From Pseudochrobactrum saccharolyticum (GTDB taxonomy: Bacteria > Pseudomonadota > Alphaproteobacteria > Rhizobiales > Rhizobiaceae), in the NCBI RefSeq assembly GCF_008801715.1, contig NZ_VZPG01000002.1, positions 186,001 to 250,000 of the forward strand: DNA of 64,000 nucleotides, read 5' to 3'. Position numbers and translations under genes: made by a program. Positions 1 through 64,000 of the stretch are shown here, piece after piece. Position 1 is the stretch's first letter. Each line of letters starts with the position of its first letter. A model generated the notes under the pieces. That model had not been told where the DNA came from. It was given only the letters and a program-made list of their open reading frames with translations, and searched no databases.

Positions 1-1
1 G

Positions 2-562
2 ATCTATCTTTATCCGATGGCGCTGTCTTTCATTGTAACCGGCACGGCATGGAAGTGGTTTCTCGATCCGGGTATCGGGCTTGAACATACAATGCAGGTA
101 TGGGGCTGGGAGAGCTTTCACTTCAACTGGATTAAAGATCGTAATTACGCGATTTACTGTGTGGTGATTGCAGCTGTCTGGCAGTCATCCGGTTTTATTA
201 TGGCGATGTTTCTGGCTGGTTTGCGCGGCGTGGATAATGAAATCATCAAGGCCGCGCAGATAGACGGCGCATCGACATTTACGACCTATCGCCGGATTAT
301 CATTCCGATGATGCGGCCGGTCTTCCTGTCGGCTTTTGTGGTGCTCGCGCATCTGGCGATCAAGGCCTATGACCTTGTTGTTGCTTTGACCGGCGGCGGC
401 CCCGGACAGGCAACCGAAGTGCCTGCAACCTTTATGTATTCCTATACATTTACCCGCAATCAGATGGGGATCGGTGCTTCTTCGGCGATTATCATGCTGG
501 CGATGATTTTCTCGATCATCATCCCGTATCTTTATGCGGAAATTCGCGGAGGGAAGCGCTGA
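2..562 (+). CDS. Carbohydrate ABC transporter permease, MalF type (5' end outside window)
   Basis: Inner-membrane permease subunit of a CUT1-type sugar ABC importer. The reading frame is open from base 2 and the residues before the first internal ATG (IYLYP) read as ordinary MalF-family sequence, so the gene starts upstream and only the C-terminal part is seen. Several hydrophobic segments are visible. The EAA loop that docks on the ATPase is clear (EIIKAAQIDGAS followed by RRIIIP). The stop overlaps the next start (TGATG), so the two permeases are translationally coupled. The substrate-binding protein presumably lies upstream. The substrate cannot be read from the sequence; the oxidoreductases that follow suggest a sugar or polyol that is oxidised after uptake. 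Confidence 0.9.
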   Translation: MYLYPMALSFIVTGTAWKWFLDPGIGLEHTMQVWGWESFHFNWIKDRNYAIYCVVIAAVWQSSGFIMAMFLAGLRGVDNEIIKAAQIDGASTFTTYRRIIIPMMRPVFLSAFVVLAHLAIKAYDLVVALTGGGPGQATEVPATFMYSYTFTRNQMGIGASSAIIMLAMIFSIIIPYLYAEIRGGKR

Positions 563-1446
563 TGAGTGGTTCTGACAATCCGCAAAATGCAATCTCGCAT
601 AAAAGGCTGACACGGGCGCTGATCTATACGCTGCTGCTGATCTTCGCCGTTTATTATCTGTTGCCGCTTTATGTGATGGTGGTCAATTCTTTCAAGCCGC
701 TGGAGGAGATCCGGCAGGGCGGTATGCTCAATCTGCCGCAAAGCTGGACCATCGAGCCGTGGCTGTCTGCATGGTCTACAGCGCAGATCGGTGTGCAGCC
801 AACCGGTGTGAAACCGTTCTTCATCAATTCCATTCTGATGGTGGTGCCTGCTGTTGCGATTTCCACCATTGTCGGTGCGCTCAACGGCTATGTGCTGACC
901 AAATGGAGTTTTCGCGGTTCGAATATTTTCTTCGGATTACTGCTGCTGTCCTGCTTCATTCCGTTTCAGATTGTGCTGATCCCGATGGCGCGTATTCTCG
1001 GAATGCTGGGGCTCTCCGGTTCAATCTGGGGGCTTATCATGGTGCATGTCATCTATGGTCTTGGCTTCACAACTCTGTATTTCCGGAATTATTACGAGGC
1101 ATTTCCGACAGAACTGGTACGTGCCGCCCAGATCGACGGGGCAAGTTTCATGCAGATTTTCCGGCGCATTCTGCTGCCGTCTTCGGGGCCGATTATCGTG
1201 GTTTCAGTCATCTGGCAGTTCACGAATATCTGGAATGACTTTCTGTTCGGTGCGTCATTTTCCGGTGCGTCATCCACGCCGATGACGGTGGCGCTGAATA
1301 ATCTCGTCTCATCCTCAACGGGGGTGAAGGAATATAATGTTCATTTTGCAGCGGCGATCCTCGCCGCGCTGCCAACGCTGATCGTTTACATCGTTTCCGG
1401 TCGCTATTTTGTACGCGGTCTGATGTCCGGTGCTGTGAAGGGATAA
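562..1446 (+). CDS. Carbohydrate ABC transporter permease, MalG type
   Basis: Second permease of the CUT1 importer, 294 residues, a normal size for MalG-family proteins. A first membrane helix lies at about residues 16-38 (ALIYTLLLIFAVYYLLPLYV), with further helices after residue 90. The EAA loop reads ELVRAAQIDGAS...RRILLP near residue 190. The start overlaps the stop of the upstream permease by one base, and the ATPase gene begins three bases after its stop, so all three are one transcription unit. It should form the heterodimeric channel with its neighbour. The substrate is unknown. Confidence 0.92.
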   Translation: MSGSDNPQNAISHKRLTRALIYTLLLIFAVYYLLPLYVMVVNSFKPLEEIRQGGMLNLPQSWTIEPWLSAWSTAQIGVQPTGVKPFFINSILMVVPAVAISTIVGALNGYVLTKWSFRGSNIFFGLLLLSCFIPFQIVLIPMARILGMLGLSGSIWGLIMVHVIYGLGFTTLYFRNYYEAFPTELVRAAQIDGASFMQIFRRILLPSSGPIIVVSVIWQFTNIWNDFLFGASFSGASSTPMTVALNNLVSSSTGVKEYNVHFAAAILAALPTLIVYIVSGRYFVRGLMSGAVKG

Positions 1447-1449
1447 TTC

Positions 1450-2565
1450 ATGTCATTTCTTAAAATCACAAACCTTCGCAAGTCATACGGCGCTGTAGAA
1501 ATTCTCAAGGATATCAGCCTTGAGGTTGAGGAGGGCGGTTTTCTGGTGCTTGTCGGGCCGTCCGGCTGCGGAAAATCCACTTTGCTCAACACGATTGCCG
1601 GACTGGAGCCGATCAGCGCGGGTGATATTGCTATTAATGGTCAAGCGGTCGCTGATCTGCCGCCGTCCAAACGTGATATTGCCATGGTGTTTCAGTCCTA
1701 TGCGCTTTATCCGAATATGACGGTTGCCGGAAATATCGCATTCGGCATGGAAGTGCGCGGCGTTCCGAAAGACGAACGTGAAAAAGCCATCCGCGACGTA
1801 TCGGAAATGTTGCAGATCGGGCATTTGCTGGATCGCAAACCCAGCCAGCTTTCCGGCGGTCAGCGCCAGCGTGTGGCAATGGGGCGGGCGCTGGTGCGCA
1901 ATCCGCAGGTCTTTCTGTTTGATGAGCCATTATCCAATCTTGATGCCAAGCTGCGTGTGGATATGCGCACCGAGATCAAACGTCTGCATCAGCGTATGAA
2001 AACCACAATCGTTTATGTGACCCATGACCAGATTGAAGCGATGACACTGGCAACAAAAATTGCTGTTCTCAAAGACGGAATTCTGCAGCAATTCGGCACT
2101 CCGGCAGAAATTTATAACAGTCCGGTCAATATGTTCGTAGCGGATTTTATGGGCTCCCCAGCCATGAATTTGCTGGCAGCAACCGTAGAAAACAGTGCGC
2201 AGGGGCTGCAGATTTCACTCGAACGGCCAGATAGCGATCCGCTGAAACTGCCGGTGCCTGCGGGGCAGCGGGAACTGGGCACCTATGCCGGTAAACAAGT
2301 GGTCTTCGGTATCCGTCCTGAGGCGCTGACTGATCCTGACGGAACAGACCGCAGTGCGGGCACTATCGCGGAAGGTGATTGCCATATCGAAGTTGTCGAA
2401 CCGGCAGGCTCGGACACATTTGCCGTGACCAAGCTCGGTGGCAAGGAAGTGGTAGCGCGATTGCGGGCAGATGCGCATATCCATGCGGGGCAGACTGCGC
2501 GGCTGGCCTTTAATCTGGATAAAGCCGTGTTCTTTGATCCGCAAACGCAACAGCGTATTGCGTGA
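1450..2565 (+). CDS. Sugar ABC transporter ATP-binding protein (UgpC/MsmK type)
   Basis: ATPase that energises the two permeases. The 371 residues carry an N-terminal nucleotide-binding domain with Walker A (GPSGCGKSTLL, about residues 37-47), the signature LSGGQRQRV near residue 134, Walker B (FLFDEPLSNLD) and the switch histidine in VTHDQ. The last 130 residues form the OB-fold/TOBE regulatory domain typical of MalK, UgpC and MsmK. Length and motifs are intact. It sits three bases after the MalG-type gene and nine bases before a GMC oxidoreductase gene, which ties the transporter to the enzymes downstream. Confidence 0.94.
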   Translation: MSFLKITNLRKSYGAVEILKDISLEVEEGGFLVLVGPSGCGKSTLLNTIAGLEPISAGDIAINGQAVADLPPSKRDIAMVFQSYALYPNMTVAGNIAFGMEVRGVPKDEREKAIRDVSEMLQIGHLLDRKPSQLSGGQRQRVAMGRALVRNPQVFLFDEPLSNLDAKLRVDMRTEIKRLHQRMKTTIVYVTHDQIEAMTLATKIAVLKDGILQQFGTPAEIYNSPVNMFVADFMGSPAMNLLAATVENSAQGLQISLERPDSDPLKLPVPAGQRELGTYAGKQVVFGIRPEALTDPDGTDRSAGTIAEGDCHIEVVEPAGSDTFAVTKLGGKEVVARLRADAHIHAGQTARLAFNLDKAVFFDPQTQQRIA

Positions 2566-2574
2566 GATAAGTGC

Positions 2575-4110
2575 ATGGGTACTTCCTCATCCAGGCAGCC
2601 GGATATTGTCATTATCGGTTCAGGCATCGGCGGGGCAACAATCGCTTCGGGGCTGGCGGCGAGCGGCGCTGATATTCTGATCCTTGAGGCTGGCGGGCAT
2701 TTGCCGGACAGACCGGAAAATCGCGATCAGGCTGCAATTTTTCAGCGCGGCTTTTTCCGGCCAGACGAGTTTTGGTATGAGAAAAGCGCCCGTGCAGACG
2801 GATATACAGCTTTTAATCCCGGTAATTATTACAATGTCGGCGGCAATTCAAAATTCTATGGTGCGGTGCTGTTGCGTTACCGTGCCGAGGATTTTGAGGA
2901 GATGCAACACAGGGAGGGCGTGTCTCCTGCATGGCCGTTCGCCTATGAAGAGCTTGAGCCGTGGTATTCTGAGGTCGAGCAGCTTTATCAGGTGCGGGGC
3001 GCTGCGGGTGACGATCCGACCGAGCCGTTTCATTCGCAAGCCTATGCCTTTCCGCCTGTGCCGGAAGAGCCTGCAATTGCTAAGGTAAGGGCACGGCTGA
3101 AGGCTAATGGCTTGCAGCCTTTTTCACTGCCTCTGGGGGTGGATGTGGAGCGTTGGTTGCGCAAGGCGAAAACGCCGTGGGATGCGCATCCCAATTGCGA
3201 TGACGGCAAAATGGATGCTGAAACGACTGCGCTGGCCAAAGCTTTGCAGCATTCCAATATCCGCTTACAAACGGGGGCACGGGTTACAAAACTGAACACG
3301 GCGGCTGACGGCAGGCATATTGAGAGTGTCTGCTATGTGAAAGACGGCACTGAGCATCGCCTGACACCGAAACTGGTGATCCTGTCTGCGGGGGCGGTGC
3401 AATCTGCCGCTTTGCTGCTGCGCTCAGCCAATGCGCAGCACGTTCAGGGACTGGCCAATTCCTCAGGGCAGGTTGGCCGTAACTTCATGAACCATAATGC
3501 GAGTGCGGTTCTGGCCGTGTCGCCATGGTATAAAAACACATCCGTTTATCAAAAGACTTTCGGCCTTAATGATTTCTATCTTTCCGATGGCGAGGGTGGC
3601 GCACCTTTAGGGAATGTACAGCTTTTGGGGCGTATTTCCGGACAGATTCTCAAAGCCAGCCTGCCACAAGTACCGCTATGGATGCTGAATAAACTCTCCG
3701 CCCATGCCATCGATTTCTACGCGATGAGCGAGGATCTTCCGCATCCGGATAGCCGGATTATGGTGGATGGCGAGCGCATCATCATGCAGTGGCAGCGCAC
3801 CAATTGGCAGGCGCATCTTGATCTGGTGAAAAAGCTGAAAATAGTGCTGAAGGCGGCTGGCTTTCCGCTCGTTTTGTCCCGTGTTTTTGACAAGCGTACA
3901 CCGTCACATCAATGCGGAACGGTGCGGATGGGGAATGATCCGGCACAGGCACCGCTGGATGTTTTTTGCCGTACCTATGACCATCCCAATCTGTTTGTGG
4001 TTGATGCATCTTTTCTGCCGACATCTGCGGCGGTTAATCCTGCACTCACAATTGCTGCACAGGCATTGCGGGTGGCCGCACATATTTCTGCAAAGGATTT
4101 GCAGTCATGA
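2575..4110 (+). CDS. GMC-family FAD-dependent oxidoreductase (pyranose/glucoside dehydrogenase-like)
   Basis: Flavoenzyme of 511 residues that probably oxidises a sugar or sugar-alcohol hydroxyl. The FAD-binding Rossmann motif is at the N terminus (IIGSGIGGATIASGLA, residues 14-29). The C terminus has the GMC_oxred_C signature with the candidate catalytic His in HQCGTVRMG and the conserved Asn in NPALTI. The architecture is closer to the pyranose oxidase/glucoside 3-dehydrogenase branch than to choline dehydrogenase. No signal peptide or Tat motif is visible, so it is probably cytoplasmic. It is nine bases behind the ABC ATPase gene and overlaps the next SDR gene by four bases, so co-expression with the importer is likely. 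The exact substrate is not known. Confidence 0.85.
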   Translation: MGTSSSRQPDIVIIGSGIGGATIASGLAASGADILILEAGGHLPDRPENRDQAAIFQRGFFRPDEFWYEKSARADGYTAFNPGNYYNVGGNSKFYGAVLLRYRAEDFEEMQHREGVSPAWPFAYEELEPWYSEVEQLYQVRGAAGDDPTEPFHSQAYAFPPVPEEPAIAKVRARLKANGLQPFSLPLGVDVERWLRKAKTPWDAHPNCDDGKMDAETTALAKALQHSNIRLQTGARVTKLNTAADGRHIESVCYVKDGTEHRLTPKLVILSAGAVQSAALLLRSANAQHVQGLANSSGQVGRNFMNHNASAVLAVSPWYKNTSVYQKTFGLNDFYLSDGEGGAPLGNVQLLGRISGQILKASLPQVPLWMLNKLSAHAIDFYAMSEDLPHPDSRIMVDGERIIMQWQRTNWQAHLDLVKKLKIVLKAAGFPLVLSRVFDKRTPSHQCGTVRMGNDPAQAPLDVFCRTYDHPNLFVVDASFLPTSAAVNPALTIAAQALRVAAHISAKDLQS

Positions 4111-4883
4111 CAGTTGCACAGCGTCCTGTTGCTTTGATTACCGGCGGCCGTCGCGGTATTGGCTTCGCGACTGCCAAAGCGCTTGCGCAGTCGGGATTTG
4201 ATATAGCGGTCAGCGGAATAGAGGCCGTTCAGGCTGACGATCCTGTACTCGCGGAACTCGGTGCACTGGGTGCCGATGCGCATTACTGGCAGTCGGATTT
4301 GTCTGATATCAGTCAGCATCAAACAACGGTTGATGCTATATTTCAGCGCTTTGGCACAATTGATTGCCTTGTGAATAATGCGGGTATCGGCTCTGTTATT
4401 CGCGGGGATTTTCTGGAGTTGCGTCCGAAAAATTTTGACGCGGTTATGAATGTTAATCTGCGGGGTACAATCTTTTTTACGCAGGCTGTTGTCCGCTCAA
4501 TGTTGGCGGTGAAGCACAATCAGAAACCCCGTACAATCATTAATATTACCTCGGTTTCCGCATCTGCCAGTTCACCCGAGCGGTTGGATTATTGTGTCAG
4601 CAAAGCAGGTCTGTCGGCTTTCAGTCAAGGGCTGGCATTACGGCTTGCTCAGAGTGGTATTGCGGTTTTTGAGGTTCGTCCCGGCATTATCCGCACAGAT
4701 ATGACTGCAAAAGTCTCAGAAAAATATGATGCGCTGATTGCTGAAGGACTGGTGCCTGCCGGACGTTGGGGTGAGGCGGCGGATATCGGAGCGATTTGTG
4801 CCGGTCTTGCTTCCGGTGCCATGCATTTTGCCACGGGAACAGTGATTGCTGCGGATGGCGGCCTGTCAATTGCGCGCTTCTGA
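4107..4883 (+). CDS. Short-chain dehydrogenase/reductase (SDR), 3-oxoacyl-ACP reductase-like
   Basis: Classical SDR of 258 residues. The NAD(P)-binding glycine motif is ITGGRRGIGFA near the N terminus, followed by NNAG and the catalytic Ser...Tyr-x3-Lys (NITSVS; YCVSK). The start codon overlaps the stop of the GMC gene (ATGA), which indicates translational coupling. FabG-like annotations are common for such proteins, but the position inside a sugar uptake and oxidation operon suggests it reduces or oxidises a carbonyl intermediate of that pathway rather than acting in fatty acid synthesis. The substrate is inferred only from context. Confidence 0.88.
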   Translation: MTVAQRPVALITGGRRGIGFATAKALAQSGFDIAVSGIEAVQADDPVLAELGALGADAHYWQSDLSDISQHQTTVDAIFQRFGTIDCLVNNAGIGSVIRGDFLELRPKNFDAVMNVNLRGTIFFTQAVVRSMLAVKHNQKPRTIINITSVSASASSPERLDYCVSKAGLSAFSQGLALRLAQSGIAVFEVRPGIIRTDMTAKVSEKYDALIAEGLVPAGRWGEAADIGAICAGLASGAMHFATGTVIAADGGLSIARF

Positions 4884-4922
4884 CGTGCATTTCTGAAATG
4901 ACTTGATTTAAGGATCAGAACC

Positions 4923-6578
4923 ATGCATTATGATTATATTATCACCGGTGCGGGGCCTGCCGGTTGTGTTCTGGCAAACCGCTTGTCAGAAGATTCTGAT
5001 GTTAAAGTCTTGCTGCTGGAAGCCGGTGGCAGTGATCGCAATCCGTTGTTTCATATGCCTGCAGGCTTTGCAAAGATGACCAAAGGTGTTGCCAGCTGGG
5101 GCTGGGAGACTGTCCCGCAAAAACATATGAAGGGGCGGGTGCTGCGCTATACGCAGGCTAAAGTCATCGGCGGCGGGTCGACGATTAATGCCCAGCTTTA
5201 TACACGCGGTAATGCGGCGGATTATGATCTTTGGGCTGAGGAAGACGGTTGCAAAGGCTGGAGCTATCGCGAGGTTCTGCCATATTTCAAACGTGCTGAG
5301 GATAATCAGCGTTTTGCTGATGACTATCATGCCTATGGCGGGCCGCTTGGCGTGTCGATGCCGGTTTCAGCCTTGCCGATTTGCGATGCTTATATCCGCG
5401 CGGGGCAGGAGCTTGGTATTCCCTATAATCATGATTTTAACGGTAAGACACAGGCCGGTGTCGGGTTCTATCAGCTGACGCAACGCAATCGCCGCCGTTC
5501 TTCGGCAGCACTTGCTTATCTTGAGCCGGTGAAAAAACGCAAGAACCTGACAATCCGGCTCGGCGCTGCCGTAACGCACATTGTGCTGGAGGGATCGCAG
5601 GCAGTTGGTGTGGAAATTGCCACTGCCAAAGGCACTGAGATTATCCGCGCCGAGCGCGAAGTGCTGGTGTGCTCGGGCGCTATCGGCTCGCCGAAACTAT
5701 TGCTGCAATCGGGGATTGGTCCTGCGGATCATCTGAAATCTGCTGGTGTTGCGGTTCAGCATGATCTGGCCGGTGTGGGGTCCAATATGCAGGATCATCT
5801 TGACCTGTTTGTGATTTCAGAATGCACGGGCGATCATACCTATGACAATGTCGCCAAGCTGCATCGCACATTGTGGCCAGGGCTGGAATATGTGTTGTTC
5901 CGCACAGGGCCGGTGGCTTCCAGCCTGTTCGAGACCGGAGGTTTCTGGTACGCAGATCCACAGGCACGTTCGCCGGATATTCAGTTTCATCTTGGCCTCG
6001 GCTCCGGTATCGAAGCCGGTGTTGCAAAACTTAAAAATGCCGGCGTCACACTCAATTCCGCCTATCTGCATCCGCGTTCGCGCGGCACGGTGCGGTTGCG
6101 GTCTGCTGATCCGACGGCTGCGCCGCTGATTGACCCGAATTACTGGTCTGATCCCCATGATGTTAAAATGTCGATTGAGGGATTGAAAATCGCGCGCGAA
6201 ATTTTCGATCAGGCGGCTTTGAAGCCTTTTATTCTGGCGGAAAAACTACCGGGTAAGCAGGTGGTGAGCGATCAGGACTTGTTTGATTATGGTTGTGCCA
6301 ATGCGAAAACCGATCATCATCCGGTAGGCACCTGCAAAATGGGAACGGGTGAAGATGCAGTTGTCGGTCTTGATCTTAAAGTTCATGGCTTGGAGGGGCT
6401 GCGTATCTGCGACAGTTCGGTGATGCCGCGCGTGCCGTCCTGCAATACCAATGCGCCAACAATTATGGTGGGAGAAAAAGCGGCGGATATTATCCGCGGT
6501 TTACCGCCGCTGCCTGCCGCGATTTTTGCCGATGAGCGCAATGATTACCGTCCGCGTGCACGCACACAAATTAGATAG
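4923..6578 (+). CDS. GMC-family FAD-dependent oxidoreductase (choline dehydrogenase/AlkJ-like)
   Basis: Second GMC flavoenzyme of the operon, 551 residues. The FAD motif GAGPAGCVLANRLSE starts at about residue 8, followed by the LLLEAGG motif that binds the ribose. The C-terminal active-site motifs are HPVGTCKMG and the Asn-containing NTNAPTIMVGEKAADII. It is clearly of the BetA/AlkJ/choline dehydrogenase branch and differs from the 2575-4110 GMC protein, so this is not a recent tandem duplication. It lies 39 bases after the SDR and 8 bases before a Dabb gene. A role in oxidising an alcohol group of the imported substrate is inferred. Confidence 0.88.
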   Translation: MHYDYIITGAGPAGCVLANRLSEDSDVKVLLLEAGGSDRNPLFHMPAGFAKMTKGVASWGWETVPQKHMKGRVLRYTQAKVIGGGSTINAQLYTRGNAADYDLWAEEDGCKGWSYREVLPYFKRAEDNQRFADDYHAYGGPLGVSMPVSALPICDAYIRAGQELGIPYNHDFNGKTQAGVGFYQLTQRNRRRSSAALAYLEPVKKRKNLTIRLGAAVTHIVLEGSQAVGVEIATAKGTEIIRAEREVLVCSGAIGSPKLLLQSGIGPADHLKSAGVAVQHDLAGVGSNMQDHLDLFVISECTGDHTYDNVAKLHRTLWPGLEYVLFRTGPVASSLFETGGFWYADPQARSPDIQFHLGLGSGIEAGVAKLKNAGVTLNSAYLHPRSRGTVRLRSADPTAAPLIDPNYWSDPHDVKMSIEGLKIAREIFDQAALKPFILAEKLPGKQVVSDQDLFDYGCANAKTDHHPVGTCKMGTGEDAVVGLDLKVHGLEGLRICDSSVMPRVPSCNTNAPTIMVGEKAADIIRGLPPLPAAIFADERNDYRPRARTQIR

Positions 6579-6586
6579 GCAACCTT

Positions 6587-6907
6587 ATGATCCGTCACTG
6601 TGTCTTCATTCACTTTAAAGCATCGGTTTCACAGGCTGAGAAGGATGCGATTTTTGCAGAAATCGTGGCATTAAAATTTCGCTTAAAAGGGCTCCTCGCC
6701 GTGCATCTTGGTAAGAATGTCAGCCCTGAAACCGGCATGGATAAAGGTTATTCGGAAGGTTTTATTGTGGATTTTGCTGATGCTGAATCCCGTGATACCT
6801 ATCTTGCCGATGCCGACCATCAAAAAACCGGCGCGAAGATTGTAGCTGCGGCGCAGGGCGGTACAGATGGTGTGCTGGTCTATGATCTGGAAATAAAAAC
6901 CGTTTGA
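6587..6907 (+). CDS. Dabb (stress-responsive A/B barrel) domain protein
   Basis: Small protein of 106 residues that is a single dimeric alpha/beta-barrel (Dabb) domain, recognised by the N-terminal strand MIRHCVFIHFK and the central pattern GKNVSPE...YSEGFIVDFAD. The fold is shared with stress-responsive barrel proteins and with some small enzymes such as lyases and cyclases. It is the last gene of the ABC/GMC/SDR run, eight bases after the GMC gene, and may help process an unstable oxidation product. Its biochemical role is not known. A second, exported Dabb protein lies at 52343-52846. Confidence 0.82.
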   Translation: MIRHCVFIHFKASVSQAEKDAIFAEIVALKFRLKGLLAVHLGKNVSPETGMDKGYSEGFIVDFADAESRDTYLADADHQKTGAKIVAAAQGGTDGVLVYDLEIKTV

Positions 6908-7078
6908 ACATTGCTTGCTGTTGCAGCTTTTTTAATCCGCCTGTTCAATTTATTTTTGTCTTATCATGTTAATTATTGGAAATGCCGGCTGAATACTTCG
7001 GACGGAAGTTGACCCGCTGCCATAATCATCTATTTTCTCAATAGATTCTTAATTTATCGGCAAGGGGCATGCCTGCTT

Positions 7079-7885
7079 ATGCGTAATATTGCACTTCTCA
7101 CGACTTCAGCGCTTTCCGGTCTGGCTATGATGTGTAACGCAATGGCTGCCGATGTGGCTCAGCCGCAATATATTGCCGAAGATGGCTGGAAGATTATCGT
7201 CAGCCCTTATGTCTGGGGCGCTTCGCTCAAAGGTAAATCCGCTCTGGCCGGTATTCATACGGATGTGAATATCCCGTTCTCCGAGATTTTTGATAATCTT
7301 GATATGGCGGTGATGGGGAATGTTGAGATTGTTAAAGGCCCGCTGGGTTTTTATATCGACGGTCAATATGTTTCCACCACACAGGACGAAAACCTGTTCG
7401 CCAATGAGCTGGCTCTGAATGTGAAGACAACCTCGATTGCCGGTGGTGCATTCTATCGCGTTTATGAGCAGGAACTGGGCGGCGTAACTGTTTTCAATGA
7501 TCCGCAGCGTTTTACAGTCGAGCCGACAGTGGGTGTACGCTGGACAAAGATCAAAGCTGATCTTGCTGTCGGAAGATTCAGTGTCACCAAAAAAGCAGAA
7601 TGGACAGACCCGTTTATCGGTGTGCGTCTGAAAACTGATCTGAACGAGCGCTGGAACCTGTCCGGTGAGGCTGATATCGGCGGTTTCGGTGTCGGTTCCA
7701 AACTCAGCGTGAATGCACAGGCCTATCTCGGCTACCGGACTTTCCTGTTTGACCGCCCGACCAATCTGCGCATTGGCTACCGCGTTCTGTCGCAGGATTA
7801 TCAGGGTGACGATTTTACCGGCCACACCTTTAAATGGGATGTCGTGCAGCACGGTCCGGTTCTCGGCCTGTCCATGCGGTTCTGA
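7079..7885 (+). CDS. Outer-membrane beta-barrel protein, exported
   Basis: Protein of 268 residues with a typical signal peptide (positively charged start, hydrophobic core, cleavage after AMAA near residue 24). The mature part alternates hydrophobic and polar residues in short strands with glycines and aromatics at turns, and ends in SMRF, a terminal Phe as expected for a BAM-assembled barrel. The chosen ATG has an AAGGGGC Shine-Dalgarno 11 bases upstream. It is followed after 26 bases by an exported Ntn-hydrolase, so the two may work together at the envelope. No specific porin family was recognised. Confidence 0.75.
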   Translation: MRNIALLTTSALSGLAMMCNAMAADVAQPQYIAEDGWKIIVSPYVWGASLKGKSALAGIHTDVNIPFSEIFDNLDMAVMGNVEIVKGPLGFYIDGQYVSTTQDENLFANELALNVKTTSIAGGAFYRVYEQELGGVTVFNDPQRFTVEPTVGVRWTKIKADLAVGRFSVTKKAEWTDPFIGVRLKTDLNERWNLSGEADIGGFGVGSKLSVNAQAYLGYRTFLFDRPTNLRIGYRVLSQDYQGDDFTGHTFKWDVVQHGPVLGLSMRF

Positions 7886-7911
7886 TCTTATTCAAAAAGC
7901 GGGGTTTTCTG

Positions 7912-8985
7912 ATGTTTCTGCACCGTAAAGCGGTTCGTTCCGCGCTTGTGGCTAAAACAGTTGCATTGTCCTTATTCGCTTCGCCGCTGATTGCGGAAGC
8001 CTGCACGCGTGTCGTCTATCAGGGCGCAAATGATGATGTGATTACGGCTCGTTCCATGGACTGGAAAGTGGATGTGGCGACCAATCTCTGGCTGTTTCCG
8101 AAGGGCATGAAGCGGAATGGCGAGGCCGGTGAAAACTCGATTGAGTGGACATCGAAATATGGCAGCGTCATCGCTTCGGGCTATGATATTGCAACCACAG
8201 ACGGCATGAATGAAGTCGGGCTTTCTGCCAGCGTTTTATGGCTGGTAGAATCCGAATATCCGGAATTTACAAAAGACAAACCCGGCCTGACAATTGCTGC
8301 CTGGGCGCAATATGTGCTTGATAATTATGCAACGGTGGAAGAGGCCGTTGCCGCGCTGAAGACCGAGCCTTATACGATTGTTACCGATAAGGTTCCGGGT
8401 GAAAGCAGACTGGCAACGCTGCATCTGGCCATTTCCGATGCGAGCGGTGACAGCGCAATTATCGAATATATCGACGGCAAGCAGGTTATTCATCACAACC
8501 GTAAATATCAGGTCATGACGAATTCCCCGACTTTTGACCAGCAGCTGGCACTGAACAGCTATTGGCAGCAGATCGGCGGCACAGTCATGCTGCCGGGCAC
8601 CAATCGTGCCGCAGACCGTTTTGCCCGCGCATCATTCTATATTAATGCCATTCCGAAGAGCGAAAATCCGGATGTGGCGCTGGCAAGTGTGTTTGGCGTT
8701 ATTCGCAATGTGTCGGTGCCATATGGTATTACCACGCCGGATCAGCCGAATATCTCTTCCACACGTTGGAGGACTGTGGCCGATCAGAAGCGCAAACTCT
8801 ATTTCTTTGAGTCTGCACTGACACCCAATACATTCTGGGTCGATCTGAAAGGCATGGATTTCTCCGCTGAGACCGGCAAGGTCAAAAAGCTTGATCTGGG
8901 TGAAAACCAGACCAATGTCTTTGCCGGCAATGTGAATGAGCAGTTTAAGGAAACAGAACCGTTTCAGTTTCTCGGGCTCGAATAA
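7912..8985 (+). CDS. Exported choloylglycine hydrolase-family (Ntn) amidase / penicillin V acylase-like
   Basis: Linear amide C-N hydrolase of 357 residues. The ATG at 7912 is preferred over longer frames because a GGGG Shine-Dalgarno precedes it and a clean signal peptide follows. Processing after LIAEA would expose Cys31 as the N-terminal nucleophile, the hallmark of this Ntn-hydrolase family, followed by TARSMDW and DGMNEVGLSAS, typical of bile-salt hydrolases and penicillin V acylases. Location is probably periplasmic. Related periplasmic enzymes in Gram-negative bacteria cleave N-acyl homoserine lactones or aromatic amides; the substrate here is undetermined. It probably shares a transcript with the upstream barrel gene and ends in a strong terminator. 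Confidence 0.85.
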   Translation: MFLHRKAVRSALVAKTVALSLFASPLIAEACTRVVYQGANDDVITARSMDWKVDVATNLWLFPKGMKRNGEAGENSIEWTSKYGSVIASGYDIATTDGMNEVGLSASVLWLVESEYPEFTKDKPGLTIAAWAQYVLDNYATVEEAVAALKTEPYTIVTDKVPGESRLATLHLAISDASGDSAIIEYIDGKQVIHHNRKYQVMTNSPTFDQQLALNSYWQQIGGTVMLPGTNRAADRFARASFYINAIPKSENPDVALASVFGVIRNVSVPYGITTPDQPNISSTRWRTVADQKRKLYFFESALTPNTFWVDLKGMDFSAETGKVKKLDLGENQTNVFAGNVNEQFKETEPFQFLGLE

Positions 8986-9010
8986 GCACTTTCACTAGTG
9001 CTGAAACGAA

Positions 9011-9044
9011 AAAGACCGTTCTGCAGACTTTGCGAACGGTCTTT
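9011..9044 (+). terminator. Intrinsic terminator after Ntn-hydrolase gene
   Basis: An 11-bp perfect stem (9011-9021 with 9034-9044) rich in A/T at the base is followed by a short T run. It ends the 7079-8985 unit; the run of A on the other side means it could also stop the minus-strand GGDEF gene. Confidence 0.85.
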
Positions 9045-9080
9045 TTTGTGAGCTGATATGTCCGTGCGCAAGCACTCGGC

Positions 9081-9836
9081 TTAACCGGTGGTGTTGCGGT
9101 TGTGGCTAAGACTTTGCTGGTTGAGCACCACCTGATTACGGCCGTTTGCTTTTGCCTGATACAGGCTTTGATCTGCCATGCGGATGACTTGTGCAGTGGT
9201 GACGATGCCGGAGGAAAGGGCGATGCCGATGCTGATTGTCAGCGGATAAGGCTGATCCGGCAGGGGCGTGAAATTGATTGCCTCAACGCTCTTGCGTAAT
9301 TGCTCGGCAATATTCTGCGCCTCAGCCATTTCAGTATTGCTTAGGAATACGGCAAATTCTTCACCACCGATACGGCCGATAAGGTCATCCACCCGCAATG
9401 ACGAGCGAAGCGCGCTGACAATTGCAGTCAGAGCTTTGTCACCGGCGTGATGACCGTAAAGATCATTGATATTTTTAAAATTATCGGCGTCTATCACCAG
9501 CAATGCTGCTTGCGTGCAGTTTTTGTTGGCGTGTTTGACCTGCTCAAGAAAAGCATTTCTGTTCAGAAGACCGGTCATGCTGTCGGTGTCGGCGCGTATC
9601 TGCAACAGCCTGTTAGCCTCAGTCAGCTCATATGATGTCTTTTTCAGTTTGGCATTTTGTATGAAAATATACATGCTGATCGGAAAGCCGGTCAGTACAG
9701 GCATGATTGAATTCATCAGAAAAACAAAAGCAGTGAAGGGCTGGCCGGATGCATAACGGATGCTGAATGAAAATATCTGGCTCAACGCGACGACCAAGGC
9801 AGTCACGAATGTTGCTTTTAAAAGAATTTGATACAC
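9081..9836 (-). CDS. Membrane-anchored GGDEF diguanylate cyclase
   Basis: Makes cyclic di-GMP from two GTP. The 251 residues contain two N-terminal hydrophobic segments (about residues 6-28 and 35-58) and a C-terminal GGDEF domain (about 85-240) with the active-site motif GGEEF and the upstream metal-binding Asp in VIDADNFKNIND. No RxxD product-inhibition motif is obvious before GGEEF. The start is GTG, with GGGGGC five bases upstream. No sensor domain beyond the membrane segments is present, and the gene is alone, so its signal and target are unknown. Confidence 0.9.
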   Translation of the reverse strand: MYQILLKATFVTALVVALSQIFSFSIRYASGQPFTAFVFLMNSIMPVLTGFPISMYIFIQNAKLKKTSYELTEANRLLQIRADTDSMTGLLNRNAFLEQVKHANKNCTQAALLVIDADNFKNINDLYGHHAGDKALTAIVSALRSSLRVDDLIGRIGGEEFAVFLSNTEMAEAQNIAEQLRKSVEAINFTPLPDQPYPLTISIGIALSSGIVTTAQVIRMADQSLYQAKANGRNQVVLNQQSLSHNRNTTG

Positions 9837-9899
9837 ATCAGCCCCCAGACCATTGCTAAGGTTGCTCTTAAGCAGCTTTCCTAATTATGACCAGCAAGT

Positions 9900-9926
9900 T
9901 TGCCCGATTATGAGGGCAAGTTTTTT
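9900..9926 (+). terminator. Terminator-like hairpin without an assigned gene
   Basis: TTGCCC and GGGCAA pair around an 8-base loop and are followed by six T residues. No plus-strand gene ends nearby: the neighbours are the start of the minus-strand GGDEF gene and the start of the GNAT gene. It could end a short RNA transcribed from within or antisense to the GGDEF leader. Confidence 0.4.
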
Positions 9927-10078
9927 AAATTGCTTTTTTATTTTGAGAGCATATTGGCTCTGTTTTAAATTAGATAATTCAAATATTTATTGATTTTTTT
10001 AAAGCTAGTAATTTATGCTGTTTACAGCAGGAACACGCTCAAAATAATTTATGCGGATTTTCATTCTTGTGAAAGCTG

Positions 10079-10609
10079 ATGGTTATGACTGGCTTCGAAA
10101 TTAAACCTCTGCCTTATGATAATAGACATATCGCACAGCTGCGCGATCTTCTGGTTGAAACAGTCGCCAGCGGCGGCTCTGTCAGCTTCATGCATCCTCT
10201 TGAGCCGGAAACGGCAGAGGCATTCTGGGAGGGTGCGATGAACTCTGCGCAGAGCGGAGAGCGGATTATTCTCGGTGCTTTTGACGGTGAGAAGCTTGCC
10301 GGTACAGTCAGTCTGGTTCTGGTGCAGACCGCGAACCAGCCGCATCGTGCGGAGATCAGCAAGCTGATGACCTCTGTCTCCTGTCGCGGGCGCGGTGTGG
10401 CAACATTGCTGATGCAGGCTGCGGAAGCTCTGGCATTGCAGCATGGCCGCACACATCTGATGCTTGATACGGCAAGTGACAGTCTTGCGGTGTCAGTTTA
10501 TGAGCGGCTGGGCTTTAAGCGGGTTGGCGAGGTGCCGAATTTCGCTCTCGATCCTTTCGGCACTTTGACCGGTACGATCTATTTCTGGAAAGACCTGAAA
10601 TCTGTTTAG
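10079..10609 (+). CDS. GNAT-family N-acetyltransferase
   Basis: Acetyl-CoA-dependent acyltransferase of 176 residues. Motif A, which binds the pyrophosphate of acetyl-CoA, is seen as SCRGRGVATLLMQAAE at about residue 101, followed by the C-terminal strand and helix ending in YERLGFKRVGE. The acceptor substrate cannot be deduced. Its TAG stop codon (10607-10609) lies inside a palindromic repeat that also contains the stop of the converging gene. Confidence 0.85.
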   Translation: MVMTGFEIKPLPYDNRHIAQLRDLLVETVASGGSVSFMHPLEPETAEAFWEGAMNSAQSGERIILGAFDGEKLAGTVSLVLVQTANQPHRAEISKLMTSVSCRGRGVATLLMQAAEALALQHGRTHLMLDTASDSLAVSVYERLGFKRVGEVPNFALDPFGTLTGTIYFWKDLKSV

Positions 10610-10639
10610 AGCGCGTGCAATTAAACGCGATACGCTCTA
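10607..10639. repeat. Palindromic repeat, module A only, supplying two stop codons
   Basis: TAGAGCG at 10607-10613 is repeated inverted at 10633-10639. The left TAG is the stop of the GNAT gene and the right CTA is the stop (minus strand) of the exported protein at 10637-11005. It is the shortest member of the CTAGAGCG repeat family seen elsewhere in the window and may act as a bidirectional terminator. Confidence 0.7.
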
Positions 10640-11005
10640 GTCCTGCGCGACTGTGACTTCGACATGTTCCGGATGAATGTCCACGCGTATCAGCGGTGTG
10701 CCGTTTTCAATAATTGCACGGTCGCGGTCGGAGAGTGAGCCTTCGGAAAGCATTTTCTCCAGCTTTGCGCGGTTCGCCTTGTCGTTGAAGAACACGTCGG
10801 ATTCATCTTCCGGATCCATTTTGCCAAAAATGTAAAAATTGGCGCGATCCTGACGGATAATCGTGGCTGCGGAGTTCAGCGCCACGCCTGATGAGTTGTA
10901 ATGATCCTGTTTGCTCAAGCGTGCCCAGTATGTATCTATGGGCTGTGCCCAGACATTCGTCGTCATACCCAGTACCGAAACAGACAAAAACACCACTCGC
11001 AACAT
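10637..11005 (-). CDS. Small exported protein of unknown function
   Basis: Protein of 122 residues that I do not recognise. The ATG at 11005 is chosen because GGGGGGAGC lies directly upstream and the protein then begins with a signal peptide (LRVVFLSVSVLGM, cleavage near NVWA-QP). The mature part is charged and Asp/Glu-rich and has no cysteines, which suggests a soluble periplasmic protein. Longer in-frame starts exist but lack a signal peptide at the N terminus. It converges on the GNAT gene and stops inside a shared palindrome. Confidence 0.65.
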   Translation of the reverse strand: MLRVVFLSVSVLGMTTNVWAQPIDTYWARLSKQDHYNSSGVALNSAATIIRQDRANFYIFGKMDPEDESDVFFNDKANRAKLEKMLSEGSLSDRDRAIIENGTPLIRVDIHPEHVEVTVAQD

Positions 11006-11195
11006 ATTGCTCCCCCCATAGTCCTGTTGCTTTCTATAATCCATTTTCGGCAGAAATGGAAATATTGTCACTGGCAGGTGGTTTTTGTTTTAAGTGAAAA
11101 TAATTTGTTATTTTGAAAGATAAAAACACCAACATAAGCTGCCGGTGCATAAAATATTGCTCGTTTATCGACAGATCATAAAGAGAGATACTTCT

Positions 11196-11468
11196 ATGAA
11201 ATTCAAAACACTGGTTGCTGCATCCTTTTCTGCACTGCTCATCTCTGCTGCTGCAAGTTCCGCAGCATCTGCCTGCACGCAGGAAGAACTGACCAAGAAG
11301 GCAACAGACTTAACTGCTGCAATTCAGGAAGTGTTGACGAAAGATCCGAGCCGCGCTCAGGAAATTATGACAAAGTCGCAGGAAATGCAGACCAAGTATC
11401 AGGGTACCACTGATATGAATGAAGCCTGCAAGGCTTATGACGAGCTGCTGGAAACCATCAAGAAATAA
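11196..11468 (+). CDS. Small exported helical protein of unknown function
   Basis: Protein of 90 residues with a signal peptide (FKTLVAASFSALLISAAASS, probable cleavage ASA-CT). The mature 60 or so residues are helical, Lys/Glu/Gln-rich, with two cysteines (in ACTQEE and EACKAY) that could form one disulphide. The ATG at 11196 has AAGAGAG ten bases upstream; a longer frame would add residues with no leader character. No known domain was recognised. It is transcribed alone. Confidence 0.7.
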   Translation: MKFKTLVAASFSALLISAAASSAASACTQEELTKKATDLTAAIQEVLTKDPSRAQEIMTKSQEMQTKYQGTTDMNEACKAYDELLETIKK

Positions 11469-11573
11469 TATCCGGTCTTTGTTCCGGAGCAGGCGGCGGT
11501 TCCCGTTTTTGCTTTTCCGGCGATTAGGTCCCGACGGAAAAGCGCGCTCCGGAATAATGATTGAGATAAAAAA

Positions 11574-11603
11574 AACGGGGAAGACCGCAAGGTCTTCCCC
11601 GTT
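11574..11603. terminator. Bidirectional intrinsic terminator
   Basis: A 13-bp perfect stem (11574-11586 with 11591-11603) around GCAA has a long A run to its left and CTCTTTT to its right. It can end both the small exported gene on the plus strand and the MFS gene on the minus strand, more strongly the latter. Confidence 0.9.
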
Positions 11604-11619
11604 CTCTTTTCTAGGCCGA

Positions 11620-12825
11620 TTATGCGGCCATTTTTTTCGGCAGGCGCGGCAGCAATATTGTCAGCACGCCCAGCAGTGGCAGGAATGAACACAGCCAATA
11701 GACATATTCAATGCCGTGGCTGTCGGCGAAATCGCCGAGCAATGCAGCCCCGATACCGCCCGCACCGAATGCGAAGCCGAAGAACACACCGGCGATCATG
11801 CCGACACGTCCCGGTACCAGCTCCTGTGCAAAGACCACAATTGCGGAGAATGCCGAGGAGAAGATAATACCGATGACAACGGCCAGAACGCATGTCCAGA
11901 ACAGGTTGGCGTAAGGCATCATCAGGGCGAAAGGAATAACGCCGAGGATCGAGAACCAGATGACGAAACGGGCGCCCATTCTGTCGCCGATCGGGCCACC
12001 GATGAAAACACCGGCTGCCGATGCACCGAGGAACAGGAACAGCATTAGCTGCGCATTTTGTACCGTGACATCGAATTTCTCGATGACGAAGAAGGTAAAA
12101 TAGCTGGAAATACTGGCCATATACACATTCTTGGTCGTGGTGAGCAGCACCAGAACCAGAATGGCGAACATCACGCGTCCCTGCGGCAGCGGCAGAGTGC
12201 GGTCTGCAGCAGGTTTGTTTTTGCTCTGACGCTGTTTTTCAGCATACCAGCGGCTGACGCGGGTGAGCGCGATAAAGCCGAAAACCGCAATGATTGCCAG
12301 CCATGCAACGCTCGACTGACCGTTTGGCAGAATGATGAAAGCGGCAAGCAGAGGGCCGAGTGCGGAGCCGAAATTGCCGCCGACCTGAAACAGGGACTGG
12401 GCAAAGCCGTGGCGACCACCGGAGGCAATACGCGCCACACGTGAAGCCTCTGGATGAAAGATCGCCGATCCCAGACCAATCAGGCTGGAGCCGATCAGCA
12501 GCACCGTATAGCTGTCGGCATTGGCGAGCAGCAAAAGGCCGGTGAATGTGCTGACACTGGAGAGCGGCAGAGAATAAGGCATCGGCCAGCGGTCGGTGAT
12601 AATGCCGATGACCGGTTGCAGAAGGGAGGCCGTGATCTGGAAGGTCATGGTCAGGAAGCCGATCTGACGGAAATCCAGATTATAATTGGTTTTAATCAAC
12701 GGATAGATCGCTGACAGCAGCGATTGCATAATATCGTTGAACATGTGGCAGAAGCTGACAACCACAATCAGTGAAACAGTTGTGGCTTCAGTTATTTTTG
12801 GTGACTGGCTGGTCACGGTCGTCAT
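11620..12825 (-). CDS. fsr: MFS transporter, fosmidomycin resistance (Fsr) family
   Basis: Drug-efflux major facilitator of 401 residues with about 12 membrane segments. The N-terminal pattern SFCHMFNDIMQSLLSAIYPLIK and the following YNLDFRQIGFLTMTFQ are characteristic of the Fsr clade, as is LGSAIFHPEASRVAR in the first half. It probably exports fosmidomycin-like or other small toxic compounds by proton antiport; the real substrate in this organism is unknown. A GGAGC Shine-Dalgarno precedes the ATG. An AraC regulator is divergently transcribed 256 bases away and is the likely local regulator. Confidence 0.9.
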   Translation of the reverse strand: MTTVTSQSPKITEATTVSLIVVVSFCHMFNDIMQSLLSAIYPLIKTNYNLDFRQIGFLTMTFQITASLLQPVIGIITDRWPMPYSLPLSSVSTFTGLLLLANADSYTVLLIGSSLIGLGSAIFHPEASRVARIASGGRHGFAQSLFQVGGNFGSALGPLLAAFIILPNGQSSVAWLAIIAVFGFIALTRVSRWYAEKQRQSKNKPAADRTLPLPQGRVMFAILVLVLLTTTKNVYMASISSYFTFFVIEKFDVTVQNAQLMLFLFLGASAAGVFIGGPIGDRMGARFVIWFSILGVIPFALMMPYANLFWTCVLAVVIGIIFSSAFSAIVVFAQELVPGRVGMIAGVFFGFAFGAGGIGAALLGDFADSHGIEYVYWLCSFLPLLGVLTILLPRLPKKMAA

Positions 12826-13081
12826 TGCAAGTGCTCCGGATATGTTATGCCTTTTTTGAAGTCACGCGCTGTCCGGCATTAGCCGGATATATGCATTCTT
12901 TCTGTAAGTCAGAGGTCAATATTTCATTTAGCGTTCAGCGCCGATAAAGATGATGCTCTGTGCCTTATCTGACCGGATGCCGCTTTTTGATTTTTCTCTG
13001 ACTGGCAGCATTCTGCTTAGTCCGCTTTTCTCTGGCCTGCTTTCGTGCTAAGGACGTAAAGTTTATTAACTGGGCCAAATC

Positions 13082-13888
13082 ATGCATTTAAATAGTCCTG
13101 ATGATATAAATACACTGATTTCGCAGGGTTTTCATCTGATCGAACATGCCGCTGATCCGGTTGTAGCCCTTGCCAGACAATATCCGGGCGGCTTGCTGAT
13201 CCCGATGCACCGCCATTCCCGAACGCAGTTTCTTTATGCGCGTTCAGGCGTTGCACTGGTTGTAACTGAGCGCGGGCGCTGGATGATCCCGCCGGATCAT
13301 GCGCTGCTCATTCCGCGCGGTATCGAGCATCGGGTTGAAATGTTCTCCGGTGTTGAAATGCAATCGGTCTATATGCGCGACTATGACCATAGCGGTCATC
13401 CTTGCGTGCTGTCGGTGAATGAACTGGTGTGCAGCCTGCTGGCAGAGGTGGTGAAGCTGCAAAAACCTGATGTGGATGATGAGCGCAGCGGTTTGCTTTT
13501 CGACTTGCTGCTCCATGAGATTAAGCGCCTGCCGGTGCGGGAGCTGGGACTGCCGTTTCCGGAGAAACCGGCACTGGCCGCATTGTGCAAAGCATTTTTA
13601 AAAGCGCCGGATCCGGCTGCGGATATTGACAGCTGGGCAGAGAAAATGGGCATGAGCCGCCGTTCTTTTACAAGGCTGTTCCGCGCGCAAACCGGTGTGA
13701 GTTTTGTGACATGGCGTCAGCAGGCGTGTATTTTCGCATCACTGCCAAAACTTGCTTCCGGTGAGCCGATTACATCTGTAGCCTTCGACACCGGTTATGA
13801 AAGCGCTGCGGCCTATACCACAATGTTCAAGCGTATGCTGGGCAGTTCTCCGCGAGATTATATGCGTCAGCAGGCCGGTTATGCCTGA
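13082..13888 (+). CDS. AraC-family transcriptional regulator
   Basis: Regulator of 268 residues with an N-terminal cupin-like sensing domain (about 30-110, including PMHRHSRTQFLY and RGIEHRVEM) and two C-terminal helix-turn-helix motifs (MSRRSFTRLFRAQTG; then DTGYESAAAYTTMFKRMLG near 240). The cupin histidines suggest a small-molecule ligand. It is divergent from the Fsr-type MFS gene with 256 bases between the starts, a common arrangement for a regulator of an efflux gene, so control of fsr is inferred. No operator was identified with certainty. Confidence 0.88.
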   Translation: MHLNSPDDINTLISQGFHLIEHAADPVVALARQYPGGLLIPMHRHSRTQFLYARSGVALVVTERGRWMIPPDHALLIPRGIEHRVEMFSGVEMQSVYMRDYDHSGHPCVLSVNELVCSLLAEVVKLQKPDVDDERSGLLFDLLLHEIKRLPVRELGLPFPEKPALAALCKAFLKAPDPAADIDSWAEKMGMSRRSFTRLFRAQTGVSFVTWRQQACIFASLPKLASGEPITSVAFDTGYESAAAYTTMFKRMLGSSPRDYMRQQAGYA

Positions 13889-14084
13889 TAAAAAGGGATG
13901 AGATATTCTTTGTTTTTACGCATGGCTTGGTACTCAAATCAGTCCCCACCTTTGCGAGACATGCTCTGGCATTGAACTGTTATTTAATGTACGGCAGTAT
14001 ATTGTGCAAACAGTGAAGAGAGCGCAAAAGCACTCCGGACTTTTTCTATTATAGTTTGCGCGTTATTTGCTCGGAGGGGGCAGA

Positions 14085-14882
14085 ATGCACCATTTGTTCG
14101 GTATATCACCAGCTTTGATGTTCTTGTTGTTTTGTGTTTGTGGCATCATTTTCTATGCAGTCGGACTGGTGTTTCTGCGCATTTTCGCAAGACAGGCATC
14201 GAAAGATATTCTGACGCTGCCGATCGCAGCATTTGTCGGTACAATTGCAACGGCATGGGCTTTGGCGCTGGGCTTTGTTGCTGCTGATATCTGGACGGTG
14301 AATGGCCGTGCAGATCAGGCCGCTAGCGAAGAACGCTCATCTATCACCCGTCTGATCGGTATGGCGCGGCCGGAGGCTCTGAATGATCCGGTTTTGCTCA
14401 AGGCGCTCACAGTTTACCGTGTGACAGTGATTTCTGAGGAATGGCATAAAGGCTACAATACCCAGCCCGCCCGCGCGGTTGAGGAGGCGTTGCAGAATAT
14501 CCGTGTCTCAATGATCAGCCTTGCACGCGGCGATATACCGGGGGCTTTGATGTCGCAGATGGTGCGGGATTTTGATGAAATGCAGGATGCCCGTAATGCG
14601 CGTCTTGCGTTGGGATCAAGCTCTGTCAATCATTACAAGTGGTATCTGGTATTTTTCCTGACCGTTTTGACTCTGGTCGTTATAGCTTCTGTTCATGCGG
14701 ATCGGCCGAAAGCAGGGCGCAAAGCGCTCGCCATTTATATTGTGACTGCAACGATGAGTATGTGGATTCTGGCGATCCATACCAGCCCTTATCGCGGTGT
14801 CGGGCGTATTGATCCGACCGTGCTGTTTACGAGCCAGAAAAATGCGATGAGCTTGCCGGAGGCTTTCCATAAAAAAGGATAG
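14085..14882 (+). CDS. Four-TM membrane protein, DUF4239-like
   Basis: Integral membrane protein of 265 residues. Two helices lie near the N terminus (about residues 7-30 and 45-68), then a soluble helical region containing NGRADQAASEERSSITR, then two helices near 190-210 and 222-240. This layout and the Ala/Glu-rich middle region match bestrophin-like DUF4239 proteins, whose function is unclear. The ATG at 14085 is preferred because GGAGGGGG lies five bases upstream; an in-frame TTG at 14067 would overlap that site. The gene stands alone. Confidence 0.7.
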   Translation: MHHLFGISPALMFLLFCVCGIIFYAVGLVFLRIFARQASKDILTLPIAAFVGTIATAWALALGFVAADIWTVNGRADQAASEERSSITRLIGMARPEALNDPVLLKALTVYRVTVISEEWHKGYNTQPARAVEEALQNIRVSMISLARGDIPGALMSQMVRDFDEMQDARNARLALGSSSVNHYKWYLVFFLTVLTLVVIASVHADRPKAGRKALAIYIVTATMSMWILAIHTSPYRGVGRIDPTVLFTSQKNAMSLPEAFHKKG

Positions 14883-14952
14883 CCTATTCATTATCTGATG
14901 CCGGTTATACCGGCATCACGTCAAGCTCAGCCAGCATAGTCGCGCTGTCAGT

Positions 14953-15525
14953 TCAGGTGCGGTGAACCGGTTTTCCTGTATAGGAACCCGCATTTTTCGC
15001 ATTGCGCTGTTGCTGGATACGGTCGCGGAACTGGTCAACAGTCATTGCCCCCTGAACATCCATAATCTGGCTGACCTGTGTTTCAGTGAGGTTTCCGGCT
15101 CCGCCTTTCAGGCGCAGGCTGACAATCGTATTGCCGAGCTTGGAGGCTTCAATGCACAGGCGGGCATCTTCCTTGCTGATGCCGTGAGAGGCAAAGGAGC
15201 TGATAACACTGCCGATAATGCCGCCTATGGCCGCGCCGGTCAGCATGCCGATTGAAGCGGCAACCAGCCAGCCGGCAGTTAAAGCCGCAGAGCCGACAAC
15301 CGGCACCGCGATCAGGCCGAAACCTGTAATCAAACCGGCAATACCGCCAATCACAGTGCCGATACCGGCATAGTTGACGATTTCATCGCACATGGTTGTA
15401 TCTTCTTCCGCAAATTTGCGGCTGACAATGACAATGTCAGAGTGAGGAAAGCCTGCAGCCTCAAGATTATGCACGACCTGTTTTGCAGAGCCGTAATGAT
15501 CGTAAATTCTAGAAATAAGTTTCAT
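14953..15525 (-). CDS. General-stress-type protein with glycine-rich membrane hairpin (YflT-like)
   Basis: Protein of 190 residues. The first 45 or so (ISRIYDHYGSAKQVVHNLEAAG, then DIVIVSRKF) resemble the N-terminal domain of YflT/general stress protein 17M, which modulates interactions in stress responses. A strongly hydrophobic Gly/Ala-rich segment follows (about 58-112) with glycine-zipper spacing, suggesting membrane insertion. The ATG at 15525 has AGGAGA upstream; a longer frame would run through two inverted repeats that look regulatory. It is divergent from a universal stress protein gene, so both may be stress-induced. Confidence 0.7.
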   Translation of the reverse strand: MKLISRIYDHYGSAKQVVHNLEAAGFPHSDIVIVSRKFAEEDTTMCDEIVNYAGIGTVIGGIAGLITGFGLIAVPVVGSAALTAGWLVAASIGMLTGAAIGGIIGSVISSFASHGISKEDARLCIEASKLGNTIVSLRLKGGAGNLTETQVSQIMDVQGAMTVDQFRDRIQQQRNAKNAGSYTGKPVHRT

Positions 15526-15575
15526 TTTATTTCTCCTGCAGCGTTTGAGTACCTTTCCGGAATAAAGTCTGCCTT

Positions 15576-15624
15576 CTTCAAAGTTATTATCTTTGAAGTA
15601 ACATGATAATTTTACCATGTTACT
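15576..15624. promoter_or_regulatory. Two adjacent inverted repeats upstream of the stress gene
   Basis: CTTCAAAG/CTTTGAAG (15576-15583 with 15591-15598) is directly followed, with two bases shared, by AGTAACATG/CATGTTACT (15597-15605 with 15616-15624). They lie 50-100 bases upstream of the YflT-like start and about 220 bases before the uspA-like gene. They look like operator sites for a dimeric regulator; which one is unknown. Confidence 0.5.
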
Positions 15625-15846
15625 GAAATGATGGTATCACAATATTTTATTATTTTAAGTTGTAATTGCCGGTAATTCTTGGATCTCTGCCGTTTTGCGC
15701 TATTTTGTTGATCTCTATGTGCGGAATCCAGCTTCACACATGGTATTATGCGTTTTAAGATAAAATCTGCTTCAGCGTGAGGTTTACTGATGCTTTGGCT
15801 CCGGCTTCACTGAAGACAGGTCATTTAACGGGGCAGGGACAGCATA

Positions 15847-16296
15847 ATGTATAAGCATATTTTGATTGCTACGGACGGATCTGAGCTTGCACAAAAAGGT
15901 CTGGAACAGGGGCTGCAACTGGCCTCTAAACTTGGAAGCAAAGTGACTATTCTGACTGTGACCGAGCCGTTTCCGATGATGGCAACCGCCAGCAGCGCAG
16001 GCTGGATTGCCAGCCCGAAAGATATCGAAATCTATAATGAAAATCAGGCGCGACAGGCGCAGGATATTCTCAAAGCGGCTGGTGAGGCGGCTACGAAAGC
16101 TGGGATTACTGCTACGCTGAAACATATTGATGAGCGCTGGCCTGCCGAGGCGATTATCGATTTCAGCCAGCACAGCGATGTTGATCTGATTGTGATGACA
16201 TCCCATGGCCGCCGCGGTATCGGCCGCTTATTGCTGGGCAGCCAGACCAGTGAAGTGCTGACACATACCAAAACGGCTATATTAGTTGTGCGCTAA
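15847..16296 (+). CDS. Universal stress protein, UspA family
   Basis: Single-domain UspA protein of 149 residues. It starts with the strand MYKHILIATDGSELA, and the ATP-binding signature is present at the C terminus (MTSHGRRGIGRLLLGSQTSEVL, in which the G-x2-G-x9-GS pattern is kept). It should therefore bind ATP, unlike the UspA/E. coli subgroup. It is cytoplasmic and probably contributes to survival under nutrient or oxidative stress. The gene is monocistronic, bounded by a strong terminator, and divergent from another stress-type gene. Confidence 0.93.
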   Translation: MYKHILIATDGSELAQKGLEQGLQLASKLGSKVTILTVTEPFPMMATASSAGWIASPKDIEIYNENQARQAQDILKAAGEAATKAGITATLKHIDERWPAEAIIDFSQHSDVDLIVMTSHGRRGIGRLLLGSQTSEVLTHTKTAILVVR

Positions 16297-16324
16297 ACGG
16301 CGACCTCTTAGCAACAGGATTTGA

Positions 16325-16356
16325 AAACGGCCGCAGATATAAGTCTGCGGCCGTTT
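16325..16356. terminator. Bidirectional intrinsic terminator
   Basis: A 13-bp perfect GC-rich stem (16325-16337 with 16344-16356) with A residues left and T residues right lies between the converging uspA-like and peptide-binding-protein genes and can serve both. Confidence 0.88.
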
Positions 16357-16363
16357 CTGTTGG

Positions 16364-18016
16364 TTATTCTTTTGAGGCTTTCAGCACATAATTGGTATCC
16401 GGTGAAATGATAAAATCTTTCACCTTGTTGGACACAACCGCCACTTCATTCAGCTGATAAATCATGGTGAACGGGCTGGTGTCGCGGAACTCTTTCTGAA
16501 GATCCAGATATTGCTGTGCGCGCTTGTCAGCGTCTTTTTCCATGACAGCGGCCAGCGTTTTCTGGGTCAGTTCAGGGATTTCCCATGAATTGCGCCATGC
16601 ACTGGTTTTTGAAACCGCATTGTCGCTATTGTCCAGATTGGTCACGAATGTATCGGCATTGGTATGCGGATCCCAGTAATCGATGCCCCACTGGCCGATA
16701 TAAATATCATGCTTACGTGCGCGATATTTGGTGAGTGTCTGCTTGCCGTCGCCCGGAATGATTTCCAGTTTGATATTGGCTTTGGCAAAAGTCTGCTGAA
16801 TGGATTCTGCAATACCGGTGACCGGCTGTGTGTTGCGTACATCCATGGTAATGGTGAAACCGTCTTTCAGACCGGCTTTTTCCAGCAGTTCCTTGGCTTT
16901 TTCAACATTAAGGCTGAACGGGTTTTCGTCCGTTGAACCAAGCATACCGGCGGGCAGGAAATTCTGGTGGATCGTGCCGATACCCTTAATCAGGGTGGAC
17001 TGAATAGCGCTGTAATCCACCAGATATTTTACAGCCTGACGAACCTCCGGTTTGGATAATGTCTCGTTCTGCTGGTTGAGGCTGAAATAATAGATGGTGC
17101 CTTTCGGCGCGCTGGCGGTGTGGAAGCGCTCATCTTTGGAGATGGCTTCAAGATCACCCGGTTCGAGATTACGGGCAATGTCGATATCACCGGCATCCAG
17201 CATAATACGCTGCGACGCGCTTTCTTTCACATAGCGATAGATAATGCGCTTGAGCGGCGGTTTCTCACCATCATAAGACTCATTGCGCTCCATCATAATG
17301 ATTTCATTCGGACGCCAGTCTTTAATTGCATAAGCGCCGGAACCTGCATAATTACGCTTCAGCCATTCATGGCCGAAATCATTATCTGCTTTGGAATCTG
17401 CAGTCGGTGTGACCGGCTTGGCATGTTCTTTGAGCAGCTTGCTGTCAACAACAGAGCCGACTGTGGCAGTCAGGCAGTTATAGACAAAGCTTGGTGCAAA
17501 GGCTTTTTCCGAGGTGAAAATCAGCGTGTCATCATCTTTGGCGAAGACCTTTTCATCCACATTGTCTTTGGTCAGACCGAACTGGCTGAGAATGAAAACA
17601 GGACTCTGATCGAGCTTCACCGCGCGTTGCAGCGAAAAAGCAGCATCATGTGCGGTAATCGGATTGCCGGAGGCAAATTTCTGACCTTTACGGATTTTAA
17701 AGGTAAAAGTCTTGCCGTCTTCGGCAACTTCCCAGCTCTCGGCAATATCAGCGACCAGTTTGGACGGGTCTTTATAGTCTGTGCGCAGCAGGCGGCCATA
17801 GCTGTTGGCCAGAATTTCTGCTGTGGTAATTTCAAAGGATTCCGCCGGATCCAGCGAAATCACATCATCTGTCGCCATAGCGATCACCAGCGTATCCGCC
17901 GGTGTGGCAGCATTGGCTGCGCTCATCAATACCGAGCCTGTTAAAGCTGTGCTGAATGCCAGTGCCAGTGCGAGCTTGTTCAGCTTGTGTTTTTTGACTG
18001 TTGTCATCAGTGTCAT
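16364..18016 (-). CDS. ABC transporter substrate-binding protein, family 5 (DppA/OppA-like), orphan
   Basis: Periplasmic binding protein of 550 residues for peptides, opines or related solutes. A signal peptide (LALALAFSTALTGSVLMSAANA) precedes the mature N terminus, and the family 5 signature appears in TTAEILANSYGRLLRTD and in SWEVAEDGKTFTFKIRKGQKFASGNPIT (quoted in parts: SWEVAEDGKTF; GQKFASG). The ATG at 18016 has GAGGGGA eight bases upstream; a second ATG three codons later is possible. No permease or ATPase genes are adjacent, so it must either dock on a transporter encoded elsewhere or serve as an orphan sensor. It is transcribed alone. Confidence 0.9.
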   Translation of the reverse strand: MTLMTTVKKHKLNKLALALAFSTALTGSVLMSAANAATPADTLVIAMATDDVISLDPAESFEITTAEILANSYGRLLRTDYKDPSKLVADIAESWEVAEDGKTFTFKIRKGQKFASGNPITAHDAAFSLQRAVKLDQSPVFILSQFGLTKDNVDEKVFAKDDDTLIFTSEKAFAPSFVYNCLTATVGSVVDSKLLKEHAKPVTPTADSKADNDFGHEWLKRNYAGSGAYAIKDWRPNEIIMMERNESYDGEKPPLKRIIYRYVKESASQRIMLDAGDIDIARNLEPGDLEAISKDERFHTASAPKGTIYYFSLNQQNETLSKPEVRQAVKYLVDYSAIQSTLIKGIGTIHQNFLPAGMLGSTDENPFSLNVEKAKELLEKAGLKDGFTITMDVRNTQPVTGIAESIQQTFAKANIKLEIIPGDGKQTLTKYRARKHDIYIGQWGIDYWDPHTNADTFVTNLDNSDNAVSKTSAWRNSWEIPELTQKTLAAVMEKDADKRAQQYLDLQKEFRDTSPFTMIYQLNEVAVVSNKVKDFIISPDTNYVLKASKE

Positions 18017-18143
18017 GCTGTAGTTCCCCTCATTCACGCGGCCGTGTTTTTGGTTTTGGCCGGCTCGGTCAGGAGCGTAACGCAACAATCTGAAAGATCA
18101 AACGAATTCTGAATAATTTTATTAGTCGTGAGGGTAAAATAAA

Positions 18144-18169
18144 CCCCGCCGGTGTGGTCACCGGCGGGG
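18144..18169 (-). terminator. Intrinsic terminator of aldehyde dehydrogenase gene
   Basis: An 11-bp GC-rich stem (18144-18154 with 18159-18169, loop TGGT) is followed in the minus direction by a T-rich stretch. It lies 27 bases beyond the stop at 18196. Confidence 0.85.
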
Positions 18170-18195
18170 GCGTAATGTCTAGCAATAAAATAATG

Positions 18196-19647
18196 TCAGA
18201 TAACCAGATGGGTCACAAATTTTGTGGTCAGATAGGCATTGATAGCTTCTGAGCCGCCTTCTGTGCCATAACCGGAATCCTTGATGCCGCCGAACGGGAC
18301 TTCCGGCAGTGCGAGGCCGAGATGGTTGATTGTTGTCATGCCAGCCTCAATGCGCATGCCCAGTTCGCGTGCATTTTCAGCTGAACGGGTAAAGGCATAG
18401 GACGCCAAACCAAATGGCAGGCGGTTGGCTTCATCAATCACTTCATCCAGTGTTTTGAAGGAAGAGAAGACAGCCACAGGGCCGAAAGGCTCTTCATTCA
18501 TGATACGTGCGGTTTTAGGCGCGTCGGCCAGCACGGTCGGTTCAAAGAAATTACCGACATTGCCGATACGGCGGCCGCCGGTCATCAGACGCGCGCCATT
18601 GTCCACGGCATCCTGAATCAGGGATTCAAGGGCAGGGATACGGCGTTCATTGGCCAGCGGTCCCATCTGCACACCTTCGTCAAAACCATTACCGACTTTG
18701 ATGGCTTTGGCTTTTTCAGTGAAGGATTCAACGACCTGCTCATAGACATTTTCCTGCACGAGGAAGCGGGTCGGCGAAACGCAAACCTGACCGGCATTGC
18801 GGAATTTGGACATAGCCAGTGTTTTAACTGCGCCTTCCACATCGGCATCATCAAAGATGATGGCCGGTGCATGGCCGCCGAGTTCCATGGTCGACAGTTT
18901 CATATGCTGGCTGGCAAGACCGGCCAGCATTTTGCCGATGGGTGTGGAGCCGGTGAACGAGATTTTGCGGATTACCGGATGCGGGATCAGATATTCGGAG
19001 ATTTCTGACGGTACGCCATAAACCAGATTGACCACACCGGCCGGAATACCGGCATCAACAAAAACGCGGATCAGTTCGGCAGGTGAGGCCGGTGTTTCTT
19101 CCGGTGCTTTGACAATGATCGAGCAACCGGCGGCAATGGCAGCGGAGAGCTTGCGCACCACTTGATTGATCGGGAAATTCCATGGTGTGAAGGCCGCTAC
19201 AGGGCCGACCGGCAGTTTGAATGCCATCTGCGATACACCGACAGCGCGTGCCGGAATGATCTGGCCATAGGTGCGGCGTGCTTCTTCAGCAAACCAGTCG
19301 ATAATATCTGCGCCGGCAAGGATCTCACCTTTGGCCTCAGCAACCGGCTTGCCCTGCTCAAGGGTCAGGATCGGCGCAATGGCATCTGCCCGCTCACGCA
19401 GCAAATCTGCCGCGCGGCGCATGAATTTGGAACGGTCGAATGGCGAGCTTGCGCTCCAGATTTTAAAACCCTTGGCAGCGGCATCCAGTGCAGCGTCGAG
19501 ATCAACCTTCTCAGCATGGGCAACCTTGCCGATCACTTCGCCGGTGGCCGGATTGAACACATCAATTGTACGCCCGCTTTGCGCATTGCGCCATTCGCCG
19601 TTGATCAAAAGCTGGGTATCTGGATAGCGCGGTGCAGTCTGAGACAT
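18196..19647 (-). CDS. NAD(P)-dependent aldehyde dehydrogenase (succinate-semialdehyde dehydrogenase-like)
   Basis: Aldehyde dehydrogenase of 483 residues, the usual length. It shows the cofactor motif FTPWNFPIN, the glycine motif [10 protein letters not shown], the general-base motif [13 protein letters not shown] and the catalytic Cys in [13 protein letters not shown]. It belongs to the GabD-like cluster (NAD-dependent succinate-semialdehyde or related short aldehydes). The ATG at 19647 has GGAGGA immediately upstream; longer frames add an unlikely leader. It is a single gene, with no gabT or other pathway partner next to it, so the substrate remains open. Confidence 0.88.
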
Positions 19648-19804
19648 AGTTCCTCCGGTATATATGCTTGAGAGCAGCAAATGACATGCCGCAATGTAAT
19701 TCTGTAGAACTCACTATAGAAGCTCTGCCCCGTCATTTGGCAAGAGCGGTATGGTAAAATTATGAGCAGCTGAGACGCTTTGTCAGGGGTCGTCAGAAAA
19801 TAAA

Positions 19805-19828
19805 AAAGGCGGGAAAAATCCCGCCTTT
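19805..19828 (-). terminator. Intrinsic terminator of the large coiled-coil gene
   Basis: AAAGGCGGG and CCCGCCTTT pair (19805-19813 with 19820-19828); in the minus direction a run of T follows. It lies 18 bases past the stop codon. Confidence 0.88.
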
Positions 19829-19845
19829 CTGAATGTGGTATCCGG

Positions 19846-22800
19846 TTAACGCAGACGACCCGATGCATGTGCCAGCATGGTGTAGACTTTGCCTGTATCG
19901 GATGTGAGATAGGTCTGGGTGACCATATTATCACGATCATTACGGGCAACATCTTCCAGCAGGCGCTGGAAATCATCCATGTAGCGGTCTACCGCACGTC
20001 GGAAATCACCATCCATCTGGTATTTGCGTTTGATCTCTTCAAAGGTCTGCTGACCTTTCAGAGTGTAGAGACGACGGGTGAAGACATTGCGTTCACCGCG
20101 ACGGTAGCGATCCCAAAGCTCTACCGATGCTTCATGATCAATCGCACGGGCAATATCAACCGACAGGGAGTTCAGGCTGTCGACCACATGGGCGGCTGAA
20201 CGCTGCGGTGTTACATTGCTCTGGTTGCGCGGTGCCGAAGCTGTTTCCTCATCTGCGGAAGCGCGTGCCAGCAGATTGGAAACCCAGCCGCCGCGTGCGC
20301 TTTCCTGTGGAGCAGGTGCTGCGGAAACTGTGTAGCTCTGTGGCTGCTGTACCGGAGCCGCAGTCTGCGTGACCACTGGTGCAACATAGGCCGGAGCAGG
20401 CTGCGCTGCGGCTGTCTGTTTAGCAATAGTGCGGTCTGCACGGCTGTCGCCCACATCGACCAGGCGACCGGATTTGTTGACGATGGATGCCAGTTCTTTC
20501 AGCGCATTGATCTGCTCGGAAACCGCCTTGCGCATTGCAGTAGTGGATTCCTTGGCTTCCGCCGGCATATCCAATACGCCGCGCTTCAGCTCGCCACGGG
20601 TTGCATCCAGTTCACCGCGGATTTCAGCGGCCGAACGGCGGATTTCATCCGTTGCTGTTGCAAACTTCTGGCTGGCCTGTTCCACAACTTCGGAAATGGC
20701 AGCGCGCAGCTGTTCGGTCGAATTGCGGGTGCGGCCTTCGGTGCGCTCCAGAGCAGAAGTAACAAGGGTTTCAAAGCCCTGCATCACTTTCTCAATGTTC
20801 TCAGATTTGGCAAGGAGACCGGCAGACAGACGTTCCAGAGCATCCTGACGGTCGGACAATGTGTCAGTCAGGCCATTCTGAGCTGTGTTGATCAGGTCTG
20901 ATGCACGGGACAGAACTGCACTGTGATCTTCAAAGCGCTTGGCAATATCCGCAATCTGCGACAGCGTGTTGCCGGAGAGCGAGCGCAGGGCACCGATATT
21001 GTTATCGATCACAACGCTGGAGCTGGAGAAGATCTGAGCAGCCTTGTTGGTGCTGTCAGCAAAGTTCGACGTTGTTTCAACCAGACGTGTATCAATATCG
21101 TTGAGGTTGAGCGTGGCTTTGTCGATCAGCTGACCAAGTTCCGCATTGGAGCTTGCCAGACGATCAATCAGGCCGCCAACACCATCGGACAGGCTGGATT
21201 TGGCTTCCTGCACCGCAGAGATGGTCTCAGCCGTACGGCTGGCCAGTGCATTGACCAGTGCTGCATTTTCCGAACGCAGGCGGTCGGTTGCTGCATGGGT
21301 TGCTTCTTCCAGCTGGCTTGCAAGACCCTGACCGCTATCGGCAAGGCGTTGTACCAGAGGTTCTGCGGTATCGGCCAGAATACGGGTGATTTCCTGCGAG
21401 CGGGCTGCGAGAACCGCATTCAGCTCACGGGTACGCTCTTCCAGTGTGGAGGAGGTGTTCTGTGTCGCATCGGAAATGCGGGCTTCGATCACGCCGAGTT
21501 CACCGGTAATGCGCGAACCGATTTCACCAAGACCCATGGCAATCGCATCAGCGCGTTCAGTCAGGCGTGCTTCGGTACCGGAAAGGTTTTCCAGAACACG
21601 GGCGCTGAAAGCTTCACTATGGGAGCCGAGAACATCGCTGGCGCGGGATGCGGTTTCCGCAATTCGTGTTTCAATACCGCTGAGGTCGCCGGTCAGACGG
21701 TTGCTCACATCATTGATGCCGGAAGCAATGGCTTCCGCACGTTCAGTGAGGCGGGCTTCTGTGCCGGACAGGTTTTCCAGGACACGGGCGCTGAAAGCTT
21801 CGCTATGCGAACCGAGCACGTCACTGGTACGCGATGCGGTTTCTGCAATGCGCGATTCAATGCCGCTGAGTTCGCCGGTGAGGCGGGTTTCAATCGCTTC
21901 CAGACCGGATGCAATCTGGCTGGCGCGTTCGCCGAGACGGGCTTCTGTACCGGCCAGATTTTCAATCAGGCGGTCGTTGAAGTTTTCACCAAAGCCATGC
22001 AGTGCATCACCGGCCTTGGCAGCTTCTGCAGTAAGCGAACCGGCAGCTTCTGTGATTTTCTCACGCAGTGTTCCGGCAACCACCGAAGCGCTCTGCTCCA
22101 GCGATTTACGAACATTGTCCACACCGATGCTCAGAGCGCGTTCCATGGTGGAGGTGCGTTCTTCAATAATACCGGTCTGATTGTCAAAAGAGCTCTGCAA
22201 TACGCCGGTTGCATTGGCAACAGCATCCTGCAAGGCAACAGTGCGCTGCACCAGCGTATCGCTGTGCTGACGCAGATTGGCATCAAGGCTTTCAGAACCA
22301 CTCAGCATCGCTGCCTGCAATTGCGAGGCGCGGTCGCCGACAGTATTGATATGTTCATTCAGCAGCGAGCTGACAGCAGCGCTGTTATTCTGCAGGCTGT
22401 CAGAGAATTGCTGATTACGCTCATCCAGTGCCCGCGCATATTCCGCATGCTGCTGGTCGAGCGAGCTCTTGAGAGCAGAAGTGCGGCCTTCGAAACGGCC
22501 TTCCTCTTCTGCAAAAATATCGTTGAGCTTGGCATTATGGGCAGCCATCGCTTCACGCATATCATTGGTGCGCTGTTCCAGAATAGCAGCATGCTGGCTG
22601 GCAGTCTGGTCGAGATTGGCTGCATTGCCTGCAATGGCACGTTCAATATCGGCACCACGCTCTGTAATCGTCTGGCTGTGCTGCTGCATTGCAGCTGCAA
22701 TGCGGTCAGCTTCACCGGAGAGTGTCGACGACAGGGATTCACGGCTGTCAGCAATCTGAGCAATGAAGTGACCGGCGCGGTCATTGAGCAGACCGGCAAC

Positions 22801-24585
22801 AGAATCTGTAATGCCTGACAATTCGCCGTTGAGTTTGTCTTTGGTTTCGTCAACCACAGTGCTGATGGACGAACGCACACCGGAGAAGGTTTCTGCAATC
22901 TCACGGGTACGGGCAATCAGGTTTTCATTGATCTGACGCGAACGGACTTCCAGAGCGGCATTGAGTTTCTCAGTGCTGCTGTCGATTGCCTGTGCGCGGC
23001 CTTCAAATTCATTGAGCAGCGAATGGCCGCGTTCTGCCAGTGTGGCGTTCAGATTGGCCAGACGCTGATCGAATTCGGTGACCATATTCATGGTTGCATC
23101 GCCGAGCAGCGAAGCGATGTTGGATGTACGTGCATCCAGCGCTTCGGTCAGGGTCTCGGTGAGACCGCGTGAGCGTTCTTCCAATGTGGCGATACGTGTA
23201 TCAAGGATTTCAACAAAATCACCGCCCGAAGAGCTGATGCGTGTTGAAATATCTGTGCTGCGGGTATCAATCGCCTCGGAAATGGCCGCGCCGCTTTCAT
23301 TCAGGCGGCTGATCATTGTTTCACCTGCATGGGACAGGGAAGAGGTCAGCTCGCTGGAAACGGTGAGAACATTGTCACGGATGATATCGCTGGCCGAAGA
23401 CAGTTCAGTCTTGAGGTGCTCATGGGCACCGGAGATCGAGGAGCGTACGCGTTCTGCATGGCTGATGACCGCTTCACGCTCATTGCCCAGTTCGGCAATC
23501 AATGCGCGGATGCGCACTTCATTATCGCTGTAAGCGCGCTCAAGCTGGTGTACTTCGGTCTGAACCAGAGTTTCCAGTTCAACAGCACGGGCGAGTGTGC
23601 GCTCGATACCTTCATTCATCGCTGCAACTTCACGGCGCACGGCCTGACCCAGCGTGGAAACGCGGTCACCGGCTGCGGCTTCAGGCGAAGCGAGACGCAT
23701 GGCGGCGGCAGTCATCTGACGGGCAGCGGATTGCAGTTCCTGTGCACGGCGTACCATCTGGGCAAAGCCCCAGAACATCACAACCGGCACGGCAATACCG
23801 GCTGCAACGCCGATACCGGCCGGTGTGCCGAAGAAATCTTTGATTGCCGAGAAAGAGGTGAGACCCTGCGGGCTCAGCGCATGGGCAAGGGTAAGACCGC
23901 CTGCTGTCCAGAGGGCGCTGATGGCTGTGGTTGTCCAGAACACATTTGCATTGCGGCCATTGGTGCGACGCAGCAACAAGTTATCGTTGCGCAGATCGTC
24001 ATTGGCCGGTGTGAACGGGGAGGCTGCGGCAGCAGGTGCGGCCTGTGAGGCTGAAGGGCGTGCAGCTACAGGATCTGCCAGCACAGTTTCAGCCTGCATT
24101 TCTGCATCGCTGCGTGCGGATATTGTTTCGGATTTGGCAGAGTGAACGGGGGCCGTGGCTTCCGGCTGGTTTGCGGCCTGTAAAACAGTCACGCTGCCCG
24201 GGGTATTGGCAGAGGCTGTAACAACAGGAGGCGCAGCCGGTGTGACCGGTGCGGCAGGCAGAACGGTTTTTTCTGCTTTTTTCTCTTTAACAGGCTTTTC
24301 CGGCTCTGACTGTGCCAGCGCCTCAGCTTTGCCTTTCACGGCAGCAGCGGCAACGGCAGTGCCTGCAGCAGCGGCGGCTATTGTTGAAGCGCCGTTCTGT
24401 TCCAGTGCCAGTTCTTCTGCTGCGCGCGAAATCTGGCTTTCCAGATCATCAAGCGAGAATTCTGCTTCAGGTGCGTCAAAATTCAAATCCAGCTCAAAGT
24501 CGTCGCTGAAATCCAGATCCAGCCCGTCAGAGAGGGCCTGTTCCATATCAAGCTCAAGCTTTTGCGCTTTTGTATTTTGTGCCAT
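19846..24585 (-). CDS. Giant two-TM coiled-coil protein, growth pole ring (GPR/RgsE)-like
   Basis: Protein of 1,579 residues. An acidic, Ala/Pro-rich cytoplasmic N-terminal region (1-210) is followed by two membrane helices (about 215-236 and 257-277) and some 1,100 residues of continuous heptad-like helix, usually annotated as apolipoprotein A/E or kinesin-like. Near residues 870-1010 a unit of 63 residues is repeated, with SEAFSARVLENLSGTEARL present twice identically. A compact conserved domain rich in Arg/Tyr/Asp closes the protein (about 1465-1579, including AIDHEASVELWDRYRRGE). The layout resembles GPR of Agrobacterium and RgsE of Sinorhizobium, which form a ring at the growing pole and organise unipolar growth; the Agrobacterium protein is longer. 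Family membership is inferred from architecture. Monocistronic. Confidence 0.75.
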   Translation of the reverse strand: MAQNTKAQKLELDMEQALSDGLDLDFSDDFELDLNFDAPEAEFSLDDLESQISRAAEELALEQNGASTIAAAAAGTAVAAAAVKGKAEALAQSEPEKPVKEKKAEKTVLPAAPVTPAAPPVVTASANTPGSVTVLQAANQPEATAPVHSAKSETISARSDAEMQAETVLADPVAARPSASQAAPAAAASPFTPANDDLRNDNLLLRRTNGRNANVFWTTTAISALWTAGGLTLAHALSPQGLTSFSAIKDFFGTPAGIGVAAGIAVPVVMFWGFAQMVRRAQELQSAARQMTAAAMRLASPEAAAGDRVSTLGQAVRREVAAMNEGIERTLARAVELETLVQTEVHQLERAYSDNEVRIRALIAELGNEREAVISHAERVRSSISGAHEHLKTELSSASDIIRDNVLTVSSELTSSLSHAGETMISRLNESGAAISEAIDTRSTDISTRISSSGGDFVEILDTRIATLEERSRGLTETLTEALDARTSNIASLLGDATMNMVTEFDQRLANLNATLAERGHSLLNEFEGRAQAIDSSTEKLNAALEVRSRQINENLIARTREIAETFSGVRSSISTVVDETKDKLNGELSGITDSVAGLLNDRAGHFIAQIADSRESLSSTLSGEADRIAAAMQQHSQTITERGADIERAIAGNAANLDQTASQHAAILEQRTNDMREAMAAHNAKLNDIFAEEEGRFEGRTSALKSSLDQQHAEYARALDERNQQFSDSLQNNSAAVSSLLNEHINTVGDRASQLQAAMLSGSESLDANLRQHSDTLVQRTVALQDAVANATGVLQSSFDNQTGIIEERTSTMERALSIGVDNVRKSLEQSASVVAGTLREKITEAAGSLTAEAAKAGDALHGFGENFNDRLIENLAGTEARLGERASQIASGLEAIETRLTGELSGIESRIAETASRTSDVLGSHSEAFSARVLENLSGTEARLTERAEAIASGINDVSNRLTGDLSGIETRIAETASRASDVLGSHSEAFSARVLENLSGTEARLTERADAIAMGLGEIGSRITGELGVIEARISDATQNTSSTLEERTRELNAVLAARSQEITRILADTAEPLVQRLADSGQGLASQLEEATHAATDRLRSENAALVNALASRTAETISAVQEAKSSLSDGVGGLIDRLASSNAELGQLIDKATLNLNDIDTRLVETTSNFADSTNKAAQIFSSSSVVIDNNIGALRSLSGNTLSQIADIAKRFEDHSAVLSRASDLINTAQNGLTDTLSDRQDALERLSAGLLAKSENIEKVMQGFETLVTSALERTEGRTRNSTEQLRAAISEVVEQASQKFATATDEIRRSAAEIRGELDATRGELKRGVLDMPAEAKESTTAMRKAVSEQINALKELASIVNKSGRLVDVGDSRADRTIAKQTAAAQPAPAYVAPVVTQTAAPVQQPQSYTVSAAPAPQESARGGWVSNLLARASADEETASAPRNQSNVTPQRSAAHVVDSLNSLSVDIARAIDHEASVELWDRYRRGERNVFTRRLYTLKGQQTFEEIKRKYQMDGDFRRAVDRYMDDFQRLLEDVARNDRDNMVTQTYLTSDTGKVYTMLAHASGRLR

Positions 24586-25206
24586 AGCCGTTTTACCCCG
24601 TACTCATACTTATACGCAAAAACCATGCTCTGAATTGCTGCCGCTCAATTCTTAACGGCAGATACAAAGACACGTTGCGCAGTCTATAGGTTAAAACTTC
24701 CGGAGCCATATGGGAACTACGGAAATTGCGGTTGATGAAATGTTTAAAGATAAGGTTAACGCGGCACTCGTAGGGGCATTGAAAACAAAGCAAATGCGGG
24801 CTTTTTTAAGCGTTATCTAATTGTGGAAATCTTTAAGCAGACATCAGATATGAATATAATATGCCCTGAATTGTGGCATATTTTGCCATAGTCCGGCAAG
24901 AAATTAGTGCTTCTGCACCGGTAAAACAGCGCTCAATCTTTCGGAAATGATTAACATATATAGTGACGAAAGGCTCTGCCTTTTTGTTTTACTATGTGCC
25001 TCATCCGAGTACCGCTTCACAGCTTTCGGAATGTGCCTGAGTGATCGAATTGACGCAGACGGGCAGGGAGGTGCTGTTTACAGCTTGAACTCCTTGGCTG
25101 CAGCACGTATCTGCCCTGCAACAAGTATTTTTACAGAGTGTCAGCTTTATCGGCTGCGGTTTGCACTGCACCGGATGATTTTGCCGGCATTTTACAGGAT
25201 GACTAC
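24586..25206. other. Long intergenic region between the coiled-coil gene and ferredoxin gene
   Basis: 621 bases between two divergent genes. It should hold both promoters. I see no convincing gene: the reading frames are short, lack leader or domain character and have poor ribosome-binding sites. An AT-rich stretch at about 24830-24960 is the best candidate promoter region. No repeat of the CTAGAGCG family was seen here. Confidence 0.5.
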
Positions 25207-25530
25207 ATGACCAAGATCACATTTGTTTCTGCTGACGGCGCGATGCGGAATGAAGTTGAAGCTGAAAACGGCTCCACTGTTATGGAAAATGCCATTCGCA
25301 ACGGTATTCCGGGTATTGATGCGGAATGCGGCGGTGCCTGCGCCTGCGCAACCTGCCATGTTTATGTCGATGAAGACTGGACAGATGTGGTTGGCGGTCC
25401 TGAGCCGATGGAAGAAGATATGCTGGACTTTGCCTATGATGTGCGCGGCAATTCGCGTCTGTCCTGCCAGATTATCGTACGCGACGAGCTTGAAGGTCTG
25501 GTTGTTCAGGTACCTGAGCGTCAGGGCTGA
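25207..25530 (+). CDS. [2Fe-2S] ferredoxin, adrenodoxin/FdxB type
   Basis: Electron-transfer protein of 107 residues. The cluster ligands follow the vertebrate-type pattern C-x5-C-x2-C...C: CGGACACATC near residue 40 and the last Cys in RLSCQ near 87. Between them is the acidic recognition region ([14 protein letters not shown]) typical of adrenodoxin-like ferredoxins. The ATG at 25207 is preceded by AGGATGA; the longer frame adds a non-conserved leader. Such ferredoxins serve Fe-S cluster assembly or cytochrome P450 and dioxygenase systems. A ferredoxin reductase gene lies 566 bases downstream on the same strand and is a likely partner. Confidence 0.93.
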
Positions 25531-25558
25531 TCTGTCCGGACAATTCGTTACGGTTCCT

Positions 25559-25589
25559 AAAGCGGTCTGCATAAAAGGCAGACCGCTTT
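25559..25589 (+). terminator. Intrinsic terminator of ferredoxin gene
   Basis: A 12-bp perfect stem (25559-25570 with 25578-25589) followed by TTATTTATTT, 28 bases after the stop codon. Confidence 0.9.
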
Positions 25590-25718
25590 TTATTTATTTG
25601 TTTTGGCGCAATATCATTCCGCATTCAGCGGTTTAAACACAGTTTTGTGTCTGTATCTCTGTTTTTTTGTCAGGCATTAGAATGAGTGTCGTAACATGCC
25701 TGTTAAAAGAACAGGTAT

Positions 25719-25825
25719 TAGAGCGGTCCCAGTCATGATGAAACGGTGGAACCGCTCTAATTCTTTGCTTTTACGCATTGTTCTACGCAAAACCGGTTTC
25801 CACTTTTGCTGAAAATGCTTTTAAT
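25719..25825. repeat. Mosaic repeat: CTAGAGCG-type hairpin plus ACCGGTTTCCACTTTT module
   Basis: TAGAGCGG (25719-25726) and CCGCTCTA (25752-25759) form the first hairpin (module A). It is followed by a second module containing AAAACCGGTTTCCACTTTT and GAAAATGC (about 25785-25820), a sequence type common in intergenic repeats of Rhizobiales. A related copy of the second module lies at about 46930-46966. It occupies the middle of the 566-base gap between the ferredoxin and reductase genes. The rest of that gap (25826-26096) shows no gene. Confidence 0.6.
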
Positions 25826-26078
25826 GAAATCAATTTCGGCAAAAACTATAGGCATTTGAATTAAACTTGACTATAGAACTCGTGTTGAATTTTGTCCGGT
25901 GCTGTTTCATCTGAGTTTTTCAGATGCATTGCACAGGATCGCCGGAGATCAGCGGGTTTCCGGTATTGATGTTGCCCCACTCTCCCGCGGGCAGCACTTA
26001 CAGAGCATGTTCTGTGTGACAGCTGGCAGAGCATAAGATTAATGTGACAGATCGTAATGGCTGGCGCAGCTGTTATGA

Positions 26079-27122
<1,044 letters not shown>

Positions 27123-27125
27123 TGA

Positions 27126-27245
27126 AAAAGTGCCATGCCGGTCTGCAAATGGCAATTTTTTACGCTTCCGGTGCTCACGTACTTTAAGTACGCTCCGCGC
27201 CGGTTCTCAAAAATCACCATTTTCGCCACGGCCTGACACTTTTTT
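27126..27245 (+). repeat. 120-bp palindromic repeat, copy 1
   Basis: Nearly the same sequence occurs at 49525-49645, in both cases starting within about a dozen bases of a stop codon. The ends (AAAAAGTG...CACTTTTTT) pair, and an inner hairpin GTACTTTAAGTAC lies in the centre between CCGG arms. The final T run would make the whole element work as a long terminator for the reductase gene. Confidence 0.75.
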
Positions 27246-27275
27246 GCGTCGGCGCTTGATGCGAGTTAAAATAAA

Positions 27276-27308
27276 AAAAAGCCCTGCATTTGTTATGCAG
27301 GGCTTTTT
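27276..27308. terminator. Bidirectional intrinsic terminator
   Basis: A 14-bp stem (27276-27289 with 27295-27308) with A run left and T run right lies between the converging reductase and DUF922 genes. Confidence 0.9.
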
Positions 27309-27327
27309 CTTTATCTGTGAAACTATT

Positions 27328-27963
27328 TCAGGATTTCTTCTGCTGTCGCAGGCGTTTCTCAAGGCTTTTGGTAATCAGATTTTCAAACCGCGATTCAAAA
27401 TTAATGGTTTCCACGCGATCAAAATATTGCTGCGCTTTGTCGTGCTTGGCAAAAATCCGGTCAGTGATCTTATCAACATTGGCGCGCAATTTTGCGCAGT
27501 CACGCTCATTACGCATGGAGCGGATCTGCCGCTCAAGTTCCGAAGCATGGGAGCGGGCGATAATGATATGGCTTTCTTCGTGGCGGCGGATATCTTTCAC
27601 CAGCACATCCCAGACCATTCTTGTGTCGGCACTGGCGCGGCGACGGCTCTGCCAGCTTGGCAGTGAAATAGTGGCTGTCACATTGGCGCGCACATCAGAG
27701 ACGCGGCAATATTTGCCGTCGGAACGGTATTTTACACGGGCATCAAAAGCGATTTTTGTCGCGCCCGGATGGCTTTCACCACCATTATTAAGTTTCGGAC
27801 CGTTCTTAGCCAGAGATTTGTCCAGCTGCTCTGCCGTTGTGCCATAAACCGGAAAATAGCGATATTTCCGTGTCACTGAGGCCGCATCTGCCGTTGTAGA
27901 GGCGAGCGTGCCGGATAACAGAACCAGACCGGTGAGGGTAAGCGCGAGAAATTTGCCGGACAT
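27328..27963 (-). CDS. Exported DUF922 putative zinc protease
   Basis: Protein of 211 residues with a signal peptide (ALTLTGLVLLSGTLASTTADA) and the DUF922 domain. The zinc-protease motif HExxH is seen as HEESH (about residue 137) in RRHEESHIIIARSHA. The C-terminal tail is basic and helical. A GGAAC ribosome-binding site precedes the ATG. Members of this family are predicted periplasmic Zn-dependent proteases of unknown substrate; none has a well-established role that I can apply here. Single gene, with a strong shared terminator downstream. Confidence 0.82.
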   Translation of the reverse strand: MSGKFLALTLTGLVLLSGTLASTTADAASVTRKYRYFPVYGTTAEQLDKSLAKNGPKLNNGGESHPGATKIAFDARVKYRSDGKYCRVSDVRANVTATISLPSWQSRRRASADTRMVWDVLVKDIRRHEESHIIIARSHASELERQIRSMRNERDCAKLRANVDKITDRIFAKHDKAQQYFDRVETINFESRFENLITKSLEKRLRQQKKS

Positions 27964-28156
27964 TGTCTGTTCCTTTATTGCGGGTGCTCACGGAATGAGC
28001 ACTCAGAAATTACCGGTTGTAGCACAAATTACGGCAGAATTGTCTTCTGCTGCATTATGCTGTTATCAGCCATTGGCTTTTATCAGTCCATGAAATGTGT
28101 AAAGAACTTATGGCTGGTTTGGAAAGCAAAGCAATTTTAAAAGGTTAATTCCGAAT

Positions 28157-29023
28157 ATGATTAAGAGTTTCCCTATAAAAAGAGAATGGCGACTGGCGCA
28201 CGGACGCGTTCTTGAAACGGGTGTTCAGTCAGTAATTATGGGAATTCTCAATATTACGCCGGATTCTTTTTCCGATGGCGGCAGCCATAAGACGCTCAAT
28301 GCAGCGCTGAGCTCTGCCCGTGCCATGCTGGATGCCGGTGCGGTGATTATTGATGTGGGCGGCGAGTCGACCCGTCCTGATGCAGCGACTGTGACTGCGC
28401 AGGAAGAACAGGATCGCGTATTGCCGGTGATTGAAGCGCTGGCCCGGGAAACGGGATGTCTGATCTCTGTCGATACCTATCGGACGCAGACTGCAAAATT
28501 GGCAGTCGCAGCAGGCGCGCATATTGTGAATGATGTGTGGGGATTGCAGAAAGAGCCTGATATTGCCAATCTTGCGGCTGAAACCGGTGCCGGACTGGTG
28601 ATTATGCATACCGGACGGGACAGGGACGTTGCCGCTGATGTGATTGAAGATCAGTATGTGTTTTTAGAGCGCTCTCTGGAAATCGCGTCTGCAGCCGGTG
28701 TTGATCGGCGGCAGATCATGCTTGATCCGGGCTTTGGATTTGCCAAAGACACGCAGCAGAATGTGGTGCTGATGGCACGATTTGAACAGTTGCAGAGTTT
28801 TGGCCTGCCATGGCTGGTCGGCACCTCCCGCAAGCGTTTCACCGGTGCCGTTAGTGGTCGTGAAATTGCCGCGGAAAGAGATGCGGCAACAGCGGCAACC
28901 AGTGTTATGCTGCGTCTCAGCGGTGCGGATATTTTTCGGGTGCATAATGTTGCACTGAACCGTGATGCGCTGATGATGGCGGATGCGGTTTTAAATGCCG
29001 CAGCTCTTACAAAAAAAGCGTGA
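28157..29023 (+). CDS. folP: Dihydropteroate synthase
   Basis: Condenses para-aminobenzoate with hydroxymethyl-dihydropterin pyrophosphate to form dihydropteroate, and is the target of sulfonamides. The 288 residues show the signature MGILNITPDSFSDGG (about 31-45), the second signature around VIIDVGGESTRP, DPGFGFAKD, and the C-terminal GTSRKRF phosphate-binding motif. It is the first gene of the folP-folB-folK set, with 112 bases to folB. Length and motifs are intact, and nothing suggests a resistance variant with inserted residues. Confidence 0.96.
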   Translation: MIKSFPIKREWRLAHGRVLETGVQSVIMGILNITPDSFSDGGSHKTLNAALSSARAMLDAGAVIIDVGGESTRPDAATVTAQEEQDRVLPVIEALARETGCLISVDTYRTQTAKLAVAAGAHIVNDVWGLQKEPDIANLAAETGAGLVIMHTGRDRDVAADVIEDQYVFLERSLEIASAAGVDRRQIMLDPGFGFAKDTQQNVVLMARFEQLQSFGLPWLVGTSRKRFTGAVSGREIAAERDAATAATSVMLRLSGADIFRVHNVALNRDALMMADAVLNAAALTKKA

Positions 29024-29135
29024 ACCGGTTTTTCAGAATTGCGGTATAGTCTGCTGACGAATGAATGGCAGACGATTATGAACTTTGGTTGTGAACACCT
29101 GTTTCATAACGAAAAAGTAAAGAAATGAGGGCTTT

Positions 29136-29498
29136 TTGTACACGATCCGTATGAAAAATTGCGCGTTTTTTGCGCATCACGGCGTTTTTGAAGAAGAAGA
29201 AAAGCTCGGCCAGCGTTTCTATGTGGATGCCGCGCTGACGGTTGATCCGGGCGACTCGCTGGATAATGATGATATTGATAAAACAGTGCATTACGGTATT
29301 GTCTTCTCCATGATCGAGAAGATTATTACGGGCACCCGCCGCTATCTGATTGAGGCTTTGGCACTGGATGTAGCCAAAGCACTGTGCGATGCATTTCCGC
29401 AAATTCAACATGCAGAGATTACCGTGCGTAAACCGAATGCGCCGGTTGCCGGTGTGCTGGATTATGTTGAAGTGACGGTCGGGTGGCCGCATAGATGA
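29136..29498 (+). CDS. folB: Dihydroneopterin aldolase
   Basis: Splits dihydroneopterin into hydroxymethyl-dihydropterin and glycolaldehyde in folate synthesis. The 120-residue protein shows the family N terminus (MKNCAFFAHHGVFEEE) with the conserved Glu and the C-terminal VRKPNAPVAGVLDYVEV. The chosen start is TTG at 29136, five bases after GAGGG; an ATG five codons later (29151) is possible but lacks a good ribosome-binding site. The stop overlaps the folK start by four bases (ATGA). Confidence 0.92.
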   Translation: MYTIRMKNCAFFAHHGVFEEEEKLGQRFYVDAALTVDPGDSLDNDDIDKTVHYGIVFSMIEKIITGTRRYLIEALALDVAKALCDAFPQIQHAEITVRKPNAPVAGVLDYVEVTVGWPHR

Positions 29499-30022
29499 AA
29501 GCACGCGAGGTTCACAAAGCCTGGCTGTGTCTGGGCGGTAATATCGGAAATGTTGTGCAGACAATGGCACAGGCGCTGCAACTGCTGGATGAACGGCAGG
29601 ATGTCAGGGTTATAACCGTTTCGCCGGTTTTCCGTACACCGCCTTGGGGAAATACCGATCAGGACTGGTTCTATAATGCCTGTGCTGAAATCTCGACAAT
29701 ATTAACACCGCCGGAATTGCTGGAAGTGACCCAGACGATTGAGCGGCGGTTGAAGCGTGTGCGCAGTGAGCGCTGGGGACCGCGCACGATTGATATTGAT
29801 ATGCTGGCTTATGAAAGCGTTTTTGCGCTGGAGATGCCGGATCTGATTTTGCCACATCCGCGCATTGAGCAGCGTGCTTTTGTGCTGGTGCCGCTGGCAA
29901 CAATTGCTCCCGAGTTGAAAATTCGCGGCGAGATTGTCTCTGACCTTCTGCAAAAAGTTGACAGTAGTGAGATACAACGCCTGAGCTATGGCCATCGCTG
30001 GTGGCAGGATACGGGGCTGTAA
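29495..30022 (+). CDS. folK: 2-amino-4-hydroxy-6-hydroxymethyldihydropteridine pyrophosphokinase
   Basis: Transfers pyrophosphate from ATP to hydroxymethyl-dihydropterin, giving the substrate of FolP. The 175 residues contain LCLGGNIGN near the N terminus, the signature RWGPRTIDIDMLAYE near 90-105 with the two metal-binding Asp residues, and PHPRIEQRAFVLVPL. Translation is coupled to folB by an ATGA overlap. The three genes provide consecutive steps of dihydropteroate synthesis. Confidence 0.96.
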   Translation: MKAREVHKAWLCLGGNIGNVVQTMAQALQLLDERQDVRVITVSPVFRTPPWGNTDQDWFYNACAEISTILTPPELLEVTQTIERRLKRVRSERWGPRTIDIDMLAYESVFALEMPDLILPHPRIEQRAFVLVPLATIAPELKIRGEIVSDLLQKVDSSEIQRLSYGHRWWQDTGL

Positions 30023-30090
30023 AATCCCGTTGCTGTCATTCTGCTGTCTTTACGGCATGGTATCAAACTGCTCAAAATTCAGGAGTGATT

Positions 30091-30756
30091 ATGTACCAGT
30101 CAGAAGATCAGTGGCAACAAGTCGATGCCTATATGGCTGAGAAGCTGATTGCGGAAGATCCGGTTATGGATGCCGTGTTGCAGCGCAATGCGGATGCAGA
30201 GCTGCCGAACCATGATGTGGCGGCCAATCAGGGCAAGCTGCTTAATCTGTTTGCACAAATGTGCGGTGCCAGACATGTGCTGGAGATCGGGACTCTCGGC
30301 GGCTACAGCACAATCTGGCTGGCGCGGGCGCTGCCTGAGGGCGGTAAGGTGGTTACGCTGGAATATTCCGCAAAGCATGCCGAAATCGCACAGCAGAATA
30401 TTGATGCCGCCGGTGTTGCGGAAAAGATAGAAATTCTGATTGGCGCTGCAGCGGAAACCTTGCCGCAATTGCAGGATCGCGCGCCGTTTGATTTGATTTT
30501 TATTGATGCCGACAAGCCGAATAATCCGGTCTATCTGGAATGGGCGCTGAAACTTTCCCGCAAAGGGACAGTCATTATCGGCGATAATGTCGTGCGCAAC
30601 GGTGCTGTGACTGATCCGCAGTCGGAGGATGCCAATGTGATCGGTGTCCGGCGGTTTTTTGATATGATGGCGGCCGAGCCGCGCCTTGAGGCAACAGCTT
30701 TGCAAACCGTAGGTTCCAAAGGTTGGGACGGTTTTACGCTGGCGATTGTGAAGTGA
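30091..30756 (+). CDS. Class I SAM-dependent O-methyltransferase (family 3, CCoAOMT-like)
   Basis: Methyltransferase of 221 residues. The SAM-binding motif I is LEIGTLGGYSTIWLAR near residue 60, the acidic residue of motif II is in VVTLEYSAKHAEIA, and the metal-binding Asp residues are in LIFIDADKPNN and IIGDNVVRNG. These features mark the divalent-metal-dependent catechol/caffeoyl-CoA O-methyltransferase family. The ATG at 30091 has AGGAGTGA directly upstream; a longer frame would overlap folK. It is 68 bases behind folK and may be co-transcribed, though a folate link is not obvious. Confidence 0.88.
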   Translation: MYQSEDQWQQVDAYMAEKLIAEDPVMDAVLQRNADAELPNHDVAANQGKLLNLFAQMCGARHVLEIGTLGGYSTIWLARALPEGGKVVTLEYSAKHAEIAQQNIDAAGVAEKIEILIGAAAETLPQLQDRAPFDLIFIDADKPNNPVYLEWALKLSRKGTVIIGDNVVRNGAVTDPQSEDANVIGVRRFFDMMAAEPRLEATALQTVGSKGWDGFTLAIVK

Positions 30757-30772
30757 TTTCCTGATATAAAAA

Positions 30773-30799
30773 TGCCCCGAGAGCGAAACTGTCGGGGCA
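30773..30799 (-). terminator. Intrinsic terminator between converging genes
   Basis: TGCCCCGA and TCGGGGCA pair around an 11-base loop. The T run is on the minus-strand side, so it mainly serves the exported protein at 30805-31341. Confidence 0.75.
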
Positions 30800-30804
30800 G
30801 GGTT

Positions 30805-31341
30805 CTAGTTGCGTGCAATGCTGCTGACGGTGCCGCCGTCAACGCGTTTCAGGCTCATGCCGACAACCGGCACCATTGTATCTTCAACTTTGACCGACAC
30901 GGTAACATTCATGGTGTTCTGGTCGGTGACGCGTGCTAGCATCGCGCCGTTGAGCTGTTTGCGTGCCAGTGACAGCACTACGCGGTTACCGTTGACCGAA
31001 CCGGATGTCACATTCAGGCCTTTGCCTTCAGCGCCGTCATTGAAAGTGCCGCTATAGCTTTTGCCGGTGCGCACTACAGTTGCTTTCATCGGCTGCGAGA
31101 AGACGCCGACGCGGCAGGTGCCGTCGAGCGTCATGCCAATGCTGCCATCCGGTGTGGTGCCGGAGAGATTGCAGACGAATTTCGTGCCCTTATATTTACC
31201 GGCAACAACTTCACCGGGGCCGCTCCACTGACCTTCGACATTGCGGAAGAAAGCTTCGTCTTTATCCGATGCGTGCGCAGAAACAGTGCTGGCCGCAGAA
31301 GCGAATAAAATAAGGCAGGCGGCAGTGGCACGTGTAATCAT
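30805..31341 (-). CDS. Exported protein of unknown function
   Basis: Protein of 178 residues that I do not recognise beyond being a secreted conserved hypothetical. The ATG at 31341 gives a clean signal peptide (TRATAACLILFASAASTVSAHA). The mature part is rich in Gly, Val, Thr and short strands (EGQWSGPGEVVAGKYKG; CNLSGTTPDGSIGM), suggesting a beta-sandwich or lipocalin-like fold. Two cysteines (in FVCNLS and GTCRVG) could form a disulphide. No ribosome-binding site of great strength is present. It is convergent with the methyltransferase gene. Confidence 0.72.
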   Translation of the reverse strand: MITRATAACLILFASAASTVSAHASDKDEAFFRNVEGQWSGPGEVVAGKYKGTKFVCNLSGTTPDGSIGMTLDGTCRVGVFSQPMKATVVRTGKSYSGTFNDGAEGKGLNVTSGSVNGNRVVLSLARKQLNGAMLARVTDQNTMNVTVSVKVEDTMVPVVGMSLKRVDGGTVSSIARN

Positions 31342-31485
31342 AACAGAACTCTGTTCCGGATAGTTTGAGGGCGGCTTTTCAGTTCTTTGCAGGACCTGCA
31401 TCATCACTTTTCAGGGCGCGAAATGCTGTCAAACAAGATACCAAAACCAGCCCTTATAATCGGCCGGAATGGTTAACAGCTGGTT

Positions 31486-31593
31486 TCTAGAGCGTGTTGA
31501 ATTTAAGGAAATTCATGGTGTTCGCTCTAGAGATTTTTAATTGTCGCATGTTCGCAAACGCTAAATGAATCCATTTAGCTGCGACATGCTTAG
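31486..31593. repeat. Mosaic palindromic repeat, module A plus GTCGCATG module
   Basis: TCTAGAGCG (31486-31494) pairs with CGCTCTAGA (31523-31531). A second module follows with GTCGCATG, the stem CTAAATG/CATTTAG and GCGACATGC (31543-31589). The same two-module arrangement occurs at 53975-54079. Between two minus-strand genes it may act as a terminator or RNA-processing site. Confidence 0.72.
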
Positions 31594-31621
31594 CATGATT
31601 AAAACAAGGGATAAACAGGTT

Positions 31622-32677
31622 TCAGAGTGGTTTTTTCTGAGTTGTGGCTTTTACGATATCGCTGACAAAGTCACTGATATTCGGGCGTTTTTCCGCGTCA
31701 AACGGCAGCGGGCGCACAATATCCATGGCGGAAATGCCGATCCGTGCGGTCATCATGCCGTTTATCACACCTTCACCGAGTTTGGCCGAGAGGCGCGAGG
31801 CGAGACCCTGACCCAGCAATTGCTGAACCACGCTGTCACCCATGGCGATGGTGCCGGTAATCGCCAGATGGGCAATCACACTGCGGGCAAGCCGCAAAAA
31901 GCCTAAAGAACCCGGACGGCAGCCATAAAGCTCAGAGAGGCGGCGGATCAGCCGCGATGATTCGAAGATCACATAGGCAATATCCACTAAAGCGCGCGGG
32001 CTGACGGCTGTGACGATAGAAACGCGTTTCGCGGCGTTGAGGATCAGCATCCGCGCTTCACGATCCAGCGGATGCAGAATTTCCCGCTCAGTAATGCGGA
32101 TAAGATCGCGTCCGTCGATAATATCACCGCGTAATGCCTCTAATGTCGTGCGTCCGCGTGCGGTCTGCGGCAGGCTGGCTGCTACTTCCAGCAATCTGTC
32201 TGTGACTTTGCGGGCTTTCTCCGCATCATTGCGCTCGGTGGCCTCTGCTGCTGCGAAGCGCAGTTCCTGCACTGCGGAGAGGCGGCGCAATGCCAGTCCT
32301 TCGCGCACCACCAGTGCAATCAGTGAGGCAAGGGCGATGAGGGCAACGCCGAATGTGAGCCAGCCGAGCCAGTCGGCACGGCTGAACATGGCGCGGATCA
32401 GATCCTCCGTCCAGATGCCGACGGCAAAGCTGAGTAACAGGCCCAGTGCAGTAAAAAACACACTGCGCAGAGTAAAGCGCCGCTTGAGGAGACTAGCAGG
32501 CGGCGGGGTCAGTTGCGCACCGGCATCAATCGCCTCCTGCTCGAACACATCGACCGGTTCTGCTGTGACTGCGGACAGGTCGCGGATGGCAACCGGCTTG
32601 CGTGGTGTCTGCGGCTGGCTGTTATCGGCCTGTAAGTCTACGTTAAAACTCGTGGGTTTTCTTGGCTTATCCGACAT
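31622..32677 (-). CDS. YcjF family membrane protein (TIGR01620/DUF697)
   Basis: Inner-membrane protein of 351 residues. The N-terminal 65 residues are polar, then two membrane helices (about 70-92 and 102-124) and a C-terminal DUF697 domain (about 210-340, with RALVDIAYVIFESSRLIRRL and LARSVIAHLAITGTIAMGD). YcjF always accompanies the P-loop protein YcjX, here nine bases upstream, and its AAGGAGC ribosome-binding site overlaps the ycjX stop. In Escherichia coli the pair belongs to the phage-shock-type stress response. Both are probably one operon. Confidence 0.88.
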   Translation of the reverse strand: MSDKPRKPTSFNVDLQADNSQPQTPRKPVAIRDLSAVTAEPVDVFEQEAIDAGAQLTPPPASLLKRRFTLRSVFFTALGLLLSFAVGIWTEDLIRAMFSRADWLGWLTFGVALIALASLIALVVREGLALRRLSAVQELRFAAAEATERNDAEKARKVTDRLLEVAASLPQTARGRTTLEALRGDIIDGRDLIRITEREILHPLDREARMLILNAAKRVSIVTAVSPRALVDIAYVIFESSRLIRRLSELYGCRPGSLGFLRLARSVIAHLAITGTIAMGDSVVQQLLGQGLASRLSAKLGEGVINGMMTARIGISAMDIVRPLPFDAEKRPNISDFVSDIVKATTQKKPL

Positions 32678-32686
32678 GACTGCTCC

Positions 32687-34162
32687 TTATGCCAGCCGGT
32701 CGCCGAGCAGAAACTGCATGGCGCGGTCAAGGCGGATATGCGGAAGCGAGAGATGAATACCATCCAGATCCGCTTTAATCGCCGGTGGCCTGAAGCGAAC
32801 AAAGCGGATCGGTGCTTCATGCGCACGATCACGGGGTGATAATTCCGGCTGGTCAAAAATTGCCTGCACATTGTGTGGCAGATCACCCGGAAAAATCGCA
32901 GTTTCCGTTTCGCCATCAAAGACCTCACCATCGATCACTTCGCCCTTCAGCGGGGTGCCGACGATGACCGGTAATGTATCACCATTCTGGTTGACTGTCG
33001 CTTCGCGGGTGGCGCGCACCGCGGCCATGGCCAGAACATCAATCTCAGCGCCGGACATGTCCGCATTCTTGGCGGCGCGGTCAACCAGTCTGCGCACGAT
33101 GGCTTCAAGCCGGTTATGGCTTTCATGATGCAGATGATCGGCTTTGGTGGCCGCAATAAGAATACGGCCGATACGCTTCTGGATCAGGCCGGTGAAAATA
33201 TTGGAGCGTCCTGCACGGAAACAGGCGAGGATTTCAGTCAATGCCCGCTCCAGATCGCGCACGGCAGCGCCGCCGGCATTAATCGCCTGCATCGCATCAA
33301 CCAATACAATCTGCCGGTCGAGACGGGCAATATGCTCGCGGAAGAATGGTTTCACCACATGGGTTTTGTAGGATTCATAGCGCCGCTCCATCATTGCGGC
33401 CAGTGAGCCGGTTTTGAAACTGCCCTCAGGCAGGTCGGGCAAGGGCGCAAAGGTGAGAGCCGGAGAGCCCTCCAGATCACCGGGCATCAGAAAACGTCCC
33501 GGTGGCAGGGTGGATAATGCTTGTTCATCGGATTTACCTGCGCGCAGATAATCGGTGAAACTGCGTGCGAGACGTTGCGCCGTCATTTCATCAGCAGGAG
33601 CCAGCGCATCAGCAGTTGCAGCTTCCCGCAACCAGTCTCCGGCAAAGCCGAGATGTGCTGTCTCATTAGCGAGCGCAAAGGAATCGCGGCAAAATTCGGC
33701 GTAGCTTTTGCCGAGCAGGGGCAGGTCGAGCAGCCATTCTCCCGGATAATCGACAATATCAATCGACAACTTGCCCGCAGAGAGCATGCGCCCCCATGAG
33801 GAAGCCGACTGATATTCAATTGTCAGGCGTAATTCGGAAATCGCACGGGTGGAATCCGGCCAGATACGGTCTTTTACCAATGCCGCCAGATGATCTTCAT
33901 ATTGGAAACGCGGGACGGCATCATCCGGCTGCGGCTGGAGATAGGCGCGGGCGATGCGGCCGGATGCATAGGCATCAAACAAGGGCAGGCGTCCGCCCTG
34001 TACCAGATTATGCACCAGTGAGGTGATGAAAACGGTTTTACCGGCACGGGAAAGGCCAGTCACACCGAGGCGTAGTGACGGTGTTACCAAGCTGCCGGTG
34101 CGCTCCATCAATGTATCAAAAGCAATTTTGGCTTCATCCGTTAAAGTGGTCAGTCTGGCCAA
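32687..34162 (-). CDS. ycjX: YcjX-family P-loop NTPase (DUF463)
   Basis: Predicted GTPase/ATPase of 491 residues. The Walker A motif GLSRAGKTVF lies near residue 34, followed by family-specific blocks (VDYPGEWLLDLPLL with the Walker B-like Asp, and LIAATKADHLHHESH, a variant of the TKxD guanine-specificity motif). The start codon is TTG at 34162, with GGGGGC six bases upstream, and the conserved N terminus LTTLTDEAKIAFD follows directly. It is encoded with YcjF and probably acts at the inner membrane during envelope stress. Biochemical function is not established. Confidence 0.9.
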   Translation of the reverse strand: MARLTTLTDEAKIAFDTLMERTGSLVTPSLRLGVTGLSRAGKTVFITSLVHNLVQGGRLPLFDAYASGRIARAYLQPQPDDAVPRFQYEDHLAALVKDRIWPDSTRAISELRLTIEYQSASSWGRMLSAGKLSIDIVDYPGEWLLDLPLLGKSYAEFCRDSFALANETAHLGFAGDWLREAATADALAPADEMTAQRLARSFTDYLRAGKSDEQALSTLPPGRFLMPGDLEGSPALTFAPLPDLPEGSFKTGSLAAMMERRYESYKTHVVKPFFREHIARLDRQIVLVDAMQAINAGGAAVRDLERALTEILACFRAGRSNIFTGLIQKRIGRILIAATKADHLHHESHNRLEAIVRRLVDRAAKNADMSGAEIDVLAMAAVRATREATVNQNGDTLPVIVGTPLKGEVIDGEVFDGETETAIFPGDLPHNVQAIFDQPELSPRDRAHEAPIRFVRFRPPAIKADLDGIHLSLPHIRLDRAMQFLLGDRLA

Positions 34163-34334
34163 AGATGCCCCCGTAAAGACTGTTGATATTCGCTAAGCGC
34201 GATACGCTCTGGTATTTAACGCAGTTCCCTGAATATAGGATGTGAAATCCGTAATTGCAGGGTGTTAAACTATTATGCTGATTTATATCCGCATTATCAC
34301 GGACAATTATGTTTTATAAACAGCCGGTAAGACC

Positions 34335-34859
34335 TTAATCTTCATGCGGAAGGTAAAGGGCAGTCAGTTGTGCATTTTCAGGAGAGAAGGCTGAAAAATC
34401 TGCCTGTGTTTTAATTTCGGCCAGTCCGGCAGTAGGGAAGCCATAGCCAATCCGCTGTTCAAATTGATGGCTGCTACGCGCAAACAGCAATGCGCAATCT
34501 TCAATGCTCGGATTGTGTCCGACTATCAGGGCGCATCGGGATGCATCTGGTATCTGGCTGCGGATTTCCTGAATGTAACCGGCGGCATTTGCACGATAGA
34601 GCGAGGGGGCTTCCTGCAATGTGACCGGATGAGCGGGGTGTGCATTAGCGAGAGCAGTTTTGAAAATATCTGCCGTCTGTCTCGTGCGTGCTGCCGGAGA
34701 ACAGAGGATAAAATCGGGCAGAATACCTGCATTAATCAGGCGCTTTGCCTGATTTTCAGCATCGGTCTCACCGGCCGCATTCAGGCGCCGGTCAAAATCT
34801 TTTCCGCTGCTGTCAGGCAGAACGGCTTGGGCGTGGCGAAGGAATAAGATTGTGCGCAT
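34335..34859 (-). CDS. SixA-type histidine phosphatase
   Basis: Single-domain histidine (phosphoglycerate-mutase-like) phosphatase of 174 residues. The catalytic RHG-type motif is LFLRHAQA near residue 6, and the second catalytic His is in LIVGHNPSIEDCA. This is the SixA size and motif spacing; SixA dephosphorylates phospho-histidine of signalling proteins such as the nitrogen PTS. ATG at 34859 gives the standard family N terminus MRTILFLRHA, so the longer frame is rejected. It is minus-strand and upstream of ycjX but separated by about 170 bases, so it is probably a separate unit. Confidence 0.85.
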   Translation of the reverse strand: MRTILFLRHAQAVLPDSSGKDFDRRLNAAGETDAENQAKRLINAGILPDFILCSPAARTRQTADIFKTALANAHPAHPVTLQEAPSLYRANAAGYIQEIRSQIPDASRCALIVGHNPSIEDCALLFARSSHQFEQRIGYGFPTAGLAEIKTQADFSAFSPENAQLTALYLPHED

Positions 34860-35333
34860 ATTGGCAATTTTGCAGGTTTTACACTGAAAAGATAGGGTGC
34901 TGAACAAGCTAAAAATAAGGGCCGAAAGCGGATTTCGGGTAACTTGTTTGTTATGTCAGCAGCGTATTGTTTTTGAAGTTATTGCCGGATTGAGAGGGAA
35001 ATATATCAAAAAAGAAATTTATCCGGAGGTTGTGGCGGCAAAAATTCTGTAAATCAGGATATAATATTGAGTAATTATATCGTTAATTTTTAGGTGTTTG
35101 TTTTTATACATTGATATTTTAAAATAGTGTCATGTGAAAATTTTGTTTTACTTAAGTTGATGCGGTATCTTCGATTTTAAAATTTGCAGATATCTGCTTA
35201 TATGACTTTAGGATAATGCGGCTATTTTTTCAGGTGCAGGTTGAAAATACTTGAACTGCTATTTTTTCAGGTTGTATCGTGTCGCTTATAGACCTATAAG
35301 GCGCTTCGTCTCCTAGGTGTGGGGTGATTCAAA
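34860..35333. promoter_or_regulatory. AT-rich intergenic leader region of dksA, with a 15-bp direct repeat
   Basis: 474 bases between divergent genes with no plausible gene. GCTATTTTTTCAGGT occurs twice, at 35221-35235 and 35258-35272, spaced 37 bases start to start. The second copy ends about 60 bases before the dksA start. It could be a regulator or RNA-binding site in the dksA promoter or leader; nothing else is recognised in the region. Confidence 0.4.
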
Positions 35334-35750
35334 ATGAGTGAATTAATCGACCTTAACTACAAGCCCACGGATGACGAACCGTTCATGAATGAACGGCAGA
35401 AGTCATATTTCCGTGCCAAGCTAATCGCTTGGAAGAATGACATTTTGCGTGAAGCACGCGAAACGCTGGAAGCATTGCAGCGTGAAAATGCTAATCATCC
35501 TGATCTGGCTGACAGGGCCTCATCAGAAACGGATCGGTCTATCGAGCTGCGTGCCCGTGACCGCCAGCGTAAGCTAATCTCCAAAATTGATGCGGCTTTG
35601 CTTCGTATTGATGAAGGAACCTATGGTTTTTGTGAGGAAACCGGCGACCCGATCAACCTTAAGCGACTGGATGCCCGTCCGATTGCTACTTTGTCGATCG
35701 AAGCGCAGGAACGTCACGAACGTCGTGAAAAAGTTTATCGCGACGACTAA
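35334..35750 (+). CDS. dksA: RNA polymerase-binding transcription factor DksA, zinc-less form
   Basis: Binds the secondary channel of RNA polymerase and, with ppGpp, tunes stable-RNA and amino-acid promoters. The 138 residues show the DksA coiled coil (about 30-90, with acidic tip DRASSETDRS) and a C-terminal zinc-finger-like domain. Only one of the four classical zinc cysteines remains: the motif reads GFCEETGDPI, and the second pair is replaced in TLSIEAQER. This loss is usual in alphaproteobacterial DksA and means it should fold without zinc. GGGGTG lies near the ATG. Monocistronic with a strong terminator. Confidence 0.95.
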   Translation: MSELIDLNYKPTDDEPFMNERQKSYFRAKLIAWKNDILREARETLEALQRENANHPDLADRASSETDRSIELRARDRQRKLISKIDAALLRIDEGTYGFCEETGDPINLKRLDARPIATLSIEAQERHERREKVYRDD

Positions 35751-35790
35751 ATTATAGGGTTTTGTGCTTCGCACATACTCGCGAGAAATT

Positions 35791-35824
35791 AAAAAACGCA
35801 GTGCTGGAGGGCGCTGCGTTTTTT
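35791..35824. terminator. Bidirectional intrinsic terminator between dksA and fliO
   Basis: AAAAAACGCAG and CTGCGTTTTTT pair (35791-35801 with 35814-35824), with A and T runs built into the stem, so it can end both converging genes. Confidence 0.9.
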
Positions 35825-35844
35825 TATTATCTGTTTTTCGGAGC

Positions 35845-36996
35845 TTATTTGCGGGGAGAAATATCAAGCATTCCGGCTGGCAAACTCGATTGCGGTTTTT
35901 CAGCAGGCTCCGCTTTTTCCGTGCTTGCGAAATGCTGTTCCATTTCGGACGAGAGCAAATCTTCAAAGGAAATTTCATTGTCGGATGACAAGTCCTTATC
36001 CGACAGGGCATCCGCGACCGCGCTTTCAAGATCAAGCTCAAAATTCGGCTGCACTACAGGCTTGGCAGCCGGAGCAGGCGCGGCGCTGAAGGATGGTTCC
36101 TGCTGTGCAGGGCGTGCGATTTGCGGAGTTGCCCGTTGCAAGACCAGAGGTGTGCCTTCTGCCGTTTTTGCATCAGGACCCGGACGCACATCATCGAGCG
36201 AAGGTGAGGCGCTGCGATTATCGCGTTTGGCGGCGGCAATCAGTTCCTGTTGTGCTGCATTGCTTGCGGCGGCCAGACCGGATGTTGCTGCAATCACACC
36301 GCGAGAGACCTGACCCAGCGGATAAACCGGATGCAGCTTTGGTGCTGTTTCTGCCGGTCGTGCAGCCGGAGCCTGGCGCTGCTGTTGCTGGCGGGCGGCA
36401 GCAGCTACCTGCTGGGCATGGGTTTGCAAAGGCTGGCTTGGCGCGGCAACAGGTGTTTGCGCAGCAGCAGTAGCCACTGGGCGCGGCTGTTGTGCAGGTG
36501 CGGCTTCTGTTTCCGGCTTATAGGCCGGTACGGCTGAGATAATATCAGCAGGAGCAATATTGAGTTCCGGCGTTGCAATCGCCGCAGCGATTTGCGGAGC
36601 AGCAGGTGCAGCAACGATTGTTGCAGTAACCGGAGTAGCCTGTGCCAGTTCTTCCTGCGGACGGGCGCGGGGCGTTGCCTGTTCAGGCTGATTGCGTTGA
36701 TGGCGGGTAATATTCTGCTCAATCACAATATCGGATGGTCCGCCGATCAGGATCAGGTGTTCCACATCATCGCGGCGCACCAGAACGAGGCGGCGCTGGC
36801 CGTCAACGGCGGCGGCATCAGTTACGGTCAGGCGCGGAGCCGCATCATGGTTTTTGGTCACATAGGTTCCGGCTGTCATGCGCTTGATAGCAGCAAAAAC
36901 AACAAAAACACCTGCCAGAAACAGTGCAAAAAGCCCGATAAAGCTGATTATATGAGCTGTATTTTCGCCCACCAGCCCGCTCAGCCAATCCATCAT
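35845..36996 (-). CDS. FliO-like protein with long disordered tail
   Basis: Protein of 383 residues. One membrane helix at about 14-36 is followed by a FliO-type domain (about 40-95: RLTVTDAAAVDGQRRLVLVRRDDVEHLI, quoted in part as VDGQRRLVLVRRD). FliO assists assembly of the flagellar export gate. The remaining 280 residues are Ala/Pro/Gln-rich and probably disordered, with acidic patches near the C terminus (DALSDKDLSSDNEISFEDLL). No other flagellar gene is in the window, so this is an orphan fliO as found in several Rhizobiales. A flagellar role is likely but not proven. The start is ATGATG with AAGGACG upstream; either ATG is possible. Confidence 0.78.
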   Translation of the reverse strand: MMDWLSGLVGENTAHIISFIGLFALFLAGVFVVFAAIKRMTAGTYVTKNHDAAPRLTVTDAAAVDGQRRLVLVRRDDVEHLILIGGPSDIVIEQNITRHQRNQPEQATPRARPQEELAQATPVTATIVAAPAAPQIAAAIATPELNIAPADIISAVPAYKPETEAAPAQQPRPVATAAAQTPVAAPSQPLQTHAQQVAAAARQQQQRQAPAARPAETAPKLHPVYPLGQVSRGVIAATSGLAAASNAAQQELIAAAKRDNRSASPSLDDVRPGPDAKTAEGTPLVLQRATPQIARPAQQEPSFSAAPAPAAKPVVQPNFELDLESAVADALSDKDLSSDNEISFEDLLSSEMEQHFASTEKAEPAEKPQSSLPAGMLDISPRK

Positions 36997-37547
36997 ATTT
37001 AATCGTCCTTATAAGAATCATGCAATTTCTGCAGTGTTTCATAAACGCATAATCAGACAAATTGCATAATCGGCTTGTTTTTCAACACGGTTTTCAGGCC
37101 GTAACGGGCGCTTGAAACCGGTATCCTGTAAAAAATCGGAACATAATCTGCATTTGTAAAAACGCATATTGCCCGGAAAGTAAATCTTTAAGCTGAATGA
37201 AACTTTAAAACATATTTATCGGCTTGAAAATGCCCGTGACTGACGCCTGTCATAATTGGTAATTATGTCTGTAAATTACGCAATTTAATAAGAAATCAGT
37301 CCGGAATTAATGGCTTGTGAAGACTGTGCAGGCAATAATGGCACTATGAGATAATTCCATTTGACTGTGAAATACTCTAAAGCATAATTCTGAAAAACCT
37401 CATAAGGCTACGCTTTGTCAGAATTGTTCAGGCCTGATATCACAAGCCTGATCCGATAGGCCGATGCCCGAAATTGCGGACGACGCATCAGCGACGGATC
37501 TGCTGAACCGCCGATGTTACGGCGCAAGAAAAGGGATAATGGGGCTT
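36997..37547. promoter_or_regulatory. Intergenic region upstream of cckA with an inverted repeat
   Basis: 551 bases between divergent fliO and cckA. AATTCTGA at 37386-37393 is repeated inverted as TCAGAATT at 37418-37425, about 120 bases before the chosen cckA start, and GCCTGAT is repeated directly nearby (about 37433 and 37447). I see no CtrA-type TTAA-N7-TTAA box and no other gene. A longer cckA frame starts at 37464 but has a weak ribosome-binding site. Confidence 0.45.
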
Positions 37548-40169
37548 ATGTCTCAGCCATCACGGACGCATTCTTTTCCAAAAACCACTGCTCCTGCTAA
37601 GAAAAACCCCGCTGCACTCAGATTGCTGACGCTGGGTATTCTGCTGATTGCCGTAGCGGGATTATATTTTGTTTTCCGTGAACAATTGGGTGATGCCTTT
37701 TTGCTGATCCTGCTCGGTCTGTTGTCGATTATGGGTGTTTTTTGCCTCATCGGCTGGGCAACCGGCCTGATCCAGTTCAGCCCGCGTGAAGATCATGACG
37801 ATGTGGTCGATACGCTGCTGGATTCCATGCCTGAAGGTACGGTAATCACCGATGCCAAAGGGCATATTGTCTATGCCAATCAGGCCTATGCGCAGATGAT
37901 GGGGGCGGATAATGCGGCAGAATTGCCGACGCTTGATGCCGTACTGGCCGGTGAGCCTTCGGCGCTTGAAGCGGTTTATCGCCTGAATAATGCTGTGCGT
38001 GACGGTCTGGCGGCACAGGAAGAAATCCGTCTCACTGGTGCCTCGCCGAAGGGGATGGAAGCCGCTGCATGGTATCGCGTGAAAGCACGGCCGGTGATTG
38101 CACCGCAGACCAATCCGCTCAGCGAAACCGCAGGACCTTTGTTTGCGTGGCAGATTAACGATATTTCGGAAGAGCGTGCTGAGCAGGAGCGGTTCTTTCA
38201 GGATTTGCAGGAAGCAATCGACCATCTGGATCACGCGCCTGCCGGATTTTTCTCAGCCGATGCGCAAGGCCGCATCATTTATATCAATGCCACGCTGGCT
38301 GAATGGCTGGGAATTGATCTCACCAAATTCACCGCCGGTTCGCTGACCTTGCAGGATATTGTTGCCGGTAACGGTATGTCGCTGATTAATGCGGTTCGTG
38401 CCGATCCGGGCTCCAGCCGCAATACGGTGATTGATCTTGATTTGACAAAAAGCAACGGCCAGAGCCTTGCTGTGCGCTTTTATCACCGTGTGCAGCAGCC
38501 GCGTGACGGTTCGCGCGGCACCAGCCGCACCATTGTGCTGAACCGCGCCGAGGGCAATGATTCCTCCGCTGCACAGCGTTCCGCCGAAGTGCGCTTTACC
38601 CGCTTCTTCAACTCCGCGCCGATGGCGATTGCTTCGGTGGATGTGAATGGCCGTATTCTTTCGACCAATGCACGTTTTCTGGATATTTTCGGTTCTGATG
38701 TGGATCGCGATACGCTGGATAAACAGATTTCTCTGGAAAGCGTGGTGCATCCGCGTGACCGTGAGACGATTTCCCGTGCGCTGGCCTCCGCCTTTGCGGG
38801 GCAGGCAACGATCTCGCCGATTGATACGGTTCTGCCGGGCAATGATGAACGTCATATCCGTTTCTATGTCAGTCCGGTGTCCGACATTGGCGGCGAGGCG
38901 ATAGAAGAAGCAGCGATTGTTTCTGCGGTGGAGACCACAGAGCAGAAGGCGCTGGAAGGCCAGATGGCGCAGAGCCAGAAAATGCAGGCTGTCGGCCAGC
39001 TTGCAGGCGGTATCGCGCATGACTTCAATAACGTGCTGACCGCGATCATCATGTCTTCGGATTTGCTGCTCAGCAACCACCGTGCGTCTGATCCGTCCTT
39101 CCCGGATATTATGAACATTAAGCAGAATGCCAACCGTGCCGCTTCGCTGGTACGCCAGTTGCTGGCATTCTCGCGTCGTCAGACCCTGCGTCCGGAAGTG
39201 CTGGATCTCACCGATGTGCTGGCTGATCTGCGTATGCTGCTTGCCCGTCTTGTCGGTACGGATATTGCACTGAAAATCGAACATGGTCGCGATCTGTGGC
39301 CGGTGAAAGCCGACCTTGGTCAGTTTGAACAGGTAGCCGTCAACCTCGTGGTCAATGCCCGTGATGCGATGCCGGATGGCGGTACGATTACAATCCGCAC
39401 CCGCAATGTTGAAGAAGCCGAGACCGTTGCGCTTGGCTATCGCGAATTGCCGCAGGCCGATTATGTGCTCTATGAAGTTGAAGATTCGGGCACAGGTATT
39501 CCGTCGGATATTCTTGCCAAGATTTTCGAGCCGTTCTTTACGACTAAAGAAGTAGGCAAGGGCACAGGTCTCGGTCTCTCGATGGTCTATGGCATTATCA
39601 AACAGACCGGCGGCTTCATCTTCTGTGACTCCACACTGGGTAAAGGCACGGTCTTCCGTATCTATCTGCCGCGTTTCATTGAAGAAAAAGCACCGGTTGT
39701 ACTGGATGCTAATGGTCAGCCTGATGAGCAGGCTGTGGTCGCCAAAAAGCCTGCTGCCGTTGAAAAGAAAGCAGAAAAACAGGCTGATCTGTCCGGTTCC
39801 GCAACCGTGTTGCTGGTTGAGGATGAGGATGCGGTGCGTATGGGTGGTGTCCGCGCATTGCAGACCAGAGGTTACACAGTTCATGAAGCTTCGTCCGGCG
39901 TTGAAGCGCTGGAAGTGCTGGAAGAACTGGAAGGCAAGGTCGATATTATCGTTTCCGATGTGGTTATGCCGGAAATGGATGGTCCTACGCTGTTAAGAGA
40001 GTTGCGCAAATCCTATCCAAACATTAAGTTTATTTTCGTTTCAGGCTATGCTGAAGATGCTTTTGCAAAGAATCTGCCTGAAGATGCTCAATTCGGGTTC
40101 CTTCCGAAGCCGTTTTCCCTGAAGCAGCTGGCAACCGCTGTGAAGGAGATGCTGGAGAAAGAAGACTGA
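37548..40169 (+). CDS. cckA: Cell-cycle hybrid histidine kinase CckA
   Basis: Membrane hybrid kinase that, through ChpT, controls phosphorylation of CtrA and CpdR in alphaproteobacteria. The 873 residues contain two N-terminal membrane helices (about 22-42 and 48-68), tandem PAS regions (about 90-460), HisKA with the phosphorylated His in [16 protein letters not shown], HATPase (N box [12 protein letters not shown] boxes [11 protein letters not shown] and [13 protein letters not shown]) and a C-terminal receiver with the phospho-Asp in [13 protein letters not shown]. The Gly/Asn pattern in HDFNN is typical of CckA. Start 37548 is chosen for the GGGG before it; ATGs at 37539 and 37464 are alternatives. 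CckA and GPR in one window fits asymmetric polar growth, but they are not an operon. Confidence 0.93.
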
Positions 40170-40284
40170 GTGTCTGACCAGTTATTGGGACAGGCGGGGG
40201 GCGAGGTTGAACCGGTGCGCAACTTTAAGCGCATACGGGGCTTATGTTTTAACTGTCCCGTTGGGGACTGTATTGGAGGAAGAA

Positions 40285-41388
40285 ATGCGTCTGTCTTTAT
40301 TATCCGGAGTAGCCTTTGCTGCAACACTTGCGTTTGCTTCCCAGGCTCAGGCTGATATCACCATTGGTTTGATCGCACCGGTTACCGGCAGCGTGGCTGC
40401 CTATGGTATTCAGGTGAAAAACGGTGCTGAAACCGCTGTAGAAAATATCAATAAAAACGGCGGTATTCTTGGTGAGAAAGTCGTTCTGAAGCTTGTTGAT
40501 GATGCGGCAGATCCGAAACAGGGTGTTTCCGGCGCCAACCAGCTGATCGGTGACGGCGTTAAATTTGTTGTTGGTCCTGTGACCTCCGGTTCGGCAATGG
40601 CCGTTTCCGATGCGCTGGCTGAAGCCGGTGTGGTTATGGTAACACCGACAGCAACTTCACCTAACCTGACAAATCGCGGTCTGGAAAATGTTTTCCGTAC
40701 CTGCGGCCGTGATGACCAGCAGGCCGTTGTTGCCGCTGAATATGTGGCAAAAAATCTGGCTGACAAAAAGGTCGGTGTTCTGCACGATAAAGCCCCTTAC
40801 GGTCAGGGTCTTGCAGACAGCTTCAAAGACAGCCTGAACAAGGCCGGTGTGAAAGAGGTTCTGTATGAATCCCTGACACCGGGTGAAAAAGATCTCAGCG
40901 CACTGGTGAGCAAGATCAAAAACAGCGGCGTGGAAGTGCTGTATTTCGGTGGTTATCATCCGGAAGCCGGTCTTCTGTCCCGTCAGCTTTCGGATCAGGG
41001 CGTGAAACTGCTGCTGATCGGTGGTGAAGGCCTGTCCAATACTGAATATTGGGCGATTGCCGGTGAAACCGGTGCAGGCACACTCTTCACCAATGCTGTT
41101 GATGTGACGCAGAACCCTGCTGCTGCTGAAGCTGTGGACGCGCTGAAGGCCAAGAATATTGCGCCGGAAGTGTTCACACTGAATGGTTATGCTGCTGTTC
41201 AGGTGCTGAAAGACGGTATCGAGAAAGTCGGTAAAGCTGATGATCCGGCAGCCGTTGCCAAGGCTCTGCATGATGGTCTGGAAGCCAAAACCATTATCGG
41301 TAACCTGACCTATGACAAAAACGGCGATCTGACTTCCCCGACCTTCGTGGTCTATAAATGGGAAGACGGCAAAATCGTTGCCAATTAA
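40285..41388 (+). CDS. Branched-chain amino acid ABC transporter substrate-binding protein (LivJ-like), orphan
   Basis: Periplasmic binding protein of 367 residues. The signal peptide ([22 protein letters not shown]) is followed by [17 protein letters not shown], the classical LivJ/LivK N terminus, and ligand-binding Ser/Thr residues around [19 protein letters not shown]. The ATG at 40285 has a perfect GGAGGAAGAA ribosome-binding site; the longer frame begins with TTG and lacks a leader. No liv permease or ATPase genes follow, so it must share a transporter encoded elsewhere. It lies 115 bases behind cckA on the same strand. Confidence 0.93.
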
Positions 41389-41410
41389 TCAGGTCTTTTG
41401 AGCTAAAGAG

Positions 41411-41442
41411 AAAGCCGGCAGAACGATGGTTCTGCCGGCTTT
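41411..41442 (+). terminator. Intrinsic terminator after LivJ-like gene
   Basis: A 14-bp perfect stem (41411-41424 with 41429-41442) with a T run after it; the A-rich left side lets it also serve the converging MFS gene. Confidence 0.92.
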
Positions 41443-41464
41443 TTTATTGGTTGTATTTATGGTC

Positions 41465-42700
41465 TCAGGTGCCGCTGCGGCGTGCATCCCACAGGGCAAT
41501 TGCCCAGATGATGAGACCGCCCAGCGCCAGTGCACAGCCGACAAAACCGGAAGAGGCAAAGCCATAGCCTGCGGCAATGGAAAGGCCAGCCAGCCACGGG
41601 CCAAGGGCATTGGCAACATTGAAGGCACTGTGATTAAGCGCTGCGGCAAGGGTCTGAGCATCCTGCGCTACATCCATCAAACGGGTTTGCAGGACAGTTC
41701 CGAGGCCGCCGGTACAGCCGATCAGGAAAACCAGCGCGGTCAAAATCCAGACATTCATCACCACGAATGGGAAGATTGCCAGAAAGATTGCATTTGACAG
41801 CAGCAGAATACCGGCAGTCGGCATCAGGGCGCGGTCAGCACCCCAAGAGCCGATCAGCGTGCCGCAGGTCATGCCCGCGCCAAAAACAGTCAGCACAACC
41901 GGAACCCAATAGGGCGCAACGCCGGTGACTTCCAGCAGGGTGGAGGCAATATAGGAATAGACTGCAAACAGACCACCGAAGCCGACCGCACCAATGCCAA
42001 GTGTCAGCCAGACCTGACGGTTCTTCAAAGCGGCCAGTTCACGCAGTGGCGTGGCACCGGGGCGTGGCGGGTCTTTCGGGGCAAAAGCCATAATCATCAG
42101 AAAAGTGAGCGTGGCCAGAATACCGGTAACACCGAAACCCCAGCGCCAGCCGAGATGCTGCCCGAGCCATGTGGCAAAAGGCACACCGATTACGGTTGCG
42201 ATAGACAGGCCGAGCATAACACGGCCAACAGCCCATGCACGGCGGTTCATTGGCACCAGTGAGGCGGCCATCAGCGCGGCCACACCAAAATAGGCGCCAT
42301 GCGGCAGGCCGCTCATAAAGCGAAACAGCAGCATCCAGTGATAAGAAGGCGACAAGGCACTGAGCACATTGGCGACGGCAAATACAGCCATCAGCCCCAT
42401 AGCCAGTGTGCGGCGTGACATACGTGCGAAGAAGACAGCGAGAATTGGCGCGCCGACGACCACACCCAGCGCATAGGCGCTGATGACATGACCGGCGGTT
42501 GGCTCATCAATGCCTAAGCCTGCGGAGAAATAAGGCAGCAGGGACATGGCCGCAAATTCGGTGGTGCCGATAGCAAAGCCACCCATTGCCAGTGCCAGCA
42601 AAACCAGTTTGAAATTTGTTGTATCTGCGCTTGTAGCAAGCGTTTCAGCATCGGCCAGAGCTGGGGCGTCCAGCACCATGGCGGGGGAGGAATCTGTCAT
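41465..42700 (-). CDS. MFS transporter, DHA1 (AraJ/YdhP-like) family
   Basis: Major facilitator of 411 residues with about 12 membrane segments. The N-terminal pattern GGFAIGTTEFAAMSLLPYFSAGLG (quoted in part: GTTEFAAMSLLPYFSAG) and the loop ARMSRRTLAMG are typical of the AraJ/YdhP group of putative sugar or drug exporters. The ATG at 42700 has AGGA further upstream; the longest frame starts 18 codons earlier without a good site. It is convergent with the LivJ-like gene and has no obvious regulator partner. The substrate is unknown. Confidence 0.85.
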   Translation of the reverse strand: MTDSSPAMVLDAPALADAETLATSADTTNFKLVLLALAMGGFAIGTTEFAAMSLLPYFSAGLGIDEPTAGHVISAYALGVVVGAPILAVFFARMSRRTLAMGLMAVFAVANVLSALSPSYHWMLLFRFMSGLPHGAYFGVAALMAASLVPMNRRAWAVGRVMLGLSIATVIGVPFATWLGQHLGWRWGFGVTGILATLTFLMIMAFAPKDPPRPGATPLRELAALKNRQVWLTLGIGAVGFGGLFAVYSYIASTLLEVTGVAPYWVPVVLTVFGAGMTCGTLIGSWGADRALMPTAGILLLSNAIFLAIFPFVVMNVWILTALVFLIGCTGGLGTVLQTRLMDVAQDAQTLAAALNHSAFNVANALGPWLAGLSIAAGYGFASSGFVGCALALGGLIIWAIALWDARRSGT

Positions 42701-42966
42701 TTCATTTTTCCTGAAACAGCATGTGCGACTGTTTCTGATAGGGGGCGGACACAAATTGAAAGTGTCTTAGGCAACTCTCATTATGTGCGTTTATTTTAAA
42801 AGCTCAGGGCGTGATCCGGCCTGAAGAGGAATTCAGTCAAATCCGTTTGTGCCTCCCACACGCGCGGTTCATCTGAATTTTTGTCGCCTTCCCATTACAT
42901 CGAAAGATGCATGGTTGGAAGAAAAGAGTTTTTATAAAAATCTCTACCGGAGAAATGTGAAGCTTA

Positions 42967-43815
42967 TTATGGCCGGTTTCTGAAGCGCAGACCTTCCAGT
43001 TCTTTAATACGCGCGGCACTGTCTTGTTCCAGCTGTATGGTCATTTCCCGAATGATGCTTTCCGCCAGTACGAACAACGCGGCGGAAGAATCCCATGCCG
43101 AGGGAACGCCGGTGCGCCCCGCAATCACATGACGGGCAAAACGGGCAATCGGCGACAGCCACTGATCCGTTATCAGCACAATATCAACGCCGCGGCTTTT
43201 GGCGGTTTCAGCCAGATGCAGCAGACTGTCCTGATAGCGGCGGATGTCGAAGACAATCAATATATCCTTTTTGCCCATATCCAGCAGCCTGTCACGCCAT
43301 GCGCTTTCCTGCCCCGACAGGTGGAAAACATGCGGGCGGATCACGGTCATATGCGCAGCCATATATTGCGCAATGGGATCGGTAAAACGCCCGCCGATCA
43401 GATAAATATTGCCGCGTGCACAGGCCAGCGCAGTGACGATATCGCTTAACTGTTTCTCACTGATATGGCGGAAAGTTTCGCGGATATTTTCAAGACTGTG
43501 TTCGACTGCCGGATAATCGGTGTCCGGCTGGCTTTGCCGGTTTTCATTGCGGTTATGGGGAGATTGCAGCTGGGCGGCCAGTTCATCCTGCAAACGCGCC
43601 TGAAAATCGGAATAATTCTGAAAACCGAGCCGGTTGATAAACCGCAGAATAGTCGGGGAACTCACTCCTGCCTGAGCAGAAAATTCGGCAACGGTTTTAA
43701 GGCCAAGCATCGGATAACTGGCAATCAGCGTTTGTGCGGCATTGCGCTCACCCGGAGGCATTGTGTCAATCCGCTCGGTTATCAGTTCGGCGATACTGGT
43801 GAAATTGTTCATCAT
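42967..43815 (-). CDS. RpiR/MurR-family transcriptional regulator
   Basis: Regulator of 282 residues with an N-terminal HTH_6 domain (about 1-80: FSAQAGVSSPTILRFINRLGF, quoted in part as SSPTILRFINRLGF) and a C-terminal SIS sugar-isomerase-like domain (about 125-260), which normally senses a phosphorylated sugar or a small acid. The start is one of two adjacent ATGs with AGGTG upstream. It is divergent from the amidohydrolase-TRAP-ligase cluster, and the shared 180-base region holds a palindrome that is a likely operator. It is the presumptive controller of that cluster. Confidence 0.9.
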   Translation of the reverse strand: MMNNFTSIAELITERIDTMPPGERNAAQTLIASYPMLGLKTVAEFSAQAGVSSPTILRFINRLGFQNYSDFQARLQDELAAQLQSPHNRNENRQSQPDTDYPAVEHSLENIRETFRHISEKQLSDIVTALACARGNIYLIGGRFTDPIAQYMAAHMTVIRPHVFHLSGQESAWRDRLLDMGKKDILIVFDIRRYQDSLLHLAETAKSRGVDIVLITDQWLSPIARFARHVIAGRTGVPSAWDSSAALFVLAESIIREMTIQLEQDSAARIKELEGLRFRNRP

Positions 43816-43941
43816 AAAACACCTGTTTGCATCAGTGGACTGAATGGCCCGCTTTTTGATTCAACCCATTTAAAAATACTATTTGACAAAAGATAATAAT
43901 GCGTATGAGATGATACACAATAGTGCGAAATAAAAAATAAC

Positions 43942-43955
43942 GTAACATAAGTTAC
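43942..43955. promoter_or_regulatory. Candidate operator between rpiR-like gene and amidohydrolase
   Basis: GTAACATAAGTTAC is a 5-bp inverted repeat with a 4-base centre, about 40 bases upstream of the amidohydrolase start and 130 bases upstream of the regulator start. A TTGACA at 43883-43888 lies upstream of it on the same strand. Position and symmetry fit an RpiR-type dimer site. Confidence 0.4.
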
Positions 43956-43995
43956 ATGTGTAAATGATAAAATTTACTCGCATGAGGGGGGAAGA

Positions 43996-44802
43996 ATGGC
44001 GGAAATTCGCGGTTCTCACGGCAATGATATGCATACCCGTTATTCTGATGCCGGTGGCGATATACCGGCTGTCACTGTTCTCAATGAGCAGGGTGAAAGC
44101 CCGTATCTGCTGATCTGTGAACATGCCACGAATTTTATGCCGGAGAGATTTGCACGCCTCGGATTGAGCGAGGCTGATATGTCCGCCCATATTGCATGGG
44201 ATCCGGGTGCGGCTGAGGTCGCGCGGCGTATGAGTAAAGCGCTGGATGCTACGCTTGTTGAGGCCGGTCTTTCCCGCTTGCTGATTGATTGTAACCGGCC
44301 GCTTTCCGCGCCGGATCTTATTCCTGAGATCAGTGAGTTTACGGTGATACCAGGTAATCACAATCTGTCAGAGGCAGAGCGGCAGGAGCGTATATCCCTG
44401 TCGCACAAGCCTTTTCACGATAAAATCGAAGAAGTTATTGAGGCGCGCAAAAAACGCGGACAGGAAAGCCGCGTTATAACCATTCACTCCTATACGCCGG
44501 TTTATAAAGGTGTCGGGCGGCCATGGGAAATCGGGATCATTCATGATGCTGATGACAGGCTGGGTGCGCGTATGATCGCGGGTTTGCGCAAAGACGGGGA
44601 AAGCTCAGGCATCAATGTTGGCGTGAACCAGCCTTATTCGCCGGATGACCGTGTTTATTACACCGTGGAATGTCATGCGCGTAAACGGGGTGATCTCTGC
44701 GCGATGGTGGAAATCCGCAATAATGAAATTGCTGACGAGAAAGGGCATGCGCTTTGGGCTGCCCGTCTGTCGTCAATCTTACAGGAAATTGAGATTACAT
44801 AA
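43996..44802 (+). CDS. N-formylglutamate amidohydrolase-family hydrolase
   Basis: Hydrolase of 268 residues in the N-formylglutamate amidohydrolase family (HutG type), which cleaves an amide to free glutamate. Conserved blocks visible are ICEHATNFMP (metal-binding Glu/His) near residue 38, DCNRPLSAPDLIPE near 95, TIHSYTPVYKG near 160 and YYTVECHARK near 215. No histidine-degradation genes are nearby; it starts a run with a TRAP transporter and a glutamine-synthetase-like ligase. Hydrolysis of a gamma-glutamyl or N-acyl glutamate made in that pathway is therefore more plausible than histidine breakdown. The ATG has GAGGGGGGA just upstream. Substrate is inferred. Confidence 0.83.
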   Translation: MAEIRGSHGNDMHTRYSDAGGDIPAVTVLNEQGESPYLLICEHATNFMPERFARLGLSEADMSAHIAWDPGAAEVARRMSKALDATLVEAGLSRLLIDCNRPLSAPDLIPEISEFTVIPGNHNLSEAERQERISLSHKPFHDKIEEVIEARKKRGQESRVITIHSYTPVYKGVGRPWEIGIIHDADDRLGARMIAGLRKDGESSGINVGVNQPYSPDDRVYYTVECHARKRGDLCAMVEIRNNEIADEKGHALWAARLSSILQEIEIT

Positions 44803-44931
44803 GGAGTGACGACCTTAACCGCATTCTGTTGAGGAGCAGGCGGGGTTCAAGGGAAACAGGTAACTGGTGAAATACAGGCAAAAGAGCCGGAAAACCGGTC
44901 ATAAAACGCCTGAAGCAACGGGAACAAAAAA

Positions 44932-45492
44932 GTGCCGAAAATACTCAGACTCTTCGTAAAATATGTCGATGCGCTGAATTATCGGGTCGGTCGCTGTGCG
45001 ATGTATCTTATCTTTTTGATGGCAGCCTGCCTGCTTTACTCCACCTTTTCACGGGTTGTGCTGGGCGCGCCGGTGAACTGGGTGCTGGAAATGTCCCAGT
45101 TCATTCTCTCGGCCTATTATCTGCTGGGCGGTGCCTATGCGATGCAGCAGGGCGCTCATGTGCGGATGGATTTGTTTTATGACCGTTTTGCGCCGAAGAA
45201 GAAGGCGCTGACAGATGTCATTACAATTCTCTGCGTGATCTTCTATCTCGTTGTGATGTTCGCGGGCGGGCTTTCCAGCACCAATTACGCCTATGTCTAT
45301 AATCAGCGCAATTACACGGCATGGGCTCCGGTGCTGTGGCCGATCAAAACGCTGATGACGCTCGGTGTTTTCCTGCTGCTGCTGCAGTGCATCTCCAATC
45401 TTATCAAAGATTTCGCGATCTGGCGCGGCACGCCGATCAAACCTGCTGCTTACATACCTGATGCCGCACCGCAGGAAGGGCAAACTGTATGA
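44932..45492 (+). CDS. TRAP transporter small permease (DctQ family)
   Basis: Small four-helix membrane subunit of a tripartite ATP-independent periplasmic transporter, 186 residues. Helices lie at about 22-45, 50-72, 92-114 and 136-160, with the DctQ pattern NWVLEMSQFILSAYYLLGGAYAMQQGAHVRMDLFYDR (part: GAHVRMDLFYDR). The start is GTG at 44932 with GGAAC upstream; the first in-frame ATG lies inside the first helix. It overlaps the large permease gene by four bases (ATGA). Confidence 0.92.
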   Translation: MPKILRLFVKYVDALNYRVGRCAMYLIFLMAACLLYSTFSRVVLGAPVNWVLEMSQFILSAYYLLGGAYAMQQGAHVRMDLFYDRFAPKKKALTDVITILCVIFYLVVMFAGGLSSTNYAYVYNQRNYTAWAPVLWPIKTLMTLGVFLLLLQCISNLIKDFAIWRGTPIKPAAYIPDAAPQEGQTV

Positions 45493-46814
45493 GTTCGGAA
45501 TTCATTACTCTTTTCATGTTTGCCACAATGATGGTGCTGCTGATGACAGGGCAGCGCGTATTCGGTGTGATCGGTTTTGTCGGTTCGCTGGCGGCGCTGC
45601 TGCTCTGGGGTAACGGCGCGTTTGAAATGCCGTTCAACGCCACTTTTGCGGTGCTGAACTGGTATCCTCTGATTACCGTGCCGTTCTTTGTGTTTATGGG
45701 CTATATGCTCTCGGAATCCGGCATTGCCAGCAATCTCTACCGCATGTTCCATGTCTGGTTCGGCGGTATTCGCGGCGGTCTGGCACTTGGTACCATCGGG
45801 CTGATGGTTGTGATTTCCTCTATGAACGGCCTGAGTGTGGCCGGTATGGCCATTGGTGCAACGGTGGCACTGCCGGAGCTGCTGAAGCGCGGCTATAACA
45901 AGATTATGGTGACCGGCGTTATTCAGGCGGGCAGCTCGCTGGGTATTCTGATCCCGCCGAGTGTGGTGCTGGTGCTTTATGCGATGATTGCGCGTCAGCC
46001 GGTACTGCAATTATGGCTGGCAGGTATCGGGCCGGGCTTGCTGATGGCCACATTATTTGCAGTCTATATCTATATCCGCTGCCGGATTAATCCTGAGCTC
46101 GGGCCAACATTGCCTAAAGAAGAGCTGGACAGCATTACTTGGGCGGAGAAGTTTTCAACGCTGCGCGCCGGTCTGCTGCCTCTGATTATTTTCGGCACAA
46201 TGATGGGGCTGTTTCTGACCGGTGTTACCAGTCTGGTGGAAAGCTCGGTAGTCGGCGCTTTGCTGGCAACTTTGGCGGCATTGTTCACAGGGCGGATGAC
46301 CAAAGCAGTTTGGGAAACCACAACCCGCAACTCGCTGATGATCTCTTGTATGTTCCTCTGGATCATTCTCGCGGCGCTGTGCTTCTCATCCGTTTATGAT
46401 GGTCTGGGTGCAGTGAAGGCGATTGAAAAACTGCTGATCGGTACATTTGATCTGTCGCCATGGACAATTCTGATCCTGATGCTGCTGTCCTTTGTTGTGC
46501 TTGGCATGTTTCTGGATGACACAGCGATGCTGGTTATCGTGGCGCCGCTCTATATTCCGCTGGTTAAAAGCCTCGGATTCAATGCGATCTGGTTCGGTAT
46601 TCTCTACACGATCACCTGTCAGATTGCCTATATCACCCCGCCTTTCGGCTATAACCTGTTCATGATGCGGGCGCTCGCACCGTCCAGCGTGACCATGGTT
46701 GATATTTATAAATCTATCGTTCCGTTCTTCTTCCTGATGGTGCTGACGGTCATCATTCTGATGATCTTCCCGCAGATCGCTCTGTGGCTGCCAAACTGGT
46801 ATTCGGGACGCTGA
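45489..46814 (+). CDS. TRAP transporter large permease (DctM family)
   Basis: Large 441-residue permease with about 12 membrane segments, which carries solute using the sodium gradient. DctM motifs visible are GQRVFGVIGFVGSL near the N terminus, GSSLGILIPPSVVLVLYA and FLDDTAMLVIVAPLYIPLV near 340. It is translationally coupled to the DctQ-type gene, while the binding-protein gene begins 175 bases later after a hairpin-rich spacer. Together with that protein it should import the substrate of the cluster. Confidence 0.94.
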   Translation: MSSEFITLFMFATMMVLLMTGQRVFGVIGFVGSLAALLLWGNGAFEMPFNATFAVLNWYPLITVPFFVFMGYMLSESGIASNLYRMFHVWFGGIRGGLALGTIGLMVVISSMNGLSVAGMAIGATVALPELLKRGYNKIMVTGVIQAGSSLGILIPPSVVLVLYAMIARQPVLQLWLAGIGPGLLMATLFAVYIYIRCRINPELGPTLPKEELDSITWAEKFSTLRAGLLPLIIFGTMMGLFLTGVTSLVESSVVGALLATLAALFTGRMTKAVWETTTRNSLMISCMFLWIILAALCFSSVYDGLGAVKAIEKLLIGTFDLSPWTILILMLLSFVVLGMFLDDTAMLVIVAPLYIPLVKSLGFNAIWFGILYTITCQIAYITPPFGYNLFMMRALAPSSVTMVDIYKSIVPFFFLMVLTVIILMIFPQIALWLPNWYSGR

Positions 46815-46908
46815 TAAAGTGTGAAGTGCATAACGCAGTTCAAAAAAAGGCAACAAGCCAAAACTGCGGTGAAGGGAACCAAAACTGAATGTGAAGTAGT
46901 TTGTTATC

Positions 46909-46966
46909 GCAGTTTCAAACTGAGAGAATTGGCGAAAAACCGGTTACCACTTTTCTCAGAAACTGC
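46909..46966. repeat. Intra-operon hairpin element with ACCGGTTACCACTTTT module
   Basis: GCAGTTTC plus CTGAGA on the left pair with TCTCAG plus AAACTGC on the right; the loop carries AAAAACCGGTTACCACTTTT, a relative of the repeat module at 25785-25820. It lies in the 175-base spacer between the TRAP permease and binding-protein genes and could stop or process the transcript there. Confidence 0.55.
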
Positions 46967-46989
46967 CCATTGCGACGGGAGACACGCAA

Positions 46990-48060
46990 ATGAGTGACAG
47001 CAAATTTCTGAATAAGCGCGACTTTCTTAAAAAGTCTGCATTGACCACTGTCGGGGCTGTTGGCGCAACTGCACTCGCCACCCCTTATGTGAAAGCACAG
47101 AGCCCGATTAAATGGCGTCTGCAAACCTATGCAGGGCCTGCTCTGGCTGAACACGTCATCAAGCCTTCCATCGATGCTTTTAACAAGGCTGCCAATGGCG
47201 AGATGGTGATTGAGCTTTATACTTCCGATCAGCTGGTGCCGCAGGGCGAATTGTTCCGTGCGGTGCAGGCGGGTACCATTGATGCGGCGCAGTCTGATGA
47301 TGACTCCATGGCATCACCAGTGGACGTGTCGGTGTTCGGGGCGTATTTCCCGTTCGCTTCACGTTACAGCCTTGATGTGCCGGTACTGTTCAACTGGTAC
47401 GGCCTGAATGAAATCTGGGAAGAAGCCTATAAGGAAATTCCGGGTGTCACATGGCTCAGTGCCGGTTCATGGGATCCGTGTAACTTCGCAACCACCAAGC
47501 CGATCCGCTCGCTGGAAGACCTGAAAGGCCTGCGCGTCTTTACCTTCCCGACAGGTGGTCAGTTCCTTACCCGTTTTGGTGTGGTGCCTGTGACCCTGCC
47601 TTGGGAAGATATTGAAGTGGCCATTCAGACCGGTGAACTTGACGGCGTGTGCTGGTCGGGCGCGACCGAAGTTTATACAGTCGGCTGGGCTGATATTAAT
47701 AAATATTATCTCACCAATAATATCAGCGGTGCCTGGGCAGGTTCCTATTTTGCCAATACGGAAAAATGGAATGCCGTGCCTGCGCATTTGCAGCAGCTGT
47801 TTAAACTCAGCATGGACAGCTCCCATTACTACCGCCAGCATTGGTACTGGTGGGGTGAAGCCCATTACCGCACCACCGGCGGCAAGCTTGAGCTGACAAC
47901 TATTCCGGAAGCGGAATGGGGCAAAGTTGAAGATGAGGCCATGAAGTTCTGGGATGAAATTGCGGCCAAGAGCCCGCGCAATGCCAAAGTGGTTGAAATC
48001 CTGAAGAAATATCAGGAAACCATGCGCAAAGCCGGTGCACCATATCGCTACGGAGCATAA
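46990..48060 (+). CDS. TRAP transporter substrate-binding protein (DctP family)
   Basis: Periplasmic binding protein of 356 residues that delivers solute to the TRAP permeases. It starts with NKRDFLKKSALTTVGAVGAT, a Tat-like signal in which the twin arginine is KR, followed by a hydrophobic core and cleavage after VKAQ. The middle of the protein shows the DctP pattern ENLKGLRV-like (LEDLKGLRVFTFPTGG) and the substrate Arg region. GGGAGAC precedes the ATG. It follows the permeases and precedes the ligase. A TRAP substrate is normally an organic acid, but amine-like solutes such as ectoine are also carried. Confidence 0.92.
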   Translation: MSDSKFLNKRDFLKKSALTTVGAVGATALATPYVKAQSPIKWRLQTYAGPALAEHVIKPSIDAFNKAANGEMVIELYTSDQLVPQGELFRAVQAGTIDAAQSDDDSMASPVDVSVFGAYFPFASRYSLDVPVLFNWYGLNEIWEEAYKEIPGVTWLSAGSWDPCNFATTKPIRSLEDLKGLRVFTFPTGGQFLTRFGVVPVTLPWEDIEVAIQTGELDGVCWSGATEVYTVGWADINKYYLTNNISGAWAGSYFANTEKWNAVPAHLQQLFKLSMDSSHYYRQHWYWWGEAHYRTTGGKLELTTIPEAEWGKVEDEAMKFWDEIAAKSPRNAKVVEILKKYQETMRKAGAPYRYGA

Positions 48061-48077
48061 CCAAAATTTACAAAAAC

Positions 48078-48102
48078 TGTCGCCGCCGGAGGGGCGGCGA
48101 CA
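48078..48102 (+). terminator. Stable hairpin after the binding-protein gene, no T run
   Basis: A 10-bp GC-rich stem (48078-48087 with 48093-48102, loop GGAGG) lies 18 bases after the dctP-type stop. Without a T run it is more likely an RNA-stabilising or partial-attenuation hairpin that raises binding-protein output over the downstream enzymes. Confidence 0.6.
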
Positions 48103-48142
48103 CTCCATTCTAATAAAATGCCGATGAAGCACGGAGTTGTAA

Positions 48143-49513
48143 ATGACCGGAAACCTGACTTTTGATGCGCTGAAAAAAGCGGTCGCTAATGATGAGATTG
48201 ATACCGTGCTCGTCTGCCTGACAGATATGCAGGGACGACTGGTTGGCAAGCGTTTCTATGCGCAGTTTTTTGTTGAATCTGCCTATGATGAAACCCATGG
48301 CTGCAGCTATTTGCTGGCCGATGATATCGATATGGAACCGGTTGCCGGATATGAGGCTGCCAGTTGGGATCAGGGCTATGGCGATTTTGTCATCAAGCCG
48401 GATATGTCCACGCTGCGGATTGCGCCATGGCTGGAGAAAACCGCTCTGGTATTATGCGATGTGCTCGACCATCACGATCATTCCGATCTCGCGCACTCAC
48501 CGCGCGCAATGCTGAAGAAACAGCTGGCACGGCTGAAAGAGCGCGGTTACCGCGCCTATTTTGCCTCAGAGCTTGAATTCTATCTCTTTGATGAGACTTA
48601 TAAATCTGCCCGCGATAAATACTGGAAACATATGGATACATCCTCTCCGTATATTCAGGATTATATGATCCATCTGACCAGCAAGGAAGAACCGGTGCTG
48701 CGTGCGATGCGTAATCATCTTGCGAAAGCCGGTATTCCGATTGAGAATTCCAAAGGTGAGGCTGGTTCCGGTCAGCAGGAACTCAATGTGCGCTATGCGG
48801 AAGGGCTGGATATGGCCGACCGCCATGTCATCATGAAAAATGCAATGAAGGAAATTGCCGAGGCGCAGGGCAAATGTATCACCTTCATGGCGAAATATGA
48901 TTATTGCAAAGCTGGCAGTTCCAGCCATGTGCATAATTCCCTGTGGAGTCTGGATGGCAGCAAGTCGCTGTTTTATGATCCGGATGCACCTTACACCATG
49001 TCGCCGCTGATGCGCTCATGGGTGGCCGGACAGCTGAAATATGCCGCCGATTACACCTATTTCCTCGCGCCTTATGTCAATTCTTACAAGCGTTTTCAGG
49101 CGGGCACTTTCGCTCCGACCAAGATCACATGGAGCCGGGATAATCGCACAGCCGGTTTCCGCCTTTGCGGCGAGGGTACCAAAGGTATTCGTATTGAATG
49201 TCGTATCGGCGGTTCTGATCTCAACCCTTATCTGGCTTTTGCGGCACTGATTGCTGCTGGTTTACGCGGTATTGATGAGAAGCTGGAACTGGAGGAGCCG
49301 TTTGTCGGCGATGCCTATGCGGCGGTGAAACTGCAAGAAATTCCATACACCCTGCGCGATGCCATTGAAACGCTGAAGAATTCTGAATTCCTGAAAGAGG
49401 CTTTGGGCGAGAAGGTTCTCAATCACTATGTCCATACGGCTGATTGGGAACAGGTTGAATATGACCGCCGTGTCACTGACTGGGAGCTACATCGTGGTTT
49501 CGAGCGCTATTAA
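48143..49513 (+). CDS. Glutamine synthetase-family ligase (gamma-glutamyl-amine/PuuA-like)
   Basis: ATP-dependent ligase of 456 residues. The N-terminal beta-grasp domain runs to about 110 and the catalytic barrel carries GEAGSGQQELNVRYAEG, KAGSSSHVHNSLWSLDG (ATP and glutamate site) and NRTAGFRLCGEGTKGIRIECR. The Tyr adenylylation loop of true GlnA is absent and the length is that of gamma-glutamylpolyamine or ethanolamine synthetases. It probably joins glutamate to an amine group rather than assimilating ammonia. It follows the TRAP genes and is followed by aldehyde and alcohol dehydrogenases, as expected for a gamma-glutamylation route of amino-alcohol breakdown. The amine substrate is inferred. 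Confidence 0.88.
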   Translation: MTGNLTFDALKKAVANDEIDTVLVCLTDMQGRLVGKRFYAQFFVESAYDETHGCSYLLADDIDMEPVAGYEAASWDQGYGDFVIKPDMSTLRIAPWLEKTALVLCDVLDHHDHSDLAHSPRAMLKKQLARLKERGYRAYFASELEFYLFDETYKSARDKYWKHMDTSSPYIQDYMIHLTSKEEPVLRAMRNHLAKAGIPIENSKGEAGSGQQELNVRYAEGLDMADRHVIMKNAMKEIAEAQGKCITFMAKYDYCKAGSSSHVHNSLWSLDGSKSLFYDPDAPYTMSPLMRSWVAGQLKYAADYTYFLAPYVNSYKRFQAGTFAPTKITWSRDNRTAGFRLCGEGTKGIRIECRIGGSDLNPYLAFAALIAAGLRGIDEKLELEEPFVGDAYAAVKLQEIPYTLRDAIETLKNSEFLKEALGEKVLNHYVHTADWEQVEYDRRVTDWELHRGFERY

Positions 49514-49524
49514 GTGTCTGATCC

Positions 49525-49645
49525 AAAAGACGTCATGCCGGTCTGCAAATAGCAATTTCTCCGCTTCCGGTACTCACGTACTAAAATGTACGCTGTGTTC
49601 CGGTTCTCGAAATCACTATTTTCGCCACAGCCTGCCGCTTTTTGA
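49525..49645 (+). repeat. 120-bp palindromic repeat, copy 2
   Basis: Matches the repeat at 27126-27245 over most of its length and in the same orientation to the preceding stop codon. Inner GTAC arms and outer CAAAAG/CTTTTTG ends keep the pairing despite base changes. It occupies most of the gap between the ligase and aldehyde dehydrogenase genes and may cause partial termination there. Confidence 0.75.
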
Positions 49646-49681
49646 TTCAAACACACAGCAAATTTATAAAGGAATGAAGCC

Positions 49682-51067
49682 ATGAGCGAAGTGGCGAGAC
49701 TGATTTCTCCGATTGACGGTTCTGTTTATGCGGAACGTGCCTGCCTTGATCTGGGGCAGGTGCAAGCCGTTGTCTCTGCTGCCAGACAGGCGCAGGCAGG
49801 TTGGGCAGTACTGAGCATTGCCGAGCGTGCAAAATATTGTTCGGCGGCACTCGCTGCTTTGGCTGCAATGAATGACGAGCTGGTGCCGGAGATCGCCTGG
49901 CAGATGGGGCGGCCGGTACGCTATGGCGGAGAAAATGGCGGCGTGCAGGAGCGCGGCCAATATATGATCAATATTGCGGAAGAGGCGCTCAAACCGCTGG
50001 TGCCGGAAGAGAAAGACGGTTTCCGCCGCTATGTGAAGCATGTGCCGCTTGGTGTGGTGATGGTAATTGCGCCGTGGAACTATCCGTATCTGACAGCGGT
50101 GAATACGATTATTCCGGCGTTGATGGCGGGCAATACGGTTATCCTCAAACACGCCACGCAAACATTACTGGCCGGTGAGCGCTTTGCCAAAGCCTTTGAA
50201 ATTGCCGGTCTGCCGAAAGGTGTTTTCAGTAATGTGGTGCTGGGACATGCAACCACGGAAGCGCTGCTGGCCTCCGGCACAATTGACCATGTGAATTTCA
50301 CCGGTTCAGTTGGCGGCGGGCGTGCGATTGAAAAGGCCGCTGCCGGTACATTTATGAGTATCGGGCTGGAGCTTGGCGGTAAAGACCCTGCCTATGTGCT
50401 GCCGGATGTTAATGTCGAGCATGCAGTTGCCAATCTCGTAGATGGTGCATTTTTCAATTCCGGCCAGTGCTGCTGCGGTATTGAGCGCATCTATGTGCAT
50501 GAGGCGGTCTATGACAAATTCGTTGACGGTTTCGTTGATCTGACCAGCCAATATGTGGTGGGCAATCCGTTGGATGCATCTTCAACTCTGGGGCCGATGG
50601 CACATGCCCGTTTTGCCGATCTGATCCGCGAACAGAAGGCGGAAGCCCTGCGTAAGGGTGCAAAAGCCCATATCAATATGCAGGTCGAGAATGACCGTGC
50701 CGGTTCGCCTTATATCGCGCCGGAAGTGCTGACCAATGTCGATCATCAGATGAGCGTGATGCGCGAAGAAAGCTTCGGGCCGATTGTCGGCATCATGAAA
50801 GTGCGCAGCGATGAAGAAGCTGTTGCGCTGATGAATGACAGCAATTTCGGGCTGACAGCATCACTCTGGACACCGGACACGGATCGTGCGGCTAATATTG
50901 CCGATCAGATTGAAACCGGCACCGTGTTTATGAACCGCTGTGATTATCTCGATCCGGGACTGGTCTGGACCGGTGTTAAAGATACGGGCAAGGGCGCTTC
51001 GCTGTCTTCTATCGGTTACGGCAATCTCACCCGTCCGAAATCCTATCATCTGCGTGAAAAAATCTGA
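49682..51067 (+). CDS. Aldehyde dehydrogenase family protein
   Basis: Aldehyde dehydrogenase of 461 residues. It shows VIAPWNYPYL (about 125), FTGSVGGGRAIE (about 203), ELGGKDPAYVLPD (general-base Glu, about 226) and the catalytic Cys in NSGQCCCGIERIYV (about 260), where three cysteines stand together. It should oxidise the aldehyde made by the adjacent alcohol dehydrogenase to an acid, using NAD(P). AAGGAATG precedes the ATG. It lies 34 bases before the alcohol dehydrogenase gene, so the two are one unit. Confidence 0.9.
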   Translation: MSEVARLISPIDGSVYAERACLDLGQVQAVVSAARQAQAGWAVLSIAERAKYCSAALAALAAMNDELVPEIAWQMGRPVRYGGENGGVQERGQYMINIAEEALKPLVPEEKDGFRRYVKHVPLGVVMVIAPWNYPYLTAVNTIIPALMAGNTVILKHATQTLLAGERFAKAFEIAGLPKGVFSNVVLGHATTEALLASGTIDHVNFTGSVGGGRAIEKAAAGTFMSIGLELGGKDPAYVLPDVNVEHAVANLVDGAFFNSGQCCCGIERIYVHEAVYDKFVDGFVDLTSQYVVGNPLDASSTLGPMAHARFADLIREQKAEALRKGAKAHINMQVENDRAGSPYIAPEVLTNVDHQMSVMREESFGPIVGIMKVRSDEEAVALMNDSNFGLTASLWTPDTDRAANIADQIETGTVFMNRCDYLDPGLVWTGVKDTGKGASLSSIGYGNLTRPKSYHLREKI

Positions 51068-51101
51068 TCTGCCTTTGAATTTTGATGTGAAAGCAAATGC
51101 A

Positions 51102-52274
51102 ATGACAACATTGATCTCAAAATGGAATTTCCCGACCACTGTGCTGTTTGGTGCCGGTCGTATTAAAGAACTGCCTGCAGTGCTGAAAGCTGCCGGTATC
51201 AGCAATCCTCTCTTCGTCACTGATCCGGGACTGGCGAAGCTGCCGGTTGTGGCATCGACTTTGGCGGTGCTGGATGAAGCCGGTGTGAAATACGGCACTT
51301 TTACCGAAGTGAAGCCAAATCCGGTCGAGAGCAATCTGACTGCCGGTGTTAAAGTCTATAATGACGGCAATCATGATGGGGTGATTGCATTCGGCGGTGG
51401 CTCAGCGCTTGATCTTGGCAAGCTGATTGCGTTTCAGGCCAAGCAGACACGTCCGGTCTGGGATTTTGAAGATATCGGCGATTGGTGGACACGTGCAGAT
51501 AGTGCTGTGATTGCCCCGGTGATTGCGGTGCCGACAACAGCCGGTACCGGCTCGGAAGTTGGCCGCGCCGGTGTGCTGACCAATGAAGCCACGCACACCA
51601 AAAAAGTGATTTTCCATCCGAAAATGCTGCCGGTGACGGTGATTGCGGATCCGGAATTATCCGTTGGCATGCCACCATTCATCACCGCAGGCACAGGGCT
51701 GGATGCGCTGGCGCATTGTTTAGAAGCCTATTGCGCACCCGGTTATCACCCGATGGCGGATGGTATTGCGCTGGAAGGTATCCGGCTGGTGTTTGAAAAC
51801 CTGCCGGTCGCCTATGCAAACGGGCGCGATATTACAGCGCGTGCCAATATGATGGCTGCGGCGGCAATGGGCGCAACAGCTTTCCAGAAGGGGCTTGGCG
51901 CTATCCATTCACTGTCGCATCCGATCGGTGCGCTTTATGATACGCATCATGGCATGACCAATGCGGTCTTTATGCCTTATGTGCTGCATCATAACCGTGC
52001 GGCGATTGAAACCCGTATCGGACGGTTGGCTGATTATCTTGGTATTGCAGGTGGCTTTGACGGCTTCGTTGCAGCAGTGATGAAATTGCGCAAAGAGCTG
52101 AATGTGCCGGACAGCCTGCCGGAATTTATCAAAGGTCTGGAAATGGATGATGCTCGCAAGGATATGATTGCGGAAATGGCTATTGTTGATCCGACAGCCG
52201 GTGGCAATCCGGTTGAGCTGACAAAAGAAGGCGCATTGAAGCTGCTTAATCAGGCGCTTAAAGGCACAGCCTGA
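51102..52274 (+). CDS. Iron-containing alcohol dehydrogenase
   Basis: Group III (Fe-dependent) alcohol dehydrogenase of 390 residues. NAD-binding GGGSALDLGKLIAF is near residue 95 and metal ligands are in DALAHCLEAY and in HSLSHPIGALYDTHHGMTNA (three histidines). The ATG at 51102 gives the standard N terminus; the longest frame would overlap the previous gene by 43 codons and is rejected. It converts an alcohol to the aldehyde used by the preceding enzyme and closes the cluster before a terminator. The substrate is inferred. Confidence 0.92.
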   Translation: MTTLISKWNFPTTVLFGAGRIKELPAVLKAAGISNPLFVTDPGLAKLPVVASTLAVLDEAGVKYGTFTEVKPNPVESNLTAGVKVYNDGNHDGVIAFGGGSALDLGKLIAFQAKQTRPVWDFEDIGDWWTRADSAVIAPVIAVPTTAGTGSEVGRAGVLTNEATHTKKVIFHPKMLPVTVIADPELSVGMPPFITAGTGLDALAHCLEAYCAPGYHPMADGIALEGIRLVFENLPVAYANGRDITARANMMAAAAMGATAFQKGLGAIHSLSHPIGALYDTHHGMTNAVFMPYVLHHNRAAIETRIGRLADYLGIAGGFDGFVAAVMKLRKELNVPDSLPEFIKGLEMDDARKDMIAEMAIVDPTAGGNPVELTKEGALKLLNQALKGTA

Positions 52275-52296
52275 CAGTGTGAGTGCTGTACAGAAT

Positions 52297-52323
52297 AAGG
52301 CGGTAGCATGAAGCTGCCGCCTT
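52297..52323 (+). terminator. Intrinsic terminator closing the TRAP/ligase cluster
   Basis: An 11-bp stem with one G-T pair (52297-52307 with 52313-52323) followed by TTT and a T-rich tail, 23 bases after the alcohol dehydrogenase stop. Confidence 0.88.
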
Positions 52324-52342
52324 TTTGTTTTTGGAGCATGGA

Positions 52343-52846
52343 TTATTTGTCGGAGACAAAATCAAAGACCAGCGAGCCCCGATCGGCCAATAGCGGCGCA
52401 ACAAATTCTTTGAACTTCTGATGTTCCGGATCGTAAAAGGCCGGATCGATCACGGCCGGTGTGCCGACATAATAGTTCCGGTCACCTTCAGAGCGGAATT
52501 TGACAATAAATGCCTGATCGAAACCCTGACCAAGATTTTCAAAACTGTTTTGTCTGCCCGCATGAATGGAAACAATATAAGGCTCACCATTGCGCTTTGC
52601 TGTGTGCTTCATATTCCGGAAACGCAGTAAAACGGCCATGCGTTGTGCATCACTTACATCAGGCCTGTAGCGAAACAGGACAATGTGGCGAATGACACCG
52701 GGTTTATAGTCCGGCGCTGTAAAAATTTCCGGTTTTTCATCCTGCTGGAATGTAACGGGAATATGATTGCCGTGCCAAATAGATTGCGCCTGTGCGGAAG
52801 GGGTGAGAAAGAGTAATAATGCTGTCGCTTTAATGAATTGATGCAT
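52343..52846 (-). CDS. Exported Dabb-domain protein
   Basis: Protein of 167 residues with a signal peptide (HQFIKATALLLFLTPSAQAQ) and a C-terminal Dabb alpha/beta-barrel domain (about 50-165: VIRHIVLFRYRPDV; GFDQAFIVKFRSEGDRNYYV). A periplasmic Dabb protein is unusual because most members are cytoplasmic. It is convergent with the alcohol dehydrogenase gene. Function unknown. Confidence 0.8.
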   Translation of the reverse strand: MHQFIKATALLLFLTPSAQAQSIWHGNHIPVTFQQDEKPEIFTAPDYKPGVIRHIVLFRYRPDVSDAQRMAVLLRFRNMKHTAKRNGEPYIVSIHAGRQNSFENLGQGFDQAFIVKFRSEGDRNYYVGTPAVIDPAFYDPEHQKFKEFVAPLLADRGSLVFDFVSDK

Positions 52847-53056
52847 AATGGCCTCAAAATTTATTTTATGATATTCAATAAGTATTCTGAAATTAAATGC
52901 ACTTTAGTATGAAATATTATGGCTTTGAGAAATATACAAAATATGATTCTAATAAAAGTGTTTTTTGTAAGTTATTGTATTTGCGGCGCAATTGACGGTT
53001 AAATGGCCGGATGCGCCGGCAAAATTACAAGATTTTGCCGGCATGAATTGATGCAG

Positions 53057-53911
53057 TTAAGGGCGTGAGCCTTCTTCGGCCAGTACCGGCACCGGATGGC
53101 CGCTTTCATCTACCGCTACCATGGTGAATTCACCTTTTGCAGTCATCAGGCGTTCGCCGCTCATCAGATCTTCCGACCAGAGTTCGGTGGAAACAACCAC
53201 AGAGCTGCGACCGGATTTGATGACTTTAGACACGAGTTCAAGAATAGACCCCACACGCACCGGATATTTGAAATCCATTCTGCGGGAAGAAGCCAGCACA
53301 GTTGGCAGACGGCAATAACGGGTAGCGGCAATGAAAGCACTTTTGCTCATTTCAGCCATAGCCTCACCACCGAACATGGTGCCATAGGAATTGGCCTGAT
53401 CCGCAAATACCACATCCGACATACGTAAAAGTGTCGGTTGGTCGTCAATAATCTCTGCCGTTTCTGTCTTCGGCATAGGCGGCAGGCTCCATGCTTTGTC
53501 TTTTGTCAGCTCTGTCTTAGCAACCATGTGAAACAGTCCGCGGGTACAGAGCACACGCTCGCCGCCGATCATATTTTCTGCCACCATTTCCACTTCAACT
53601 GAAAGCGAGGTGCGGCCGACACGGATAACTCTGGCAGTCAGTTCAACAATCTGCCCGAGCTTAACCGGCGCGGTATAATCAATACGTTCACAGGAGGCGG
53701 TAACAAAAGGCACACGGCCATGACGGGTGGCCGCAATGAACGCCACGCGATCCATCAGCGCAAAACCAGCGCCGCCGAATAATGTGCCGTGATGATTGGT
53801 GTCTCCGGGAAAAACAACTGTCACGAGACGTGAAATCAGAGGCACATCCTGACCGTAAATCATCTCATCAGATGGTTGAATTTTCTGGTCATCATTCAGG
53901 GGCGCTGTCAT
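53057..53911 (-). CDS. Acyl-CoA thioesterase with two hotdog domains
   Basis: Thioesterase of 284 residues made of two hotdog domains in tandem (about 25-135 and 160-270). Each has the BACH/ACOT7-like pattern: FPGDTNHHGTLFGGAGFALMD in the first and FADQANSYGTMFGGEAMAEMS in the second (parts quoted: HHGTLFGG, SYGTMFGG). The first carries the Asn/His and the second the Glu-type catalytic residue, as in the double-domain mammalian and bacterial BACH enzymes. It should hydrolyse medium- or long-chain acyl-CoA. Single gene. Confidence 0.85.
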   Translation of the reverse strand: MTAPLNDDQKIQPSDEMIYGQDVPLISRLVTVVFPGDTNHHGTLFGGAGFALMDRVAFIAATRHGRVPFVTASCERIDYTAPVKLGQIVELTARVIRVGRTSLSVEVEMVAENMIGGERVLCTRGLFHMVAKTELTKDKAWSLPPMPKTETAEIIDDQPTLLRMSDVVFADQANSYGTMFGGEAMAEMSKSAFIAATRYCRLPTVLASSRRMDFKYPVRVGSILELVSKVIKSGRSSVVVSTELWSEDLMSGERLMTAKGEFTMVAVDESGHPVPVLAEEGSRP

Positions 53912-53974
53912 GGATTTGTCCTTGCATGCCTCTGTCGGATTGCAGAAGGCATGTCCTTATCCGGTATTTAAACA

Positions 53975-54079
53975 CTAGAGCGATTACGTCCAGATTGGAT
54001 CACAGTGTTCGCTCTAGATTCTTTAATTGTCGCATGTTCACTGACGCTAAATGAGTCCATTTAGCTGCGCCATGCTCTA
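53975..54079. repeat. Mosaic palindromic repeat, module A plus GTCGCATG module
   Basis: CTAGAGCG (53975-53982) pairs with CGCTCTAG (54010-54017), followed by the same second module as at 31537-31593 (GTCGCATG, CTAAATG/CATTTAG) and a TGCTCTA end. The centre TTACGTCCAGATTGGATCAC is also found at 63635 and 63963. The remaining gap to 54282 contains the metE terminator and no gene. Confidence 0.75.
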
Positions 54080-54226
54080 TCTTTCGCGCTTTTACGGCGC
54101 ATAAGGCCATTATACAAGGTTTGGTGACGGCATAGTGATACCGGTTATTGACCCGTTATATCAGGAAGACATTCCATCTTATTGTTTTTCAATATTCAAT
54201 CCGTATTTGTCACATAATGAAAAAGC

Positions 54227-54248
54227 CGTGACAGTGGGGACTGTCACG
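54227..54248 (-). terminator. Intrinsic terminator of metE
   Basis: CGTGACAGT and ACTGTCACG pair (54227-54235 with 54240-54248, loop GGGG); in the minus direction a T run follows. It lies 35 bases past the metE stop. Confidence 0.85.
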
Positions 54249-54282
54249 ACATTTATCTTGTTTGTGCTGCTTGTCTTTATTG

Positions 54283-56631
54283 TCAGGCAGCGGCGCGCAA
54301 CTGGCGGGCAGCTTCAACCAGATTGACAAGAGCCGGTTTGGTTTCTGCCCAGCCACGGGTTTTCAAACCGCAATCCGGATTGACCCAAATCTGCTGCGCC
54401 TTGAGTTTCTGCGCTGCTTTTTCGATCAGATCGACCATTTCTTCCACATCAGGAATACGTGGCGAGTGAATGTCATAGACCCCCGGACCAATTTCGTTCG
54501 GATAGCCCTGTTCGGAGAAAGCGCTCAGTAGTTCCATTTTGGAACGTGAGGTTTCAATCGAAATCACATCGGCATCCAGTGCTGCAATCGCAGGCATAAT
54601 GTCGTTGAATTCCGAATAGCACATATGAGTGTGGATCTGGGTTTCATCTTGCACGCCAGCGGCGCTGAGACGGAACGCTGTCACAGCCCATTCCAGATAG
54701 GCAGCCCAGTCGCTTTTACGCAGCGGCAAACCTTCACGCAGAGCCGGTTCATCAATCTGGATAATGCTGATACCTGCGGCTTCCAGATCGGTCACTTCAT
54801 CACGCAATGCCAGAGCAATCTGGCGGCAAACCTCGGAACGTGGCAGATCATCGCGCACGAATGACCATTGCAGCATGGTGACAGGGCCGGTGAGCATACC
54901 TTTCATTGGCTTATCGGTTTTGCTCTGAGCGAATTTTGCCCATTCGACGGTCATGGCAACCGGACGGGAAACATCGCCATAGATTACCGGAGGGCGCACA
55001 TAGCGCGAGCCGTAGCTCTGTACCCAGCCGGATTGGGTGAAGGCATAGCCGTCGAGCTGTTCGCCGAAATATTGCACCATGTCATTGCGTTCAAATTCGC
55101 CGTGTACCAGAACGTCAATGCCGATTTCTTCCTGCCAACGGATCGCTGTTTCGGTTTCCTGTTCGAGGAAGTTTTGATAGTCGGAGGCAGACAATTCGCC
55201 TTTGGTAAAGCGCGAACGTGCCTGACGGACTTCTGCGGTTTGCGGGAAGGAGCCGATAGTTGTAGTCGGATAGAGGGGCAGTTTCAGGTGGTCGGCCTGT
55301 AATTTGACGCGTGCATCAAACGGGCTGTTGCGATGCGACTGCGCATCGGTAATTGCTGCAACGCGTGTCTGCACTGCCTTATTATTGATCTTGGCTGAGG
55401 CCTTGCGGGCGGCAATGGCTTCATCCGATGCCTTTAAAGCGGTTTCTGCTGCTTCCGGCTTGTCACCAAGAACTGTGCCGAGCACAGTCAGTTCTTCCAG
55501 TTTCTGCACAGCAAAAGCCAGGGACTGGCGGATATCCGCATCGAGTTTCTTTTCCGATGCCAGATCAATCGGCACATGCAGTAACGAGCAGGATGGTGCA
55601 ATCTGCACAGTATCGGTGCCACGCTTGGCGATGACTGATTTCACGCGCTCGCTAATGCCACGCAGATCAGCGCGCCAGATATTGCGGCCGTCGATTACGC
55701 CGAGTGATAGCACCAGATCGGGGCGGGCGATTTTAGCAGCGGCATCAAGATCCTGTGGTGCGCGAACCAAATCCAGATGCAAACCGGCAACCGGCAGTGT
55801 GATAGCGGTCAGCAGATTGTCGCCATAGGAGCCGAAATAATTGGCCAGCAGGATTTTCAGTTCCGGCAGTTTTTCCGCCAGAAACTCATAGGTCGTGCGG
55901 ATAGATTCATGGTCGCGGGCATCAAGATCAAGGCTCAGAACCGGCTCATCAATCTGCACCCAGTCAGCGCCTGCGGCATGAAGCTGGACAAGAATTTCCG
56001 TATAGACCGGCAGTAGGGCTTCCAGTGTCTTGTTCAGATCAAAATTGGCATCGTTGGATTTGCCGAGCTTGAGGAAAGAGACTGGCCCGAGCAGAACAGG
56101 GCGGGTGTGAATGCCAAGTTCTTTGGCTTCATTGAATTCGTTGAGCGCTTTATTGTCGGTCAGGGTGAATGTCTGACCGGCGCTGAATTCCGGCACCATA
56201 TAATGGTAATTGGTGTCGAACCATTTGGTCATTTCCAGTGCGGGTACGCCATTACCGGAGGCGCCGTTGCCGTGATCACGGCCGCAGCTGCAACTTGCCA
56301 GTTCTATCGGTATAATGACCTTACCCCCGCGTGCCAATGCGAAATAGGTGTCCAGATCAACCTTGCCGCTTTTCCAGCCATAGACTGCCGGAATAACGCC
56401 GAGCGTTACAGCCAGATCAAGCACATGGTCATAGAGGGAGAAGTCATTGGACGGAATGTTCTTAATGCCTTTTTCCTGCTGCAGTTTCCAGTTGGCGGCG
56501 CGCAAGGATTTGGCAGTGGCAAGCAGGTCTTGCTGTGAGGATTTGCCTGCCCAGTAGGATTCAAGAGCGAATTTGAGTTCGCGCTGTTTTCCGATACGCG
56601 GAAAACCGAGATTGGCTGTAGTAACGGTCAT
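54283..56631 (-). CDS. metE: Cobalamin-independent methionine synthase
   Basis: Transfers a methyl group from methyl-tetrahydrofolate-triglutamate to homocysteine without B12. The 782 residues have the duplicated barrel of MetE: N-terminal LGFPRIGKQRELKFALESYW, and a C-terminal catalytic half with zinc ligands in HTHMCYSEF (His, Cys), ISIETSRSKME (Glu) and NPDCGLKTR (Cys). ATG at 56631 starts at the conserved N terminus after a GGGG site; the longer frame would translate the riboswitch. A cobalamin riboswitch precedes it, so it should be shut down when B12 allows the MetH enzyme to work. A terminator lies downstream. Confidence 0.96.
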   Translation of the reverse strand: MTVTTANLGFPRIGKQRELKFALESYWAGKSSQQDLLATAKSLRAANWKLQQEKGIKNIPSNDFSLYDHVLDLAVTLGVIPAVYGWKSGKVDLDTYFALARGGKVIIPIELASCSCGRDHGNGASGNGVPALEMTKWFDTNYHYMVPEFSAGQTFTLTDNKALNEFNEAKELGIHTRPVLLGPVSFLKLGKSNDANFDLNKTLEALLPVYTEILVQLHAAGADWVQIDEPVLSLDLDARDHESIRTTYEFLAEKLPELKILLANYFGSYGDNLLTAITLPVAGLHLDLVRAPQDLDAAAKIARPDLVLSLGVIDGRNIWRADLRGISERVKSVIAKRGTDTVQIAPSCSLLHVPIDLASEKKLDADIRQSLAFAVQKLEELTVLGTVLGDKPEAAETALKASDEAIAARKASAKINNKAVQTRVAAITDAQSHRNSPFDARVKLQADHLKLPLYPTTTIGSFPQTAEVRQARSRFTKGELSASDYQNFLEQETETAIRWQEEIGIDVLVHGEFERNDMVQYFGEQLDGYAFTQSGWVQSYGSRYVRPPVIYGDVSRPVAMTVEWAKFAQSKTDKPMKGMLTGPVTMLQWSFVRDDLPRSEVCRQIALALRDEVTDLEAAGISIIQIDEPALREGLPLRKSDWAAYLEWAVTAFRLSAAGVQDETQIHTHMCYSEFNDIMPAIAALDADVISIETSRSKMELLSAFSEQGYPNEIGPGVYDIHSPRIPDVEEMVDLIEKAAQKLKAQQIWVNPDCGLKTRGWAETKPALVNLVEAARQLRAAA

Positions 56632-56701
56632 TTCAATACCCCGACGAATGCTGGCAAATTGTTGCTGCGGGCAGAAGGCGTAGCCCTTTTTGTCTCTTAA
56701 A

Positions 56702-56831
56702 GATGTAACGGGCAGGTCTCCCGACTTGCGGGTCATCCTTCGCTTCCGGTCTTCCCGAAATGTCGCCATTTCAGTTGCCTGAAAGCCGATTTGTTGGCCG
56801 CTCCGCATTCCCTCTTAGCTTTCATACAATC
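56702..56831 (-). promoter_or_regulatory. Cobalamin riboswitch upstream of metE
   Basis: Read on the minus strand, the leader shows the conserved cores in order: AGAGGGAATGCGGAG (56801-56815), the B12-box-like GGCAACTGAAATGGC, CGGGAAGACCGGAAG, then GATGACCCGCAAGTCGGG and GAGACCTGCCCG. A closing stem GAT(T)GTA with TACATC (56825-56831 with 56702-56707) frames it. The 5' part departs from the commonest form, so it is probably a variant of the class. Binding of adenosyl- or methylcobalamin should repress metE. A GGGC...GCCC hairpin between it and the metE start may be the expression platform. Confidence 0.85.
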
Positions 56832-57260
56832 AGGCAAAGGTTTGGGAGGATTGCGCAATTGCAGGAAGAACCACGATATGGAGAGACTGCCTCATCAAAA
56901 ACTGAATGTCAATTGCGATATAAAGATTTGTTTATATGGATATGTAGTTATGAATTGCATTAAATTGCGCATTGATGCGTAAAAATCATTGGCAGGATGC
57001 AGAGGTGAAGTCTCGTCGATACGAATCAAATGGTGAAAATATGCGCCGTCAGGGATTTGTGAGACGGCGGCGTCAGATTATTTTTCTAATATACATTTCC
57101 GCGTCAGCGCATGTCGCATTAATCATGTGCTTACGGTCTGATATTGTGCTGATTTTGCATAATGTCAGTATAGCTGCCATATTTTTATTGCGCGAATGGC
57201 TGGCAAAAGTTATGCAAAACGTAATTTTTCATGCTGCAATCGCAAGAAAGGGAAATTTCG

Positions 57261-58526
57261 ATGTCGCAGGATAATCCTCTCGAAAATGCACTCGTTCGTC
57301 TTGATGAAGCCGCCAGCCATCTGGATATTGACGCGGATGTTATCGAAAAGCTGAAATTTGCCCGAGAGACTACCAAGGTGCGACTGATGATCCGTATGGA
57401 TGACGGATCTCGAAAATCCTTTATTGCATGGCGTTGCCGTTATGATGATACACGCGGACCGACAAAGGGTGGCATCCGTTACCATCCTGAATCAACAGCT
57501 GAAGAAGTGGAAACACTGGCTTTCTGGATGACCTTCAAATGCGCAGTGATGAATCTGCCTTATGGCGGCGGCAAGGGCGCTATTCAGGTTGATCCGCGTA
57601 AACTCTCCAAAGCAGAGCTGGAACGGTTGTCACGCGCTTATATTCAGGCTTTTGCCCGTATTCTTGGGCCTGACCGCGATATTCCGGCACCGGATGTTTA
57701 CACCAATTCGATGATTATGGGCTGGATGGCCGACGAATATTCGCAGATGGTTGGCCAGTCATCGCCTGCGGTGATTACCGGTAAGCCGATTGCGCTCGGC
57801 GGCTCGCTTGGTCGTGATGATGCAACGGCGCGCGGCGGTTTCTATCTGGTGCGCCATCTGGCTGCCGATCTCGGGCTGTCAGAAGAACTGCATGTCACCA
57901 TTCAGGGTTTTGGTAATGCCGGTCAGCATATGGCCAAGCTGATGACCAGTGATGGTCATAAGATTGTTGCGGTGTCGGATTCTGAGGGCGCGGTTTATTG
58001 TGCATCCGGTCTGGATGTTGCGGCGCTGATCCATGCGAAGCAGAATGGCCGCTCGGTTCTGGCAACAGTCGGGCATGGCGGTCATGAGGCACTGGCAGCG
58101 GAAGATCTGGTCGGCGTTGCCTGTGATGTGCTGGTTCCTGCGGCGATGGAAGATATGATCCATGCACGCAATGCCGGTTCTGTGAAAGCCAAGCTGATTG
58201 TGGAGCTGGCCAATGGTCCTGTGACACCCGAAGCCGATGCTATTCTGGAAAAAATGGGCGTAACAATCCTGCCGGATATTCTGGCTAATGCCGGTGGCGT
58301 GACCGTTTCCTATTTTGAGTGGGTGCAGAACCGCCAGTGCTATTATTGGGAGCTGGAAGAAATCCATTCGCGCTTACGCGTGATTATGGAGCGGGAAGGT
58401 CGCGCTATCTGGAATGTTGCCAAGGACAAAGGCGTAACCATGCGCACCGCCGCTTATGTTCATGCGCTGTTGCGTCTCTCGCAGGCGATTGAAGCACACG
58501 GCACGCAAAGTGACTTTGTTGCGTAA
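57261..58526 (+). CDS. Glutamate dehydrogenase (Glu/Leu/Phe/Val family)
   Basis: Reversible oxidative deamination of glutamate to 2-oxoglutarate, 421 residues. The substrate domain has GPTKGGIRYHPES, MTFKCAVMNLPYGGGKGAI (catalytic Lys in PYGGGKG) and APDVYTNSMIMGWM; the Rossmann domain has IQGFGNAGQHMAKL. The size and motifs are those of the RocG/GudB group rather than E. coli GdhA, and NAD specificity is likely. ATG at 57261 follows AAGGGAAATTTCG; the longer frame has no conserved leader. The 429-base region upstream of it (56832-57260) holds its promoter and that of metE, with no gene seen. Its stop codon lies inside a tandem repeat. Confidence 0.92.
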   Translation: MSQDNPLENALVRLDEAASHLDIDADVIEKLKFARETTKVRLMIRMDDGSRKSFIAWRCRYDDTRGPTKGGIRYHPESTAEEVETLAFWMTFKCAVMNLPYGGGKGAIQVDPRKLSKAELERLSRAYIQAFARILGPDRDIPAPDVYTNSMIMGWMADEYSQMVGQSSPAVITGKPIALGGSLGRDDATARGGFYLVRHLAADLGLSEELHVTIQGFGNAGQHMAKLMTSDGHKIVAVSDSEGAVYCASGLDVAALIHAKQNGRSVLATVGHGGHEALAAEDLVGVACDVLVPAAMEDMIHARNAGSVKAKLIVELANGPVTPEADAILEKMGVTILPDILANAGGVTVSYFEWVQNRQCYYWELEEIHSRLRVIMEREGRAIWNVAKDKGVTMRTAAYVHALLRLSQAIEAHGTQSDFVA

Positions 58527-58596
58527 AACGCAATGGGTGTGATTTTGTTGCGTAAGATGCAACAGGAGCGACTTTGTTGCCTGAAAAGGTAACGGG
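58510..58596. repeat. Three 29-bp tandem repeats overlapping the end of the glutamate dehydrogenase gene
   Basis: Units begin at 58510, 58539 and 58568, each with TTTGTTGC and a small palindrome (TTGCGTAAAACGCAA in the first; GTTGC...GCAAC and GTTGC...GTAAC in the next). The first unit includes the stop codon of the glutamate dehydrogenase gene, so losing or gaining a unit would not change the protein. Confidence 0.75.
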
Positions 58597-58629
58597 AATT
58601 GATCCCCGATGCATATACAAAATATAATG

Positions 58630-58651
58630 AAGGCCGGTGAAAACCGGCCTT
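58630..58651. terminator. Intrinsic terminator, glutamate dehydrogenase side
   Basis: AAGGCCGGT and ACCGGCCTT pair around GAAA (58630-58638 with 58643-58651) with TTTT after it, about 100 bases past the dehydrogenase stop and shared with the converging VanZ-like gene. Confidence 0.88.
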
Positions 58652-58686
58652 TTCCATTTTATAAAGAAGATGAAGTATCTTTTTGA

Positions 58687-59034
58687 TTATTTTAAAGATT
58701 GTTTCCAGAAAAGAATGATTTTTCCGAGTGTAACACCGGCAATAGCACCAGCGGATTTGACAATGAAATCCGAGATTTCGCCATGTCTGTCCGGCGTCAG
58801 GCGCTGCATCAGTTCAAACAAGCCGGCAGCAGAAATCAGCATAATCAGAACCAGCGCCCAGCGCTTCGGATAGGCCAGACAAAACAGCAGGCCGATTACC
58901 AGCAGCATTGTAAAACGCTCGGCTGTCACATAGCCCGGAATATGCGGACGAAAGCCGATCGGACTAATGGTTACTGCAAGAAGTAAGGCCAGCATCAACC
59001 AGGCAAGAACAGGCAATACAGGGAAACGGCGCAT
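58687..59034 (-). CDS. VanZ-like small membrane protein
   Basis: Membrane protein of 115 residues with about four helices. The helices run through WLMLALLLAVTISPIGF, MLLVIGLLFCLAYP, LVLIMLISAAGLFELMQ and a C-terminal segment; the pattern FELMQRLTPDRHGEISDFIVKSAGAIAG matches VanZ-like proteins (quoted in part: LTPDRHGEISDFIVK). VanZ itself gives low-level teicoplanin resistance, but most such proteins are unassigned. Its ATG follows directly after the TAA of the upstream gene, so the two are coupled. Confidence 0.78.
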   Translation of the reverse strand: MRRFPVLPVLAWLMLALLLAVTISPIGFRPHIPGYVTAERFTMLLVIGLLFCLAYPKRWALVLIMLISAAGLFELMQRLTPDRHGEISDFIVKSAGAIAGVTLGKIILFWKQSLK

Positions 59035-59394
59035 TTATTCCTCGTCAGTCGGTAGCTGCTGGGTTTCATCCTCATTGCAGGGAAGATACAGCATTTCGGT
59101 AAACAGCGTTTTGACAGTCTCGCCGAGAAGGAAATCACGGCCGGCGATTTCATCGACGCCGATGCACCATTGCACGCCACGCGGAGAAAGGCCGAACTCC
59201 GTCGAGAGATAGGATTTGGCATATTCTACGCCGTCTGCGCAATCTGTCTGACGGGTGTCTTTACAAAACCCGCCTTCCTGAGCAAGCTGTTTCAGAGACT
59301 GCTGTCCGGCAGACATTGTATAGAAATAGGTGCCAGCGCAGGATGCTGCGACCACACCACCAATGCCGATCAATGCAATGACTGCTTTTCTCAT
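59035..59394 (-). CDS. Small exported or membrane-anchored protein of unknown function
   Basis: Protein of 119 residues. A hydrophobic N terminus (VIALIGIGGVVAASCAGTYFY) contains a Cys (C19) but no proper lipobox, so it is probably an uncleaved anchor or signal peptide. The rest has five more cysteines (FCKDTRQTDCADG; WCIGVD; LPCNED), which fits a disulphide-bonded periplasmic domain. It abuts the VanZ-like gene (TAAATG junction), so they share a transcript. No family was recognised. Confidence 0.7.
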   Translation of the reverse strand: MRKAVIALIGIGGVVAASCAGTYFYTMSAGQQSLKQLAQEGGFCKDTRQTDCADGVEYAKSYLSTEFGLSPRGVQWCIGVDEIAGRDFLLGETVKTLFTEMLYLPCNEDETQQLPTDEE

Positions 59395-59462
59395 CGTAAA
59401 CCTGTCTGGAGCGGGTTCGGAAGGCTTCTGTCTGCCGCCTTAGCACGGAGGGGGATTGAGGG

Positions 59463-59637
59463 CTAGAGCATTTCCCAGTCAAGTTGGGTCAACTTGACGC
59501 TCTTAAATTCGCCAAGTTGGGTCAACTTGACGCTCTTAAATTCGCCAAGTTGACCCAACTTGACGGCTGTGAAAATGCAACCAAATAAAGAATCTAGAGC
59601 GGACGCTATGGTTCAATCTGAACGCAAACCGCTCTAG
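59463..59637. repeat. Mosaic repeat with 33-bp tandem units, inverted orientation
   Basis: The element starts with CTAGAGCA (59463-59470) and ends with CGCTCTAG (to 59637). Inside are two full copies of a 33-bp unit (59481-59513 and 59514-59546) and a third partial one built on AAGTTGGGTCAACTTGAC, a perfect palindrome core, plus module A at 59594-59637. It is the reverse complement arrangement of the element at 63635-63775, which has one unit fewer. It lies inside the 530-base gap before mgtE; the rest of the gap (59638-59924) has no gene. Confidence 0.8.
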
Positions 59638-59811
59638 ACTACGCTTGAATGAATTATAACAGCTTTACAGGGCAGGTTTATGGATGAGCGCTTTTTGCCC
59701 ATATTCCAGCTGTGTTGCACATCGGACATATCGGTGATGATAAGTCATTTTTCCGGTGGTTTGCTGCGGTGCAGTACCTTGTTATTATGCGTATGGCTTT
59801 TTATAGAGTTG

Positions 59812-59828
59812 CTGTGCGCATTGCACAG
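59812..59828. promoter_or_regulatory. Inverted repeat upstream of mgtE
   Basis: CTGTGC and GCACAG (59812-59817 with 59823-59828) flank a 5-base centre about 100 bases before the mgtE start, next to a TATAGA sequence. A candidate operator; no known magnesium riboswitch pattern was recognised here. Confidence 0.35.
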
Positions 59829-59924
59829 ATACGACACAAAACGGATATACAGTTCTGTTAGACGCTGTTTTCCTGATTGCGTTCTTTCCCGTCCATTTTC
59901 TGCTCTCTCACTGAAACGGTTCAT

Positions 59925-61346
59925 ATGCAGCACACTGACCCGTCCCAAAATATTGATTCCGAAAAACATATCCGCGACGATGTGTATGATGAGGACGGTT
60001 CTGTCAGTGAGGCGCTTGTAACCCGTATTGAGGTTGCGCTTGAAGCGCGCGATGCCGATCTTCTGCGCGATGAAGTGCGCGATCTGCACCCTTCAGAACT
60101 CGGCCATCTGCTTGAAGCACTGGATGCCACTGAGCGTCAGTCGCTGGTGGAATTGCTCGGCGAAGAATTCGACTTTGAAGCGCTGACCGAGGTTGATGAA
60201 GCGATCCGTCTTGAGATCGTGGATGCCATGCCCAACGAGCAGATTGCCGAGGGCGTGCAGGAGCTCGATTCCGATGATGCGGTTTATATTCTTGAGGATA
60301 TGGACCAGCAGGATCAGGACGAGATTCTGGCCAAGCTGCCATTTACCGAGCGTATCCGGTTGCGTCGTGCGCTGGAATATCCGGAAGACAGTGCAGGGCG
60401 CCGTATGCAGACGGAATTTGTCGCCGTGCCGCCATTCTGGACGATTGGACAGACGATTGACTATATGCGTGAGGATAATGACCTGCCGGACAGGTTTTCG
60501 CAGGTTTTTGTAATCGATCCGGCTTTTCATCTGCTTGGCACGATTGATCTTGACCGCCTGTTGCGTGTGCAGCGCGTTGTGCGTGTGGAAGACCTGATGG
60601 TTGAGGCGCGCCACGCTATTCCCGCGACGATGGATCAGGAAGAAGCCGCGCAGATTTTTGAACAATATAACCTGCTGTCCACTGCTGTTCTCGATGAGAA
60701 TGAACGTCTCGTCGGCGTGCTGACGATTGACGATGTGGTGGATGTTATTCAGGAAGAAGCCGAAGAAGACATCATGCGTCTCGGTGGTGTGGGTGATGAA
60801 GAACTGTCCGACAGCTTCATGACTATTGCCCGCTCGCGCTCGCCGTGGCTGTTCGTCAATCTGTTTACGGCTTTTCTGTCTGCCTCAGTGATTGGTCTGT
60901 TTGACGGTACTATTCAGCAGATGGTGGCGCTGGCTGTGCTGATGCCGATTGTTGCCTCAATGGGCGGTAATGCGGCAACCCAGACCATGACCGTGACTGT
61001 GCGTGCGATTGCCACCCGTAATATTGATATTCACAATGCGGCACGCGTTATCCGCCGTGAGGCGCTGATCGGGCTGCTTAACGGCATGATGTTTGCAATT
61101 ATGATCGGTACAGTTGCGGGTTATTGGTTTGATAACTGGCATCTCGGCGGCATTATCGGCAGTGCAATGATTATCAATATGCTGGCGGCAGCCTTGGGCG
61201 GAATTCTCATTCCGCTGCTGTTGCACCGTCTGGGTGCGGATCCGGCCATTGCATCTGCGGTTTTTGTGACCACTGTGACGGATGTGATCGGCTTCTTCGC
61301 CTTTCTCGGTCTGGCGACCTGGTGGTTCGGCTTCTCGTTCTCTTAA
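59925..61346 (+). CDS. mgtE: Magnesium transporter MgtE
   Basis: Mg2+ channel of 473 residues. It has the cytosolic N domain (about 45-150, acidic superhelix), two CBS domains (about 155-275), a connecting helix and the transmembrane pore (about 300-470, five helices). The pore signature appears in PIVASMGGNAATQTMTV, with further helices through LLNGMMFAIMIGTVAGYWF and VTTVTDVIGFFAFLGLA. The CBS/N domains close the channel at high magnesium. The start 59925 is the first ATG; the longer frame begins with TTG in the upstream spacer. It is transcribed alone. Confidence 0.94.
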   Translation: MQHTDPSQNIDSEKHIRDDVYDEDGSVSEALVTRIEVALEARDADLLRDEVRDLHPSELGHLLEALDATERQSLVELLGEEFDFEALTEVDEAIRLEIVDAMPNEQIAEGVQELDSDDAVYILEDMDQQDQDEILAKLPFTERIRLRRALEYPEDSAGRRMQTEFVAVPPFWTIGQTIDYMREDNDLPDRFSQVFVIDPAFHLLGTIDLDRLLRVQRVVRVEDLMVEARHAIPATMDQEEAAQIFEQYNLLSTAVLDENERLVGVLTIDDVVDVIQEEAEEDIMRLGGVGDEELSDSFMTIARSRSPWLFVNLFTAFLSASVIGLFDGTIQQMVALAVLMPIVASMGGNAATQTMTVTVRAIATRNIDIHNAARVIRREALIGLLNGMMFAIMIGTVAGYWFDNWHLGGIIGSAMIINMLAAALGGILIPLLLHRLGADPAIASAVFVTTVTDVIGFFAFLGLATWWFGFSFS

Positions 61347-61484
61347 ACTTGTGTGTTTTAAAGTTGCGTAATATGCGTCTTATGCGATTTTTTGTTGCGT
61401 ATTTTTTATTATTTAATATTGAATGATATTTTGCTTTGTGAGCGGGGATTTTCGCGATTTACAGCAAAAGTGAGATTTTTACAG

Positions 61485-61523
61485 GCCGGATTGTTTTTCG
61501 GGTACTCCCAAAAACAATCCGGC
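61485..61523. repeat. Long palindrome with a third partial arm
   Basis: GCCGGATTGTTTTT (61485-61498) pairs with AAAAACAATCCGGC (61510-61523); the loop carries GGG and CCC that extend the stem. A further ATCCGGC follows at about 61531. It lies about 140 bases behind mgtE and before the MerR gene and could act as a bidirectional terminator. Other bases of the 277-base gap contain no gene. Confidence 0.6.
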
Positions 61524-61623
61524 AAAAATAATCCGGCAATGACTATCAAGCAATTGCGAATGAAATATTGACTTTTACGTAAATGCGATGTCACAAAGAG
61601 AAGAAAACAAGTTGGTGGACTGA

Positions 61624-62010
61624 ATGCGTGAATATTATTCGATTACGGAGCTGACGAGGGAGTTTGGGATTTCCACACGAACTCTGCGCTTTTATGAAGA
61701 CGAGGGGTTAATTCATCCTCTGCGTCGTGGTCGGACACGTCTTTTCCGTCCTTCAGACCGGCATTTGCTTAAACAGATTATGCGTGGCAAACGGCTCGGC
61801 TTTTCGATTGCTGAAATTCACGAAATTATCCAGATGTATCGCGAACCACCGGGTGAGGCCGGTCAGCTGCGCCTGCTCATTAAGCGCGTTGAAGAAAAGC
61901 GCGAGGATTTGCGCCAGAAACGTCGCGATATTGACGAGACATTGAGCGAGTTGGATCAGGTTGAAGAAGCCTGCATCGGACGCATGGCCGAGCTGGGTGT
62001 GCGTACCTGA
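61624..62010 (+). CDS. MerR-family transcriptional regulator
   Basis: Regulator of 128 residues. The winged HTH at the N terminus (YSITELTREFGISTRTLRFYEDEGL, quoted in part as GISTRTLRFYEDEGL) is followed by RRGRTRLFRPSD, and a dimerisation helix fills the C-terminal half. There are only one or two cysteines and no metal-binding loop, so it is not a metal sensor of the MerR/CueR kind; it is closer to short regulators such as LiuR/SoxR-unlike forms. No target gene is adjacent, so its regulon cannot be inferred. Confidence 0.88.
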   Translation: MREYYSITELTREFGISTRTLRFYEDEGLIHPLRRGRTRLFRPSDRHLLKQIMRGKRLGFSIAEIHEIIQMYREPPGEAGQLRLLIKRVEEKREDLRQKRRDIDETLSELDQVEEACIGRMAELGVRT

Positions 62011-62045
62011 CAGCACGTTTAATTAAGCGGAAGGGCAGTCTATTC

Positions 62046-63047
62046 TTATTGAACAGGCTGCCCTTCTTGCGTTTTGGCGACACATTGCGCGGAGAATGTG
62101 CTGAGTTTTTCGCGCTCTTCATCTGTTGTGGTGCTGCTTTTCAAGAGATTGGTCAGCTGGTTGCTCTGGATATTTTCCAGCATACAGCCGCAATAGATCC
62201 GGCATAGTTGCGGATCGCTGTCGGCGCTGCACTGAACAGTGCATTGCTGGACAAAATTGGCCGCCTGAATTGCCGGTGACGGCGGAAAGATTGCCGAAAC
62301 CCCATAGAGCAGACCGATCAGAACCGGTTGATGCACCAGATAAAAGATCAGGCTGTGACGGCCGATAAAGATGAGCAGACGTTCCAGCCATTGCGGTTTG
62401 ATCCCGCCTTGCAGCAAGCGCAGCAAACCGGTTGACTGCATGATGCGCGCCGCCGCAATGCCAAGCAGCACTGCGCCAAACCACGGAAACAGCGGCACAT
62501 AATCGTTGGAAACCGGATTGACGGTCGAAAGGCCAACCCACCACAGCGCCGGATGGTCGAAAATTTCTGCGCGGAAATAAACCGGTGTTGCTATGATTGC
62601 TGCGGCCAGTGCAACAGTGATCCACACGGGCATGCGCAGGAATAACAGGCCGAGCAGGCTTGCCAGTGCGATCTGATGCAGAATGCCGAAGAAGATAAAG
62701 CCTTGCGGCATGAAAAACCATGTCAGCAGGCTGATTGCGGCGGCGGCAATAACCACTTGCGTTAGACGTTTGAAAAATGGCTGCCAGCGAATGGCGCGGC
62801 CATGGGCAAGCACCAGACTGAAGCCGACCAGAAAGAGAAAGCTGGAAGCGATGCAGCGGGCAAAAATCCGCCACCAGCCCTGACTGGCGCTGCCTTGCAC
62901 CAGATAGCCGAAAAACTCCAGATCCCAGCCGAAATGATAAATCGCCATGGCAATCAGTGCCAGCCCGCGGGCAATATCCAATCGTCCAAGACGTGAACCG
63001 GATTTCATCGGTGTTTCAGCGTTAATGGCAGTGCTGGCCGGATTCAT
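62046..63047 (-). CDS. DUF1624-family multi-pass membrane protein with Cys-rich tail
   Basis: Protein of 333 residues with about eight membrane helices, in the DUF1624/heparan-alpha-glucosaminide acetyltransferase-like superfamily. The N-terminal RLDIARGLALIAMAIYHFGWDLEFFGY holds the conserved Asp/Arg and His pattern (quoted in part: RLDIARGLALIAMAIYHF). A C-terminal soluble tail (about 265-333) has six cysteines (CTVQCSADSDPQLCRIYCGC and AQC), unusual for the family. It may modify an envelope sugar, but this is inference. Converges on the MerR gene. Confidence 0.82.
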   Translation of the reverse strand: MNPASTAINAETPMKSGSRLGRLDIARGLALIAMAIYHFGWDLEFFGYLVQGSASQGWWRIFARCIASSFLFLVGFSLVLAHGRAIRWQPFFKRLTQVVIAAAAISLLTWFFMPQGFIFFGILHQIALASLLGLLFLRMPVWITVALAAAIIATPVYFRAEIFDHPALWWVGLSTVNPVSNDYVPLFPWFGAVLLGIAAARIMQSTGLLRLLQGGIKPQWLERLLIFIGRHSLIFYLVHQPVLIGLLYGVSAIFPPSPAIQAANFVQQCTVQCSADSDPQLCRIYCGCMLENIQSNQLTNLLKSSTTTDEEREKLSTFSAQCVAKTQEGQPVQ

Positions 63048-63449
63048 TGCAGACTTTCAGCTGATGCGTTTGTACGGATTTGATTGCCTATAGCTATAAT
63101 GAGTTCATGCCGGTGACAAGCTGACAGATGATCGGAGATTTGTCGTGATTTGGTGGTCAGGCTGGCGCGGTAACGGAGGGTAACTGGCTTTAATGTGTGG
63201 TTATTGCATGCAGTTCAGACAGAATTTGGCCGAAATGGTAAATATGACAAGATGAGGTTTTACAATTAAATTATTGAATTTAAATAACAATTTCTATCAT
63301 GGTAAATTTGCATAGCTGCTATGTCATGGTTTCGTCGCAATTGCAGATTGCTTGTGAACCGGCTTTGGATTATAAATAAGGGACAGGCATAGCAATGAGT
63401 GCGGTGCATGTTCTCATGAATGAAATACCGGAAACGAGTAAAATATTCC
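63048..63449. other. Intergenic region before the small membrane peptide gene
   Basis: 402 bases with no convincing gene; it is AT-rich in the middle (around 63260-63300). It should carry the promoter for the DUF1624 gene on the minus strand and for the small peptide gene on the plus strand. No repeat of the other families was recognised. Confidence 0.4.
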
Positions 63450-63548
63450 ATGGATGAAACAGTTCAGAAGTCCTGCTGGGGTGTAACCCTTTGGGCAGTT
63501 ATTGGATTGGCCGCTGTAATTTTGTTGACCTATTTGTTCTCCGTGTAA
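63450..63548 (+). CDS. 32-residue single-helix membrane peptide
   Basis: Open frame of 32 codons plus stop, beginning MDETVQKSCW and running through a single hydrophobic helix (TLWAVIGLAAVILLTYLFSV at the end). A short charged head followed by a membrane helix is the layout of known bacterial small membrane proteins. A strong intrinsic terminator begins 36 bases after the stop, which supports a real short transcript. The ribosome-binding site (GAAACGAG) is weak. Too short to assign to a family. Confidence 0.55.
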   Translation: MDETVQKSCWGVTLWAVIGLAAVILLTYLFSV

Positions 63549-63583
63549 TTACGGATATTCAAAAGAAATTTCAGAGCGTTCAG

Positions 63584-63611
63584 ATCACCGGTGCTTTCAA
63601 AGCCCGGTGAT
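63584..63611 (+). terminator. Intrinsic terminator of the small peptide gene
   Basis: ATCACCGG and CCGGTGAT (63584-63591 with 63604-63611) enclose an inner GCTTT/AAAGC stem and are followed by five T residues. Confidence 0.88.
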
Positions 63612-63634
63612 TTTTTATTGTGCTGTCGGTTTTG

Positions 63635-63775
63635 CTAGAGCGGTTTACGTCCAGATTGGATCACAGTGCTCGCTCTAGATTTTTTAATTTGCCGCATTAT
63701 CACAGCCGTCAAGTTGATCCAACTTGGCGAATTTAAGAGCGTCAAGTTGATCCAACTTGACTGTGAAATGCTCTG
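63635..63775. repeat. Mosaic repeat with tandem GTCAAGTTG units
   Basis: Starts CTAGAGCGG (63635-63643), closes module A at CGCTCTAGA (63671-63679), then carries GTCAAGTTGATCCAACTTG units (63707 on and 63741 on) separated by GCGAATTTAAGAGC, and ends in GCTCTGG. It is the same element as 59463-59637 in opposite orientation with fewer units. No gene was seen in 63776-63962. Confidence 0.8.
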
Positions 63776-63962
63776 GATCCTGCTTTTTCAAAGGGCGATA
63801 TTTCAAACATTGTCGCTTTCTTGCTGTTTTTTGGTGCAATCCGCGCATGTTGCCACCATATTAAATGAGACACTTATCTGATCCGGTTTTACAGAACCGC
63901 ATAACGGGTTATATAGGGCTTGAGATGAGGGAGTTTGCGGGCGGTGATTTGCCTGCACTTTT

Positions 63963-64000
63963 AGAGCTGTTTACGTCCAGATTGGATCATAGCGCTCGCT
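63963..64000 (+). repeat. Mosaic repeat, cut by the window end
   Basis: TAGAGCTGTTTACGTCCAG and the following ATTGGATCAT match the module A copies at 53975 and 63635; the window ends inside the closing CGCTCGCT arm. The full length cannot be seen. Confidence 0.6.

Follow-up and report, generated by a model that had tools for sequence, protein, structure and literature searches.

The puu (putrescine) and ipu (isopropylamine/alaninol) pathways follow the same gamma-glutamylation logic as the operon described here, but differ from it in their substrates and in their deglutamylating enzymes.

A closer counterpart has been published from Phaeobacter sp. MED193, where an RpiR regulator (MED193_10021) is followed by GGAH (gamma-glutamylglycine amidohydrolase, 10026), EtoV (10031), EtoW (10036), EtoX (10041), ETAGA (ethanolamine gamma-glutamylase, 10046), GAADDH (10051) and GETADH (10056) (PMC10132767). 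GGAH, EtoX, ETAGA, GAADDH and GETADH are listed in Table 2 of that paper as upregulated on phosphorylethanolamine, and EtoX is reported to bind ethanolamine with a Kd of 7.9 µM. The legend to its Fig. 5 terms the Phaeobacter pathway 'predicted'; the paper links these genes to a pathway of Chromohalobacter salexigens and Agrobacterium tumefaciens C58 that it terms 'demonstrated', citing Vetting et al. 2015 (doi 10.1021/bi501388y). The wording of PMC6529630 is weaker, the C. salexigens pathway being described there as an in silico prediction.

The same paper (PMC6529630) proposes an enzyme of the formylglutamate amidohydrolase family for the deglutamylation step. The glnA4 cluster of Streptomyces coelicolor (SCO1610-1615) likewise has a proposed member of this family, together with a gamma-glutamylethanolamide synthetase and with dehydrogenases for the alcohol and the aldehyde (PMC6529630). 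The figure text gives it a short-chain dehydrogenase and a 'glutamine amidotransferase' (orf5), and the accessible parts of the paper name no TRAP transporter for it, unlike the locus described below.

Gene content and order of the locus

The window, a 64,000-nucleotide stretch of a Pseudochrobactrum saccharolyticum contig, contains eight intact open reading frames between positions 42967 and 52274, of which only the RpiR gene is on the minus strand, all others being on the plus strand (Table 1). Matches above the curated Pfam cut-offs were obtained for HTH_6 (41.2 bits) and SIS (80.3 bits) in the regulator, FGase (142.3 bits) in the amidohydrolase, DctQ (84.3 bits), DctM (210.2 bits) and DctP (75.0 bits) in the TRAP proteins, Gln-synt_C (PF00120; 348.4-349.4 bits) in the ligase, Aldedh (390.5 bits), and Fe-ADH (163.4 bits) with ADH_Fe_C (137.1 bits). 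The aldehyde dehydrogenase carries GQCC and ELGGK motifs. For the Fe-alcohol dehydrogenase, the start at 51102 is likelier than the longer-frame start at 50940, because homologue alignments begin at the methionine at 51102. No other amidase was found among the open reading frames or Pfam matches of the eight-gene set. The genes named in the preliminary description, an RpiR regulator facing a one-way set, are thus borne out by reading frames, family matches and strands. Of the span given there, 43815-52274, the end holds, whereas the regulator gene merely touches the start.

The order RpiR, amidohydrolase, TRAP small, large and binding subunits, ligase, aldehyde dehydrogenase, Fe-alcohol dehydrogenase is that of an Eto-type operon. 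Compared by published gene order, the eight genes agree in order and orientation with those of Phaeobacter sp. MED193, and in the accessible parts of PMC10132767 nothing of substance differs except the organism. With the operon order in that paper and the last step proposed in PMC6529630, a reading of the locus as an undescribed cluster was rejected; it is most likely an ordinary member of the described ethanolamine gamma-glutamylation pathway. The preliminary description had also supposed that a deglutamylating use of the PF05013 family was undescribed. This does not stand, since PMC6529630 proposes that use and PMC10132767 names a gene in the corresponding position and finds it induced. The assignment of MED193_10026 to PF05013 is our inference from gene order in relatives, because the accessible text of PMC10132767 nowhere mentions formylglutamate.

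Table 1. Features of the probable ethanolamine operon in the window
Feature	Position	Strand	Basis and remarks
RpiR-type regulator (HTH_6 + SIS)	42967..43815	-	Pfam; divergent; position of MED193_10021
GTAACATAAGTTAC inverted repeat, candidate operator	43942..43955		RpiR-FGase gap; inference
PF05013 amidohydrolase, predicted gamma-glutamylglycine amidohydrolase (GGAH)	43996..44802	+	Pfam FGase
TRAP small permease DctQ	44932..45492	+	Pfam, gene order; EtoV position
TRAP large permease DctM	45489..46814	+	Pfam, gene order; EtoW position
TRAP binding protein DctP, predicted ethanolamine-binding	46990..48060	+	Pfam, 4uab match; EtoX position
GS-family ligase, predicted gamma-glutamylethanolamide synthetase	48143..49513	+	Pfam, solved relatives; ETAGA position
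Aldehyde dehydrogenase, predicted gamma-glutamylaminoacetaldehyde dehydrogenase	49682..51067	+	Pfam Aldedh, motifs; GAADDH position
Fe-alcohol dehydrogenase, predicted gamma-glutamylethanolamide dehydrogenase	51102..52274	+	Pfam, homologue-set start; GETADH position

The ligase and the amidohydrolase

The N-terminal beta-grasp match of the ligase scored 22.3 bits, below its cut-off of 33.4. Two specific identities were rejected: the ligase reached 251.7 bits on the GlnA type I equivalog model TIGR00653 (cut-off 429.15) and 202.1 bits on the gamma-glutamylputrescine synthetase model NF045547 (cut-off 650). Against solved structures it gave 890 bits with 11zs and 566 bits with 5dm3. There are three genes of the glutamine synthetase (GS) family in the genome, and the other two outscore the ligase on PF00120 (459.8 and 363.1 bits).

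The amidohydrolase scored 21.7 bits on the HutG equivalog model TIGR02017, for which the cut-off is 278.75, and its identification as HutG was therefore rejected. Four PF05013 genes are present in the genome, and one of them, on contig 3, is the true HutG, with 406.5 bits. 'HutG-family', the term used for this hydrolase in the preliminary description, is accordingly right at the level of the superfamily and wrong if HutG itself is meant. The best and only solved relative was Atu2144 (2odf).

We compared 39 operon-type FGases, the window's own and 38 others that were gathered by their similarity to it, so that the residues they share are biased towards the window's protein. H43, H65, D98, N100, R101, R132, H164 and E239 were invariant in all 39 and are the same in the genome's true HutG; the catalytic frame of the amidohydrolase therefore looks intact. 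W68, N121, R175, Y214 and M237 were also invariant in 39 of 39, but are different in the true HutG. This residue pattern would fit a common catalytic frame with an altered substrate pocket in the operon FGases. Homology, gene context and published co-induction together point to deglutamylation as the probable role of the PF05013 enzyme. More tentatively, and on balance rather doubtfully, it may be an enzyme dedicated to the hydrolysis of gamma-glutamyl amino acids, an activity that has been proposed in print for the HutG superfamily and perhaps never assayed, and may take a range of such compounds derived from several amino alcohols.

The binding protein and the substrate

The best solved relative of the DctP protein was 4uab, with 510.7 bits; the next match scored 60.5 bits. 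This match to Csal_0678 is also what the locus has in common with the C. salexigens/A. tumefaciens C58 pathway. The binding-protein sequence of 4uab occurs in a second entry, 4xf5, which we take to be a complex with 2-amino-1-propanol. In 4uab, Csal_0678 holds bound ethanolamine, coordinated by the platform residue Glu220 (PMC12410723). The nearest acidic residues in the 4uab construct are at positions 217 (Glu) and 218 (Asp). Position 217 is Glu in the window's protein and in all 51 homologue rows, the window's included, and position 218 is Val in the window's DctP. Glu220 of Csal_0678 probably corresponds to construct position 217. By the 4uab match and, on this mapping, the retained acidic platform position, the binding protein is of the Csal_0678/EtoX type.

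The binding protein settles the class of substrate, and ethanolamine is the best-supported member of that class; the exact amino alcohol is put forward as probable. Ethanolamine was the first of the candidates named in the preliminary description and is favoured both by the 4uab match and by the ethanolamine binding of EtoX and the induction of the published operon (PMC10132767).

No EutB match was found in the window's genome. The ammonia-lyase route therefore appears to be absent, and the operon would be the ethanolamine route of this organism instead.

Proposed pathway and alternative readings

Taken whole, the locus is very probably a substrate-inducible operon for the use of ethanolamine by import, gamma-glutamylation, two oxidations and hydrolysis to glycine and glutamate. 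The TRAP system would bring in ethanolamine, which the GS-like ligase would couple to the gamma-carboxyl of glutamate at the expense of ATP. The resulting gamma-glutamylethanolamide would be oxidised to gamma-glutamylglycine, first by the Fe-alcohol dehydrogenase and next by the aldehyde dehydrogenase, and the PF05013 amidohydrolase would split this product into glycine and glutamate. RpiR may govern the operon from the divergent promoter region. The published operon order and the ethanolamine-bound relative of DctP support the scheme in the preliminary description, in which an amino alcohol is held as its gamma-glutamylamide, oxidised twice and deglutamylated by a PF05013 enzyme; the individual reactions are predicted for P. 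saccharolyticum. Such an operon would tie ethanolamine, a product of phospholipid headgroups, to glycine and glutamate by a path that bypasses the canonical ammonia-lyase, and would do so in a genome where no match to EutB was found. As databases file these genes under glutamine synthetase and N-formylglutamate amidohydrolase, they could be usefully renamed.

The same chemistry could serve a different or broader natural substrate, for example alaninol (2-amino-1-propanol) or 3-aminopropanol. The ligand of 4xf5, if it is 2-amino-1-propanol, points this way, as does the best curated model for the Fe-alcohol dehydrogenase, 4-hydroxybutyrate dehydrogenase, though at 324.2 bits this is below the cut-off of 500. 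We consider such a substrate improbable, given that phosphorylethanolamine induces the published operon with this gene order, whose binding protein takes ethanolamine (PMC10132767), and that ethanolamine ammonia-lyase genes lie near a subclade of the binding protein in three regions (L046, L079 and L082).

The transport and regulation of ethanolamine could also be as proposed and the PF05013 enzyme be otherwise employed, for example in clearing a side product, with glutamate freed by another hydrolase. Our search of the open-licence literature found no direct assay of the enzyme, and gave no firm sign that none is in print. Against this second role, which we regard as very unlikely, are the lack of a second amidase in the operon, the co-induction of its counterpart by gene position in Phaeobacter (PMC10132767) and the assignment of the deglutamylating role to an enzyme of this family in PMC6529630. 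That the ligase and the amidohydrolase are an ordinary glutamine synthetase and an ordinary N-formylglutamate deformylase, adjacent by accident, is scarcely credible. Both do fall in those superfamilies, but they miss the GlnA and HutG cut-offs, the genome already has two higher-scoring GS-family genes and a true HutG, and the FGase-ligase grouping is conserved in 25 of the 40 regions chosen for comparison.

Conservation of the neighbourhood

A search with DctP matched 89 of 297 genomes of the order, at 90 places, and 75 of 151 genomes of the family, the window's own genome being included in each count. Twelve other family genomes were listed in the order search without a DctP match, so that the presence of the system is patchy. 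From the 90 places, 40 regions in 39 genomes were picked by hand across genera. FGase and ligase were both near DctP in 25 of these 40, and all eight genes were present in the same arrangement in 21. The remaining 15 regions had FGase only (one, L065), ligase only (two, L050 and L080) or neither (12). The preliminary description had proposed a check of the neighbourhood across the order, and on these counts the grouping is conserved. Clustering is not a matter of chance, because the order recurs where RpiR proteins are 32-51% and FGases 36-51% identical over their best segments (L048-L087).

Nine loci were found through the amidohydrolase. RpiR, FGase, ligase and aldehyde dehydrogenase were present in all nine and the Fe-alcohol dehydrogenase in eight; the other locus, L006, stops within the aldehyde dehydrogenase gene. 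TRAP genes were present in six; in the other three the enzyme genes stand without this transporter. Among the nearest relatives fetched, which have the same flanking genes (LivK, MFS, Dabb and 4HBT), are the Pseudochrobactrum regions L008 and L013.

The inverted repeat GTAACATAAGTTAC in the gap between RpiR and FGase, at 43816-43995, is a candidate operator at positions 43942-43955. It matched once in the window, against 0.03 matches expected, and in 3 of 100 shuffles. It is unchanged in L005-L009 and L013. The pattern GTAAC-N4-GTTAC was found in just 7 of the 36 gaps examined, those of six close relatives and L052; any operator role would therefore be specific to close relatives.

Related genes were also found on plasmids. 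A tblastn search with the amidohydrolase matched 142 plasmid records and a search with DctP matched 17, four of which were examined. Three of these four, from Ruegeria sp. B32, Marinovum algicola and the laboratory strain Paracoccus denitrificans PD1222, which has the same operon, carry ahead of DctQ a gene with the annotation N-formylglutamate amidohydrolase.

Variation in the transporter and gene content of related loci

Among 40 hand-picked regions around homologues of DctP, the TRAP transporter binding protein, 11 (L074 and L076–L085) carry members of a subclade of the EtoX-like binding protein, to which the binding protein of a further locus, L046, also belongs. At positions 96, 156, 176 and 186 of the 4uab construct (Csal_0678), the subclade proteins have A, I or V, V and Y, respectively, in place of D, F, F and F. 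When the 11 regions were compared with the other 29, a homologue of the FAD-dependent oxidoreductase of L046 was found in nine of the 11 and in none of the 29. Both the amidohydrolase (FGase) and the glutamine synthetase-family ligase were absent from nine subclade regions; the exceptions were L081, with the full operon, and L080, with the ligase and Fe-alcohol dehydrogenase. This subclade may represent a TRAP group with a different substrate or route. Genes for ethanolamine ammonia-lyase lie near the TRAP genes in L046 and L079 (EutB and EutC) and in L082 (EutB), and this context supports ethanolamine as the substrate of the TRAP group.

In L011 and L012 the TRAP genes are missing. By eye, a permease-like reading frame was recognised between FGase and ligase in L011, and ABC transporter-like frames downstream in L012; the operon's transporter may therefore have been swapped in these loci.

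Coordinates of features in the operon and related loci
Feature	Sequence	Positions
TTGACA box	window	43883–43888
Inverted repeat	window	43942–43955
Permease-like ORF	L011	10792–12336
ABC transporter-like ORFs	L012	16069–18917
EutB and EutC	L046 (Chelatococcus sp. CO-6 plasmid)	2515–4687

Regulator–operon gap and a probably mislabelled or contaminated record

In the gap between RpiR and FGase, an inverted repeat is unchanged in six close relatives, and the same alignment shows a conserved TTGACA box. The L007 record, titled Bacillus subtilis SK6B4, contains the window's Brucellaceae-type operon, bordered by the same genes and encoding proteins that are 86–99% identical, and is probably mislabelled or contaminated.
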